Shown one piece after another: positions 1 through 64,000 of a stretch of DNA of 64,000 bases. Each line of letters opens with the position of its first letter. Within the stretch, counting starts at the first letter, position 1. The notes beneath the pieces are model-generated. The model saw only the letters and a program-made list of their open reading frames with translations, made no database searches and was not told the origin of the DNA. This DNA comes from Physcia stellaris (Eukaryota; Ascomycota; Lecanoromycetes; Caliciales; Physciaceae): assembly GCA_018902385.1 (NCBI GenBank), contig JABSSW010000013.1, positions 496,001-560,000 on the forward strand. The letters are read 5' to 3'. The position numbers and the translations under genes are program-made.

Positions 1-1325
1 GCGCCCCACTCGTCGCAGAACCCTTCGTCGTCGTACCGCCACCCGCCTTCCTGGCCGTGGATGGCCAGGTTGTCGATCTCGCCTGCGGAGATCAGGCCGC
101 CGGATTCGCAGGCTTCTTTCTTGAGCTTCAGCACGGCTTCGTAGATCGCGTGCGCTACTGCGGGGAGCCATTCCCCGCCGAGGCCCTTGTCGGCGCAGGT
201 TTGCTTCGCGAGGCGCTCGGCTGCGCCGGGCGGGTGGAGGAGGGACCATTCGAAGCGGTCTGAGAGGAGGTGGTTTTGGAAGTGGATGCTGAAGTTTATG
301 ATGCAACGGTAGGTGTCATCTGGGTTATTGAAGGCGTCTGAGGGTGTGGTTGGGATGAGGGAGCCGGCGGCGGTAATTTTGGGGGCGAAGTGTAGGGTTG
401 GGCTTTTGTGAGAGTCGGACCTTGTATATCATTATGACCGTTGGTGAGAGGGGTGCTGGCGCCGTTGAGTGCGGGGGTTGTGGATTGTTCGCGGGAAGAG
501 GAGGCCGGGAGGATGGTTTTGGTGGTCGTGCCGTTGGTCGTGACGTTGGTGGTGTGGAAGAGCGGGTGTAAGGCGACGCCTGCATAGGCTTCTAGCTGCA
601 TGCGGATCTCTTTACTGATCTCAATCGCTAAACCTGTAGAGTGTGGTAGATCGAGGTCGTGGATGAGAATGGTAGCGAACTGATCCGGGGTGATGAGAGC
701 CTCATGGAGATTCCAAAGGAACGTGTCTTTCAGTCGGAAAGGAGGGGTTGGCTCGGGCTGGTTGTAAGCTGGTAATGAGGGATTGATATGGTATACGTGG
801 GCGTCTGAGGGGAGTGGTAGAGCTGGTGCGGGCTTATATGAGGGGATGTCTATGTCGAGCCGTATCGGTATCAAGGTCAATGGGAGCGCTGACTGGGCGC
901 AAAGTTGCTTGTCCGTCCTATATCAGAAGACTATGAGCCGCAGATTGGGGATCTGATGATTTCTCAATACCGTACCTCACCAACTTCGGCTTACCCATCC
1001 AATCCCTCCATATTCCTTGGACCTCAACTGGAGCAAAGATCTCTTTCCCAAGCTTGCTCGCTGCCCCATCTGCGGCATGTGTGGGATCTTCCCTTCGACT
1101 TCGCAATCCCGTTGGCCGCCTCGGACCCTCGCTGTCGAAATCATCATCGTCATATCCATCCTCGGCATAGTTGATGGCGATGGTGCCTCGCTTGGTGGTT
1201 CTTGATAAGGGTGCTACTGCGACGGTTGTCTGAGGGATGACGGGGGTGAGGAGTGAGTTCGCATAGCTTCGTAGTCGAGGTGCATAGCTTGAGATGAATG
1301 CTTGCGGGGTTGCTCGTTCAGTCAT
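1..1325 (-). CDS. SFH1: Sfh1/Snf5-family chromatin remodelling subunit (3' end outside window)
   Basis: Core subunit of an RSC/SWI-SNF nucleosome remodeller in the nucleus. Exon 1 is 1325-981, starting at ATG and a fungal Sfh1-type N-terminus (FISSYAPRLRSYANSLLTPV) followed by an acidic stretch and PRRPTGLRSR. An 88-nt intron (980-893) leads to exon 2 from 892, which carries the first SNF5 repeat (FLWNLHEALITPDQFATIL, then LDLPHSTGLAIEISKEIRMQ). The second repeat is read from about 330 to the window edge (INFSIHFQNHLLSDRFEWSL, then LHPPGAAERLAKQ). It lies in another frame, so a second intron falls near 325-430; the phase fits a 101-nt intron ending ...CCCAG just before the codons for DTYRC, but its donor is weak. 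The C-terminus lies beyond base 1. Sfh1 is preferred over Snf5 because the protein is short and lacks a long Q-rich N-terminus; this choice is inference. Confidence 0.85.
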
Positions 1326-1870
1326 GGCTTCCGCAAAGCCCTAAGGCCTGCCCGAAGCGACACCTGATTCAGACGGAGGGCTTGTTTCGGAGCTTGGATG
1401 CTATGGAGCAGTCACGAAGAGAACCAACGATCAGTCTTCCGACTGCCTCTCACCAACTCTGCAATTGTATCGAGCGACAAAGCAAGAAGGGGTCTGGTAG
1501 CATTAATGCTTTCACTCTCACACGCAAATGTCGCGTTCTGGCCCTTGCGTTCTGATCTTCAACCTTAGGTCGGTCGGAGACCGCCTTAAACTGCTTTCGG
1601 AAGCTTAGTCATACACTCCCAGTAAACTCCAGTCCATCTGTGACACTGCTGGAGGATGGACCGCCCTCGGCTTTGTGGCTCGATATCGATGGCAAAGTTT
1701 GGTTTACGCCATTCATGCAATGTCCCGTAATCAATTTGTGCCATGTTTTATTTGTTAGATTCTACCATCAGAGGACGCCGTTCCGCTATGCATCATCAGT
1801 TCCGCTATGCCTGTCTGCCGGCCAAAGGTAGTTCCTGCAATGAGTCCTGTGTTTCCACCTCACGAGGAAA
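1326..1870. other. intergenic, SFH1 promoter and RPN13 3' flank
   Basis: 545 bases between the SFH1 start codon and the RPN13 stop. Short open frames here have no recognisable homology. I see no RNA gene or repeat. Confidence 0.5.
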
Positions 1871-3374
1871 TCATTGAGCAGTATCCATCTGAGAGTCCGC
1901 GTCTCCCTTTGCTTCCACTGCACCCTTGACCCCTTTCACAAAAGCCTCAACTGCCTCTCCACCACCCACAGGCACTCCACCACGCTTTAGGAAGCCACCA
2001 TTCTCGACTGGGATTCCAAGTGCCTCGCTGATACTCGGCAAGCCTCCGTCTCGGATAGCGTGAGTAAGACTGCCAAGGCTCTGAGTAAACTGTGGGGAGC
2101 GCAGCACTTTCCGCAGGATCTCCCGCTTCTGACCCATACTCAATGCTTCCATTGCTGCCTTTGCGGTCTCACTGTTCGGGTCGACCGACGACAGATCATC
2201 CACTTCTTGATTTAAAAGCAGTAATTGCGGCGGCAAATGACTGAGAAGATTGTCCACGAGAGCTTCGTTTCCAGAATCAATGATAGGTATTGTTATTGCA
2301 GGTGGGAGAAGTTCTGGGAGAGTGGTAAAGAGCTTCCCCTGGGCGTTCGCTTGTGGATTTGTCAATGCTTGATTTCCTTGCATCGACTTCAGAAAATCCT
2401 GCACAGCTTTGGATGCAGCATCATTGGATCCTTGGCTAGTCCTAACCAGACGATTTAGTGATGCTCGGAAAGCTTAGTTTCGTACGAAGCAATGGAAAAG
2501 AGAGCAATCAAATGAAATAGCTTGGATAAGCAGTCTTGCTTAGCCAATCGTAGACCAGAGAGGGCGTTTCTCGTTCGACCCTTTTGACCTCCTGGCCTTG
2601 CAAACCTCTGACTAATTGATACGTGCTCTCATAAGGGACTACATAGGAAACCGGCATGCTTAGGTCGTTCATAAATCGAAGAAGAATCACTAGAAGTTTA
2701 CCTACGACTGTCCACTATTTGTTCCTCCTCCTCTGGATGCTCCGCCCTCATCGCTCCCACGACTTCCTGCGGTATCGCCCTGTCCCTCAGCTCTAACATC
2801 ATCGATGTCCATGTGATCAGCGCCGTCGCCTTGGCCTGCTTGATCATTTGAGATATTAGCCACCTCCTCTTGGACATCGATCTCATCCCCTTGTAATAAG
2901 CGGTCCACTATTTCACCATGCTTGAGATCGCGTGGGCTGAACCATGAAGCATCTCCTGAAGGATGTTGACTTTTTGACTGCAGCCAGAAAACGTGTTTCT
3001 GAGTACTTGACTGGAAGCTTAACACGAATATTCTGCCGTTTGTCGGGGATTTCTGATCGGAGCCTGGTTTGGTAAGCTGGTAGGGCAGAAAGTGGCCGTC
3101 GGTCGGAACCATGGTAAGGTCGAGCTCTGGCTGGCTGAGAGAAGCAGACCGTGGCCGCCAGCAGAAATGGATGAGTTCATCTTCCTCAAACAGGTAGAGG
3201 TAACCGGGGGTAGCCTTGGGCTTGATGCTTGGAGGATTGGTACTCGACTGTCGACACGTAAAGATTAGCCTTATAGCTGCCCCTTACAAGCATAGGAGGA
3301 GCGTTCAGAAAAATTGTACCTACGTCGAAGTCACAAATGCCCGCCTTGAACGTTATAATCGGTGAGATCGACAT
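1871..3374 (-). CDS. RPN13: Rpn13/ADRM1, proteasome ubiquitin receptor
   Basis: Ubiquitin receptor on the 26S proteasome base; it binds Rpn2 and, in many species, recruits the deubiquitinase Uch37. Exons 3374-3324, 3247-2706 and 2435-1871 give 385 aa with all phases consistent. The Pru domain fills about residues 3-125: ITFKAGICDFD in exon 1, then PGYLYLFEEDELIHFCWRPR, the FVLSFQSSTQKHVFWLQSK strand-helix, and a ubiquitin-loop region. A Gly/Asp-rich linker follows. The last exon holds a DEUBAD-like helical domain (MGQKREILRKVLRSPQFTQS). The second intron is long for this locus (270 nt) and contains a spurious 60-codon open frame. The start is the ATG at 3374; the reading frame extends upstream only through a GTG. 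Confidence 0.93.
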
Positions 3375-3609
3375 CGTTATGGTTATGTGACTTGACTCAA
3401 AATGCAGAATCCAACGACCGAAGGAGCTCGTCACTAGGGCGCCAAGCTTGCTTACATGAAATCCGGCTAATGCGGTTAGCGTTTAACCAAGCGAGCTCGC
3501 CCACAAAGTGCCTTAGGGCTACTACTTACTAGCACAGTCCCACGACACCTCAAAGCACGTCGTCCACCTCGCCTTCAGCCAGGACGATTCACTTCCCTAA
3601 GTAGCCGCA

Positions 3610-4482
3610 ATGTCGACACAGCAAGATTCGAGCGCGCCCTCGAGCACTACAAAGAAGTTCGGCAAGGGCGAGCGCTCAATACCTCACCACAGCCAGAAAG
3701 CGAAGAAGTACTACCCTGCTGAGGACGAGAGCAAACCGAAGAGGGTAGGTCTATTACTGTTTCCTTATATGACTTCCAGGGTCTTCAGCGACAGCATTAT
3801 TCAAGCGGACACGATCTTTCTTCTTCGCAGTTGAGCTTCCTGATTGCCAATGCAATTTCCGTCATCCAAGGGATTAACTAACGATATGGATATCTAGGTT
3901 CGCAAATCGATCCATCCTGCTAAACCCCGCTCTTCACTTCAACCTGGCTGCATCCTCATCCTTCTTGCTGGCCGTTTCCGCGGAAAGCGCGTTATCCTCT
4001 TGAAGCATCTGCCTCAAGGTGTATTATTAGTTACAGGCCCTTTCAAGATCAACGGCGTACCTCTACGCCGCGTCAACGCTCGATATGTCATCGCTACATC
4101 CTTCACGGTAGATCTTAAGGGAATAGACGAGAAGACCGTGGAGAAGGTCGGTGGGGAAGGCTACTTTTCAAGGGAGAAGAAACAGGATAAGAAAGGGGAG
4201 GAAGCATTCTTCAAGCAGGGGGAACAGCCAGAGGTAAGCTCCAGAATACAGTCGCATTCTAAAGAGACCAGGAAGGGTATTGCATGGGGCCAAGGGATGC
4301 ATTTAAAGCTAATTTGGTTGACCCTACAGAAGAAGCAGGTCGCCAGTGCACGTGCAAGCGATCAGAAGGCCGTGGATAAGGCGTTACTTTCAAACATTAA
4401 GCAAGTACCTGACTTGCGGGAATATCTTCAAAGCACATTCAGTCTTCGCAACGGCGACAGACCCCACGAGATGAAGTGGTAG
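3610..4482 (+). CDS. RPL6: 60S ribosomal protein L6 (eL6)
   Basis: Large-subunit ribosomal protein. Exons 3610-3744, 3898-4233 and 4330-4482 give 207 aa; phases are all zero. The first intron has a textbook branch site (TTAACTAACG) about 20 nt before its TAG acceptor. Recognised from [36 protein letters not shown] and [20 protein letters not shown], followed by the Lys-rich middle ([18 protein letters not shown]) and the C-terminal [20 protein letters not shown] typical of L6. Lys/Arg-rich, as expected for an rRNA-binding protein. The gene reads towards the hydroxylase gene, tail to tail. Confidence 0.95.
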
Positions 4483-4845
4483 GCATACGACCAGACGCAA
4501 GTGGGAAGAGTGATCCAGGGTTCAAGCTGTGCGGGTCTATCAAGTTGCTGATGGATCAAATCGGTGTGCAAATGGAAAGCTCGGGCACTGCTCCTGATGT
4601 GTCCTTGCTCTAGCTCTTGAGACAAGTCTAAGACCAATACATGTCCAATTTTGTGCAGCTAGTTGTCGATCTCGTCGGGCTACGGTACAAGTAAATTCAA
4701 AATTGAGGCTAATCTCGGAGTACAAACACGAACAGAAGGGTATCTAAGGCGTCCATCAAGCGTTTACTTTATACGGGGCCCCCAAAGACCGTAATACCAA
4801 CCACGATATCCAAACCTCTCATGGCAATCGAAGCAATCTCCAACA
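4483..4845. other. intergenic between convergent RPL6 and hydroxylase genes
   Basis: 363 bases holding two 3' ends. No gene, repeat or RNA structure recognised. Confidence 0.5.
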
Positions 4846-6162
4846 TCAGCTCCTTGCCCTTCTTGATCCTCTCCTGCGCCTCTTTGGGCTCTCTGCTTCC
4901 TCATTTCCTTGATCAGCCTCTTCTTCCTCGTGCTCATTCTCTTTCTCTGCTTGTAACTCTTTCGGCCTTCTTCCTCGGCTTGGTCTCTTACGCGTTGCCT
5001 CCTCATATCCATTTTCGTCTTCGGCTTCGTCATCCACTTGTGGCTTTTTCGGCTTTCGCCCCCGGCTCGATTTCTTGGGTGACGCCTTATCCTTGCTCTT
5101 GGCTGGTTTGGACTGCATCTCTTCTCCCACTTCTTCTGCTACATCCTCAACCACGTCCTGCCCAAGGCTGGTGCCTAGAACGAAATCCAAGACTCCGAAG
5201 CATCCGAAATTGCCCTCACCATTGGTCATCAAGTGCCGCTCTTGACGTCTAGCAATCCCTCCCAGAATCAGTCCGCTCGGAAGAATATTGTATCCGCTGT
5301 ACGCAAATGTCTCCTCGAGAGATATGACAGCAAGATAGAGATGGTACGTAAGCAGATGAAAGCGAAATAACACTGCAGGCAAATATGCTGGTAAAAACAC
5401 ACGAACAATATATGCAACAGGATGATCGTAATTCGCAACCATGGAATATGGTGTTGAGATGGAATGTTGCCATTTCAAATGGCAGTCAGAAAGTGGAGAA
5501 GATGGGTTATGTAGAATATATCGATGGAGTATATAGCTCAAGACCTACCATCAAGTCAGTTCTTTGTCTTGAAAAGGGTACCGAAATAAACTAACCTCAC
5601 GCAATAATAGACCCTTCACCAAATCAAACGCGATGCTCCAAGGTAAAGGTATAGATGTTGTAATTTTGAGCGCGCTACGAACATGTAGAACTTGCGTAAA
5701 CAGCAACTCAATCCCACCCTGTAGAGCAACCGCAAAAAGCACATTCCCAGTGCTGACTAGGGCAATCTTCCACCAACGATTCTTCTTGCCCTGCGGCTCA
5801 TCACTCAAAGGAAGCGCATCCTCTCCATACTCCTTTATACCAGCGGCGACTTTGGGCGCAGCGCTGTCGAAAGCCAGGAATACTAAGGAGGGTAAAATGT
5901 AGAACAGGACGCGTATCGCGAGGGTTCCGACGATCTCAACCTTGAGAGGGGAGTTGGAAAGGATGAGGGTCGACCAAGTCAGATAGAAGAAGAGGAGGTT
6001 GAGGGACGTCGAGTACGAGCTGAAAGTTGGAATGATCAGGAAAGAGAGCGCTGGTATCGAGAGAAAAGCGTCCAATGGGTTGCGAACAATATCATAAGGG
6101 TATCGTATCATGAGCCATGCGCGGTCGAGCAACGCCGGTTGCGCTGACCGGAAAAAATCCAT
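4846..6162 (-). CDS. fatty acid hydroxylase/sterol desaturase superfamily membrane protein
   Basis: Exons 6162-5596 and 5544-4846 (51-nt intron) give 421 aa. The first half has four or five hydrophobic segments (for example PALSFLIIPTFSSYSTSLNL). The catalytic-type region starts at exon 2: HRYILH (about 196-201), CHLKWQHSISTPYSMVANYD, then ETFAYSGYNILPSG, and GNFGCFGVLDFVLGTSLG. This order matches fungal PF04116 proteins of the ERG3/ERG25 superfamily, which hydroxylate or desaturate lipids in the ER with a di-iron centre. The third histidine box reads RQERHL rather than HxxHH, so activity is uncertain. After about residue 330 comes a Lys/Arg/Glu-rich tail with two RGRKPKK/RGRRPKE-like basic repeats. 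Substrate unknown. Confidence 0.8.
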
Positions 6163-6292
6163 ATGGTGAGAAGAGGGTTTGGATTTTGTGATTTGCGTTG
6201 GCGCGCGATACGATCTCGAGACGATGTATCAGCGATGGATGCTGGTTCAAACTCAAGGCTGGGGGATGCGGTCCGACGTCATCCTCACACTA

Positions 6293-6448
6293 CTCGTATT
6301 CACGAAGTGGGTCAAACCCAGTGATGGGTCACGGGTTAGGGTTACCGGCAAAAATCAATTTTTGCCAGGGTTAGATTCTGGCTTTTAAGCAGGTAACCCT
6401 AACCCGTGACCCATTACTGGGTTTGACCCACTTCCGGGTGAATACGAG
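6293..6448. mobile_element. 156-bp foldback MITE with TA target duplication
   Basis: Nearly the whole element is an imperfect palindrome. The left arm (6293-6347) begins CTCGTATTCAC and the right arm (6391-6448) is its reverse complement with one 3-nt indel and one substitution. Both ends are flanked by TA (6291-6292 and 6449-6450), the target duplication of Tc1/mariner-type elements. Each arm contains the string CGGGTTAGGGTTACC. A small inner hairpin (GGCAAAAA/TTTTTGCC) sits at the loop. No coding capacity, so it is a non-autonomous miniature element. It lies between the divergent hydroxylase and ceramidase genes. Confidence 0.8.
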
Positions 6449-6618
6449 TAACGATGCAAGCTGTCGATCTTTGACATGTGATTTTCAGGGTCTTGGGTAT
6501 TCATAAATCACACTAGAACTGATTTGATCTTACATCTTTCGTGTGTTTAATCCCGACAACATCCCTAATAACCCTTAGCCGCTGAGAGCAGCAGGCAATC
6601 GTAGGGCCGTAGTTCTAA

Positions 6619-7771
6619 ATGGTACAGCTGTCACTCCAGTACGGTAAGCCTTTCCCAGGCTATTGGGACCCGGTCACCTCAACCCTGAATTGGTGCGAAG
6701 AAGTTCGTTTTCCCCAGCATCATGAGATTACAAAGGGCTAAGTTCAGGATCATAGGACTACTATGCCTCTTCCTACATTGCCGAGTTTGTCAATACACTG
6801 ACCAATTTATGGTTCATGTATTTGGCCTACAAGGGTATTGTAAGCTGTCGAAAATATGGCCATGATACGATTTTTCTGGTCACTTTCATTGGCTACCTGC
6901 TCGTCGGCAGTGGGAGCTTCGCATTTCATGCTTCTCTGAAATGTATGTCATTGTTTCATAAACTCTGATCCTCAAATATCGAGTACCGTCTGATATCGAC
7001 CCTTTTCTTTCCTCACAGACCCTATGCAGCTTGTCGACGAGCTGAGCATGATTTACACGACATGTCTGATGTGCTACGCAACGTTTTCTTATTCTAAGAC
7101 AAGGCTCTACTCTTTCATCCTCGCACTAGGCCTCGTATCTCTCGCCATATTCATCACGCTCTACTACCACTACCTACAAGATCCAGCCTTTCATCAAAAT
7201 GCATATGCAGCCTTGACCGCCGTTGTGCTGTTCCGCAGCTTGTATGTTATGGAATTTGGGTTGCGACCCTCACTTACGCGAAGAGAGCAAGAGTTCAAGC
7301 TGCTGCAGAAGCGGTCAATGAGCGCCAATGAAAAGGAGATATCAAGAAATGATGACCAGAGAGATGCAAGAATACTAAAGAGGATGTGGATTATGATTGC
7401 GACTGGATTGTCAATTTTCCTTGGTGGCTTCTTTATATGGAGTCTTGACAATATGTATTGTTCAACACTGCGCCGTTGGAGGAGGCACGTTGGCCTACCT
7501 TGGGGTATGATACTCGAGGGACATGGCTGGTGGTCTGTATTCTGTCCCTTGAAAATTTTATAACAGGTGCTTACACGTCCAAAGGCATCTAATGACTGGT
7601 CTGGGTGCATATTTTTACATTGTATGGGGAATATGGCTTCGACATTGCCTGAATGGTAGACAGGAAGAGTTCGCTTTGAGTTGGCCTTCGATTTTCTCAT
7701 TACCAGAGATTATTCGCGCTGCAGATCAAAACGTCTACCGGGAAGTGAAGGAAACTAGAAAACAACTATAG
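6619..7771 (+). CDS. YPC1: alkaline ceramidase (YPC1/YDC1 family)
   Basis: Integral ER/Golgi enzyme that hydrolyses (phyto)ceramide to free fatty acid and sphingoid base. Exons 6619-6702, 6756-6942, 7019-7532 and 7585-7771 give 323 aa with consistent phases. Family motifs in order: GYWDPVTSTLNWCEEDYYAS, FVNTLTNLWFMYLAYKGI, GYLLVGSGSFAFHASLKYPM (with the conserved Ser and His), QLVDELSMIYTTCLMCYA (conserved Asp), then SLDNMYCSTLRRWRRHVGLP and LEGHGWWHLMTGLGAYFYIV with the two C-terminal histidines. These Ser, Asp and His residues form the zinc/catalytic set of the CREST superfamily. Seven hydrophobic segments fit. YPC1 and YDC1 cannot be told apart from one copy. Confidence 0.93.
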
Positions 7772-8516
7772 TTCAAGGCTAACTTTCTCCGCTTCGAAGC
7801 TAACGGAAGGATGCGTGGGTTTCAGAACAGCGGGAGTTCTCAAGTGAGCCTTTGAGCTTCTAGAAGTACGCTGCATGCGAAAAGAAATCAGGAGCTTACC
7901 ATTATCTAACGCTAGACGAGAAATTATGAGGTTCGTCAGACTGAGCTCCGAAGACTCAATGAAACAGAACCTCCATAAGAACTGGATCATTTCATTGCTT
8001 CCTTAAATTTAGGACTTTTCGGGTTATCCTTCGAGGGTACTTAAGAAACATATCTCACCCAAGTCAACGCATACCACCCGCCTTTGGAAAAGCGACAATA
8101 AATCATCAACATTTCACGCATTGACTCACCCCACCCTAAAGAAAGCGTGTGCTACTCGCCTGCCTAGTTAGTATCTCAACAGTCAATGTCCATTAGCATC
8201 AGGCTCATCATCACCTTGAAAATATATTCTCCAATTGAATTGGCACATAGCCTAATCACATACTCTCTACTATCCAGCTCAAGAGTCTCTCAATTCAGAG
8301 CTCTTTCTCGCGAGCGTACGACCCATTGATTTCCGCGCTATTCGCCATGGCTTTCTTTTCTTGGTTTCACTTTCTCTTAATGTACAATGACATGGAAGCG
8401 CTAGATGCTCTCCTTGGGCTACATAGACATCATGATGTAAGACGACATCTCTCAGAGCACATGATTCATAGACTAACATCAAGTAGCAGCCTTCGCCTAT
8501 CTCAGTCACCTTGATT
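7772..8516. other. intergenic
   Basis: About 750 bases, AT-rich in the middle. No gene supported. Confidence 0.5.
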
Positions 8517-8560
8517 GAGCAGCTTCCAACGGACATCAAGCTAGCAATACTATGCCATCG
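8517..8560 (+). pseudogene. relic of an F-box-like gene start
   Basis: Forward frame reads EQLPTDIKLAILCHRV, matching the opening motif of the three neighbouring F-box-like paralogues (VPAEIKLAILREI, LPNELKLMILRYM, LPTELKVNILKRL). No in-frame ATG is close and the frame loses similarity after about 15 codons. It lies 80 bp before the first intact paralogue, so it looks like the remains of a duplicate or of an old 5' end. Confidence 0.45.
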
Positions 8561-8638
8561 CGTGCGTAAAGTGAGAACGGCTTCCACGAGCACCCGACTG
8601 ACCCCTGGCAGCGTGGCTTATCAAACCCCAGCTCATCA

Positions 8639-9157
8639 ATGGAAAAAGTCCCAGCAGAAATCAAACTAGCGATCCTCCGTGAGATCAGTGACTTCCACAT
8701 TCTTTGCGCTTTGATCCTCGCTGTACCAGCTTTCAACGATCTTTATCAAGTCACAAGGGAAAGTGTCATAACCGCTGTCACCTGCAACATTCTTTTAGAG
8801 CGAGGCATCACCATTCTTACACGACCCTGCGTTTGGGTTGAGGTCTGCTGCGATCCTGATTACCGGCCACTTACACCTTGGAGGGCGATCGGGTTTGCCT
8901 ACAAGCAGATGAAAGCAGCGCCAACTCAGCACATCCGGCTCGAGGTCAAACACTGTCGAGCTCTTCTGACAATCAAGGACTCTATTCAATGGTGGAAGGG
9001 TGATGAGATAGCAGATGGATCCTTTGAGGGTCATGTCTCCAAAGGAACATTTGCCTTTGACCATCCCTACGAGATGCGCCGTTATTACGCTTACGAGTAT
9101 GAGCCGGATACTAAGCTCCGATTCCAGATTTCAATGGTAGATCAGCATCGTCTTTAA
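8639..9157 (+). CDS. F-box-like protein, paralogue 1
   Basis: Single-exon 172-aa protein. Starts VPAEIKLAILREISDFHILC at residues 4-23, an F-box-like LPxE(I/L)K..IL motif, then ALILAVPAFNDLYQVTRESV and LLERGITILTRPCVWVEVCC. It shares this layout with the genes at 9809 and 15823, including a late ...CRALLTIKDS segment. Such proteins form large, poorly characterised families in ascomycetes; an adaptor role in SCF ubiquitin ligases is possible but not shown. Compared with the 241-aa paralogue it lacks about 70 C-terminal residues, so it may be truncated. Kozak context is ordinary. Confidence 0.6.
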   Translation: MEKVPAEIKLAILREISDFHILCALILAVPAFNDLYQVTRESVITAVTCNILLERGITILTRPCVWVEVCCDPDYRPLTPWRAIGFAYKQMKAAPTQHIRLEVKHCRALLTIKDSIQWWKGDEIADGSFEGHVSKGTFAFDHPYEMRRYYAYEYEPDTKLRFQISMVDQHRL

Positions 9158-9808
9158 AACTTGTGCTTTCATTTGAGACATTGAATCAACCAAGATTAGA
9201 TTCGTCGAGGATCTAAAAATCTTGTCGGACGACAGGTATCACTTTGGAATCCAGAGAAGGACAGCGGCATCTGCTTTTGGTGAGTTTGATATCTAGTCTG
9301 GCTGTGATGGCGGGTAAACAAACTCTTGACTGCTTCGACCTTGCTGTACGAAATGGATCTAAACACTATGGAAGCTCTTTACACATAGAAAACATTGGGC
9401 TAGCCAGAATGGCTTACATAACGTGGGCCGTGAGATACGTTTGGTGAGACAGCTCGATGAAGAGTTATCCAATGAATAGTCAACCTTAGAATTACTAGGA
9501 AATTGCGACCTCGCTGCAATTGGAGCAGGTGACCATTTTGCTGTGGACATTCGCCTAACGTATTCAGGTGTTGATATAACTCGGAGTACGACATCTTTCC
9601 GATCACAATCAGTGTTATTACACTACCACTGGTCGGTCTCAGTGACGCAACTTTTGCGTATCACATCGCTTATCTCGCAGCATCTCGATAACAGGTTATT
9701 TTCTTTGCAGTATCGTAGAGGAGTAAAAGCCCAGTCCTCAAAACGTAAGTCTCTCCACCTAAGTTTCCAGCCATCATCGACCTCATTCTCTCTTAGATTG
9801 GCTCGCCG
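9158..9808. other. intergenic between two F-box-like paralogues
   Basis: 651 bases. A short forward frame from 9244 lacks an ATG start and shows no family motif. Nothing else recognised. Confidence 0.5.
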
Positions 9809-10315
9809 ATGACCAAGATGGCAAAACATCACGGTCCACCCCAACTTGACAGCCTGCCGAACGAACTCAAGCTCATGATACTTCGCTATATGCCGAGCGT
9901 TTCCTCATTACGCCACCTCACTCGCGCGTCGTCACACTACTATCGAGTCTACACTGCAGACCTCAAAACGCACGAAGAGATTCTCACAACCGCAACTCTC
10001 CGCAACCTAGCATGCAGGAATCTGTGCTTCGAGATCCCAATTACGTACATAATCATACGTCTCTGGAGCGGCGAGCATTGGACCCTTGGACTTCGACAAA
10101 CACTTCAAAAAGTGTACGATCAGCTCTACGCGGGACAGCCTGTACAGCTCGGAATCCAACAGTGTCTTTCACTACTGACCATAAAAGATGCGCAGCAATA
10201 CTGCGTCAATGGAGGTGTTTGGCCTTCAGCCTTGTCTACATCTGATGGGGACGGGGACAACAGCGCCAATACTCAATATTTCATACTACCAATCCACAAG
10301 TCTCGATTCGAGTGA
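9809..10315 (+). CDS. F-box-like protein, paralogue 2
   Basis: Single-exon 168-aa protein. The F-box-like motif LPNELKLMILRYMPSVSSLR begins near residue 16 and is followed by HLTRASSHYYRVYTADLKTH and EEILTTATLRNLACRNLCFE, aligning with EEIFTAVTLQNLSSRSIDPF of the 15823 gene. The segment IQQCLSLLTIKDAQQY matches ...CRALLTIKDS of paralogue 1. It ends about 70 residues earlier than the longest copy. Same strand and about 650 bp downstream of paralogue 1, which suggests tandem duplication followed by strong divergence. Function not known; the F-box reading is inference. Confidence 0.6.
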   Translation: MTKMAKHHGPPQLDSLPNELKLMILRYMPSVSSLRHLTRASSHYYRVYTADLKTHEEILTTATLRNLACRNLCFEIPITYIIIRLWSGEHWTLGLRQTLQKVYDQLYAGQPVQLGIQQCLSLLTIKDAQQYCVNGGVWPSALSTSDGDGDNSANTQYFILPIHKSRFE

Positions 10316-11692
10316 ATCATTGAAGCACTGTCTGAGATTATTTGGTATTTGCCAAGAAAGATAGTAGGCAAGAGCAGCATACTGAGGGCAATGGCTGTTG
10401 ATGTTCATGCTAGGAAGGAGACCTCACCAATTACTTAGTCTGGGAATGTGGCAGCTCATTTGCCTCCCAAGGCTTCGTTCCTGGACTAATTGAATGATAC
10501 TAGATTTCAATACAAATCCATCATGTCCTACAGGCAACTGTACATTCCCGGCCTTCTCATCCCTCGAATCTTGCTCAAATTGTCGAAACGTCGCAAGGTA
10601 CATGCAGCAGCGATTGAGTTGCACATCGAGTTACTGAAACCAAACACTAATGTCTGCTATGAGCTGTAATTACAAGCTGCCACCGGCTGGATCTGGTGTA
10701 CGGTACTGTGGGTACTCGTCCGTCGGAAACGGCTCGTTTCAATTCCCACGTTTGGAAAAGCTCCGAATTAGCTCTCCTGTTCCATTGCCTTCATTTATAT
10801 GCAGATAATGCATCCGAAATTCAGAAGCAGCGTGAGATGGCAGTGATTGCCGAGAGTATATAAGTGAATCTGCAACGAGGACGTCAAAGAGGATTTTCCT
10901 GCGACGGACCTAGGTGCGGTTGCTGTTTCTGGCAGAAATGGTCATGATTGCAGTGGTACGTGTGATGGGCATCATCTTCACGAGTGACCTGTTATGCTAA
11001 ATGTTCATAACGCGTAGTCACGCGAGTGTAAATGCACAGAAGACGCTCTCCGGTCTACCAATTATACCACACTCTGGAACGGAAAGTGTCGCCGATTCGG
11101 TCCCTAAAGATCTCGATAGTCCTTCGATTACAAATTCAACTGGAGTCTTACTTCTTGATCTATAGCGTTTCAGGCAACGGGTCTCTCGGCCGGACCTGAT
11201 GAAGTCGCGCGAGCAAATTGCAATTTCTATCATCCACGGCGCACCAATCCATCTTAGCAAAACTATGTGCATCGAGCATTCATTTCCACTACCTTTATGC
11301 GGTCTCTCCAAGTCCGAAAAGGTGCACATGAACACTTTTCAGAAAACAGTGGCAATATGGGTATGATGTTCATGCCGAAAGATTCATCATCACTCTGCAC
11401 GAATGCATATCACTGCTTTTGGCCAACTTTACTGCACCGCGTGCATGCCTTGGGGATTATAATTTGAGGAGTTCGCATATTGCGGTCATCATCGGCATAC
11501 TGCATTTTTGTTCCATGTGCTATCTTATCGCATTGCCCATATATGGACGGAGTAGTTGGAATATAGTCAGCCACTGATCCTCGGCTCGCAGATCGTATGC
11601 ATGCAGTAGTTACGTAGGAGAGTGGCAAACCTATTTGAGTCGACGATGACACTTGATTCCGCGGGAAGTACGTGGATGGAGTGGAGTTCGAA
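10316..11692. other. long noncoding stretch
   Basis: About 1.4 kb without a supported gene. Open frames are short and start-poor. No TIRs, RNA genes or F-box relics were found. Confidence 0.5.
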
Positions 11693-11945
11693 CGGATAGA
11701 TTGTTGAGCGGGGAAGATGTTGCATTGCAAAACCTGGAAGTGAAAGCCTGATGCCGCAAATCGCGAGCGAAGGGAATGTTGCATTGCAGAACATGAAGAG
11801 GGGAATATGATGCGCAAGACTGCGAGCGTGGAAGATGGTTACTTCGTAGGACGTAAGTGCTATGGAGAGTAGTTTTGATACGCAGACTGTCGAGCGGGGA
11901 AAAGACCTTGCTTTGCAGAACATGCTGTACGTGGACGAGCTGGGT
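11693..11945. repeat. degenerate tandem repeat, four units of about 60 bp
   Basis: Four imperfect copies starting near 11693, 11753, 11812 and 11879. Each contains a GAGCG(G/A/T)GG(A)A core followed by a TTGCATTGCA(A/G)AAC-like box: TGAGCGGGGAAGATGTTGCA, then GCGAGCGAAGGGAATGTTGC, then GCGAGCGTGGAAGATGGTTA, then TCGAGCGGGGAAAAGACC. Units are 59-67 bp and have drifted. Reverse-strand open frames here reflect the repeat and do not look like genes. Confidence 0.55.
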
Positions 11946-12171
11946 TCTCATACGTAACCTGTTTTTTTTTTCAATCAGACATCATGACAAAGTATGTCAT
12001 GGGAATAGAGGGGGACAGCGCTCGACCATAAATACCTCTGAATCCCCCCGCTATTCCTCTCCTCCCAACTCCTTCCACTCTTCCAAGAAACCACGCCAGA
12101 CACCTCGAACGTCTCCACAACTCGCAACTTCTTCCAGACCTTGAGCCGTTTATCAACCCTTCGTAACCAAA

Positions 12172-12387
12172 ATGAAGCTCTCCATCCTCACCACCCTCAT
12201 CATCGCATCCGCCCTCGCGGCCGCCACTCCGGCCTACTACATCGACATCGCCCTCGAGGAGGAACCCCGCACCACTGATTTGCAATGCAAAAAAGTAGGA
12301 GAGCACTGCAACGCCGGATTCAGCTATTGCTGCAACCCGCTGGTCTGTCGCGGTTCTCCCTTCGACCGTAATTGCGTGAAGCCTTAA
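12172..12387 (+). CDS. small secreted knottin-like cysteine-rich peptide
   Basis: 71-aa single-exon protein. Residues 1-21 are a clear signal peptide (MKLSILTTLIIASALAAATP). The mature part has six cysteines at 39, 46, 53, 54, 59 and 68, spacing C-x6-C-x6-CC-x4-C-x8-C, the inhibitor-cystine-knot pattern. An acidic stretch (IALEEEP) between signal and first Cys could be a propeptide. Family role is unknown; fungal secreted knottin-like peptides have been proposed as effectors or antimicrobial agents, which is inference here. The start has A at -3 (CAAAATG). A CATAAATA box about 145 bp upstream could act as a TATA element. Confidence 0.75.
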   Translation: MKLSILTTLIIASALAAATPAYYIDIALEEEPRTTDLQCKKVGEHCNAGFSYCCNPLVCRGSPFDRNCVKP

Positions 12388-13082
12388 ACTCCCCAATCAC
12401 ATGTGAGTATTGAGAGCGCTGGGTGATGGAGTGGGTGGACTGATTTCGGGAAACAGGCTGGAAGGACCCTGGGGAGATTGGGGCGGTGGGAGACCTCGCT
12501 GGAGGTATGAGAGTGGGTTTGTGTCTAAGGGGTAGCGCTAGCGTCGTGGGGACGACTTGGAGATGGTTATGAGTTTTCTTTGGTTGCTTGGGATCGGATT
12601 TGGATTGCCTTGGTCAAGAGGGTACGAGTACAGGAAGCTAGGGATAGGAAGAACTGTTTGCCATAGAGCAAAGTACTGTCTTCAATCAAGTGGTCACATG
12701 GGCCTCCGCTCTGAAAATTTTGACCGGCCATGTCTTTTAGATGGATGACTAAGGCTTCATAAGACGTGGTGTTCGCTCCGGAATCTGCGATGTGATGTAG
12801 GCCATTCGCCGGTTCTTACTACACTGCGATCCCAATGACGGTCATTCATCAACCGCTCTCGGCATCTCACAGGCGGGTAGGAGCAGAGCCGCGCATCAAA
12901 ACAGACTGCGGGTTTTGGATGTGCATTTTTCGGTTCTGTAAGCTTGTGCGCAGAGCCGCTATCGTGTCTGGAAGCGCCTTCCTTGGCCGTACTCGTACCT
13001 GCATCCGAGCCGCCTCCCAAATGACACTGTTAGAATCTCCCAACGGCCGTGCGCCAAGGCTTCTTCACCACTCATCGCAACA
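12388..13082. other. intergenic
   Basis: 695 bases, GC-balanced. No gene or repeat supported. Confidence 0.5.
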
Positions 13083-13807
13083 ATGGCCATCTTACCAGTG
13101 CACTTGCTTTTTCTACGATGTTGCACTTTCGTGCTACTCATCGTGCAGTCGGTCCAGGCAGGATCTTATCGGTGTGATGCACAATGGATGGGCCGTCCGA
13201 AGCTGCGGGATTGTAGAACTCTCTTCAGCCAGCTACCATTTGCAACGACGCATGGCGACGGACAACTCGATGCCACCAGGCTATTCATCGAGCCTCAGTT
13301 TCTGACGCCACCCTTTAGTCCGGTCGAGAACCCGTTTCCTGTGAACAGCATGGTTCAGCTGCCCAAGATTTGGCGTTACAGTGAGTTGTGGAAAGGTCGA
13401 CAGTGCGGAATGTATAGATCCCAAAGCGTCTAACCCATGCTACAGATAGCTGTCGGATAGCTCTCATGAGCTATGCTGACAGGGTAGGAAAAGTATGGCC
13501 GAGTGCCCATGCGAATTGGAGATTTATTTTGACGGACACCAACAATGCCATTTTTCGGTGTGAGAGCAGAGGCGCTATCCAACTTGTGACCGGTTAGTCT
13601 CCCCACTCCACAGCGTACTTCGAGAAACCGTATGTTTACAGAAGGAAAGCAAATTACAACGCCCCCGTAATGGTGGTGTACGTGTATGAGGATCGAGCGC
13701 TCTTCGAGGGGTTGTTGAACAAGTACATGAGTGGGTCGAAGGCAATCAAACTCAGCGATCTGCCGTTCGTAGCGGCGACAAACAGCATTACCAATGCCAC
13801 GATGTGA
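13083..13807 (+). CDS. small secreted four-cysteine protein A
   Basis: Exons 13083-13380, 13446-13592 and 13650-13807 give 200 aa. Residues 1-26 (MAILPVHLLFLRCCTFVLLI...) are a signal peptide. The mature part has four cysteines: YRC, RDC, NSC and FRC. It aligns with the next gene over its length: CRTLFSQLPF with CTNLFRSSTPF, ENPFPVNSMVQLPKIWRY with INPFQTRPVQVPRFRTR, SCRIALMSYAD with GCNIAVMSFAD, and YEDRALFEGLLNKY with WQSNAAFDAILNNY. Both introns are phase 1 at matching places. The third-exon acceptor is chosen by that alignment (AAAG at 13646-13649); the ACAG 8 nt earlier leads to an early stop. Pezizomycotina have many such secreted proteins of unknown function; effector role is inference. 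Confidence 0.7.
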
Positions 13808-14208
13808 ATCATTGAGTGTTGTCGAGCGGTCTGTCAATTTTTGGCTAGTAAGGATTGCAACGTGGGCCGAAGTTCGTTAAAATTAGCAGTCTCCTTCAAC
13901 CGATGATTCCAGTGAATCTGAAAACCCTGGAACATTTGGTTTTCCAGTATAGTCGGGCAGTGCGTATTTGCTCAGCTATAAGCCACCTGTGAGACCACAA
14001 ATATCACTTCCGCCACCGCGGGCGCGGCTATCGCCAGGTAAACAGACGGAACAGAGCAAGTGATATGCGGTCTCGCGATGGAGAGCCTGGAAAGTCTAGG
14101 GACCATGCCTGGCTACGCAAGCGCTGCCGCGTAAAGTCCTCGAATCCACATTGTGGAAAGACTCTGCTCGAACCTCAAATCAGAGGTTTCCTTTGCCGCT
14201 TCACCAAA
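13808..14208. other. intergenic between the secreted pair
   Basis: 401 bases separating two tandem genes on the same strand. No other feature seen. Confidence 0.5.
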
Positions 14209-14985
14209 ATGACATACCTGGTGCAACTTATCGCTACCACAGTGGTGCTTTGGGGGTTTGCCGAAGCCAATTTCAATCCTATATGTAGCAAGGAACTCTT
14301 TACTTGGCACACGTTCGTACCCGAACAGTGCACTAATCTATTTCGTTCAAGTACCCCATTCGCGGATAAATCCGATGAGACAATTCGGATATTCGATGAA
14401 GAGCAGCTTCAAGATACTGCAGGGCGATCATGGTCGGGCGTCATCAACCCTTTCCAGACTCGACCTGTGCAGGTACCGCGATTTCGGACCCGAGGTACGT
14501 TTGTTAATAGCTGATGCCACCTTTTGACTAATGCGTTGCTGTTCAATGGTCTAGACGGTTGCAATATCGCGGTCATGAGTTTTGCTGACCCTTCTGCGCT
14601 CACGAAGGCGACTGTCGTTAATGAGATTACCAGATCAAGTGCTACGAGCTGGAAGAACGTGTACGACGCCGCGTATTCGATTTGGTCCAAATGCACATGG
14701 CACGGAATGGGCGGTGCTGCAGTAGTGTCGTCAGGTTAGTGGGCCCCAGGGACGAGTTTTCTCTCGCGATAGCTGAATCATCGACGGTGACTAGGACTTC
14801 TGCCAGGAAAACCAGCGTTGTCAGTGTTCATGTGGCAGTCCAATGCGGCATTCGACGCTATTCTGAACAATTATCAAAACGACCCACACGGGATAAGTCC
14901 TCTGGATCCTAGGCTCCTAAGCTGGAACGAGACTCTGTTTCCGGCGAGCGGTGGAGCAGGACCAGGTAATGTCTCTGTGGCTTAA
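14209..14985 (+). CDS. small secreted four-cysteine protein B
   Basis: Exons 14209-14494, 14555-14734 and 14795-14985 give 218 aa. The start was chosen at MTYLVQLIATTVVLWGFAEA because it opens a signal peptide; the frame is open 144 nt further upstream. Four mature cysteines (PIC, EQC, GCN, SKC) match those of protein A. Central part: RSWSGVINPFQTRPVQVPRF, then DGCNIAVMSFADPSALTKAT, then SWKNVYDAAYSIWSKCTWHG followed by a GGAAVVSSG turn. Exon 3 adds FMWQSNAAFDAILNNYQ and a Gly/Ala end. Both exon-2 donors in the pair are G|GTTAGT. It is the tandem paralogue of protein A; function unknown. Confidence 0.72.
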
Positions 14986-15822
14986 GCTTCCGCATGGCCT
15001 GTTGGGCCTTGACTTGTATCTGGGACCATGTAATACAAGCCTGATTGGAAATTTGTCTCGGCCGAACTTACAGTCTACGCTAACGAACGCTCTGTCGACT
15101 TCCTTCAAACCTGTAGAATGCGTCAACTGTCCGGCGACCTTCAGTTGCACGTGGCAGTTCACCTTCTAGCAAGCCATAAATGTGATTTTCTCGAGAAACC
15201 GATCGTCAACATAATAACTGGAATCTGCTTCTTCCTGAACACTGGATGTTCGTGAAAGAGTAGAACTAGCATGCTTTGGTGAATGATAAAGAGCCATGTG
15301 ACACATACAGAACGGTTTTCTGAAACGTGGGTTTAGCGTGAAACCATACCATTTTTGTGATATTGGGGGTTCAGCTTCTTTGGTGTAAGACGGTGTAGGG
15401 CTTAAGAAACTCGGAGAGCCAAAGAGCACTGCTCGTGTACCGGCTGCTCGGTGTGAAATTGCTAATTTCGAATCGATTGGGAAACGAGGGAGAGAAAGAG
15501 AAAAAGTGGGTTGTTGTGTTGCTTCATAATGGAGTTGGATGGCCGAGCTTAAGATGAGTAGTGGTGTAAGACTCAGAGCACTACACATGACTTGATACAA
15601 GTCTGTGGTGAAGAGAAAGAAACATGACAACACTCATCCTCGTGATATAGCACATCTCTGCGCTACCATTTACTTCTCTCAACACTTCTCAGCCTTCTTG
15701 TTCCGACGCTCTAAAGTTTGACTCCTGCTTCGCAAGATACCTGTACTCTTGCCTTTTCGAATCCCGAAGTCCTAGAACTTCGCTTCAATTCTCACTCATT
15801 CAGAGGCATCAGGACATCCATC
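14986..15822. other. intergenic
   Basis: 837 bases. A reverse open frame of 155 codons (15633-15166) lacks an obvious domain and is probably spurious. Confidence 0.5.
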
Positions 15823-16548
15823 ATGTCTCGTGTCGCGTCTCACTCTGTACCTTCCCATACCGAAGCCGGAAAGATAGCAGTCAGGTCGGGTCATCCAAGC
15901 ATCGAAGATCTCCCTACGGAGCTCAAGGTCAATATCTTGAAACGTCTCGACACCGTCGCGAGCCTTCGATCTTTGGTCCACGCCTCACCTACATTTCACA
16001 ATAGCTACCTTCTAGCTCGCGAAGAAATCTTCACAGCAGTCACTTTACAAAACCTGAGCTCCCGAAGCATCGACCCCTTCCAGCCTTGTGCCTACCTCGA
16101 GCTGTGCCTCCGCGATCGGTCCGAGCTAAATGAAGTCCTTGAGCTCGCTCTCACAAGTATCCGTACCCAAAAGAAGGCCCAAATCCGCGCACGTAACAGT
16201 GGCAACAGAACCGCACCCATCAAGGTAGCAATTGACGATTGCATTGCCTTGCTCAATCTCGATGACATCCTGGGCTGGGATGTTACTCGATACTTCCAGA
16301 CTACTGTTTTCCGTCTCTTAAACATAAGTACGGCAGGTGTATTGAGAGCTTGGGCCAATGAACGGAAGCACTATCATGGGATCCTGATGAGAGATTCTCC
16401 GGCTGAGATGGCACGTCTGATGGCATATTATCCGGGACGACCGGGGCCAAGGCTCAATGATGTCTTGGATATCATTTTTCAGGACTACATTCGAGACAGT
16501 AGTGTCCAATTAGGACTACTGCCTGTTCACTTCCCATCATTTCCATGA
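15823..16548 (+). CDS. F-box-like protein, paralogue 3 (longest copy)
   Basis: 241-aa single-exon protein from the first in-frame ATG (the open frame continues upstream via a TTG). LPTELKVNILKRLDTVASLR at residues 30-49, then SLVHASPTFHNSYLLAREEI, FTAVTLQNLSSRSIDPFQPC and a helical region to IDDCIALLNLDDILGW. The last 70 residues (MARLMAYYPGRPGPRLNDVL) are absent from paralogues 1 and 2. The motif order LPxELK - LxHASPxFHxxY - R(E)xIxTAVTLxNL is a recurring fungal layout usually annotated as F-box or hypothetical. Role not known. Confidence 0.65.
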   Translation: MSRVASHSVPSHTEAGKIAVRSGHPSIEDLPTELKVNILKRLDTVASLRSLVHASPTFHNSYLLAREEIFTAVTLQNLSSRSIDPFQPCAYLELCLRDRSELNEVLELALTSIRTQKKAQIRARNSGNRTAPIKVAIDDCIALLNLDDILGWDVTRYFQTTVFRLLNISTAGVLRAWANERKHYHGILMRDSPAEMARLMAYYPGRPGPRLNDVLDIIFQDYIRDSSVQLGLLPVHFPSFP

Positions 16549-16944
16549 CTTTGGTAGAGGCGAGGTAATTGTATCGTGACACGAAGTAATCTGGAGGTGG
16601 TTGTGCTTGTAGAATTCCGATGAGGTGGCGTTATGCAGTCGATTTAGCATAATTAGTATCTGTCAGTTGAAATTATGCCTCTCTACATTCATAAGTTCCT
16701 CTAAAAAGGGCGAAGATGGTCATAACATGTGCAGGGAGTCTAAGAAGTTCCGGTCACTGACCTATGAAATGGACGGGATTTCTCACCTTCGTAATCCACT
16801 GAGCGCCATGTTGAGATACATCTTGCGAGCTAGAAACAGTGCTCCGTGAGGTTCAATTTCCATTTTGCTGAGAAAGTTTAGCTTTGTAAGACATGCTTCT
16901 AGTTGCACATCAAAGGGTATGTTTGGACGGTCGCGTCTGTGTTG
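16549..16944. other. intergenic between convergent genes
   Basis: 396 bases holding the 3' ends of the F-box-like gene and DPP3. Nothing else recognised. Confidence 0.5.
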
Positions 16945-19426
16945 TCAAATACCTCTCTCGGCAAAACTCTGAATCATGCCTTCCATCGTTGGTTCATATT
17001 CCTTCAGTGTTACCTTTCCGTCATCCTCGATCGTATTACCTTGCACGAAGACCTTTCTGGGAGTTTTCCGCTGCAACACCGCACTTCTGACCTTTTGGCC
17101 CCAGAAGTCATCCACGTGAGTCATCTCATCGTACAGTTTCTTGCCCTCCACATGGTTTGCCGTGCACTTGTATATGTGCAGTTTCTGCAAGTATTTTTCA
17201 ACCGCTGGGCGACCGTGACTTAAGATCTTACTCTTGTCCACTTTGATTTTCAGATCAGAGAGGTCATCATTTGTATAGCTCAAGGTCGTAAAGCCGTCAC
17301 CGGCGTCGAGGAATGTTTTCAGAATGCTAAACCTCGCTTGCATATGCGCTTGTCCCCATTTCCTACTTTTCGGATCCCAAAATTCCAGGGCCACTATACC
17401 TGCTCGGGCCATTGAAAGGTAAGACGCATATAATACTTCACCGGCTTTGTTCTCCATGTTAATCGTGCCGTCGCCAAAGTTGAAAATACGAAGAATTTCA
17501 AAATCGCAGCTGAGTGCCATGGCCACACATTCAGCACGACACTCCTCGTAGGACGAAGCGATTTGCCCAAACACGCTGTTCCAAGTCTGGCCAGGCTTGT
17601 AAAAGGTTGCGCAAGGCTTTCCGGATACTGGGTCTATGGGCGGACTGTTGATGTCAAAATTATACTCACCGGGGGCAGTCTCCTGTAATAGCTTTCCCGT
17701 ACCGTGGCCTAAAAGCTCGTGGATCCCAACTTGGACCTCAAAAGCATCATCCCGATTATTCTGATACAATGAGAGGTCTTCCTCTCGAATGAAAGGGATT
17801 GGTTCATTGGGTGCTTTGGCGCTGAGTACATTGCCAAGGGAGACGTTCTTGAAACCAACCTCTTGACGTACGTCGTCATAGTTAGGGATGCTATTGATCA
17901 TGAGTGAAAATGTCGATTACACTATCTCGTGAGTGAACTCACTTGATTCCAGCAGGGATACCAGAGCTAGCGAAGGTGAGCACTTCAAGCGAGGTAAAGT
18001 CAGGAGCGGTAAATGTATCTTTCTCGAAATCAGACGACCATGGCAGTTTAGGAATCATCGATGGTGCAGCGTCAACGAGCTTCTTACTACGACGCATCAG
18101 TAAGTACTCGGGGAAGACTTTCCTGGGAAGGATGTCGACTTACAAAGCTCTCGTCCGCTCTTGGTTGACCATGGCAACTACGATTCTTAGCCCCACATGG
18201 CATCTGGCATAGTTGACCTACTCACCCATTCCCTCCCATTCTGAGCGGACGCCGGCAGGGTCGCGGTAAGACTCGATGAAACCAATGTTGGATTCTACCA
18301 TTGGGCCAATGTCTTTCACCCATAGCTTTTGGCTTTCTTTGAAAGCATTGAGCGAACCAGTGCCGAATGACTTAGCATACTCATCCATCATTTTCTTTTG
18401 AGTTTCGTTAGCTGAATGTAAGCCTGCTTTCTTGATATGAAGGGCAATTTTCGCAAGTTCTTCGATGTAGTCACCAAACACCAACTTCAACTTCTTGCCG
18501 TGTAGCTTTCCACCCAGGGTCCATTCACTTTCTTGACCGGCATCGCTTCCCCCTGGTGGTGGGCTCTGAACAGCAGAAGCTATAAGAACCTCATAATCAC
18601 CTCCACTAGTCTTCCGGACCCTGGTGTTCTCGGGTAGCAGCTTCTTTTCGGCCAGAAAGTCACTAATAGCATCGATCTCTTCCTGCGAAATATCTGGTGA
18701 GTCTGGATAATAAGCAGACATGTGACCTAAGCTCGGAAATCCCAGGTGCATCAAAGCTGGCTTCTCTTTATCCGCAAACATGGCCTTCTTGATCGAGGTA
18801 GTCTCTAGAATCTTCTGAGCCTTTGCTGAGACCGCCGCTAAGGCGGCTACATCCTCTTGGGAACATCTCGGGATGAATTTTGAATCTCCAAAGCCTTTAT
18901 AGTTGCCGGCATTGCCTAGGAACTGCGTCGCGTAGTGTAGAAAGTATTGCAAAGTCTGGTCGCTAACCTTGGCCTCGGCCTGCAACTTCTTCCATTCTCC
19001 GTTGCATGAATCGTAGAGGGCGATGATGAAGTCATAAATGGCTTCAGACTCTGGAGAGACTTGGCGGAGGATGATCCGATATCCTAGAAAAGCTGCCCTG
19101 TTCTTTCATATCAATCTCATAAATTGCTAACAGCCGAATAGGAAGAGAAATGGCTATTGCGTTGCCAGGTCCAAATTTAGACAAACCGCGCCATGACAAG
19201 GGTCAAGGAACAAATGGACTCGAAAACTTGGTGATTGTCATGTCTATATAATGCCCAGATGGACATCTAGAGATGAAGGCAAGTGGAAGAGACTTGAGAG
19301 ATTCACTGACCGTGATATATGATGCGCATAAAGCTTGTGCTCATCGGTCAGGGCTTCGAAGTGGGGCTTGATGGTAAGAGCAACGGTGGTTGGTGGTGCA
19401 TCGGCATAGTATTGTGTCTCATCCAT
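16945..19426 (-). CDS. DPP3: dipeptidyl peptidase III (M49 zinc metallopeptidase)
   Basis: Cytosolic enzyme (EC 3.4.14.4) that removes dipeptides from the N-terminus of short peptides. Exons 19426-19311, 19097-18226, 18177-18144, 18086-17943 and 17890-16945 give 703 aa, the usual family length. The M49 zinc motif HELLGH is at residues 446-451 and the second motif EECRAE at 504-509, supplying the zinc ligands and catalytic Glu. Upstream are [20 protein letters not shown] and [19 protein letters not shown]. The third exon is only 34 nt. Start [20 protein letters not shown] looks native. All catalytic residues are present. Confidence 0.97.
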
Positions 19427-20192
19427 GGTTCGAATGGCACGATAGCCGCAAATACTAGGCTCGCTCGGCTGGGAGAGTGGTGAGTGCCCTGGGTTCCTGA
19501 TGTCTTGAATTGCCCAAGTGAGGATAGTGTGCAGTCACGGATGGGATTTCAGAAAGATGGTGGAGTGGTCCATGCATACGGACTAGACGGCTGCTCGAAG
19601 AAGGCACCAATCATCATGTTAGCGAGTGAGGAGAAAGTCGTGTCAAAAGCATATATCTGCACGCCATTACACATCGAGGTCATGAGACCCATGCGATAGG
19701 ACCACTTTCCCTTGATGCACCCGGTCCTGCTTATCGCTGTGATTATAAGGGCGACCGCACATGCTCCTGACATTGATCTTATTATTTTACATCCTACCGA
19801 ACGCATTCCTGCAAGGGAAAGATCTTCGAGCAGTCGCATAGCGCTTCGTCGTGAATTGTGAAACCACTACCACCTCTCATTTGTTACCGCGCCAAAACCA
19901 GAGGCAAAAGAGCGCGCTAGTCCCGATATCGCTAGCCCGTACCCGATATTAACAAATTTCCCTACGAGTAAAGCCAATAATTTTTCCTTTCCCTTTTCAC
20001 CGTCCATTTCTTCCTGCTTGATCGAGTCGACCTTCGTTGCTCCTTCACATCCGCCCTCTGCTCCCTAATTCGCCTTCTTCTATCTAGATTGCATATCGAG
20101 ACTCGAAGTTGCTGGCTTTGTTTACTTACAAACAACGCGAGGCGCCTTGACGCTGAGAGTCACAAATTCTGAAATCTATTCCGGCCAGCACC
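19427..20192. other. divergent promoter region of DPP3 and the PH-domain gene
   Basis: 766 bases between two start codons. Pyrimidine-rich runs near 19980-20090 precede the forward gene. A reverse 96-codon frame (19839-19549) has no recognisable domain. Confidence 0.5.
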
Positions 20193-22337
20193 ATGTCTAT
20201 GCCCGAAGTCCATACTCCTACCAAGGCAGCAGATCCTGCTGCTGTCGATCCTATGACAACGGCAAATGAGACTTCCAAGGATCCGGTCCCTACCACTGGC
20301 ACTGATAGCTTGACACCCGAAACCCGCCCAGATGTAGCAAGTAGCACGACAGCTACAACCACCGCAGCTGAAGGCGCCGGCACTACAGCTCCAACTGGCT
20401 CGACTGCTCCTAATGCCTCTACCGTCACAGAGACTCAGCCGATCAGTGAGGGAATCTTGAACTATCGAGCGCCTGGATTGGTGAAGTAAAAATTTATAGA
20501 TCTCTCCTACTTAAGAGAAAAATTCACTGAACTATTTTCTGTACAGGAGCCTTTTCATCTCGAAGAAGTTCTTCTGGTTCAGTGACGAATCGCTCGAGCA
20601 CAAGCATTTGTCGGGTTATCTTGACAACGAGAAGGCAGATATTGCTCATCGCAATGCTGCGCATGCCACCCAGACAGGCAAGGGTCTCTTGTTCTTCGCC
20701 AAGCGTGCAGAGGACAAGGGCCACCCTGCAGGAATTCTGAATCTGGTTCATAACCCTGCTGTCACACTCTCTGTTTTTCGCATCACTAATCTTACTTTTC
20801 CAGGGCGAGATGACCGATTTCGTGAAGGGAACGTTTGACGAATTCTCTTTCAAGGTCCATGGCCAAAAGCATACCTTCCAAGCCCCTTCTCGAGCTGAGC
20901 GAGATGCTTGGATTCTGGCGATTGGGATCAAGAGCCAGGAGGCTAAAGCGGCTCACGAAGGGATTGTCGGTAGTGAGGGCTACAAGAGCCAACACGAGAA
21001 ATTTGGTAAGCGTCTTTAGCTGTAAACTCTGTGCCATTTCTGTTGACGATATTGTCTACAGCCAAGCCATCAGGTACAGCTGCTGCCGCTACCACCAAGT
21101 CTCGTTCCCGATCTAGACCAAACAAGATGACCGATTCCAAATCGAAGGAGGCTGCCACCACCGGCACTGGAGTTGGCTCTACCTCCACTGCTGTTGCTGC
21201 TGGCGGCGAAGAGCCTGCACGAAGTGGGTCGTCTTCGGATGAGGCCAAGCCCAAGAGCAAGACCCGTTCTCATTCTGGGAAGCGTTCTAGCATCTTCGGA
21301 ACGCTCCGCGCAAAGAAAGAGGAACATGATGAGAAGAAAGAGATTAAGAAAGAGGAGAAGGTTGAAGAGAAGGCCGTGAATCATGACGCCAAAAAGGAAG
21401 AGAAAATCGAGAAGAAGGCCGAAAAGGAAGAGATCAAGGCGGAAGAGAAAGAAGCCAAGAAGGGGCAAACCAATGCTGAGCCTTTCGATGCGGCTGCCGT
21501 TGGTAAGCATCCTGACATCTTACCGATCCCATATATAACTGACATTGTCTAGCTGCTCGCGTCATTGGATCCCCCGTTGAGCCTACAGGAGCTTCGGAGC
21601 CTATTGCAACTGGCCTTGTTGGCGCAACCAATGGCGAGACTGCTGCCACTGGTACCGCGGGAACGACCAGTACAACTGCGGAGCCAGCAGTGACTTCTCA
21701 GACCGAGCCCGCAACTGGATCCACTGCTCGAGAGGTTGCACCTAAGTCCGCAAAGAGGACCTCGATTTTCGGCAACTTCTTTAATAAGAAGGATACCATG
21801 AGCCCAACCAGCCCCTCTGCCGAAACAGCACCTTCAATTCCGGCCAAAGAATCAGGAGCTGCAAAGACTTCCCCTACAGCGCCGCAAATCGAGGATCCCG
21901 TCAACACCACAACCACTGATAGCACGGCGACGCCTGTGGCTCCAACAACCGAACCTTCAGCTACAGCCTTAGACTCGCCTGCAACTCCGACAGCTACCGA
22001 TAGCACCAAACCTGCTCGTCGCACTTCTTTCTTCAATACGCTTGGAACGAAGAAAGAGCGCAAGACTGACGCGACATCGGATGCAGAAGGTACCGACGGC
22101 GAAGGCAGGAGGTCTTCCAAGTTCGGAGGTCTTTTCCGCAAGCCTAGCCGTGCTGTTGCCAATGGCAAGACGCCAGCTACGGAGTCCTCCACCCCTGGCA
22201 CAGAGGCATTGAAGGCATCGGCCGAACCACCGGCGCCTATCAGTAAGGAATCTCCAGTGACGAGCAGTGCAACCGAAAATGCACCCGAGGCGGCAACGGC
22301 GGGCCACACGCAAACTCCTGTTCAAGCCACTGCCTGA
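20193..22337 (+). CDS. PH-domain protein, Meu6-like
   Basis: Exons 20193-20485, 20547-20745, 20804-21005, 21062-21502 and 21553-22337 give 639 aa. A Thr/Ala-rich leader (1-95) precedes a pleckstrin-homology-like domain at about 97-230: LFISKKFFWFSDESLEHKHL, KGLLFFAKRAEDKGHPAGIL, DEFSFKVHGQKHTFQAPSRA, ending in ERDAWILAIG. The rest is low complexity: a Lys/Glu-rich block (VEEKAVNHDAKKEEKIEKKA) and Ser/Thr/Pro/Ala linkers. Four copies of a basic-Ser-Phe motif occur: KRSSIFGTLRAKK, KRTSIFGNFFNKK, RRTSFFNTLGTKK and RRSSKFGGLFRK. The layout resembles S. pombe Meu6. Likely a membrane-phosphoinositide or cortical scaffold; that is inference. The exon-2 donor (GTTCAT) is weak. Confidence 0.8.
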
Positions 22338-23828
22338 GCATGCCAGCCGACTTGACAGCCATCCCTGACACTGGACGGCTCTGTATGCTTGTTTCCCTTT
22401 GTTTGCCTGCTTCCCCGTGTCCACTTAGCTGTGGCTGTTTCCGGTTGTTGGTTGTTGGCGATGCCGGTTTGACTAGATTGAGATACCACCGTCTGCTTCT
22501 CCCGCGAATACCCCGACTCCATCTGATTGTTTCCCGATACCCCAGGCTCAACTCTCATTGGAGATAGTGCAGCGCTCGGCCATTAGGGCACCGTTCGTTT
22601 ATTAGATTCGATAATCATTAATACAGGATAGTTCACGTTGGCTTGGTTCTCCATCCAATGCTTCTCGTATTCCGACCTGATGCTTGCTTGAACGCATACC
22701 GAAGCCAGCTGATAATAGAATGTAAAATTCATAAATATACGCTTGCGTCATTGATACTAGAGTGCTTGGGACGATGTTCGAGTGAGGCATTCATGCAGGG
22801 TCACTATCATTCAGCAATGAAAAGCTTGCAATTGTTCGCATAGCGTATTAATGGACAATTGATCTTCTATTCAATCATGATGAAGGTTCACTCAAGAGGA
22901 AAAATAATGTACAGGAGTGCGATGGCTACTCTTTCCTGGTTCCCATTATTATTTCTGTGCCTGACTTCAATCGACGCCATGCAGCCCGGCGGGACCTCCG
23001 ACAGTGGTCGGCAGTATGCACGATCGTTCGCTTGTGGGGAAGCGCTAAGCGACCACAGCACACACACCAAAAGATGCGGTGAAGGAAGAAAATAGGAGTT
23101 GGATTTCTAAGCAGAGCATGTCAGGGTCCTCCGAACAGAGTGGTACTTGGTAATATGACTCATATGGTTCGTATGAATTACTGGAAACTCAATTCTGCAG
23201 GAAACGGCTGCATCAGCTTAAACCTGAAACGATTAACGCTCGTGGAGGATTGGACAGTTCTGCTGAGCTGAGCACCAGTGAAGTTGCTGAGTTCTCTGGA
23301 GGCTTTTCCGCTCGTGGGGTCCAGTTCAACCGTTTTGAACCGAGGGCAGACTGATGGCTCCACTTTCTCACCGGACTCGAGTCGTTCCATTTTCCAACCG
23401 ATCGATTGAGGAATCAACAGTTGTGCAATTATTGAACATGGACTTTCTGAGAGATCTCTGGTTTGCTAGAGCCAAATCCGGATAATCGAGGCTTCACAGA
23501 TAGATGTTGTGTGTATGCTCTCTGACGGTGATGTCTTTCTCGGTCAGACTGTCTGCGATACTGTAAGGTAACGCCAGATTACTACCAGACCGTGGTCAGT
23601 GTAGGGCGGACTGCCTTTGCTGGTTGAGCCAGTCTAACCCGAGTGATCTTTGGCGGGGGGCTTGGCACAGGCTGTGAGTCATAGTCTGTCCTCCAATTGA
23701 TTTCTCAACAGATCTCTGCCTGCACCCTACTATTAGAATAAATCCCCAGGCATCTCCGTCTTCCTTCCTTCCTTTCTTCTTCTTTACCTCATATCTATCC
23801 AACTGCTGACAACGAGACAACCATACAC
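22338..23828. other. long intergenic and probable cpc1 5' region
   Basis: 1.5 kb between the PH-domain gene and the cpc1 leader. No gene supported. Pyrimidine-rich just before 23829 (CTTCCTTCCTTTCTTCTTCT). Confidence 0.5.
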
Positions 23829-23843
23829 ATGGCTGTCCCGTAA
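23829..23843 (+). promoter_or_regulatory. candidate uORF1 of cpc1 (4 codons)
   Basis: ATG GCT GTC CCG TAA. A very short first uORF followed by a longer one is the arrangement that controls GCN4/CPC1/ATF4 translation. The same ATG can also start a spliced long form, see the 23829-24521 entry. Confidence 0.45.
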
Positions 23844-24046
23844 CTGTATCAACCTCTACCATCTACTATAGACAAGATAGACTCATCTCTCAACCCACTT
23901 AACCCCACTTTACCACTTACCTCAGATCTTCCGTCCCAGGAATATCTGAACCCACCGTCTGCTTCCAGCATTCGCCAAGTTCTCCGCTCACCAGCAACCA
24001 TTCTCCTACACGACCTTCAGTCGTTCGTCACGGATTATCCACAGCA

Positions 24047-24199
24047 ATGGCCTACCCAACCCCAATCACCACGGCATCCCACGCCAGCATCATCGCACGC
24101 ACTGCCTACCCCGGACTCGGATACAGACTTCGTTCTCTTTCCCTCGCCGACACAGAGATCCTCCACTCTCGTGCCGGCGACTGCTCCTACCGACCCTAA
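24047..24199 (+). promoter_or_regulatory. candidate uORF2 of cpc1 (50 codons)
   Basis: ATG at 24047, stop TAA at 24197-24199, in a frame different from the bZIP frame. No other ATG occurs between its stop and the bZIP ATG at 24522. Position and length fit the inhibitory uORF2 of GCN4-type leaders. If the spliced long form is the true mRNA, this frame is only a shadow. Confidence 0.4.
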
Positions 24200-24521
24200 C
24201 TACCTCTTCGGTTCGTCCTACAACGTTCAAGTACAGCCTCATCAACAAGCCTCTACTCCGGTTAAACGAGTAGGCAACGTCCACGGTAGTTTACCTGTCT
24301 CATCGAACGGTCTTCACTCCGGTCTTCACGCTCCATCGGCATCGTCCCCCACGTTACACCGAGAGTGGAAATCCCACCCTCGTCCACCTGTTCCCCTGTT
24401 TCCCAATAATAGCACTGGTACTATCAATCAAATTCATCAAACAACTGAACTTCCTGAGTCGGATTCTCAAGGTAGTTCACTACCAACATCAAAGCCTGCG
24501 TCGGTACTGACACCAACAGAC

Positions 24522-25235
24522 ATGGTCATGCAAGACTTGACGCGGGCTGCGGCCCCTGTCAGCCAAGCTACCAGCTCCTTCGACGACCTCATGACTGCAG
24601 ACTTCCACACTGTCAACGAGCGGTTCGACAACAGCATGCCATACAATCACTCATTCACCGTGTCTCCTCATGATGTCCTGATAGACTCGAACCCACCGTC
24701 CTCCGTTTTCTCCAACCTGACAACCCCTGAAAACACCTTCCTTGAGTCTCCCCAAACCTACATCAAGAGTTCGCCTTATGATCGCGAGATCTCCGACAAT
24801 ACAGAGAACTGGTTCCCACTGTTCCCCACCGAGCCTGAGGACCAAGAACCCAAAACGGCTGTTCCTGTGACTGCAACCTCGCCGCAGCAAAATCAAGCTT
24901 CCAAACATGTTGCGCCTGCAATGTCCCGCACTACTTCGTCCGGTCAACTGTCCTCGAGAGGTTCTCACCAAGGTCGCATGTCCGCCAGCTCCGGCGTCAG
25001 TAAAGCACGCCGAACGCAGCCCCTGCCGCCTATCATAGTTGACGAGCGCGACGTTATCGCTGTAAAACGCGCAAGAAACACTATGGCTGCCCGCAAATCC
25101 CGACAACGGCGTAATGAGAACGTCGAGCAGTTGGAGGCCCATTTAGCTGACTCGAAGGCCCTCAACGAGAGCCTGACGCTACAGGTGGAGATGTGGAAGG
25201 AACGGGCGCTACAATCCGGTTATCGTGAGGAGTGA
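24522..25235 (+). CDS. cpc1: cross-pathway control bZIP transcription factor (GCN4/CpcA type)
   Basis: Activator of amino-acid biosynthesis genes under starvation, binding TGACTC-type sites as a dimer. The conservative model from the first in-frame ATG gives 237 aa, near the usual 240-270. The DNA-binding basic region KRARNTMAARKSRQRR (residues 182-197) is the GCN4/CPC1 signature, followed by a short leucine zipper (VEQLEAHLADSKALNESLTL) ending near the C-terminus. Upstream activation-domain features are family-like: SVFSNLTTPENTFLESPQ and ENWFPLFPTEPED. PLPPIIVDERD just before the basic region is also typical. The leader has two upstream ATGs, so translational control is likely. The N-terminus may be longer (entry at 23829-24521). 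Confidence 0.88.
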   Translation: MVMQDLTRAAAPVSQATSSFDDLMTADFHTVNERFDNSMPYNHSFTVSPHDVLIDSNPPSSVFSNLTTPENTFLESPQTYIKSSPYDREISDNTENWFPLFPTEPEDQEPKTAVPVTATSPQQNQASKHVAPAMSRTTSSGQLSSRGSHQGRMSASSGVSKARRTQPLPPIIVDERDVIAVKRARNTMAARKSRQRRNENVEQLEAHLADSKALNESLTLQVEMWKERALQSGYREE

Positions 25236-26022
25236 GGGTGAGGAAGATTCTCTGTGTGCAACGATTTTGATACCTGCTATTACGAAACATTTGTGTGTGT
25301 ATTGGGGTTGGGTCCCAGCATCGTCAGTAGACCAGTGGCTCAATCTTCGGGTGGGACCGAGGATTACTGTAGCTGCTGGTTGAGGGCGGTGCGGAAAGTT
25401 CTTCGTTCATTTTTCCATTTTTCCATTCTTTCTTTTTAGCTTTCAGTCTTCCTCGCAGAGGGGTTCGACGACCTCTTTCACTTGTTGCTTTTTAGCTTTG
25501 ACGAAATGGGGAGGAAAAGCCGGTTCTGATGTCTCCCAAACTACCAAGGGATGGACTCGTGGCTATAATGGTTGATGATTGCTTGCTTAGCGGATCAGAT
25601 ACGATGCTTGCGTTTGGTTTAGCTACGGACACGAATATGTCACTCTTTACTACCGCTCTCATGACTTGAGACCCACTGCTGGTACCCTGAAAGACAGAAT
25701 GTACTGAACGAAGTGATCGATCAGCACTTGGCTCATCCGTCCTAGCATGCATGTATTAAGGTACGCTGGGATCCGTAACACGCTCTGAGTGGATGATCCT
25801 CGTCGCCGAAGACGGATTAGTGCCATTCTTGGAAGGACCGACCGTGATTGGCTCCTCCCCAAGACGTCACAAAACGTCAACCCTTGACTGCCACCAAACT
25901 ACGCACAAACACCGCAACCACTCAATAGACTCGTCCCTGCCCATTATGTTTTCTTCAACTTATCTTCAGGGCCCTGGAGCTCCAGCAGACCACCGCTCTC
26001 CATATCGTATTTTACTCGCAAC
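25236..26022. other. intergenic
   Basis: 787 bases: cpc1 3' UTR and the promoter of the DUF4396 gene. No gene supported. Confidence 0.5.
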
Positions 26023-27053
26023 ATGGACAGCATGGAAGACTATCACGTTCCCACCGCCCTGACCGTTCTTGCCGGTATCTTTCTCATTATCGGAGCAATA
26101 TGTGCAATCGTAGTCATTACTGACATACTATGGCGACGCGGCTGGCGCTCTATGATGGCTATCATGTACGCCAAACCCATTTCCACCACAAGAAGATTAC
26201 TAGTATTAACGTCTATGTGCTCAGGATCCCAGTCTGGATCATCAACGCAACTTACATGGGCCCGGTGACCCTCTATCTATACTTCCGCTATGGACGCCCT
26301 TCACCTCCAAGCTCAGAAGCCAAAGGTCCAAGCTGTCACCAAGCCAACGGCGCTGAGAAGGCCAGCGGGGAACCGTCTCCTGCCGAGCAGAATTACCATG
26401 ACCGCCACGAACAACCCACGGAACTCCCAAACACAGACACTGAGCCCCACTCTCAGCCCCGCTGCTGCGAGCACGAATCATCCCCGTCCACCAACTCTAC
26501 CAGCGAACCGCCCCGACCTCCCTCGTCTCGCCCCTCAGAAGACACAGAGAAGCAGCCCCCCGACACGGATGGCATGTCCCACTGCCACACCTCCCCCTCC
26601 CCCCGCCCTTTCTGGGCCACAGTCCTAATCGGCGTCTCCCACTGCGGCGCGGGCTGCGTCCTCGGCGATCTAGTCGGCGAATGGCTCGTCTACGGCACCG
26701 GGGCGTCCATCGCCTCGCGCTCGATCTGGCCCGAGCTACTAATCGACTACGCCTTCGCGCTGCTCTTCGGGATCGTCTTCCAGTACTTCAGTATCGCGCC
26801 CATGAGCTCCGAGTATGGGATCAAGACGGTATGGCGGGCTGCGAAGGCGGATGTGCTGAGCTTGACGAGCTTTGAGGTTGGGGCCTTTGGGTGGATGGTT
26901 GCGTATCAGGTCGGCATTTGGGGGTATCGAATGAGTATGACTACTTGGGTTTACTGGTGGATGATGCAGGTGGGCATGGCGCTGGGGTTTGCCACTGCGG
27001 CGCCGGTGAATTGGTGGCTTATCAGGAAGGGCGTTAAGGAGCCTTGCTGTTGA
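26023..27053 (+). CDS. DUF4396-type multi-pass membrane protein
   Basis: Exons 26023-26165 and 26225-27053 (59-nt intron with TATTAAC branch) give 323 aa. N-terminal helix LTVLAGIFLIIGAICAIVVI, a second helix IPVWIINATYMGPVTLYLYF, then a hydrophilic Ser/Pro/Glu/His linker of about 100 residues (85-185). The C-terminal half has four hydrophobic helices and the conserved core FWATVLIGVSHCGAGCVLGD, LIDYAFALLFGIVFQYFSIA and the end MALGFATAAPVNWWLIRKGV. This core matches the DUF4396 family of bacteria and fungi, function unknown. The His-Cys-Gly-Ala-Gly-Cys cluster in a membrane helix hints at metal or thiol chemistry; speculative. Confidence 0.8.
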
Positions 27054-29438
27054 GGACTGATAATGAGAGCGTGGAGCTTGAGCTGGCTATTTTAGTGCTT
27101 TGGGGATAGAGTACAGTGCTGGAGAGAGAAGGGATTGATTCCAAAACGAGGAATCGGATATTGTTGATAAGTATAAGCCCTTAGTAACAGCGACCGATTC
27201 ACGTCACTTGCACACTGGCACACTCGGGTATCGAGGTAGTAGCAAATTCTTTAATGCAAGTTATTTTCAATGACAGACGCGACACTACCGACTTTCGCTG
27301 CATTACTCTCTACTTTCTATTCGCCCTCATTAAGACGGTAGCTAGTCCCACACGTCTTCCTCGGGCTATTTCCCCCAAAAAAGCACCCCGAGAATTCGGT
27401 CATCGGCCAAAGTCGGAGGACTAGCGGCAAGATGACATGTGAAGAGGGAGGGGCCAGCGAGGCTTTGAAGTGCTGAAATGATGGGAAGTTATTCTGTATG
27501 GTAAGACGTGCGACAAGGGGCGCTGCTAAGATATTATATCTTTCCTTTCTTCTTTTCCTCCTTTGTATCCTCAAAATGCCAACAATCGCGCATGCAAGAT
27601 ACATATTCTCCAAAAAAGAAAAAATTGCTACCCTCCATTGCGCGTATAAAAACGTATGTTCTAAAAACCCTGTGCCTTATCCTCGAGGTCTTTCTGGTCT
27701 ATATACGAATTTTGGAAAAGTGATTTAGGGTTTCGCGAAGGTACTTACTTAGCTTGGGAGTTGAGATTTATGTAGGTGCATTGAGTATTGCTGTTCCTGC
27801 AATGGTGATAAAGGTGGGTGGGTGGCTGGTCAGTATCTTTCTTATGTTTGTTTAATATCTATTGGAGGTGAAGCAGGATGGGCTTGTTCTGCTTTGGTGC
27901 TGGTGGCTCACTGCTGCTTTTTGGTTGATGTCAAGTCAGCTTATCGCATCTTCTTGCACGATCATACGATTCTCTCATCTCGGTTGCAGTCATGAAATGA
28001 ATGATGGCTGGGAATGGGTTGACTAGTTGGGGCATAGACTGAATGCTGTTTCTCTACTGTTCATTGTCTGGCACCCTCGTGGTGAATCTCATGGATGGAA
28101 GTAGTAGCTGGCCTCGCCGATGAGCTTTGGCATTAATTTATGCCTGGTTTCGAACAGCAAAGAAACATCTGTTATGATGCAGGCGTCGAAGATTTTTGAA
28201 CTTGTTGCTGAAGGCCTTCCGGACACGACAATGCTCTAGTCCACTTCCATCCTAGACTATCTCGACGCTAGGCGTTTTCGAATGTCAACGTCGGCGCGAA
28301 TAACAGTAAATAATGTCTCCAAGATCTGGATATCCCAATAATTAGCGAGAGAGCCTCACTTCAGTGCCTCCGTCGGTGTCACCAAAACCAGACTTCAGCT
28401 CACTCGAGAAATGAGCATGCAGACTGGCAACGCAGTAATACGCCTCAGGGACAAGGATAGAACCACTCTTCATCTCGTTTCTTCACAGTGTACAGGGTGA
28501 GGAAGCTTCAACTTGGTCTTTTCGGCCTTCTTAATATCTTTCCCACCATGCTACCCTCAGGTTCAGCTTATTTGATTTATTTTACTCCTAGCTGGTGAAG
28601 AGACTCGACCCAAAGAACCCTCGTTACTATCTTTCACTTAATTCTGCAACATCAAATAGCCGCAATCCTCCTTCTTTTGAAATGTATTGTTCTCCCTACG
28701 CAAATTCGTGTCGTCAAACGTCTATTGACATAGACCTCGTGTCTGGACGGATACCTGCAAAGCCTGTTCGGCAAGACAAGAGTTTAATGGTTGATACGAA
28801 GATGCGGAACTTCAGCGGAAATGTTTTCACTGACAGAAGAGAAAGTTCTGTGCGTTGAATGATCACTTCGGATACAGCAGGGGAGAAAAGGCAAATTCCG
28901 CCACCTACCCCCAACAAAGGCCAGTTTGGGCTCGTTCTCTCAACAGTCTTACTTGCGCAGCGGGAAGCGCTTCCACGAAGGAACTGATTCCATATATGAA
29001 AAATTCATGAATCCAGAATGATCAAAACGCGGGTAATGAATATCTAAACATCTCATTATTGTTTTTCTGTGGCGCTTTCTATATATATACAATTCAAATG
29101 TGTACTTGGTTCTGTCCTAACCGCTGCGAATCATGCTTTCTCTTACAAAGATTGAATTTCCAATGCTGCACTAGCTTTGAAAGAAGCCACAAGGGACTTT
29201 GTGGAAGAAATTTCGGAAAGCAGGAGGATGCAAGACCAGACACCAGCGTTCAACATGTCTTAGTATACACTCAATCCCCTGGATGGATGAAGTCCGCTTT
29301 ACAGAGTTCCATTCTCATCTTCACTCTCATATCATCGTAAATCCTCATTCCACACAGCCGGATAATCATCCCATCCCCGTATCCTCCTTCTCCCCCGTTC
29401 ACTCAATTAGTTCGATCGCTCCCCTCGCTCCGAATATA
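27054..29438. other. 2.4-kb gene-poor stretch
   Basis: The longest gap in the window. Open frames (for example 27498-27728, 28595-28858) lack domains, splice logic or codon signal. No TIR, LTR, tRNA or CRISPR-like structure seen. Confidence 0.5.
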
Positions 29439-30392
29439 ATGAATTTCCTCACTGTCTTTTGGTTTTCAATCCTCGCATATAGCTCAGCCATCTTCGCCGA
29501 AGAATTCACAAAGGAGCCCGAAGTCCTAGGCACTGATGTCGGCGACGCCTTATTGCCTAGGGCGACACCCGCTCCGGAAAGACCGCCGCCAAACGCCGCC
29601 ATACCGGGACCACTGACGATCTCAATCACGAACTCATTCGGAAGCGGACTGTCGATATCCTACGGGCACGATGCCGGCAGCCCAACAGCGCTGAATAACC
29701 CCACGCCCGGACCATTGGAGCAAAAGTAAGATCTGCCCCCTCCCCTCCTTCCCCTTCGCTGCCTTCAGCCAAAGAATCCAAGCAAAGCTCACACACCCAT
29801 GACTCCAGCACCCAGATTTTGTATCCCAGCGGCTGGGCAGGACGGATCAATATCGGGAAGGACTTCAACCCCTGGGGCAGCAAGATCGAAGCCAGCTTCA
29901 GCCCGCCAACCTACCAGCCCCACGTGGACGTAAGCTACGGTAAGGCCCCCCAAATCCCCCTCACCTCTCCCTTCCACCCCATCCCCGATCCCGTCCCTCC
30001 TCTTCACTTCACCAACTAACGCACCCACCCCACCCAAAGTCGACGGCTACACAGTCCCCCTAACCTGTTCCTGCGCCGGCACCGTCATCACAGGGTGCAA
30101 CATCCCTCTCTTCTCCACAGGCCAAGTCTGCACGGACCCAGCCCCAGGCCCAACCTGCTACAACCCCCTGCGGCGCAGCGACCAGCGCTCCGGGACGCCC
30201 GCCGCGCCCTTCTTCCGCCCCTGCCAGGGCGCCGCGTACACCTACCCCTACGACGACACGGCCGATTCCGGGTGCGATTCGAAGCTGATCAGCTGCTGCG
30301 TGGGCAGCGCGTGTCCTGCGCCGGCGAGGCAGCGTGGGAAGCGAGCTTTGCGGGGGAGGCGGGGAGGAGGGTGGGCGGCGGATGCGGTGTAG
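29439..30392 (+). CDS. secreted thaumatin/osmotin-like protein
   Basis: Exons 29439-29725, 29809-29939 and 30040-30392 give 256 aa. Signal peptide at 1-20 (MNFLTVFWFSILAYSSAIFA), then a pro-like stretch. The fold-specific segments are ISITNSFGSGLSISYGHDAG, LYPSGWAGRINIGKDFNPWG, IEASFSPPTYQPHVDVSYVD and the cysteine-rich end (LTCSCAGTVITGCNIPLF, CTDPAPGPTCYNPL, SGCDSKLISCCVGSACP), ten cysteines in all. This matches fungal thaumatin-like (GH152) proteins, some of which are beta-glucanases. After the last Cys comes a basic tail (ARQRGKRALRGRRGGG) not typical of the family; it may be trimmed at KR sites. The third exon is GC-rich compared with its surroundings. Confidence 0.82.
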
Positions 30393-31266
30393 AGGGTTAT
30401 GTTGAGTTTTTAAGGGGATTGTGATGTTGTTTAGGAAATAGATTGTTGTAGCGGGGGATGGGCGAAGTGTTCACCTTGTACGAAGAGACTCAGGACGCTT
30501 TGCTCTGTATTTTCAGTTAACTTGGTAGATTGTCTTATTTGTTGTGCGGGTAGCTGCTGCAAATTCGAAAATGAAACCTCCAAAACTGCGAGGGATTCTC
30601 GCACAGGTACTTACTGATCAGATTTCGGAAGGGATCTACGGTCTTCGCAATGAGAGCGATAAAAAGGGCGCTTGCCTCACATGTCGAGATGATCACACAA
30701 CGGCTTTGTGAGTTATGGGTTTACAACGATAAGTGAAGCAAAAGACAATCTTTAGGTATTACCAAATCTCTGTGGGGAATGTTGGGGGTAAGTGCTTATT
30801 GGGGTGCCTCACAAGTTTGGTGTATGATGAATCTCAATGGACTGACGAGATCCAGGCACATTCAGCTTTAACAGGCAGTTTCAATTAATCCTAACCCAAT
30901 CTATAAACTAAAGTTCTCGGCATAACGATAGAATGTGATTCTCGAATCACCTCGCTCATGCTACCTTAGCAGTTGATTAAGTTGATAGCGGATCAGCTGT
31001 GTTTGATCCCTAGGTGTAGGTGTAGCTAGCTTAGCATCGACTTCGGACAGCGACCTCGTTGCTTTAGTCACTATTATTCCTAACTCCGAAGTGCAGCCAT
31101 GATAGAGAGACACCTCAGCATACCTTCTTGACAGGGCAGATGGCAAGGTAGGCGCTGTGCCCGCGTAACCTCTATCTGCAACCAGGTTATTTCTCATAGG
31201 AACTATACTTGTTTGAAAGTATCTTACCTTACCAGCGCCAAGTGAGCATCATCTTCCTCCAAACAT
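30393..31266. other. intergenic between convergent genes
   Basis: 874 bases. No supported gene; the reverse frame 31197-30961 has no domain. Confidence 0.5.
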
Positions 31267-32726
31267 TCAAGACGCCTTGTGTATTAGACAAGTGGACCAA
31301 TCGCCAGAAGCCTTCGCCGAATTCTTGCAAGACGTCCATCCAGCCTTGTGGGCATTGCGGATGATCTGTTCCTCCTCCAGAGAGGGGTCTAGGTAGACAT
31401 TGATCAATCTTATTCTCAGCTCTGTGGCAAACCTTTGCAGGAGTGCCGGCGAGGCAAAGCCGTGAAAATGAAACCTATCAATCTCTTTGATTCCGGCCAA
31501 GGCATGTACTATCGGACCATATTGCAGCATCGCGCCCTTGAGGAAGCAAAAATTGTGTCTTAGGTTGATATTGGCAATAGACATCGAAGGCATAGTGACA
31601 GAGCCATGCTCGTATGGCATCATCAGCCCAAGGAAGTCGAGTTTCGGGATCGAGTGGAGCAAAGTCAACGCTTCGGCGATATCTTGAATGGTATTTCGCT
31701 CGAAGTCCTTCAGAACGTTCTGGATGCCTGCGAAGAATGGTCCTGGCTTGAAGGAAATTCCGGTATTGTCTCCCTCGTCAACTGTTCCCGCAGCTAGAAG
31801 AAGTCTTTCTAGCTGACCGTTTGCAAGCGCCTCTCCAGGCCCGACCTCAAAGTGGAAACTCAAGTGGCGCAAATCGCCCCTGTTCTTGTCCCCAATGGTC
31901 TTCAGCCATGCGACGAAGACCTGGTTTCCTCGTCTTTTGTGAGTGGTTCCGGGATCAAGATCGAATTTGTTTCCCGAGTAGAGTATGCTCGCTGCCTCAG
32001 CACTTATGATCTTCGAAACTCTCAAGAGGCCATGGAATTGGGAAAAGACCTCGATTTCGCTTTGAGAGATCCATTCGGAGGCGGGATTGTACACACGAGT
32101 CGGCCCATGAACCATTCCAAATATGATCAGTCGGAGTTCACTCGGGAGTCTGAGGAAAGGCGGCGGTCCGGAAGCAGGCATCAGCATTGGCTCCTGCATT
32201 TGTGTTGGCTTAAGTGCTGCGCTTTTACTTCGGTTCTCTAGTTCGCTAGCTATTGTTGCGAGACGCTTATTTTCCCGCTCAAGCTGTTCAAGTCGAATAG
32301 CCTGCCTTTCGTACATCTCAGCCAGAGAATCCCTCTCTGAAATTGTGGTATTTAGACTCGGGCTTTTTTCGTCGTTAGTAGTAGACATGGAGTTCTGGGA
32401 GACGGAAGTACGTCGCAAAGACAAGGATCGGATTTTAGACTGAAGGCCTAGCAAGAGATGGTGATGGTGTGAAGATTGTGCAGGCGTAATAGGAGGTACT
32501 ATATCTGCCTGAGACTCTTCTACGTTATTCTGGAATGGGCTTCTATGAGACGTTGAGTTTGGACCAGGTACTGATAGCTCCAATGGGACTTCGCTCGGCT
32601 CGGGGGTGCTAAAGTGCTCCTCTTTGGTTTCTGATGATTTATCTCTTCTCTACATCGTTCTGAATTAGCGAGAATACCACCATATATGTAGCGTTCTTTA
32701 TCCGTGACGCTACAGAGACTAACCAT
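31267..32726 (-). CDS. coiled-coil F-box-like fungal protein
   Basis: The main exon 32649-31267 encodes 460 aa. It opens in frame without ATG and is joined here to a first exon that is just the ATG (32726-32724), by a 74-nt intron (GTTAGT...TGTAG). N-terminal 100 residues are Ser/Pro-rich; a coiled coil follows at about 104-143 (RDSLAEMYERQAIRLEQLER). FLRLPSELRLIIFGMVHGPT near residue 167 is the LPxELRxxIf opening of fungal F-box/2EXR-like proteins, followed by FHGLLRVSKIISAEAASILY. The C-terminal half contains FEVGPGEALANGQLERLLLA and no recognised catalytic motif. Function unknown. The first exon is uncertain; a later ATG lies at NSMSTTNDEK. Confidence 0.6.
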
Positions 32727-34035
32727 GGTGACAGCGGCATCATTGAAGTCTCGCTCTGTATGATAGTCTCAAGGTCCTGGGAGGTTTGGGTGTTACGATG
32801 TCTTGAGGTCTTGAAGCTGCTACAGTGCAGAGAAGAACCTCGAAGGAGCCGAGTAAGCTAGGAATATGTACAGTACGTATGCTGAAGTCGCTCCGAAGTA
32901 GTGAGTTATTGAGTTAGAAATTGTTGAGTTTCATCCGACTGGTAAGACCTCAAACCATCGACCAAGGCAGAAGATCGGCCGCGAATTCGCTCGCTTTTGA
33001 AGGAAGGAGGACTTGGATCCATCGCCTAAAGAGGAAAGTGCATATGGCGTTTGCCAACGTAAGGAGAACAAGTTCCGGATAGACGCAATGCCACGACGAT
33101 GTATCATGAAACTTTTCCGTCCATCAACGGATCCGTCGATTGCTGAAGAGAGGGAGTTTTACATCAAAGATTTGTTTTCGTGATTTGACATCACATACCT
33201 CGACCTCCATGAGTATAGAATTCCTTGATCATCGACGGAGGAAAATCTCTAATACATTATCCGGTCAGCATGTTGTAATTAGGACCAATCATACGGATAC
33301 TCTTCTGCATAAAAGGGGATCAGCTTTGGAGATCGATGCGAGACGAGGCAGAGCCACGTTACTTGCAGGATGGTTGCACCAAAGTTCCTTATGGCCCAAT
33401 ATGACCCCGAGAATCTGGATAATGTTCGGAGCTCAACTTTGACGGATACCATTGGGGACGAAGAATTAAGTATGGGATTAGATCCTTCCAAAGCAGGATG
33501 AGGTGAGAGTAGGTTTTTGGATACTTGACGTCTGGTCAATGTATCACAAGACTCCAACACGTTTACCAGACTTCATGGAGCAACCTTTTGTGACTTAGAG
33601 CATGGCGAATTCCGGAGTCAGAACCTCACGTAAATTTGCGCGGGGTTAAATCAAGGACTCGAGTAATTCTCATACAGTTCATCTTTACGCCTACTTTTGT
33701 TCTCTTAGAATGAATGCTCGTAGTCAGTATGGATAGTAGAAAAAATTGAGACGAGAGCATACCAAGCCTTATGAAGAACGGTAGTGGAAGCAAATCTTTC
33801 CCGTCTGGAGCTATCAAGGCGTGCATAATAATGCTCCTTTACCGTGAGGTACAAAACAGATCTATGAGCAAAATCTAGCCACCAACTACAACCGAAGTGA
33901 TCGATACTCCAGCCCGTCATCTAATTCGTGCTAGCACACCTACTTTAAGTGCTACGTTGCCTACTGATGGACTTCAGCATGCCTTTGGATAACTGAATCA
34001 CTTCACTCACTGCGTTTGTAGGTCTCTCGAATCAA
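32727..34035. other. intergenic
   Basis: 1.3 kb. Several short frames on both strands, none with a start, splice logic and domain together. Confidence 0.5.
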
Positions 34036-35681
34036 CTAAAACCATTTTTGGTAGTAATGAAGCGGTCCCGATGCAGAGCTTTTGAGCGCCACTCGCTTGG
34101 ATTGTCTGTTTTTCACGTAGCGCACCAGCTCATGCGTCGAGAAGGGGTTCGGTCCAGAATTGAAAAAGAAATCTTCATAGCCGCAGTACATGTCAAACTG
34201 AAATGAACACGCAAGTTAGCCGGCTTCGTCACACCAGAAATTACAGCCTTGACACGATAAGAGGCAGCAGGAACGAAAGCTGAACGGCAAGAACGTACCC
34301 ATTCAATCACATCTACTTCTCCGAATCCGCCATAAAGTTGATCAAATGACGCATACTTAAGATGACCGTATGTCCGAGTCCACTCGGCAAGATCGCTCCA
34401 CAAGCCACTTTTCAATTCACAGCAGTCCATAGCCAGGCGTTCGAGCTTTTCAATATGGCCTAAAAAGTGCAATACCTCCTGCACCTGTGCGTCGAGTGCG
34501 AAGAGGTACAGGGTTTTGAGTTTTCTAAATTGGCATCCGTGGAATATAGCTTCAAAGCTAGTAACACCGATAACATCGAATACTTTCCCAAAATCAGCCT
34601 GAATGAACAGGACCTCCAAATTGCAAGCGGAAGACAAGGCTTTCGCAATCTGCATATCTTGAAAAACGCGTTCGTCGGTGCCTAGTAGTGTACTGTGTGT
34701 CAAAGAAAAGCTGAGTTTGGTAAGATTCGAGAGAACCGCAGCTGCACGTGAGACCTGGCGGGGTATCATCTTGAACGATCCGGCAGCAAGGCATATGTCC
34801 TCATCGAGAGGCTCAATCGAGAACTCTTTGACGGGTGTCGAGGTCGTGGACATTGCAAGAAATATTGAGTGGAGTATGTCTGTGCTGCTTGGGCTCCAAC
34901 GCCACAGCTTTCGAGGCGGTATATAGAAATGTGAATGAGACGCTCGAGGTAGCTTGCATTTAGCCATGTCCGGACAGACCTATACAGAAGTCACTCAGTA
35001 GTCATGTATCAGGAAGATGCTTTGAAATACGTCGACTTGAAAGTAGAGTGCACCGTGAGTGAGAGAGCTGCGGGACAAGCTGCTTACCTTCTGAGCTTCA
35101 GCATCAGAGACGTCTTTCTTGCGATTAGCCTTGGTGAGTACTACCCGCCGTATCCCAGGCGTAGTGACCAGAGCGTGTGAGAGCAACACGCAAAGCTCGC
35201 CGGACGATAAGATATTGTCAATAGATTCGCGAAGGTTGCGGTAAACCTCAAACCCCTTATTGACATGCTCTTGCCACTTGATTCCCCTCTTCTGGTGAAT
35301 ATCGCCCAGACGTTCGCGGACGCGACCCCTATAAGCTGACATTGAAAGGGCTTCGAAGATCAATGGCGAGATGTAAATGGTCTTGACAAAGTTGCCGAAC
35401 TTAAGATTAGTGAGACTAGCATGATCCAGATCGGTAGTGTTACCGGAGAGGAAGATACTGTCGAATAGCAGCGGTGTAATCAATCCAGTCAGAGCCTTAC
35501 AGACTAAGCGGAGGGATTTTAGATCTCCCCTACCGACAAGTTTGAATACTTCAGAGATCAGCTCGGCTGGCAGACTTAGAAGTAAATCTCCTCGCAGCGG
35601 CGGGACTACGCGTATAGCCTTTTTGGAGCCTTTAACCTTGCGCGGAGCCTTCTTTGTATTCTTTGCGTGACGAGGTGCCAT
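34036..35681 (-). CDS. F-box protein, fungal leucine-rich/solenoid type
   Basis: Exons 35681-35088, 34979-34299 and 34197-34036 give 478 aa with zero phases. Basic N-terminus (MAPRHAKNTKKAPRKVKGSK), then an F-box at about 35-75: LLLSLPAELISEVFKLVGRG and DLKSLRLVCKALTGLITPLL. Downstream are solenoid-like segments, for example VLSNLTKLSFSLTHSTLLG and FRKLKTLYLFALDAQVQEVL, and a C-terminus EDFFFNSGPNPFSTHELV typical of fungal F-box proteins. Likely an SCF substrate adaptor in cytosol or nucleus; substrate unknown. The ATG at 35681 is used because the frame upstream has only a GTG. Confidence 0.75.
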
Positions 35682-36270
35682 TACGTAGACGAGTGAGATA
35701 ACACCCACAGTCCACTAGAGAGCTCCGTAAATCGACAACAGTATGTGGAAAAGGACTAGAAGCCTGCTGAGTTCCGACTTCGAGCAAAGGTTAAAGAGAT
35801 TGTGGAGGGGAGCGTATATGCCAGAAAGGGAAAAGGTCTTTTATCCTCTGAGATTTGGTTTGTGGTCACAGACCAAAGTGATGCAAACAGGAGACAAATA
35901 CTTGCCTAGTGTTATGCTATTTGGGAGGATGTCCACAGAACTTTTCGCCTCATCACAGTGATAAGATTCGATGGTCACGTATGGTCAACTGGTAATGTCA
36001 CAGCATATAGCCAAGTATCAGGATGCCGGCCATGATGTCGGGATACACTTGATGAGCAATGATGAGAGTAAGGTAGAAAGTGCTGATGGTAGAGAGGAAG
36101 AAAGGTGTGATATAAGTCAAGCTTCTGGGTACTAGTGAGGCTGCTCTCCATATCTGGACTGCCTCAAAGCCTCTTTGGTTGATACTTGATGTTAACTCAA
36201 GGTTTACACTGCAGTACTAGTACCTTAGTATTACCACTCTAAGCAAACAACCACCTCATTTCTACCTTGA
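35682..36270. other. F-box gene 5' flank
   Basis: About 590 bases before the foldback element. A 72-codon forward frame (35743-35961) overlaps the promoter and has no domain. Confidence 0.5.
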
Positions 36271-36506
36271 CTCGCGCCTAGCAGAATAATTCGGACACCT
36301 CCAACCCTATCTGTTTTTCACCACGGCTACAGCTTTCTTGACGACGGCCGTGGGCACAAAACCTTTGACTACAGAATTATACAATTTTTGCAACTTAACA
36401 ATATTCACGTAGAAACCATAATGTCATTGTGTATGGTTGTTGAGTTGACCAAGCTTGCACATATGCGTAGAGTTGGAGGTGTCCGAATTATTCTGCTAGG
36501 CGGGAG
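36271..36506. mobile_element. 236-bp MITE with 35-bp terminal inverted repeats
   Basis: Left TIR 36271-36305 begins CTCGCGCCTAGCAGAATAAT; the right TIR 36472-36506 is its reverse complement with a single mismatch. The five bases CTTGA occur immediately outside both ends (36266-36270 and 36507-36511), consistent with a 5-bp target duplication. The 166-bp interior is AT-rich and has no coding capacity. It lies between the divergent F-box and CLF1 genes. Superfamily is uncertain because 5-bp duplications are unusual for fungal DNA transposons. Confidence 0.8.
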
Positions 36507-36668
36507 CTTGAGCGACCAAATTTTAGCCGCTGAGCTTATTTCCGTTACATCCGCGCAAAGCTTAACTTTAAGTCTTAGTTCTATGTACTGTTGCTAACAC
36601 TGGAACGTTGTGCTCTGCTTTGGAAAGAACTTCTTCACTCTACGTCCATCTAGAGCCAATTCCAAGTC

Positions 36669-38754
36669 ATGGAAGCCTCACGAGGCCCTCCCAGGGTCAA
36701 AAACAAGGCCCCTGGTATGTGCAATCCCCCAACCACGACAACAATTTGCTAACCTCTCTTCAGCGCCCCAGCAAATCAGCGCCGAACAGCTCCTCCGTGA
36801 AGCCGTCGACCGTCAAGAGCCTGGCCTCCAAGCTCCCACCCAGCGCTTTGCTGACCTCGAAGAGCTCCATGAATTCCAAGGCCGGAAACGCAAGGAGTTC
36901 GAGGACTATGTGCGCCGGAATCGGATAAACATGAACAACTGGATGCGGTACGCGCAATGGGAACTCGAGCAGAAGGAGTTCCGAAGAGCTAGGTCCATCT
37001 TTGAGAGAGCGCTGGATGTCGACTCCACATCTGTTGTATTGTGGATACGGTACATAGAGGCGGAGATGAAGACAAGGAATATCAACCATGCGAGGAATCT
37101 GCTGGATCGAGCTGTAACTATTCTGCCGAGGATCGATAAGCTATGGTACAAATATGTCTACATGGAGGAGACTCTGGGCAATGTAGCAGGCACTCGACAG
37201 GTTTTCGAACGGTGGATGTCATGGGAGCCAGACGAGGCAGCTTGGAGTGCCTATATTAAGCTTGAGAAGAGATACAATGAATTTTCCCGAGCTAGGGCTA
37301 TCTTCGAGCGATTTGTCTTTGTTCACCCTGAACCTCGGAATTGGATCAAATGGACACGATTCGAAGAGGAGAATGGCACCAGCGATCTAGTCCGCGAGGT
37401 ATTCGGCATGGCCATCGAAACCCTTGGTGAAAATTTCATGGACGAGCGCCTGTTCATAGCTTACGCCCGCTACGAAGCCAAACTCAAGGAGTACGAGCGC
37501 GCCAGAGCCATCTACAAATACGCTTTAGACCGCCTCCCACGCTCCAAGGCCATGACTCTTCACAAAGCTTACACAACCTTCGAAAAGCAATTTGGCGACC
37601 GCGAAGGAGTCGAGGACGTCATCCTCTCCAAGCGCCGCGTGCAATACGAAGAGCAGGTCAAAGAGAACCCTAAGAACTACGACGCCTGGTTCGACTTTGC
37701 CCGGCTGGAGGAAAGCTCGGGGGATCCTGACCGTGTACGTGATGTCTACGAACGGGCAATAGCACAGATCCCGCCAACGCAGGAGAAGCGGCACTGGCGG
37801 CGGTATATCTACCTCTGGGTTTTCTACGCGCTGTGGGAGGAGATGGACAATAGGGACATAGACCGTGCCCGGCAGATTTACCAGGAGTGCCTCAAGCTAG
37901 TCCCTCACAAGAAGTTTACCTTTGCTAAGATCTGGATCATGAAGGCCCAATTTGAAGTCCGACAGATGCAGCTGCAGGCCGCGCGGAAGACGCTTGGCCA
38001 AGCCATTGGGATGTGTCCCAAGGACAAGCTTTTCAAAGGCTATATCCAGCTCGAAGAGAAGCTGCATGAGTTTGTGAGATGCCGGACACTGTACGAGAAG
38101 CACATAGAGTGGAATCCAGCAAATTGCCAAGCATGGATAAAATTTGCTGAGCTTGAGCGAGCGCTGGATGACCTAGATCGCACACGAGCGATCTTCGAGC
38201 TGGCGGTCAACCAACCCGCTCTGGATATGCCGGAGCTTCTCTGGAAAGCCTACATCGACTTCGAAGAGGAAGAGGGCGAATATGAGCGCACAAGGGCACT
38301 GTATGAGCGTCTACTGGACAAGACAGACCACGTCAAAGTCTGGATCAGTTACGCGCATTTCGAAATCAATGTGCCCGACCCAGAGGACGAAGACCAGGGC
38401 GATGAAGAAGATGAAGAGCGACCCGTAAGTGAAGAAGCCAAAGCGCGCGCCCGGAAAGTCTTCGAGCGCGCATACAAGAGTATGAAAGAGAAAGAACTGA
38501 AAGAGGAGCGTGTGGCGTTGCTGAATGCGTGGAAATCCTTTGAGAGCACGCACGGCTCGGCAGAAGATATCGAAAAGGTCGAGAAGCAGATGCCGAGGAG
38601 GGTCAAGAAGCGGAGGAAGTTGGATGATGATAGCTTCGAGGAGTACATGGATTATGTATTCCCAGCGGATGATGAGAGCGCAGCGAACATTTCGAAATTG
38701 TTGGCTATGGCGCATCAATGGAAGCAGAGTCAAGCGGAGAATGGGGCTTCGTGA
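36669..38754 (+). CDS. CLF1: pre-mRNA splicing factor Clf1/Syf3 (crooked neck, HAT repeats)
   Basis: Scaffold of the Prp19/NineTeen complex in the spliceosome. Exons 36669-36714 and 36764-38754 give 678 aa. The N-terminus [15 protein letters not shown] joined to [20 protein letters not shown] is the conserved family start and fixes the first intron. The body is an array of about 14-16 HAT repeats, e.g. [40 protein letters not shown] and [20 protein letters not shown]. An acidic insert ([15 protein letters not shown], near residues 577-590) and a basic patch ([11 protein letters not shown]) precede the end. Length is close to yeast Clf1. Confidence 0.98.
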
Positions 38755-39083
38755 GGTTTGTATCGACAAGGGGGGATTTGGGCGAGCGTGTCATGCACAA
38801 AGTGTTGAATTGATCATCAGATATTCTAAACAAAGTTCTTGAGTGGTTATCAAAGTGAGAAGAATTGAAAGTAGCCGATACGTCCAATTCAATAGAAGCT
38901 CGCTTGAAACTTGATACTTATTTCTGGTGGAATACTGGCCACATAGCACCTCAAGGCCATATGCCGAGGGTAGCCGCGCTCTCCAAACGCCATCATGCAT
39001 CTATACTTCACGAGCACGTCCATGGTAAAGGTAATTACTTCATCCCCATCTTAGAGTCGTTTCCTCACTCAATAGCCCTAGAG
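38755..39083. other. intergenic between convergent CLF1 and CK2 beta
   Basis: 329 bases with two 3' ends. Nothing else seen. Confidence 0.5.
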
Positions 39084-40410
39084 TCACTCCTCAATCCCGT
39101 TCTCCTCGCCCTCGACCTCTTCCATTTCGTCCTCCTCATCTCCCTCCTCTACAAAAACTCCCTGGATCCCCACCTCCCTCAACCTCCCCAACATCTCATC
39201 TCTCTTCCTCGCCTGCCACCTCTCCAAAGCCGCCGCCGCATGAACCCTAAACCCGAAGATCCTCGGCTCATATCGTTGGACACTCTTCTCAGGAACTAAT
39301 GCAGGGTAGACCTGAAATAAGATGTTTTGGAAGGAGGTGCCGAAGTAGGCACCGTCGATGGTGGAGTGGCGGGAGGACTTAGGGTTATAGAGATCTTCGC
39401 ATTTGCCACAGTAGAGCTTTACGGATTGGATATTGGGAAGGTCGGAGAGGCCAGTGGGGAGGAGCGGGTGAGAGAGGCAGGCGACACGGGGGCATTTGCC
39501 GAAGTCGGATTTCTTGTACTTTTCCAGCTGAAACATGTATGATCAGCTTGTTCCTCAATTGATCTTCTTTTCTTCGAGATGGAACGCGTGGCTCTGAGTA
39601 CGTACCATTTTCGATAGCCCTCTGGTGGTGGTGATATACCGTGCATGAACTAGGCCGTAGAGATGGCGCGCAGATTTCTCGATCTGCTCACGCATCTCAT
39701 CATCGCAGTCGAGGTCGAAGACATCGGTGACAAGGTCGAGAGCATATTGGTAGTATTGAACGTCAGTGTTGAGGCCGGTGAGGTTGAAGCGGTCGGTCAG
39801 ATAGTCTTCATCGATCTCGCAGAAATATTCATTGCCCCGAGATGAGGTGAACTGTTGAGTTTCCTATTAGCTACTCTGTAAGGTACCGCATGTCAAATGA
39901 ATTCATTATAATGTGAAAACAAGTAATCAGTACACAGGTACTCATGGAAAGAAACATGACTCGGAGAGGCTTCGCCAACATATTGCCACCATTTCGAGTA
40001 TCTAGCTATTAGATACCAGGACGAATAAGACTCGTATTGACTGGTCCAGCTTTTGCGAGGCCCCCAAGCTACTCGGGGATCAAGATGGCCTCAAAAGAGG
40101 GAACCACTTTCAGATAGGATGCCATCCTTATGTCGTGCTCAAAACGCCGTTATGTCACTAGAAGAACCCTCTCTGTTCGGGATATGGTCGACCAAGGGGA
40201 CGGTTTAGCGATGCTATAGACAAATTGATCTGAACCTCGGAGATAGAGATGTGAAAGGAGAAACAGAAAAACAAGGTTCACGTTGGATCTTCTCTAGATG
40301 AGTTCGAGAAGTACCAAGGGTGCTTTATGGAAACAAGGAGAGCGTTCACCTACCCAATCCCTCCAGTAGCTCGTATAATCGCTGTCGGTTTCGCTGTTGA
40401 ACTCCTCCAT
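39084..40410 (-). CDS. CKB1: casein kinase II regulatory (beta) subunit
   Basis: Dimeric regulatory subunit of CK2. Exons 40410-40354, 39851-39606 and 39527-39084 give 248 aa, phases zero. Exon 1 is MEEFNSETDSDYTSYWRDW; exon 2 continues SSRGNEYFCEIDEDYLTDRF and LTGLNTDVQYYQYALDLVTD with the acidic loop DVFDLDCDDEMREQIEKSAR; exon 3 has the zinc ribbon C113, C118, C141, C144 (CPRVAC...CGKC) and IDGAYFGTSFQNILFQVYPA. An acidic C-terminal tail (EEGDEEDEMEEVEGEE) follows. The first intron is 502 nt, far longer than any other in the window. Yeast has CKB1 and CKB2; the symbol here is the general one. Confidence 0.95.
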
Positions 40411-41065
40411 GGTGTTGGAGTCGATATTATATTTCGAAATCACGGTGATCAAGGGCGCAGGATGGTGGCCATGAAGGAAGCCATGATTCCAGGAAAGAGC
40501 AGATATACTCTTTGTCCAACTAAGGTAACTATGTTTACTTCATGGCCTGGCCAGCGTCGATTCACACACGAAACCATTTCCATCATTCGAATCATGTGAA
40601 GCCAAGATAAGGCTGGGAATTAAGCTTCCCACTAGAGATGCAGCTACGCCTAAAAAAGCCAAATCAGGGTCCTGGGCTTTTGTTGGACGCTCGTGGGTCG
40701 AATCATTGGTTGCAATCAGTCTGGATTTGAGTGACAAAACAATCACCAAGAGTGTCTCTCGCTTGCTTGAAGCACGCCCATCACACTGCTAAGCTACTGG
40801 TGTATGCACCTGGGGTCAAATCATGATAGGATCCTGTATTTATTATGTGGGAAGGGGTGCCGGTCGAGTGGTAAATGATGGTGTTGACAAAGATATGAGA
40901 CCTTCCGGAATTCCCTTTATCCTTTTTGCTTCCGCTCAACTTCCCTGATTCATCCTTCTCTTTTCTCTTTCTCTTTCTCCTAGACATCCACAGAGCAGCA
41001 AATACTCTACATTCTCCAATATCTCATCTACAGAGGCATCAGTAAATCGCCTACGCTAGTCCATC
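40411..41065. other. divergent promoter region
   Basis: 655 bases between CK2 beta and the small forward gene. A pyrimidine tract (CTTCTCTTTTCTCTTTCTCT) lies at about 40962-40981, typical of fungal promoters. Confidence 0.5.
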
Positions 41066-41441
41066 ATGTATCTCTCCAACGTCATCCGAGCACTACCGCC
41101 TCTCCTCCTCATCTTACTATTCTCAGTTCTCACCGATGCACGAGGCCGATCGCCAGCGCAACAACGACGTCTTGCTAGCATCCTGGCTGAGAAGCCAATG
41201 CATACCACCGCTCTGCTCGCTGGCGCAGCCGCCACTGCAATGCCTGCCATGCCGACCGTTGCTTTGAAAAGTCGAGTCATGAACCACAACAAGCTCGCAA
41301 CGCAGGAAGAGCTCGTCGCTGGTGAGAAGTTCAAGGCAGCTCTGGCTGAGTATGTTGTTGCCCTACCATGATCACCTGTACCTCCCGCTGACAAAGTTCA
41401 GGCGTTTAAAGGAGGTTGAATTACGGGAATTGAGGATCTAG
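41066..41441 (+). CDS. small secreted or membrane-anchored protein, unknown
   Basis: Exons 41066-41349 and 41402-41441 give 107 aa. The intron has a consensus donor GTATGT, branch CGCTGAC and acceptor TTCAG; reading through it stops after seven more codons, so the spliced form is preferred because it yields a coherent helical end (ALAERLKEVELRELRI). Residues 1-25 (MYLSNVIRALPPLLLILLFS...) form a signal peptide or anchor; a second weakly hydrophobic Ala/Met-rich stretch (ALLAGAAATAMPAMPTVAL) follows. No cysteines. No family recognised. Confidence 0.55.
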
Positions 41442-42329
41442 ACTACGCATAGCTGGAAGTTTTGGCAGATATCGGGCTTCGACGACACTAACGAAGCTTC
41501 TCATGAGATGACGAATATAATTTAATCATATCATTAGCGACGATACCCCGAGAAGCGAGGCCTTTCCTGGTTCCAGCTTCGGATACTCCATGGGCCTATT
41601 ACATCAAACTCAGTTCTCCGTTGTTGTTGTTGTTGGTGTTTGTATGGCATGCAAGGGATGCAAGGGATGCATAACATAATGTTACACTGCGAGATCAGGG
41701 GAGACCCACCCACTTGCAGTAGGAAAAATTGCAATCAAGATCAAAATCCATATCACCGATCAAATGAGTATCATCACGATTTTACCGCTTGAGTGTTATT
41801 AGTGGGGAGTATATGGACTACTCAGGCTCGTTAAAGACGAGGAACCTGTTCTGGTGGAAGTCTGTTTTCGAAATTGTGAAGTTACCGTTGGAATCCCCGG
41901 AGGTTTCTGGTTGTCGTAGAGTCTCAACGATGCCGGTATACAAGACATCATTTATAGGCCATGTTCCAACACTGCACTTGGCGCTGCATGACCAATCTTG
42001 CCATTCGTCTTTGACCCCTTGCAACGTGCTAATCCTTTAGCAAACACAAGTTCAGAGTCGAGATACTTATTTTGATAAGGGAGCGTCGTAGGGGATGAAA
42101 GTCAAGCAGTTGATAAGGCAAGCTCGTTCAAAGATGGAGCACATCACGTGATACAGATTCACTCTTGCGTTAGAGCTAGACGCGTCGCGTCTTTAAACCA
42201 ACTTCAACTCATCGAATTTGCCACCAGTTCCATCCCCACCTCCGGCTCCCTCTCAACAATTTACACTCGGAAAAACGTCGTCAGCCGGCTCTTCACACCG
42301 ACTCCCGTGTGCAATTATCCGGAAGCAAG
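41442..42329. other. intergenic
   Basis: 888 bases. Contains short simple repeats (TTGTTGTTGTTGTTG complement near 41620 and two GCAAGGGAT units near 41652). No gene supported. Confidence 0.5.
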
Positions 42330-43428
42330 ATGAGCGCAGCAGAGACTGAGGCAACTCAGTCAGAGGGTGGGAATAGTGGTCCTGGAGCTCCTACACCTTT
42401 ATCAGTACTGGAGGGCGTAGCTGGTCTTTCAGCAAGAGATATTAAGCTAATTGTTGATGGCGGCTTTAACACGATCGAATCCGTGGCATATACACCTCGA
42501 AGAGTCCTAGAACAAATAAAAGGCATCTCCGAGCAGAAAGCTACCAAGATCCTAGCAGAAGGTAATCAACCAAATCGTCAAAGGATCCTAAGAGACTTTG
42601 CTGACATGTTGGTCAGCCTCCAAGCTCGTGCCCATGGGCTTCACCACAGCAACGGAAATGCACCAGCGCCGTTCGGAATTGATATCTATAACAACCGGCT
42701 CCAAACAGCTCGACACCCTCCTAGCAGGCGGCATCGAAACGGGCTCCGTCACCGAGATCTTCGGCGAATTCCGCACCGGCAAATCCCAAATCTGCCACAC
42801 CCTCGCCGTAACGTGCCAGCTACCCTTCGACATGGGCGGCGGCGAGGGGAAATGCCTCTACATCGACACCGAAGGCACATTTCGGCCCGTCCGCCTGCTC
42901 GCAGTGGCGAATCGGTACGGATTGAGTGGAGAGGAGGTGCTGGACAACGTCGCCTACGCACGGGCATACAACTCAGATCATCAATTGCAATTATTGAATC
43001 AGGCTTCGGCAATGATGTGCGAAACCCGCTTCTCCCTCCTTATCGTTGACAGCGCCACTTCACTATACCGCACGGATTTTTCTGGTCGTGGCGAGCTCTC
43101 GAATCGTCAGATCCATCTTGCCAAGTTCCTGCGTACGCTGCAGCGCCTGGCGGATGAGTTCGGGATCGCGGTCGTCATCACGAATCAAGTTGTCGCGCAG
43201 GTGGACGGGGGACCAAGCGCGATGTTCAATCCGGATCCGAAGAAACCGATCGGAGGGAACATCATCGCGCATGCTTCAACGACGAGGCTGTCACTAAAGA
43301 AGGGACGGGGCGAGACAAGAATTTGCAAGATTTACGATAGCCCGTGTCTACCTGAGAGTGATTGCTTGTTTGCGATCACCGAGGCGGGAATTGCTGATCC
43401 GAGTCCAAAGGATCTGGATAAAGATTGA
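42330..43428 (+). CDS. RAD51: Rad51 recombinase
   Basis: RecA-family ATPase that forms nucleoprotein filaments for homologous recombination. Exons 42330-42561 and 42617-43428 give 347 aa. An N-terminal helix-hairpin-helix domain ([20 protein letters not shown]) precedes the core: [20 protein letters not shown], Walker A GEFRTGKS (127-134), [10 protein letters not shown], Walker B LLIVD (218-222), the loop L1 region [16 protein letters not shown]2 region [20 protein letters not shown], and [20 protein letters not shown]. Rad51 rather than Dmc1 by the [20 protein letters not shown] and [10 protein letters not shown] segments. Confidence 0.97.
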
Positions 43429-44635
43429 GACATGTGTATTTGGTCGACATCGTAACTAAGGGAGGCTATCTGGAGGCTTGTCGTTTTGTGCATGGTGCTC
43501 AGGCGTTGCATGTGGCTAAGAGTCATTGTTGCTATGAGACATGATCATTGTTGGGCGCATATGATGCTATTATTGATGCTTGGAGTTCGAGATTACAATT
43601 ACAGTGGTGCGCAAACCGACGGGCAAATGCCGAGTATCTATACTGGCTCACTAGGTCGAGATGCAAATATGATTTTCATGTTCGTATCGTAGTCAGCTCG
43701 CAGATTCCAGTCGCTAAACGCTTAGCATAACGTTGTCTGAGCCTTGCAAGTACTCTAAGGCCAATACTATTTCTCATTATGACTCGAGTGAGTTGAGCAT
43801 TATCCAGTCAATCTGGTAGTCCTAGGGCGCGATTAAAGCACTCGACGCTAGAATTTCATCCCAGAATTCGAACTATGCAGCTGAAAGGATAGCCTTATTG
43901 CCAGCTCCCCACGGCGTACAACGATAGACATTCTCCTCTTCAGTCCAGCTACCTGCCGCTCAAATTTCATTTCCCCAATATTATACATCTCGTGAGTTCG
44001 GCAAAATCGAGCGTGGTCAGATCGCAAGTAACATCGCCGTCGGGACAAGTGGAGACAAAGTGAAAGCGCGGGTGGCCCTCGAGCTCAACCCAGTCTCCCT
44101 GATGGGGGATACTTCGGACTTGTATCACGCCACTTTGCATCATAAAAATGCTGTATTTGCACAATGGCCGAGAGAGCAACTGAATAATCAATTCTCAAGA
44201 TGACATCTCTGCCAGCGCGCGGTTGCCGCTTGAAATTGTACAGCGCTTCTTGCATCAGAGATTGTGAGTGGGTTTTCTTAAGCGTGGCTTAGTGCACGAG
44301 ATCTCGGAGTCTGCTGGACAAGTCAGTCCGGAATACTAGCCATATCTGGTGTTCAAAGGATGCTGAAACACGCCCATACATACTCATTGAAAATTTCTCA
44401 GGCTCTGCAATTCCAATCAACATCTTGAATGTGCAAAGCAAGAACCGCCTCGATCCTTCAGCCCTTCTATTGAACACTTTATATCCAGCATAGTGTTCTT
44501 TCCTCCCCGCACGGCCTGGGATGAGAGAACCTTTGGCATTTGTCCATATGGCTAGCCCTGTGAAGATTGAAGGGTTGATCTAGATGGTTGATTGGCTACA
44601 CCATCAAAATAGAATCGGCATCTTGAGTCCAAATT
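43429..44635. other. intergenic between convergent RAD51 and NUP120
   Basis: 1.2 kb. A forward frame at 44231-44270 reads SARLPLEIVQRFLHQRL and could be an F-box-type relic, but only about 15 codons match. A reverse frame 44191-43967 has no known domain. No repeat or RNA recognised. Confidence 0.4.
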
Positions 44636-47600
44636 TCACAACTTCCCTTCTCCATCGTCGACATCCATTCGATCCTCGCCATCTTCGTCATCGGCTCCGT
44701 CGAGCCCAAAGCCCCATCTCCCGTTTTCGAGCATACTCCTTCTGTCCAATTCCTTCTGATACTCAGCCCTCACATCTTTGATGGTGACTAGAAGTCTCCT
44801 CTTCTTGACACCATCCTTTTCATCATCCTTCCTGGCTCCGTCGAAGCTATCCGTGAGGACCCAGGCCTCGTCTTCGTTACCGCAACAAGCCAGTAGATTG
44901 ATGACACTAAGGTAAGTAGTAATGATATCATCACTTTCACCTCTCATGAATGACCTGCGACTCAATTTTTGAACGCGCTGAAGATATACGAGCAGGGCTG
45001 CGGCAGCTCCGCGATAGTCGAGGTATCTCATGCGCCAAGCAGCCAGGAGCTTGTTGTATTGAGGTGCTGAAGCACCGTGGAAAGCGACGGTAGAAGTTTT
45101 AGTAGCTTTCTGAGCCAAGAAGCCTTCGATATGAGGTAGAAGTTTAGGAGGCCAAGGCAGGTCAAGAGCTCGGCTAAATTCATCTTCCGACAGTAGTTTT
45201 GTAAGGAATACCGGTAGAAGTGCTGAAGCGTCGTCAGGAGGTAAGCGAGTGAGGACGGAGAACGCAGAATCAAAATCAGAGATTGAGATGGAAGCGTGGA
45301 ATAGAGCCGTCAGAGGCGTAATTTGTCGGACAGGGTCGAGAGTTTGTTGCGGGATTTTGCGAGCGAACACGGCTACATAGCTAAAACATTCGGCCCTTCG
45401 GAAGAGATCTTGAATGTGAGCGAAATAAGCAGTTAAGCCTTGTCCAAGATGCGCTACTTCAATAGCGGTTAAAAGGGATTCCGAAGTTGCAGGATCCGTG
45501 TGGTCACCTGGGTGAGCTGCGGCAAGTAGATCTCAAGTCAGTACCAATATGATTGAGAAGGGTATAATGAATTGTGCAGAGATATATAGAAACTCACAGA
45601 CTCCGAACGAAGCTTTATCGAAGTGCAGAGCAGCTTCAGCAAACTCGCCTCTCATGAGACAGAAACGGCCTTTGATGTAGGTTGACCAAGGAGTCGATGG
45701 TTGATAGCAAAGGAAATCGGAAGCAAGACCAATATCATTATGAGCAAGTAGATTGCATTGAATTCGAGTAAGGACATCGTCCAGTTTTATTTCATAGGGA
45801 CCCCCCATAATCCATGCCATGATGTCTTGCATGGTTTCGGTGAGCGCAGCAGACTCACTTGACCCAATACAAGGCCGTGGGCTAACATCGAGAGCAAATA
45901 ATTGTTCGAGTACCGTAGATACTCTACCTAGCGAGATCGATGCGGGCGTCTCCACATCTACTTCGTTTGAAGGCTTGATTGGTTGAGGTCGCACATGCAC
46001 CGCGAGCCAGCGCACAACTTCGACTTGCCGGAGCTTGTCAAGGATGTCGATGAACAGCTCAGCGGCATCAAACTCTTCCATTGACGTTTCCTCTCTATCT
46101 GCTTCTGTGTCAACGACAATGACCAAAATCAACAAGTCATAGAGAATTTGTCGGCTCAAAGTGACCATGTCCTGGATCCCTCGCACCAAGGCTTTTAATC
46201 CATATTGCGTGGATTTCAGATTGGATGCTTGCTCAGACATGGCGCGCAGAATATCGCTGGTAATCGCTTTGAAGTGCGTATTTCCCAAACCATCAAAGCC
46301 GCCGATCGGGTCGAGCTGAGCTACCAGGCGAGTGAAGGCAGTGTCCTCGATTTCCGAACCAAACCCGCAATTGTCGTAGAACAGCTGTATCCGAAGAGAC
46401 GCTGATTGGTTAGGGTCCTGCCAAAGCTCGGCTGCAAGAGTCGCATTGCACATTTGCAGAAGCTCAGGACTAAAACTCCGCCGAAAATTGGCAGCAGCAG
46501 CGACTAGTACAGCAAGCTCATCTGGTAAAATAGAATCATCCTCATCCTCGCGATCTTGAAAACTGAATCGCATGCTAGGGTTTTTGTAAGCAGTCTTCAG
46601 GACGTCCTGGGTATTGTGAGCAATGATCTCGGTCTGGCTGCATTTGCGTATGGAAGAACAACCGTCAGCGAAGATAAGCCATGGCATCTGCCTCTGAGAA
46701 TCGTAGGCAAGGGATCCATTGTCCCATCTCAAAGCATCGAGATCACGGATGTTTTGCCAAAGTACGCCGAATTCTGCTTCCAGTGATGCGTTGTAGGCCT
46801 CAAAGTCCATGCCGTCAGAGTCTAATCGCTGCAATGCTACATGCGAGGAGATCATCGAATGTATGTTGTCTCTTAGAGAAGCTTGCGGATCGAGTGAGGT
46901 ATTCGAATCTCTTGCTGTGGCATAGATTGACAATGCTGTCTCGACAACCGTCTGTGAGAATCTACCGGGTAGAAGTAAGAAATCCAACCAGGCATCGACG
47001 ACGCCTTGCGGCTCAGCGTCAGTGACCTGGGGTTGTGCTTCATGAGTGATGATTTCAGAAGTTGCCACAACCCAATCATGATTCCATGCGGCTTTCATCG
47101 AGTTCCTGAAGTCAGTCGGGGTGAGCTTGAGGTGATATAGTTTGCTACGCCTGTTGGAGCTCATGAGAATCCATATTTGGAGCGAACTGACTCGTTGTTC
47201 TTCAAAAACGTTGACCTTGAAGTCGGCGACTTTCCAAATAGCTTTGCTATCGGGATTAGGATCAGGATCAGGGGGTAGGAAGGCATCATCAGGATGGAGA
47301 TCCCGAACACCTTTCGCACCAGCGTCAGCATCTCGAACTGCCCAGAACTTGAATTGACCTAGGTCATGAGGCGAGAAACTCATCAGATAGTATTGATCTC
47401 CTTCTATGGATCCCGGAAATTCGAACAATTGCAGCATATTGGGATTGCTAGGATCAAGCAGCAGCTTTGACACCTCATGTGGCTCGCGACGGACACCCAG
47501 AAGATCTGTAGTGAAAACGGTCCTGCCCTGCTTCATGTTCCTGACCTTCAAGTTGTGGTTTAAACAAAGCATCCACAAGTGCTTTCTATCGGGAGAGTAT

Positions 47601-48432
47601 GACATTGATTGCACTGTGTCCTGGTCCAGCGTTGCGTGGCCATAACGAACCGTATTGCTCCCTTGCCAGCGAATTAGGCTTCGCAAAGACGACCCCCATT
47701 GCCCATCATTACAAGCCAACTCGTGCCACGAAGCACCATCACTACCTCCAGGTCTTGTGAGTTGAAGAAGTCTCCCATCACTAAGTCCAACCAGCAACTC
47801 CGATGAGCTGGCTGCCACGAACCGATGCGGAGTGCTGAAATTGGTGGAAGCAGGCTTGAAGACTTTGCACCAGTGTCTTATATCCTCTTCGGAGGCAGCT
47901 GATTGGCAGAAGAAGGCGCTCTTGAGGTCAAGCGTATACAGCTCGTTTGAAGTCGTAAGTGCAAAAATGCCGATGACGCCCTGCTCTTCTGCGTCTGCCA
48001 GAGCTACACCACCCTGCCGAATAGAACATGGGAAATGGAATCGTAGAATATAGAGAGCCTCGTTCTTCTCTTCATTGCTCTTACTCAGATCTATGGATCG
48101 AATTTCCAGAATTTTGTTATCTTCGAGTAAACGCCATAGGAAGCTCCGAGGGTACCTGTCGGAGCTGCTGAAGTAGACCGAGCTTGCACTCGCGATAGCA
48201 CCGTTCGAGAACCCTTCTTCATCCCTGTAGGTAGGCGACCTTTTTGCAATTCGACGTGTGGGGGTGAAGCGCGATTGAAGGTTATTGCTGACGAAGGGAT
48301 CTGGAATTCGATTACAGAGCTTGGGGTCTCGGATTCAAGACCTACGCGGTTCTCTTTTAGTAAGGCTAGAGAAGATATTGGCGACTCCCCCGCCATTCCA
48401 GCTCCTCTGACAAATGTAGAGATTTGTTGCAT
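44636..48432 (-). CDS. NUP120: nucleoporin Nup120/Nup160
   Basis: Member of the Y-shaped (Nup84) scaffold of the nuclear pore. Exons 48432-48293, 48239-45598 and 45516-44636 give about 1220 aa. The N-terminal half is a beta-propeller: PRSFLWRLLEDNKILEIRSI, SSWHELACNDGQWGSSLRSL-like SWHELACNDGQWGSSLRSLI, RWQGSNTVRYGHATLDQDTV and SPHDLGQFKFWAVRDADAGA. The C-terminal half is alpha-solenoid (ALYNKLLAAW-like repeats) with an acidic tail (DGADDEDGEDRMDVDD). The first intron has two in-frame acceptors, 48240 or 48225, which I cannot separate. ATGs at 48432 and 48396 are both possible starts; MAGESPISSLALLKENRVGL from 48396 resembles homologues more. Confidence 0.9.
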
Positions 48433-49458
48433 TGACAGAATTAGATCAACATCTCTTGAGCGACGCGGCAAGCTCAATTGCTATTTCGCGAATGTTTAGG
48501 GTTAATTGCGGAATTTATCCGCAGTCTTGGCACTAGCAATATTCCCACTACCATAACCGGGGCCCGCCTCCCAAACACTCGTACCTCGTTACATGTACGA
48601 GTATGTCTTGTCGCCATATCGATACCATCTGATTCCATATTCCCACCGAGCCTACGATTGTGCTTCTTGATTTTCTCGCCCTCGCTTCAAAGACCATCTC
48701 GTTTTGGGACGACGAGAGGGTCTTGAGCTTCATGAAGCAATGACAGCCAAAGTGAATGCTCCCTTGTGCGATAGCGCAGCCTCTTCGACAATTTTGGCCT
48801 TAAGGTAAAGTTCTCGAGTTCTCGTACATCTCGGGACTGTGCCTCAATCAAGATATGGGGTAAGATTTGCGGGCCGAGTAATAACATCATGATCATAAAG
48901 CTATTGGGAATTGAATTGTCTTCTCGGCCAACAAGTTCTTTTGAATGTCAACAATACTTCCACGTTATTCTCCAGCTCGATTCCGGACATCACGAACGTC
49001 AGTGGCCCGAAATCACAGCGTCTGATTACCATCAAGATCAATAAAATACATAGTGTAAAAACTGACGCGCAGATCACTGCTTTCACTATGGGTAGAACAG
49101 ATTGTTATTTTCCCGCTTGCACTTCGAGTCAAACATTTTTATTGTCGGCGACCCAAGAGTCATGCAAATGACCTCTGGACACCAGCTCAGCTACCATTGC
49201 TCCAACCTCTGAGTCTTCTTGAAGCCTTAGACAACATGTTGCTGTGAAAAGGAATGCGGCATGTAAAAGTCAAAAGTCAACATCCAAAGCTTAACCAGCA
49301 CACGAAGCAATGATGAGAAAGGATCATAGGTCTAATAATACGGACAGCTCCAATTTCCATGCGTAAGTATAAGTTTCCTCCCAGGCTCCCACGACAGCAA
49401 CCGCTTGCAATTGTCATATTGAGCTTCATGCGAATCAAACGCTGCTCACGCATTCATC
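48433..49458. other. intergenic
   Basis: About 1 kb upstream of NUP120 and downstream of IML2. Short frames only; nothing recognised. Confidence 0.5.
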
Positions 49459-52005
49459 TCAGCCGCTTGCTTTCCTCCATTTACCCAGGGTGTCCTGAGC
49501 AGTGGCAATCTTTAGCCCAATCCTAGCATCAAGCTCGTAACCTTCCCATTTCGCCGCCTTATCAATCCATGCTTCACACTCCTTGACATACTTCAATTCT
49601 TCGTCCGCTCCATCCTTCACACTAGGACTTTGCTGCCGCCTTTCCGCCACCTCGACTCTTTGCATCCAACTGATGACACCTCGCTCATAGTGTGCAGCGG
49701 GTGCAGTCCAATCGTCTTTGAGACCGCCCTTCAGTTCTGTTCGGTCAACGTTGAGCACGCCTACTTTGAGCGCGGTCTTTGCTTCCTCCCAACGATGGAG
49801 ATTTCGTAGAGTTGCGCCTCGAAGGACCGCAAGAATCGCAAGCTCATCGGGCCCCTCGCGTGCCCATGTTGGGTTCTCAGCTCTGTCTTCGCTCCAGGCT
49901 AGCGCAGCAAGCGAATCGTTGAGCTGCGCAGCGTCCATACGTTTATAGCCGTTCCAGAAGAAGATCATTTCCTCTAACGGGCTGACACCTATGGCATCGA
50001 TAAAAGGGACGTGAAAGTCATTCGAACGCGCCTCCCATTTCTTAATCTTCCGGGTGACGAAAACGTCGAATGGGAGTTGACGAGCCATAAATTTCTTCTT
50101 ACCGGCGTGATCTGGCGCGGTCTTGAGGTACTCAGTAGCTTTTCTAGCATGTGCAGCAGCTTTTTTGGGGTTAGAAGATTTATTGCGGCGATACAGCTCG
50201 AGCTCAGCCACCCCGGCTATATAATAATACAGAGCGTGTGACCAGTTGTTGAGAGTAACGCATGCGATAAATGATGTGGAGCATAATTCGAAGTTGTGAA
50301 TATACATGGCGTTGAGCGACTTTTCGAACATTGCAATTGCTTCAACCTGCTTGAGAAGCGAAGGTTTGCTGCTGCTTAAGAGTGCTATAGATTCTTTGAG
50401 ACGGCGGTTCATGGCCTCCATTCGAGCTTGTTCGAGGAGCCAAAGCTGAGACTTAGGGTGCCGCTTCCGCATATCGGCGAGCAATAATTCACAGCGTTCT
50501 TTAGGATAGCCTTCCGTTGGTGGTTGCCCATCTTGGCTCATGGTGGAATCGGGGATGATGTCTGAGAATCCGACAACAGCATGGTAGTAGCCAAGAAGAA
50601 TGAGACCAGCCATCGCACCATTGATATTATGGAACTTGCTCGCTTGCCAGAGCATGCGTAAGCCGCGGTCTCTGTCTCCTCTGAATCCGATGATGTAAAG
50701 TAACTTTCCGAAGGCTGGAGGGATCATAGCAATCATAACGAGTAACAGGCCATAGCAAAGATTAGCACCAGAATGAATGAAGACGTCAATCGGGTTTGTA
50801 AAGACGTCAGAATCAGGGTCATGTTCAAGCATGCCTTGCGGCGTAAGTGGTGTCCTGGGTGTCGGTGGACGCTCCAGGCCAGCTGCACGGTCATTCAAAG
50901 CCAAATCCTCTAGGTTGACTTCGACGCCATTGACCTCTACGTGTCCAGCATACTTGTCAGTCCCAGTATTTCCATCATGAGCTTCGTGTGCATCGTAAAA
51001 CTCGGCTTCATCATCTGCCTCAGCTGATGGAATGTCGGTCTTATGGACGGTTCTAGCTGGATTTACGTCTTCAGCGTTAGAGCCATTCTCTGATTTGACT
51101 GATGGCGGGCGGGTGTTGGTAACGCTATCATGATCTTCACCGAAACCACCTGGCATTCCTCTGAGTCATCTTGCGGATGTGCCTGATCGGAAGGACTCAG
51201 TGGATCTATTTCTAGGAGCGCCTAGTTCAGCTTTTGACTTCATATATCTACCTTCTGCTTGTAGTATACCGTCGAGGGTCACATAGGCTTTTCTTAGCTT
51301 ATAGAAGCCCTTGATGCTTTCCGTCAAGCTCTCGTTAAGGACGCCCACCACAGCACTCATTAGCTGACACTGTGCATTGCAGAGCGCAAATTCAGAGCCC
51401 GGGGGGTACATGATAGACTTATAAGCGCGGCCGTCCTTCTGCGCTCGGCGATGGTCCGCGGAAGACGTTGCTTCAGCATCGAGGAGTCGTTCCGATGCTT
51501 TGCAGAATCAGCTATATTCACGGAGACATCGCCCAAGCTGGGGCACGCACCCTCACGCATAACTTCGGGCTCGAACCCCAATGTAGCTCGCAAGAATGCT
51601 ACCATTCCCTTCCCAAGCTATCCTCGTATCACACCCTAATCAGCTTTCATCCAACCTTCTAATATATCAGCCCCGGATCAAGGCGGTCTCTAGAGGCTAG
51701 AGTAGTGAAGATTCACCTTGTGAAAGGAAGAATGACCGTTTTTGAGGCCATTCTCTGCAGATTCGAGGTCATCGTCCATGATATACCCCGCCGCTGCAAG
51801 ATTCCGCTGTCAGCTTCCGGTAGAAGCCGACGTTAATACTAACTCCATACCTCGCATGGCGACTTCCACTAAACCATGAGTCAGCGTTATTTTTGCATTC
51901 GTGCAATAACAACGGCCTACAATTTTGAGGCTCCGTAGACGAGTCCGAGCGATGCGTCGAAGCATTTATCTCGGCCTTCTTTGAGTTTATCCATCCACGC
52001 AACAT
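49459..52005 (-). CDS. IML2: Iml2/TTC39-type mitochondrial-lipid droplet protein
   Basis: Tetratricopeptide protein implicated in inclusion-body clearance and lipid-droplet/mitochondria links in yeast. Exons 52005-51921, 51868-51851, 51793-51717, 51617-51551, 51497-51239 and 51160-49459 give 735 aa, phases consistent throughout. Start [20 protein letters not shown]; the 18-nt second exon encodes LEVAMR; then [60 protein letters not shown], and after the linker [60 protein letters not shown] and the TPR region. An in-frame TGA at 51165-51167 lies between exons 5 and 6; a 78-nt in-frame intron (51238-51161, GTCAAA...CTCAG) removes it. Without that intron the gene would be interrupted. Confidence 0.88.
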
Positions 52006-52133
52006 GATGCAGTGCTTGGCTGGGATTGACGCCGGTGTACGGAATCGATGAGGTCCTATAGTAGTGTGTAGATGTATTTAAACCAGTTGTAGGAGAGTAG
52101 AAAGTTCGAGGAAAGTAGAAAGGGGAGTGACTA

Positions 52134-52212
52134 CTCAGGGGCGTTTTTCGGGAGTGCTCAAGCTTTGCCTACATGAGCCTAGTTTTGAGCATTCCCGAAA
52201 AACGTCCCTGAG
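52134..52212. mobile_element. 79-bp MITE with TA target duplication
   Basis: Arms of 28 bp: left begins CTCAGGGGCGTTTTTCGGGA; right is the reverse complement with two mismatches and ends ...CGTCCCTGAG. TA flanks both sides (52132-52133 and 52213-52214). The 20-odd-bp loop is unique. Stowaway-like size and target suggest a Tc1/mariner-type miniature element. It lies between the divergent IML2 and SEM1 genes. Confidence 0.75.
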
Positions 52213-52527
52213 TATCAAGAGGCGGATATCAGCATGAGGCTATGATCATTGCTGAATCTATACCGTATTCGATATGTCATTTTGCCAAGCATGCAAAGGT
52301 GCAGCTCAGTCCCGCCCAAAGTCTAGACCTCACCGGACATTTTGTTTCATGTAGAACCCTAAGGTAATGCAGGGTTCTGTAGCACACTTGCAAGTCACCT
52401 TACGCCAAGCCTTGGTTGACCCTAAGCTATGGGCTCGAGGCCTCGTTAACAACATAATTGTTTTCTTCTATCGCTCGATCAAAAAGCCCATCACACCCTT
52501 GCGTCTACTTACATAGAGCTTCGCAAG
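52213..52527. other. SEM1 promoter side of the divergent region
   Basis: About 315 bases from the 79-bp element to the SEM1 ATG. No further element seen. Confidence 0.5.
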
Positions 52528-52909
52528 ATGTCGGCCGCTGCAGAAGGTGCAACTTCCACCACCAAAGCCGTCACCTCCGATGAGACCTCGTCAACGGCAC
52601 TCAAAGACCAGCAAAAACCTGCTGCTGCACTGGAAGAGGATGATGAATTTGAAGATTTTCCAGTAGAAGGTTCGCTTACTTACCGATCAATGACCACGGG
52701 CTCGGGTGCTGATGATGAGCAGATTGGCCGCAGGAAGACGCAGAAGTACCCGGGGAGCAGAATACGCACTTGTGGGAGGAAAGTTGGGATGACGATGATA
52801 CGAGCGAGGATTTCTCCAAACAGCTAAAGTACGTTTGGAAGCCTCCCAAGCTGTCTCGGCTGATCTTTACCACAGGGAGGAATTGGAGAAAGTCAAAGCA
52901 AACAAATAG
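52528..52909 (+). CDS. SEM1: Sem1/DSS1, proteasome lid and TREX-2 subunit
   Basis: Small acidic, largely disordered subunit (Rpn15) of the proteasome lid, also in TREX-2 and recombination complexes. Exons 52528-52669, 52723-52828 and 52876-52909 give 93 aa, phases consistent. A Thr/Ala-rich start leads to the two conserved acidic/aromatic segments: EEDDEFEDFPVEDWPQEDAE and THLWEESWDDDDTSEDFSKQ, then LKEELEKVKANK. These Trp/Phe residues in an acidic context are the family signature. Slightly longer than yeast Sem1 (89 aa). Confidence 0.95.
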
Positions 52910-53077
52910 TCTGAAATAAGCAAACATTAGACACGGCGTTGGTGGTTCGGGATTATGAGTTTTCGGTGCCTATCGATAGACAATGGCTCAGAAAAGCTGG
53001 CATCTCTATGCCACATTGCTCGCTTGTGAATGAACGCAACACTAGAATGGAAAGGCTAGCAACGACATCGTGACCGC

Positions 53078-54504
53078 TTAAAGCTTGGAAGTCCTTCCTT
53101 GCAACCATCAGGCCTTCATCCGACAGTCGAAAACCCTACTTACTCGATAATGCGGATACACCAGGCAAGTCTTTGCCTTCCAGCAACTCTAAGGAGGCGC
53201 CGCCTCCTGTCGATACATGGCTAAGCTTCTCCTCTACTCCGTACTTGGCAGCAACCGTGGCAGTATCGCCTCCGCCAATGATGACAATCTTACCGTTTTG
53301 TGCAGCGTCAACAGCAGCATCCATGGTTGCTCTTGTTCCTTTCGCGAAGGCGTCAAACTCGAAGACCCCGGGCGGTCCGTTCCAGAGGATAGTCTTGGCT
53401 TCTGAGATGGTCTTCTTGTACAGCTCTATGCTCTTTTCGCCGCAGTCCAGACCCATCCAACCGTCAGGGATACCCTCCTCATCCGTTGCATACCCAGTCT
53501 TTGCGTCCTTGTCGAACTTGTCCGCTGTGATGTAATCGCAGGGCAAGACGACCTTGACGTTATTCTTCTTCGCTTTCTCTATCAAGTCGGCGACGGTCTT
53601 GCTTCCTGCCTCATCGAAAAGGCTGTCTCCAATCTTGACATTTTCCAAAGTCTTCTTGAAGGTGAAGGCCATACCTCCACAGACAATGAGGCTGTCTACC
53701 TTGGTCAACAGATTGTCAATCAATTGAATCTTGTCGGACACCTTGGCACCACCAAGTATAGCCAAGAAAGGTCTCTGGGGTTTTTCCAGCGCTTGTGCAA
53801 AGTAGTCAAGCTCCTTCTTCATCAAGAACCCAGAGGCTTTCTGTGGCAGCTCGCAACCGACCATAGAGCTGTGTGCACGGTGGGCTGTTCCGAAAGCGTC
53901 GTCTGGTCAGTTTTGGTAAGTACGTCATTCTTCGCTCGCTGAAGGAGCTGCTTCTCCTACTGATATAAATATCCCCCAACGTAGTCAGTCCTTTCCTAAA
54001 TTCGGCAACCTTCTCCTTGTCCGCTTTAACTTTCTTGCCCTCTGCATCCTTGCTACTTCCTTCCTCCTCCGCGTGAAATCTCAGATTTTCGAGGAGAATA
54101 ATCTGGCCATTGCTGGCTTTGTTGACTGTTACCTCAACCTGCTCGCCCACGCAATCGTCGGTAAAGGTGACGCTCTGTCCTAGTAACTTCTCGAGCTCCG
54201 AAACGACAGGCTTTAAGGAGTACTTTTCATTCCTCTTTCCGTCGGGACGCCCCAGGTGAGACATGAGGATGACTGCCTTCGCTCCATGTTCGCCAGCGTA
54301 CTTGATGGTAGGAAGAGCGCCGACGATCCGCTGGTTATTCGTGATCTTTTTGTCCGAGTCTAGAGGTACATTGAAATCTACCTAAATCGCGAATGATCAG
54401 CTTGAGTGAAGAAAAAACCTGGGCTGCTAAGGACGTACGCGGATCAATACTCGCTTGTCTTTGAGGTCGACATCGGTGATGGCGAGCTTGTTTGAAAGAG
54501 ACAT
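53078..54504 (-). CDS. PGK1: phosphoglycerate kinase with cryptic SKL isoform
   Basis: Glycolytic enzyme making ATP and 3-phosphoglycerate from 1,3-bisphosphoglycerate. Main form: exons 54504-54439, 54381-53961 and 53902-53136, 417 aa ending ...[10 protein letters not shown]. Motifs: [101 protein letters not shown] and the nucleotide loop [13 protein letters not shown]. The stop TAG is inside GTAAGTAG, a consensus donor. Splicing 53143-53098 (46 nt, acceptor GCAAG) joins the preceding A to 53097-53078 and gives ...LSRRTSKL, a peroxisomal PTS1. See finding. Confidence 0.95.
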
Positions 54505-55079
54505 ATTCGTATCTGGCTGTGGCTGGATTTGGAGGGAATGGTATCAGGTCAATTGAGGCAATTAGGATTTGTTTAAGGTAGCTGAGGCAGCTGGCTGAAG
54601 AAGCGTTGAGAGTTTAGCGGGGTGTTTTTCCGGTTGCTGGTGGGGGTATGACATAAAGTAGTAGTTCTAAGGGAAAGGCTCCGCTATCAGCCCTCCACTA
54701 GACCACGGCCAAAACAAACAAAGTCCTTACAATGCTAAGGTACCTGGAGCAATCGAAGAACCGTACAATATTGGCTTCTCCGAAGATGTCACTCGACAGC
54801 AGACTCGATCATCGAAATCCCCGGGCAGAGGCACTCAGAAAAATCACTCCTTTTTTCCATTACAAAGTTTCAGGTCTCAAGAGAACAACAAGAATGAGCA
54901 ACGTAGAACGTAACTATTTGCAAAGATACGCAGAGACCGAGATTACCGTGAAAAATCCAGTAATTTCATCCGTCGTATCCTCTTTCATATACAGTTACTC
55001 CCGCAAAACCTCCGTCGACGCTGTTTCCGCTCCCATCATAACCCAACAAGCCATAATTTCCCCGCTAGAACCCCCTTGT
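54505..55079. other. PGK1 upstream region
   Basis: 575 bases. A forward 119-codon frame (54732-55091) overlaps the next gene's 3' end and looks spurious. Confidence 0.5.
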
Positions 55080-55871
55080 TTATATCGGTAAGGTTGCCTT
55101 GACATCGATCCTCTCGGTCCCAACCGGAACCACCGGCATGTCCAGCCTCACACAGTCCAAATCAATCCACACAGCCCACCAGCTCTCCACATCATGTAGC
55201 TTATCCTTCTTCTGTGACGCCATATGTATGTCCGCGCCTTTATTCAATATACTGCCATCACTGGCCGTCGCCACCGCCTCAAAGTCATGCTTCCCATCTG
55301 CCATCGCAACCGGCACGCTCATATCCACCGCTTTCGGCTCACCGCATCCATAGCGACGTCGATGAAGTTCTATGTGCTATGTAATAGGCGATATGTTTCG
55401 TGGTGCCTTGTCTGCCGCCGGTGGGCAAAATTCCTCGAACACAGATCTCATGCGGGAAGCACGTGTCTGGTTCCCAAGAGTTACGGTTGTTGGCGGACGG
55501 CATAGGATTGTCATGCCATTGGAGGCGCCGCCGAAGCGGTTGCTGCAGAGGGAGTAGCGGGCTTCGTCTTCGGGCGAGCGGCAGCGGAGCATTGCCCGGG
55601 AGGTGGCTCGTTTCTTGACTCCATCATCAGTAACGTGGTCGAACAAGGAGCGATGATGAGCAATGGAGTGGGAAAAGACGTCATGGCCTAGGCGATTGTT
55701 CATCGTTACGTTGAAGGGGATGCGGGATATGTCAAATGAAAGCGAGAGGACTGGCAGAGACCGAATTCGAAGCCAAGCGTTGAGGAGAAGAGGCAATAAA
55801 TGAGGAAGGAACATATGGTCGGCTGTTAGACGAAAGGCCGCAGGGCAAGGATCAACAGACCAAGCAGCCAT
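55080..55871 (-). CDS. conserved unknown protein
   Basis: Exons 55871-55443 and 55376-55080 (66-nt intron, weak donor GTGTTC) give 241 aa. Hydrophobic N-terminal part (HMFLPHLLPLLLNAWLRIRS) may be a signal or anchor. Recognisable blocks: LSLSFDISRIPFNVTMNNRL, RSPEDEARYSLCSNRFGGAS, ILCRPPTTVTLGNQTRASRM, CGEPKAVDMSVPVAMADGKH, DVESWWAVWIDLDCVRLDMP and VVPVGTERIDVKATLPI. The closing beta-rich half suggests a sandwich domain. I do not recognise the family. The intron is inferred from frame continuity and is the least certain part. Confidence 0.55.
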
Positions 55872-56476
55872 CTAGATAAAATCGACGCTCTGTCACGTCA
55901 AACACTCAGGTTGGACGGGATGAGGCTCAACGTAGCTTCATCCAAGAGACACGGGTTCAATCGTCCGATAACGGGAGACATCCGCTCGAGGCTGTTTGAA
56001 GATACTCCGGTAGAAGCGCGAAACCTTCCTTAGAGACATTTATCTGCGGATGGAAACGCTATATTAGACATCATGAGAATTAATGAAGCGCTTGAAAAGA
56101 CCTATCCAGAGAAACTTGTCCCACTGCGATAACATGGGACAGTTTACATAATGGGTGTACCTTGAGAATAGAAGAGATAGATAAAATTTAATCACCTACG
56201 CTGGCAATCATGTCCTTTGGACCTGACGCCCCCTTAAGATGATCTATGCCTCCTCTCTTCCAACTACTCCGCAACTCTGAGCGATGACTTGGTAGTTCAC
56301 TGGCTGACATCTTGCCCACGCTAATTTCTCTTTCCTACCTGACCTGGCCGGCCACAGGCACCATAGAAAAGCCGCCAAAATGTGTCCCCAACTCCTATTC
56401 GTGCTCCTGTATGCATCCTACATCCCAAACGCCAGCATGCTAGTCAATGTCGTAAGGCCTCCAAAAGATACCAAGA
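55872..56476. other. intergenic
   Basis: 605 bases. No gene or repeat supported. Confidence 0.5.
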
Positions 56477-57618
56477 TCAGACGACGGGCTCATCCGACTG
56501 ATTGCTGAGCGATAAGTAGGCAGTCCAAGCAATACCGACAGTTGAGACAAAGGGCTAGCTTAGTGTTAATGCACAGCAAACGAAACCAATACGAATTTTT
56601 AACTTACAATCTGGAATTGCAGTGGGATCACTCGGAAGTTGAGGATCTGCACTGCTGGCCAAAGCATAAAATTCGCTTTCAACGCCGGGAGGTATACATC
56701 CTGGAACTTCCTTGCCACTGCTCGTCTCCCGCCCCCCTCAGTGACGGTCATGAAGGTGAAAAATGCCGCGAGCCCTTGTCTGGATCAGTATACCTGCATC
56801 ACCCTCGAAACAAGCAGGCGGAACCAACCCATGGGCGCAAAAATCAGCTGATCAAAACAGACTCTCTGTAAGGCCGGCATGGTTGCACTTTGCTTTGTGA
56901 TAGGGAATGCCCTGCTTAGAAAAGCAAACCAATGAAACTGTATAGGTGACATCAAGAAGCCGTAGCTCATGAAACGGGTGAGCCGTTCGAAGTCGAAGGC
57001 GGGAGGTAGGTTTTTGCGGGTATTTATGAAGTCGATGGTGGAGTAGGGGTGTTTTTCGTCATATTCGGGCATCTCAATACCGTCTGAGATCTCCTTGCCT
57101 CTAATTGTAGACATTCGCTTTGACTTTGAGCGGATGGCGGTGAGCGATTGGGCTACAGTATCAGCTATGCCACCAAGTACCTGTCACACATCTCGAGCTC
57201 AGTATTGCAACCCACACAAGTGAATTAATAGGATGGGGAAGATGGAACATATGTCAGACGTACAGCGTTCGTTATCATGATCGTTAAGACTGTGAAGCGG
57301 CGTCAATACCACTTTCCCAAAGTACTGTTGCGTTCATACCTGGTTTGTCGGCGTAGTAGGAGTTGAATTTGGCGATCAGTCTCGAAGTGATGGCCATTTG
57401 GATTAAGAATATGATGGTGTGCAGTAATGGCTAAAGAGAACATCAAGAGTCAGCTTGTTGGGATTCAACTCGGAATGATTTTGGGTTAGCTTGGGCGCTT
57501 TATCGTGCTATCGTGAAGTCATGACGACGGGGAGACGGTGTGGGAAGGCACTCACAACGCGGCCATAGATGTATCTGCTGTTCAATGTGTTGAGTATTTT
57601 TCGCCGTGCCGACTCCAT
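56477..57618 (-). CDS. Mpv17/PMP22-family membrane protein
   Basis: Four-helix membrane protein of the peroxisomal/mitochondrial inner-membrane Mpv17-Sym1-PMP22 family. Exons 57618-57559, 57430-57340, 57289-57264, 57180-56829, 56774-56608 and 56554-56477 give 257 aa, phases consistent. The third exon is only 26 nt. Landmarks: KPVLTIMITNAVLGGIADTV (helix 1 entry), TRFMSYGFLMSPIQFHWFAF, QLIFAPMGLAAFFTFMTVTE, and the family signature WPAVQILNFRVIPLQFQIPF with WTAYLSLSN at the end. A hydrophilic insert (EISDGIEMPEYDEKHPYSTI) sits between helices 1 and 2, as in many fungal members. Which organelle it serves cannot be told. Confidence 0.9.
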
Positions 57619-58174
57619 GATGTCTTCTCTAATCAAAAGTTCAACAAGCCGATCGTCTCTTACAATCCGGTAACTCTTGCCACGAGTCTGCAGCGCACCA
57701 AGCCAGTGGCAGCATGTGGATTTTCTCCAAAGGTCCAGTAGGGTGAGCTGGTTGAATAGTTGTTGCAAATATTGATGAAGCTGGCTATATCACAATAGGA
57801 AAAAAAGCGAGACTTGAACTGGTGAATGAGGAAGTCGCAAGTATGTCATCTCGAGATCATGCGGTTGCGTTGGTCGTCCGGCTTTAGGCACTGCCCACAG
57901 CCCTAACCCTAGAGACACCAATTTGCCATCACCAGGAGACCTCAGAGACTACTACTGAGGTTTGGGCCCCCCCCCTCGAATAGAACGAGTACGAACTTGG
58001 GAATTTTTAACAAGTGTTAAGGGATTAATATGATGGTAATCGTTCATGGCAATCGGACCCAAGGTTACTTCCACGTTCATTTAACAGGCAGCAACATGGA
58101 GAGTTTAATGAACTACCTTTATCCAATGAAGAAGGGCACTTTTGCTACAGAGAAAGCTTCATCACGCTCTGGCT
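57619..58174. other. intergenic
   Basis: 556 bases. Contains a run of nine C near 57967. No gene supported. Confidence 0.5.
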
Positions 58175-60117
58175 CTAGTCCTTGGTCATGGCTCTCTCAT
58201 TTGCGATGATCTCTGGCAATTCTCGTACATCGATTGATTCGTTGGTGATAGCCTCAATTACACGCACTGCTTCGACCTGAAGTACACCTTTTGCTAAGGG
58301 AAGAAACTTGAGCTCCCCATTGAAACAGGATCCTGGAACGAGCGGTCTGTATGAAAAGTATTAGTATATCATGATCTTGGACAAGGAAAACCTACCCTAT
58401 CTTTAAATCGTTGATTAAGCTGACGATGTTAACCGCGTCATTCACATTCCTTTGCATTGTGTACAAAAGGTTCTCGTCCACGACAGCTTCCGCGGTCTTT
58501 GGGTCTTTTCTCCCTGCTGATGAAGAATAGGACGACTTGGAGAGGTGTGCTCTCAGATCCCCCTTCTTGCGCTTGGGAATGACAGCAACGGCCAATTTCC
58601 GAGGCACGTTCGATCGATTGACTACGAAAATATCCCAGCAGAAAGGTTCTCCAACAAATATATCCCTCGGTGCTGTTAACGTCATGGAGACCCCAAGATG
58701 ACCAATTGCAATTGCTTGTTCCGGGCTTTGGGAACTTTCAGAATTGGGACCTTGACCCGGCCCCGGCCCTGGCGTCCCAGTCTCATTCGAAAATACATGC
58801 GCCATGGAAATGTTTTCAGGTCTTTTACTTCGCTGCAATGGTTGACTAGGAACGCCAAAAGTAGGATTCAAGAATGTTGAAAAATCCATGCCGCTCCTCC
58901 AACGCATCTCTATCCGCGGTTTGCAGCTTTCGGTTGCGAGCACAATTGCTTTGATCGAGATATCTAGCGTCCTCAAGCTCGAATTCGACGAATTCGAGCT
59001 TGTGGCACCTGAAAGTAATGCATTGGATGCAAGGCGAAATAGGAATGTTGGATTATCCCTGGGCCGGCAAGTCATTGGTAACGCTGATGCAATTCCACGG
59101 CCCATATCTTCAGTTGTTCCTTCGGAGAGTCTCATGTGGATTGATTCAATAGAGACATCATGATCAATTAAAGTGCCTGTTTCAATATCCAGTGACGCTA
59201 TGATCGTAGGTCTTCCTGTTACAGAATTTGCCCTTGAGTAACGGATTCTTGCTGTCAGAGCTGAGATTGCTTCGAAGTCTTGCTGGGATGCGACACTTAT
59301 TGCTTGATCAACCAGTAGATGATCCGTGTTAGTGGTATTGATTCGTGATAACCTAAGGGCCGGCAGTCGAGGAACAACCCCTTTCAGAGCAGCTTCATCC
59401 TTAATGGATTCTAGCAGGTTCACCGAAGTGGGAACACGGCTTGTTAGATACTGATTCTCGAAGGCCGTGCCACTTGCATGACGGGATCGGCGGGAGGACC
59501 CTGAGGGACGAAATAGAATTGATGGAGACGAAAGTCGCAGTCTCGGGCGATCTATATCAGCATGAGGATTGCTCAAAGTGTTCAAAATGACAGCATACTT
59601 AGAATTACTACGATTTTCCAAATAGCTTCCAATTGATGGTCATGCCGAGTCACGATGATGGGCTCTTGCGATCTGTCCACAACATCGGACCAGATAATGT
59701 CATGGTTGGGAGACGGGGTAGAATGCTGAGGTGGAAATCTTCCGTGTTCTGACTTGGGGTGAGGCGTAAATGCAACGACTTCAAGGGCAATTGTTAAGCG
59801 GTCGATGTAGGAAAGCAATGTCGACTTTTCGGTATGAGTGGTCCTTAGTATTAGGTAAACCGGAATGGATTCGTCTGCTCATAGCCTAGAATGAGTAAGA
59901 CGATTAATGCCTCGCTTTCCGGAGGAGGAGACCCACCAAAGTAGAGGAGATGTCGGCGAGGAATAGACGACAAGGGAAGCGCGGTGGCTAGCCTACCGTC
60001 CCCGTTATTTTGAGGTTGCAGGAAATTACTAAGGTCAAAGTTCGAGTTTTCTGGCACAATCACATCAAGACTAGATGCTTCGATAGCCTGTATAGTCTCT
60101 GCTGACATGTTCGTCAT
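58175..60117 (-). CDS. TRS65: TRAPP II complex subunit Trs65
   Basis: Subunit of the TRAPP II guanine-nucleotide exchange factor for Ypt31/32 at the trans-Golgi; also linked to beta-glucan synthesis (KRE11). Exons 60117-59937, 59874-59599, 59551-58396 and 58346-58175 give 594 aa, phases consistent. Junctions restore family segments: LLYF|DESIPVYLILRTTHTE, VVIL|NRPRLRLSSPSILF and NDLKI|GPLVPGSCFNGELKFL. Other landmarks: LTIALEVVAFTPHPKSEHGR, LPALRLSRI and DIFVGEPFCWDIFVVNRSNV, an immunoglobulin-like region. The end is ESIDVRELPEIIAN. ATGs at 60117 and 60108 are both possible. It shares a 230-bp divergent promoter with PRP40. Confidence 0.88.
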
Positions 60118-60347
60118 CCACGAGAGCAATGGTAATGTGGAGCTTACCTCGTAGAAAGTCTTAGACAGGTGAAACAGGATCACGTGACACGGGTTCTTAC
60201 CGATCCCGCAAAGCTTCAAGTTCACGCCAAAGTGAAATTATTGCTTGACCACTTGACAAGCCAGCAAAATCCCACACGAAAGTAGTAATTAGGGGGACGT
60301 GAAGAGTGGCACCTCCACCTCTCCACCAAGATACCACTGTGCCCGCG
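60118..60347. promoter_or_regulatory. bidirectional promoter of TRS65 and PRP40
   Basis: Only 230 bases separate the two divergent ATGs, so core promoter elements must be shared or overlapping. No consensus TATA box is obvious in either direction. Confidence 0.6.
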
Positions 60348-62719
60348 ATGAACGGCGTTAATGGTATAGGAGCACCTCCTGCTCTTTGGAGTGAAGCTCG
60401 CAATGCAGACGGCAGGGTCTACTACTACAACACGCAGACGAAGGCTACACAATGGACAAAACCTCAAGAGTTAATGAGCCCGGCCGAAGTGAGTTACATA
60501 GCTCCTGTCTCAATATCGAACGTGTCATGCTGACAACCAGTAGCGAGCTCTAGCGAATCAACCATGGAAGGAGTATACGGCAGAAGGGGGGAGGAAGTAT
60601 TGGTACAATACAGAATCGAAGCAGAGCTCATGGGAGATGCCGGAAATTTACAAGACAGCCCTTGCCCAAACGGTTCCCGCAGCTAAACCTGCTGCACCGT
60701 AGGTCCCCCTTGGCTTTCCCACAGATATCATAACTCACTGGCGATAGGGCTCAACAATTCGTGGCTGGTGGTACAAGCAACGTCTCATATTCCCAGCAGC
60801 GTGATCGTGATGATTACTCTGAGCGCCTAGGGCCCGAAAGACAGATTGGCTATGGACAACATGACTTGAGTGGTTCACGAGGACCGACGTTCGTATCACA
60901 GTCCAATGACCCTGACTATTCCACTTTTGAAGAGGGAGAAGCTGCCTTTATAAAGCTCCTACGACGATCTAACGTACAGCCTGATTGGACATGGGAACAG
61001 ACGATGCGCGCCACGATCAAGGATCCGCAATACCGAGCCTTGAAAGACCCAAAAGATCGCAAAGCCGCTTTTGAGAAGTATGCGATAGAAGTTCGGATTC
61101 AAGAAAAGGATCGTGCGAAGGAAAGGCTTGCCAAGCTTCGCTCGGATTTTGGAGTAATGCTGAGAAGACATCCAGAGATAAAACACTACACTCGGTGGAG
61201 AACGGCGCGGCCCATCATTGAAGGCGAGACAATCTTCAGGTCCACCAATGATGATACTGAACGTCGGCAGCTTTTTGAAGAATACATTATCGAGCTCAAA
61301 AAGGCAAATATCGAGCGTGAGGCCGTTACTCGGAAATCCGCAATGGATGAACTTGTCAACATATTAAAGGCACTCGATCTGGAGCCTTACACGAGATGGT
61401 CAGAAGCGCATGATATCATTCAAGCAGACGAGAAATTTCAAGGTGACGATAAGTTCAAAACCCTTAGCAAGTCGGATATTTTGACAGCTTTTGAGAATCA
61501 CATCAAGTCTCTGGAGCGTACATTCAACGACGAACGCCAACGCGAAAAGATGACTAAAGCCAGAAGGGAACGCCAAAATCGGGATCGATTCATAGACCTT
61601 CTCACTCAGTTGAAGACGAACGGGAAGGTAAAGGCAGGGACAAAATGGATGGAAATTCTCCCATTGGTGCAGGAAGATGCAAGGTACGTTGCCATGCTTG
61701 GCCAGCCCGGTTCTACCCCCATTGATCTCTTTTGGGACATGGTGGAGGAGGAAGAGCGAGCTCTTCGTTTAGTGCGGAACGATGTTCTTGACGTCCTCGA
61801 GGATAAACGGTTCGAAATCACCACCAAAACCACTCTTCCGGAGTTTAGCTCGGTCATGTCAACCGACCGTCGAACTGCGTCTCTTTCTTCAGATGCTCTA
61901 TCATTGATTTTTACCCGCCTATATGAGAAGGTTGTCCGCCGTACCGAAGAAGATAAGCACGCTTCTGAGCGTCATCAGCGTCGTACGATAGATGCGCTTC
62001 GATCCAAGATAAAACACCTCTCCAACCCTCCGGTCACGCTGAGCTCGACTTGGGACACCGTGCGCCCCTACATCTCTCAGTTCGAAGAATTCAAGGCTTT
62101 GGACTCAGATGATTTGCGCCGCCAAGCTTTCGACAAGGTAATGCGTCGCTTGAAGGAAAAGGACGAAGACCTGGAGCACGAACGCAACAAAGAGCGATCT
62201 GGCCGCCGCGACCGAGACCGGGAACGAGACCTCCGTAATGGGCATTCTTCTTCTCACCACCATGGGCGAAGAAGCCGAACTCCAGAACTTGATCCTTACG
62301 AAGCCGATCGTCGTAAGGCAATGGCGGATCGTGAGCGTCAATATCACAAGTCAGGTATGACAGGCCTTTCCCCTCCACCACGTGATTCTAGAGATCGCCA
62401 TGAGCGTATACCTAGCCGTGACCATCTTCGCCTCAGCCATTATGACCGTGACAGGCGCGAGAGGGACGAAGAGCGCGAGCGTCTTTATCGCACAAGAGGA
62501 TCAAGAGGTGATGAGCTTGACTATGGAGGTGAGAGCCGAACCAGCGGCCGGCGCAGGAGAGACAGCGATGGTGAGAGCGGCGGCAGCGCGAGAAAGAGAC
62601 CAAAGCGGGATAGAGAAGTTGAAAGAAGGCGTGAGAGAACAAAGACTCCAGTCGTTGATAAAGAGGAGCCTGCCATCTTGTCAGGCAGCGAAGAGGGTGA
62701 AATGGTTGAAGCTGAATGA
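60348..62719 (+). CDS. PRP40: U1 snRNP splicing factor Prp40 (WW and FF domains)
   Basis: Bridges the 5' splice site (U1) and branch-site factors. Exons 60348-60488, 60544-60698 and 60748-62719 give 755 aa. Two WW domains: ALWSEARNADGRVYYYNTQT with QWTKP (about 12-40), and PWKEYTAEGGRKYWYNTESK with SSWEMP (about 54-80). Several FF domains follow from about 130 to 480: EEGEAAFIKLLRRSNVQPDW, RLAKLRSDFGVMLRRHPEIK, MDELVNILKALDLEPYTRWS, and DRFIDLLTQLKTNGKVKAGT. The C-terminal 250 residues are rich in Arg/Asp/Glu/Ser (RDRDRERDLRNGHSSSHHHG), like many fungal orthologues. Confidence 0.97.
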
Positions 62720-63340
62720 GCTACGGTTTCCACGGGGCTACCACCTAATGGTGGAAGGGAAAGGTCAGTATGCCGTTTGTGGAGCCATGCGAGATCCTTT
62801 TCTGCTACTTGATCTTAGTGCAATTGATTGCAGTAGGCATCACCTGGTGGGTACTGGGGTGAGGTTGGCTTCAGGTACGTAGCTTTGATTAATGGCAGGG
62901 CTTTACTCAGATGTATGCATTTGATTTTCCTTTCCCCTATCTGTGCGACACAAAGATGTGCAAGGTAAGACTTATCGTAAATCTTTACATGTGCGACAAT
63001 CACTCCAGAGGTTACGACGCATGGATAATTAAATCATACGCCGTCTCTCCCCTTGAAGACTGACAATTCGAATAGTACTTCCTTTCATTTCCCAATCTCA
63101 GCATCCACTTGGTTCACAGATGCCTCTACACAAGTACAAATCGTCCGTTGTTAGGATACTGTATCATCCCTGAACTTCTTATAATCTTTTTAGACATTCA
63201 TAATTCCTGGCTTCCTAGGTCCTGCCATCAAGTATCGACTTCATGGTAAGATTACAATACAGAGAGATTTTTCCACATCTCGTTGCCCACCTCACTGCTG
63301 CTAAGCCCCCTCGGCCTGCTGACTATGTGTCTTTCCCTCT
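62720..63340. other. intergenic
   Basis: 621 bases after PRP40, AT-rich. The forward open frame that overlaps the PRP40 end and extends to 62882 is a shadow of the coding strand. Confidence 0.5.
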
Positions 63341-63907
63341 CTAGCAATTGTCCAACACGGAGGAAGCTCTGGTGGAGGTTGAAGGATCCTTACGCCGTAT
63401 CAATTTTCCACTAGTGGCATGTGACCGGGTAGTGAACCTCAGCCAGCTGCAGGTTCCAATAACTTGTTGACTTAGTAATGGCAACCTATCAAGGGCCTGC
63501 GAGATAGTTGTCCTAACCGCGCTAGTGAACATATGAGCCTATACATTTGGGTGGGCTGCTCGATACTCACCTCTACCAATTGTCGTACGATCTGGTCCTC
63601 AGCAGCCTTGCCGCTTGATGGTGACTGTTTCTGCGCCTGCCCGACAAGACACCCAAAAAGCGTCCAGAGGTACCCGAAGTCGTCCTCTAGTTGTTTCATT
63701 TTGTTAATCTCAGTCGCATGTTTCTGGTTTGATGAACCAAGAATGCCGGCAAGCGTCTGGACCGTAATTACGAGGTTTAAGTGGCGCTTTGAAGGGTATC
63801 ATGCTAAACACAGAATATGAGCAGCAGCTATATATGATGTGATTAAAAGCACGTACTGGATTTTGCCAAACTTGACAGACTTGACATGGGAACAAAGATA
63901 GAGTCAT
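63341..63907 (-). CDS. partial or short unknown gene
   Basis: Two exons look real: one ending at 63570 with donor GTGAGT (LVITVQTLAGILGSSNQKHA, then MKQLEDDFGYLWTLFGCLVG and SSGKAAEDQIVRQLVE), and one 63496-63341 (ALDRLPLLSQQVIGTCSWLR to a stop). They join in phase across a 73-nt intron. Upstream, an ATG exon at 63907 (MTLSLFPCQVCQVWQNP, donor GTACGT) can be joined only through an unusual AAAG acceptor near 63786, so the 5' part is uncertain. No family recognised. Confidence 0.35.
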
Positions 63908-64000
63908 CTTTGTTCATTTGGTTTGAGGATGCTGAAGGGCTCTCTATGAAAGGAAAATTCCAAGGAAGATGCTGATCCATCAGCCTACGGGTCAGCATTT
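63908..64000. other. right edge
   Basis: 93 bases, too short to assign. Confidence 0.4.

Follow-up and report, generated by a model that had tools for sequence, protein, structure and literature searches.

A putative cryptic intron over the PGK stop codon of Physcia stellaris predicts a peroxisomal isoform of the enzyme

Introduction

Physcia stellaris is a lichen-forming member of the class Lecanoromycetes, and a lichen fungus is a symbiont that is fed sugars by an alga. The last codons of its PGK gene coincide with a sequence resembling a 5′ splice site, which raises the question of whether one gene could provide both a cytosolic PGK and a second, peroxisomal PGK with a C-terminal PTS1. An initial annotation of this DNA had proposed exactly that. 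A draft genome of P. stellaris (order Caliciales) has been published (PMC7513301), and the window analyzed here is the whole stretch of 64,000 nucleotides from a contig of 822,769 bases (C13) in a genome of 44 Mb.

PGK: Gene and Genomic Setting

A profile search indicated a single PGK locus in the genome: PF00162 matches both main exons of the gene in the window (Table 1), and nowhere else. The database protein of P. stellaris that is identical to this PGK (P0001) represents the cytosolic form alone, which speaks against a second isoform. Downstream of PGK, at 52132–52214, is a hairpin with 30-nt arms that are 93% complementary and a 23-nt spacer; a 111-nt query over this hairpin matched the genome 31 times, at 18 distinct sites including its own and in many cases with 88–95% identity, and the element looks like a small MITE-like repeat.

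Table 1. Coordinates in the window of the PGK gene and of the features predicted around its stop codon.
Feature	Position	Strand	Description
PGK gene, cytosolic isoform	53136..54504	−	417 aa, C-terminus ALSSK-TAG; PF00162; 100% to P0001
PGK constitutive introns	54438–54382 (57 nt), 53960–53903 (58 nt)	−	From sequence
Putative 5′ splice site GTAAGT	53138..53143	−	Covers last two PGK codons and first base of stop
Putative cryptic intron, 46 nt, GT-AG	53098..53143	−	GTAAGT...GGCCTGATGGTTGCAAG; acceptor TGCAAG, closely preceded by a candidate branch site CTGAT; sequence level
Predicted cryptic terminal exon	53078..53097	−	End of R, then R-T-S-K-L-stop once spliced; PTS1 = SKL
Candidate alternative 46-nt intron, shifted 4 nt	53094..53139	−	Donor GTAGGG (weaker), acceptor GGAAG; joins 53140 to 53093; product ...SSKTSKL

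PGK: Putative Cryptic Intron Over the Stop Codon

On the minus strand, the last codons of PGK are TCG AGT AAG TAG, with the stop codon at 53138–53136. The sequence GTAAGTAG (53143–53136, minus strand) includes GTAAGT, a full match to the intronic donor consensus. Removal of 53143–53098 joins base 53144 to base 53097, eliminates the stop codon, and keeps the phase. The predicted C-terminus of the spliced product is ...GVSALS-RRTSKL followed by TAA (53080–53078), in which RRTSKL replaces SK-stop and the terminal SKL is a canonical PTS1; the predicted products have 417 residues with the intron retained and 421 residues when it is spliced. The initial annotation had described AGT AAG TAG inside a donor-like sequence, a 46-nt intron to a GCAAG acceptor with the phase kept, and the replacement of SK-stop by a PTS1-bearing RRTSKL-stop; this description agrees with the sequence to the base.

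CTGAT is of the usual type of fungal branch site, and it is also present in PGK intron 1. AAG is a weak splice acceptor, and that of the cryptic intron is accompanied by few pyrimidines and almost no pyrimidine tract; such a poor acceptor would be expected if the intron mostly stays in the transcript. The weak AAG nevertheless counts against use of the cryptic intron, as does its length of 46 nt, below that of all four other introns measured (53, 57, 58, and 62 nt).

The GTAAGT donor could be used with acceptors other than the one that yields SKL, giving rise to non-peroxisomal tails or to transcripts that regulate the level of PGK, with SKL being incidental. There are 15 AGs at 25–259 nt from the donor, and a pyrimidine-rich CCTTTCCATTCTAG 102 nt from it would lead to a longer tail that lacks a PTS1. 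However, when all 15 were tested, a PTS1 resulted from the 46-nt one alone, and this AG is both the first to give an intron of more than 30 nt and the first past CTGAT; we consider it very improbable that the other acceptors account for the donor. Moving both the donor and the acceptor downstream by 4 nt gives another pair of sites that would still lead to an end in SSKTSKL (Table 1), and the PTS1 signal thus tolerates a 4-nt slip.

A peroxisomal PGK could instead be produced by read-through of the stop codon, a mechanism reported for the PGK of Ustilago maydis (as cited in PMC3798809). In P. stellaris, the frame beyond the stop codon runs for 60 residues and ends in ...GTENS, without a PTS1, whereas SKL sits in another frame, which rules out this route; in addition, the stop context is TAG GGT, whereas PMC4207609 names a UGA context in its title. 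We assign read-through a negligible probability.

A convergent gene on the plus strand (52528–52909) encodes the start of a DSS1/SEM1-like protein (PF05160, E 3e-6, under the curated cut-off), with a probable stop after ...EELEKVKANK at 52909. This stop is 169 nt short of the stop codon that follows SKL, and the SKL exon is therefore outside the coding frame of the DSS1/SEM1-like gene.

PGK: Chance Expectation

Alternatively, the arrangement could be a coincidence, in which the donor-like sequence follows from a conserved SSK-stop, the SKL codons occur in the 3′ UTR by chance, and the intron is never used. An SK end is common among PGKs (105 of the 120 best matches), and the donor could accordingly be a by-product of the protein sequence. 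We evaluated the downstream sequence with the PGK donor held fixed, by shuffling the 300 nt downstream with dinucleotides kept (n = 20,000). With the donor granted in this way, chance is able to generate a canonical PTS1 (236 shuffles), but at a rate of only 1.2%, or 0.45% for SKL itself (89 shuffles), which argues against coincidence.

In 264 kb of the genome, made up of the window and 20 stretches of 10 kb, the stop-to-stop frames with a length of at least 60 codons were also screened for the gain of [SAC][KRH][LM] through an intron of 40–120 nt spanning the stop. Such a gain was possible for 2 of the 1743 frames, which are open frames rather than genes, such that this control tests sequence and not annotation: PGK, and a frame in L032 with a poor donor. 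PGK thus has 1 counterpart in a control set of 1742 frames; of the two, PGK alone has a listed good donor, and PGK alone gains SKL. A chance origin of the SKL arrangement in PGK is unlikely.

PGK C-Termini in Other Fungi

Three protein searches, each represented by the best 120 of at least 7990 matches, provided 272 distinct PGKs. Two of the three used tailed queries, so that the sample is biased toward tailed ends and the counts are not frequencies: counted from LPG, the tail is 7 residues long and ALSSK-like in 230 PGKs, and 11 residues long in 5. Three named species among the 272 have a PTS1-like tail of 6 residues after ALS, the length predicted for P. stellaris, namely Aspergillus taichungensis (VSALSNTGSKL), A. 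californicus (VSALSTTGPKL), and Lophiostoma macrostomum (VSALSRSSSRL). The first new residue of these tails is N, T, and R, respectively, each of which can be specified by a codon that starts with A; this fits the proposed design because a phase-1 donor after A needs a codon starting with A. The remaining two proteins with 11 residues were rejected. P0150 (VSALSEKGAKL) ends in a PTS1, but a donor after A is incompatible with its first new residue (E). P0097 (VSTLSEKPRGK) lacks a PTS1.

Certain other ends were not counted. P0166 (338 aa) ends in VSALSSKL, with a PTS1 directly on the usual C-terminus. Non-canonical ends occur in P0063 (SSL), P0128 (PSL), P0145 (SSL), P0249 (FRL), P0098 (PNL), P0151 (SAM), and P0233 (GRL). 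P0063, P0128, and P0145 (Drepanopeziza brunnea, Scytalidium lignicola, and Cadophora gregata, respectively) have in common the odd end ALS(S/N)R(P/L)SK(S/P)SL, which is perhaps another tail made by splicing.

Closer to P. stellaris, the PGKs of Heterodermia (P0002, 95% identical, the closest relative among the matches listed) and Hypocenomyce (P0003, 92% identical) end in SSK, which is compatible with the donor. By contrast, the PGK of Dirinaria sp. (P0006) and two others (P0004 and P0005), all 92% identical, have an SNK end, and the GTAAGT donor is impossible in these three because the codons for N supply no GT; a shifted donor could be present in them. Loss of the SKL codons or donor in close relatives, which the initial annotation had named as part of the evidence against its proposal, is thus partly indicated by P0004–P0006, whereas Heterodermia has a compatible end. 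The SNK ends are in keeping with coincidence; on the other side are the PTS1-like PGK tails of equal length in other genera and the precedent of Aspergillus nidulans PGK (PMC3798809), and overall we regard a coincidental origin as improbable.

PGK: Proposed Mechanism

We consider it highly probable that the single PGK gene of P. stellaris gives rise to two enzymes, one cytosolic and one peroxisomal, by optional splicing of an intron that spans the stop codon. The intron would usually be retained, such that translation stops at TAG and the 417-aa cytosolic PGK is produced. In a fraction of the transcripts, the spliceosome would pair the GTAAGT donor with the TGCAAG acceptor, thereby removing the stop codon and adding RRTSKL, and the resulting 421-aa PGK-RRTSKL would be imported into peroxisomes by PEX5. 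A strong donor followed by a short intron in which pyrimidines are scarce and the AAG acceptor is weak would suit partial use. Profiles for PEX13 and PEX14 have matches in the genome.

The two-enzyme reading is favored by the anatomy of the locus together with the low chance expectation and the PTS1-like tails of the same length in Aspergillus and Lophiostoma PGKs, and these lines of evidence likewise support the claim of the initial annotation that one gene would supply both forms. For P. stellaris, we infer that the splicing occurs, how frequent it would be, and that its product would be imported and useful, with support from the dual targeting reported for A. nidulans PGK (PMC3798809 and PMC12316961).

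Other Glycolytic and Peroxisomal Enzymes

Four glycolytic enzymes were checked (PGK, GAPDH, TPI, and FBA), and a hidden PTS1 is visible in PGK alone. GAPDH is single-copy according to a profile search; the last of its introns measures 53 nt, and the gene ends in YISKVDQSK-TAA. No PTS1-like end resulted from the GAPDH donors at or upstream of the last intron, alternative terminal introns gave none from 2 donors and 20 donor–acceptor pairs (on joined exons), and read-through leads to ...SHEGF, which is not a PTS1. For the TPI gene on C25, the last exon has 1 donor and 13 pairs, of which none yields a PTS1-like end, and read-through gives none either; no PTS1 was identified in the ranges scanned for TPI on C49, or in the range scanned for each of the FBA genes on C27 and C31. 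In the FBA gene on C27, a donor-like GTATGA likewise overlaps the stop codon (GGC AAG GTA TGA GTA).

None of the routes tested gives the single GAPDH a PTS1, which counts against the two-enzyme reading in that the step before PGK is without a visible peroxisomal partner. There is some chance, albeit a small one, that peroxisomes receive PGK but not GAPDH, with PGK serving something other than the linked GAPDH–PGK redox/ATP step, or that GAPDH enters by another route.

Malate synthase and isocitrate lyase were considered as a control for peroxisomal enzymes, and no ordinary SKL protein was confirmed among them. Isocitrate lyase is present, with the gene on C3 ending in ...EDQFK, and two malate synthase profiles (PF01274 and TIGR01344) have no match in the genome. 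Malate synthase may have been lost, or it may fall in a gap in the assembly (43.97 Mb, versus 46.57 Mb published; PMC7513301).

Implications for Lichen-Forming Fungi

If the two-enzyme reading holds, the range of splice-hidden peroxisomal PGKs would come to include a lichen-forming fungus, and the deposited annotation, with its one cytosolic isoform, misses the predicted spliced form. Within the mostly open-access literature searched, we found no report on peroxisomal PGK splicing in lichens, and Freitag et al. (2012) may already include P. stellaris or its relatives. The purpose of the peroxisomal branch of glycolysis is described as still open in a review (PMC9549241), and the retention of a peroxisomal PGK in a symbiont that is fed by an alga would bear on this purpose. 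The only surprising possibility would be a PGK that is peroxisomal without a tagged GAPDH partner.

Comparison With Known Systems

The nearest parallel is A. nidulans, in which differential splicing is reported to give PGK its dual targeting (Freitag, Ast, and Boelker, 2012, Nature 485:522, as cited in PMC3798809 and PMC12316961); the initial annotation had referred to fungal precedents by splicing or read-through, and this example confirms it. The enzyme is the same, and in both fungi the peroxisomal isoform is made by splicing (as a prediction in P. stellaris) with the PTS1 hidden from the cytosolic frame. However, P. stellaris belongs to another fungal class, and the likeness concerns the mechanism; the tail residues also differ, with RRTSKL in P. 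stellaris versus NTGSKL and TTGPKL in other Aspergillus. In U. maydis, PGK acquires its signal by read-through and GAPDH by splicing (as cited in PMC3798809 and PMC12316961), and P. stellaris would share with it a cryptic PTS1 placed on a glycolytic enzyme through a post-transcriptional step, although in P. stellaris read-through of PGK is excluded and GAPDH has no signal in the routes scanned. In Yarrowia lipolytica, alternative splicing decides whether malate dehydrogenase has a functional PTS1 (Kabran, 2012, summarized in PMC3798809); there, too, splicing determines the presence of the PTS1, but the alternative introns of Y. lipolytica differ in size by 4 nt, whereas P. stellaris would either retain or remove one intron that spans the stop codon of a different enzyme. 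P. stellaris PGK is thus probably a functional case, as judged from its gene, of a mechanism already known in fungi.
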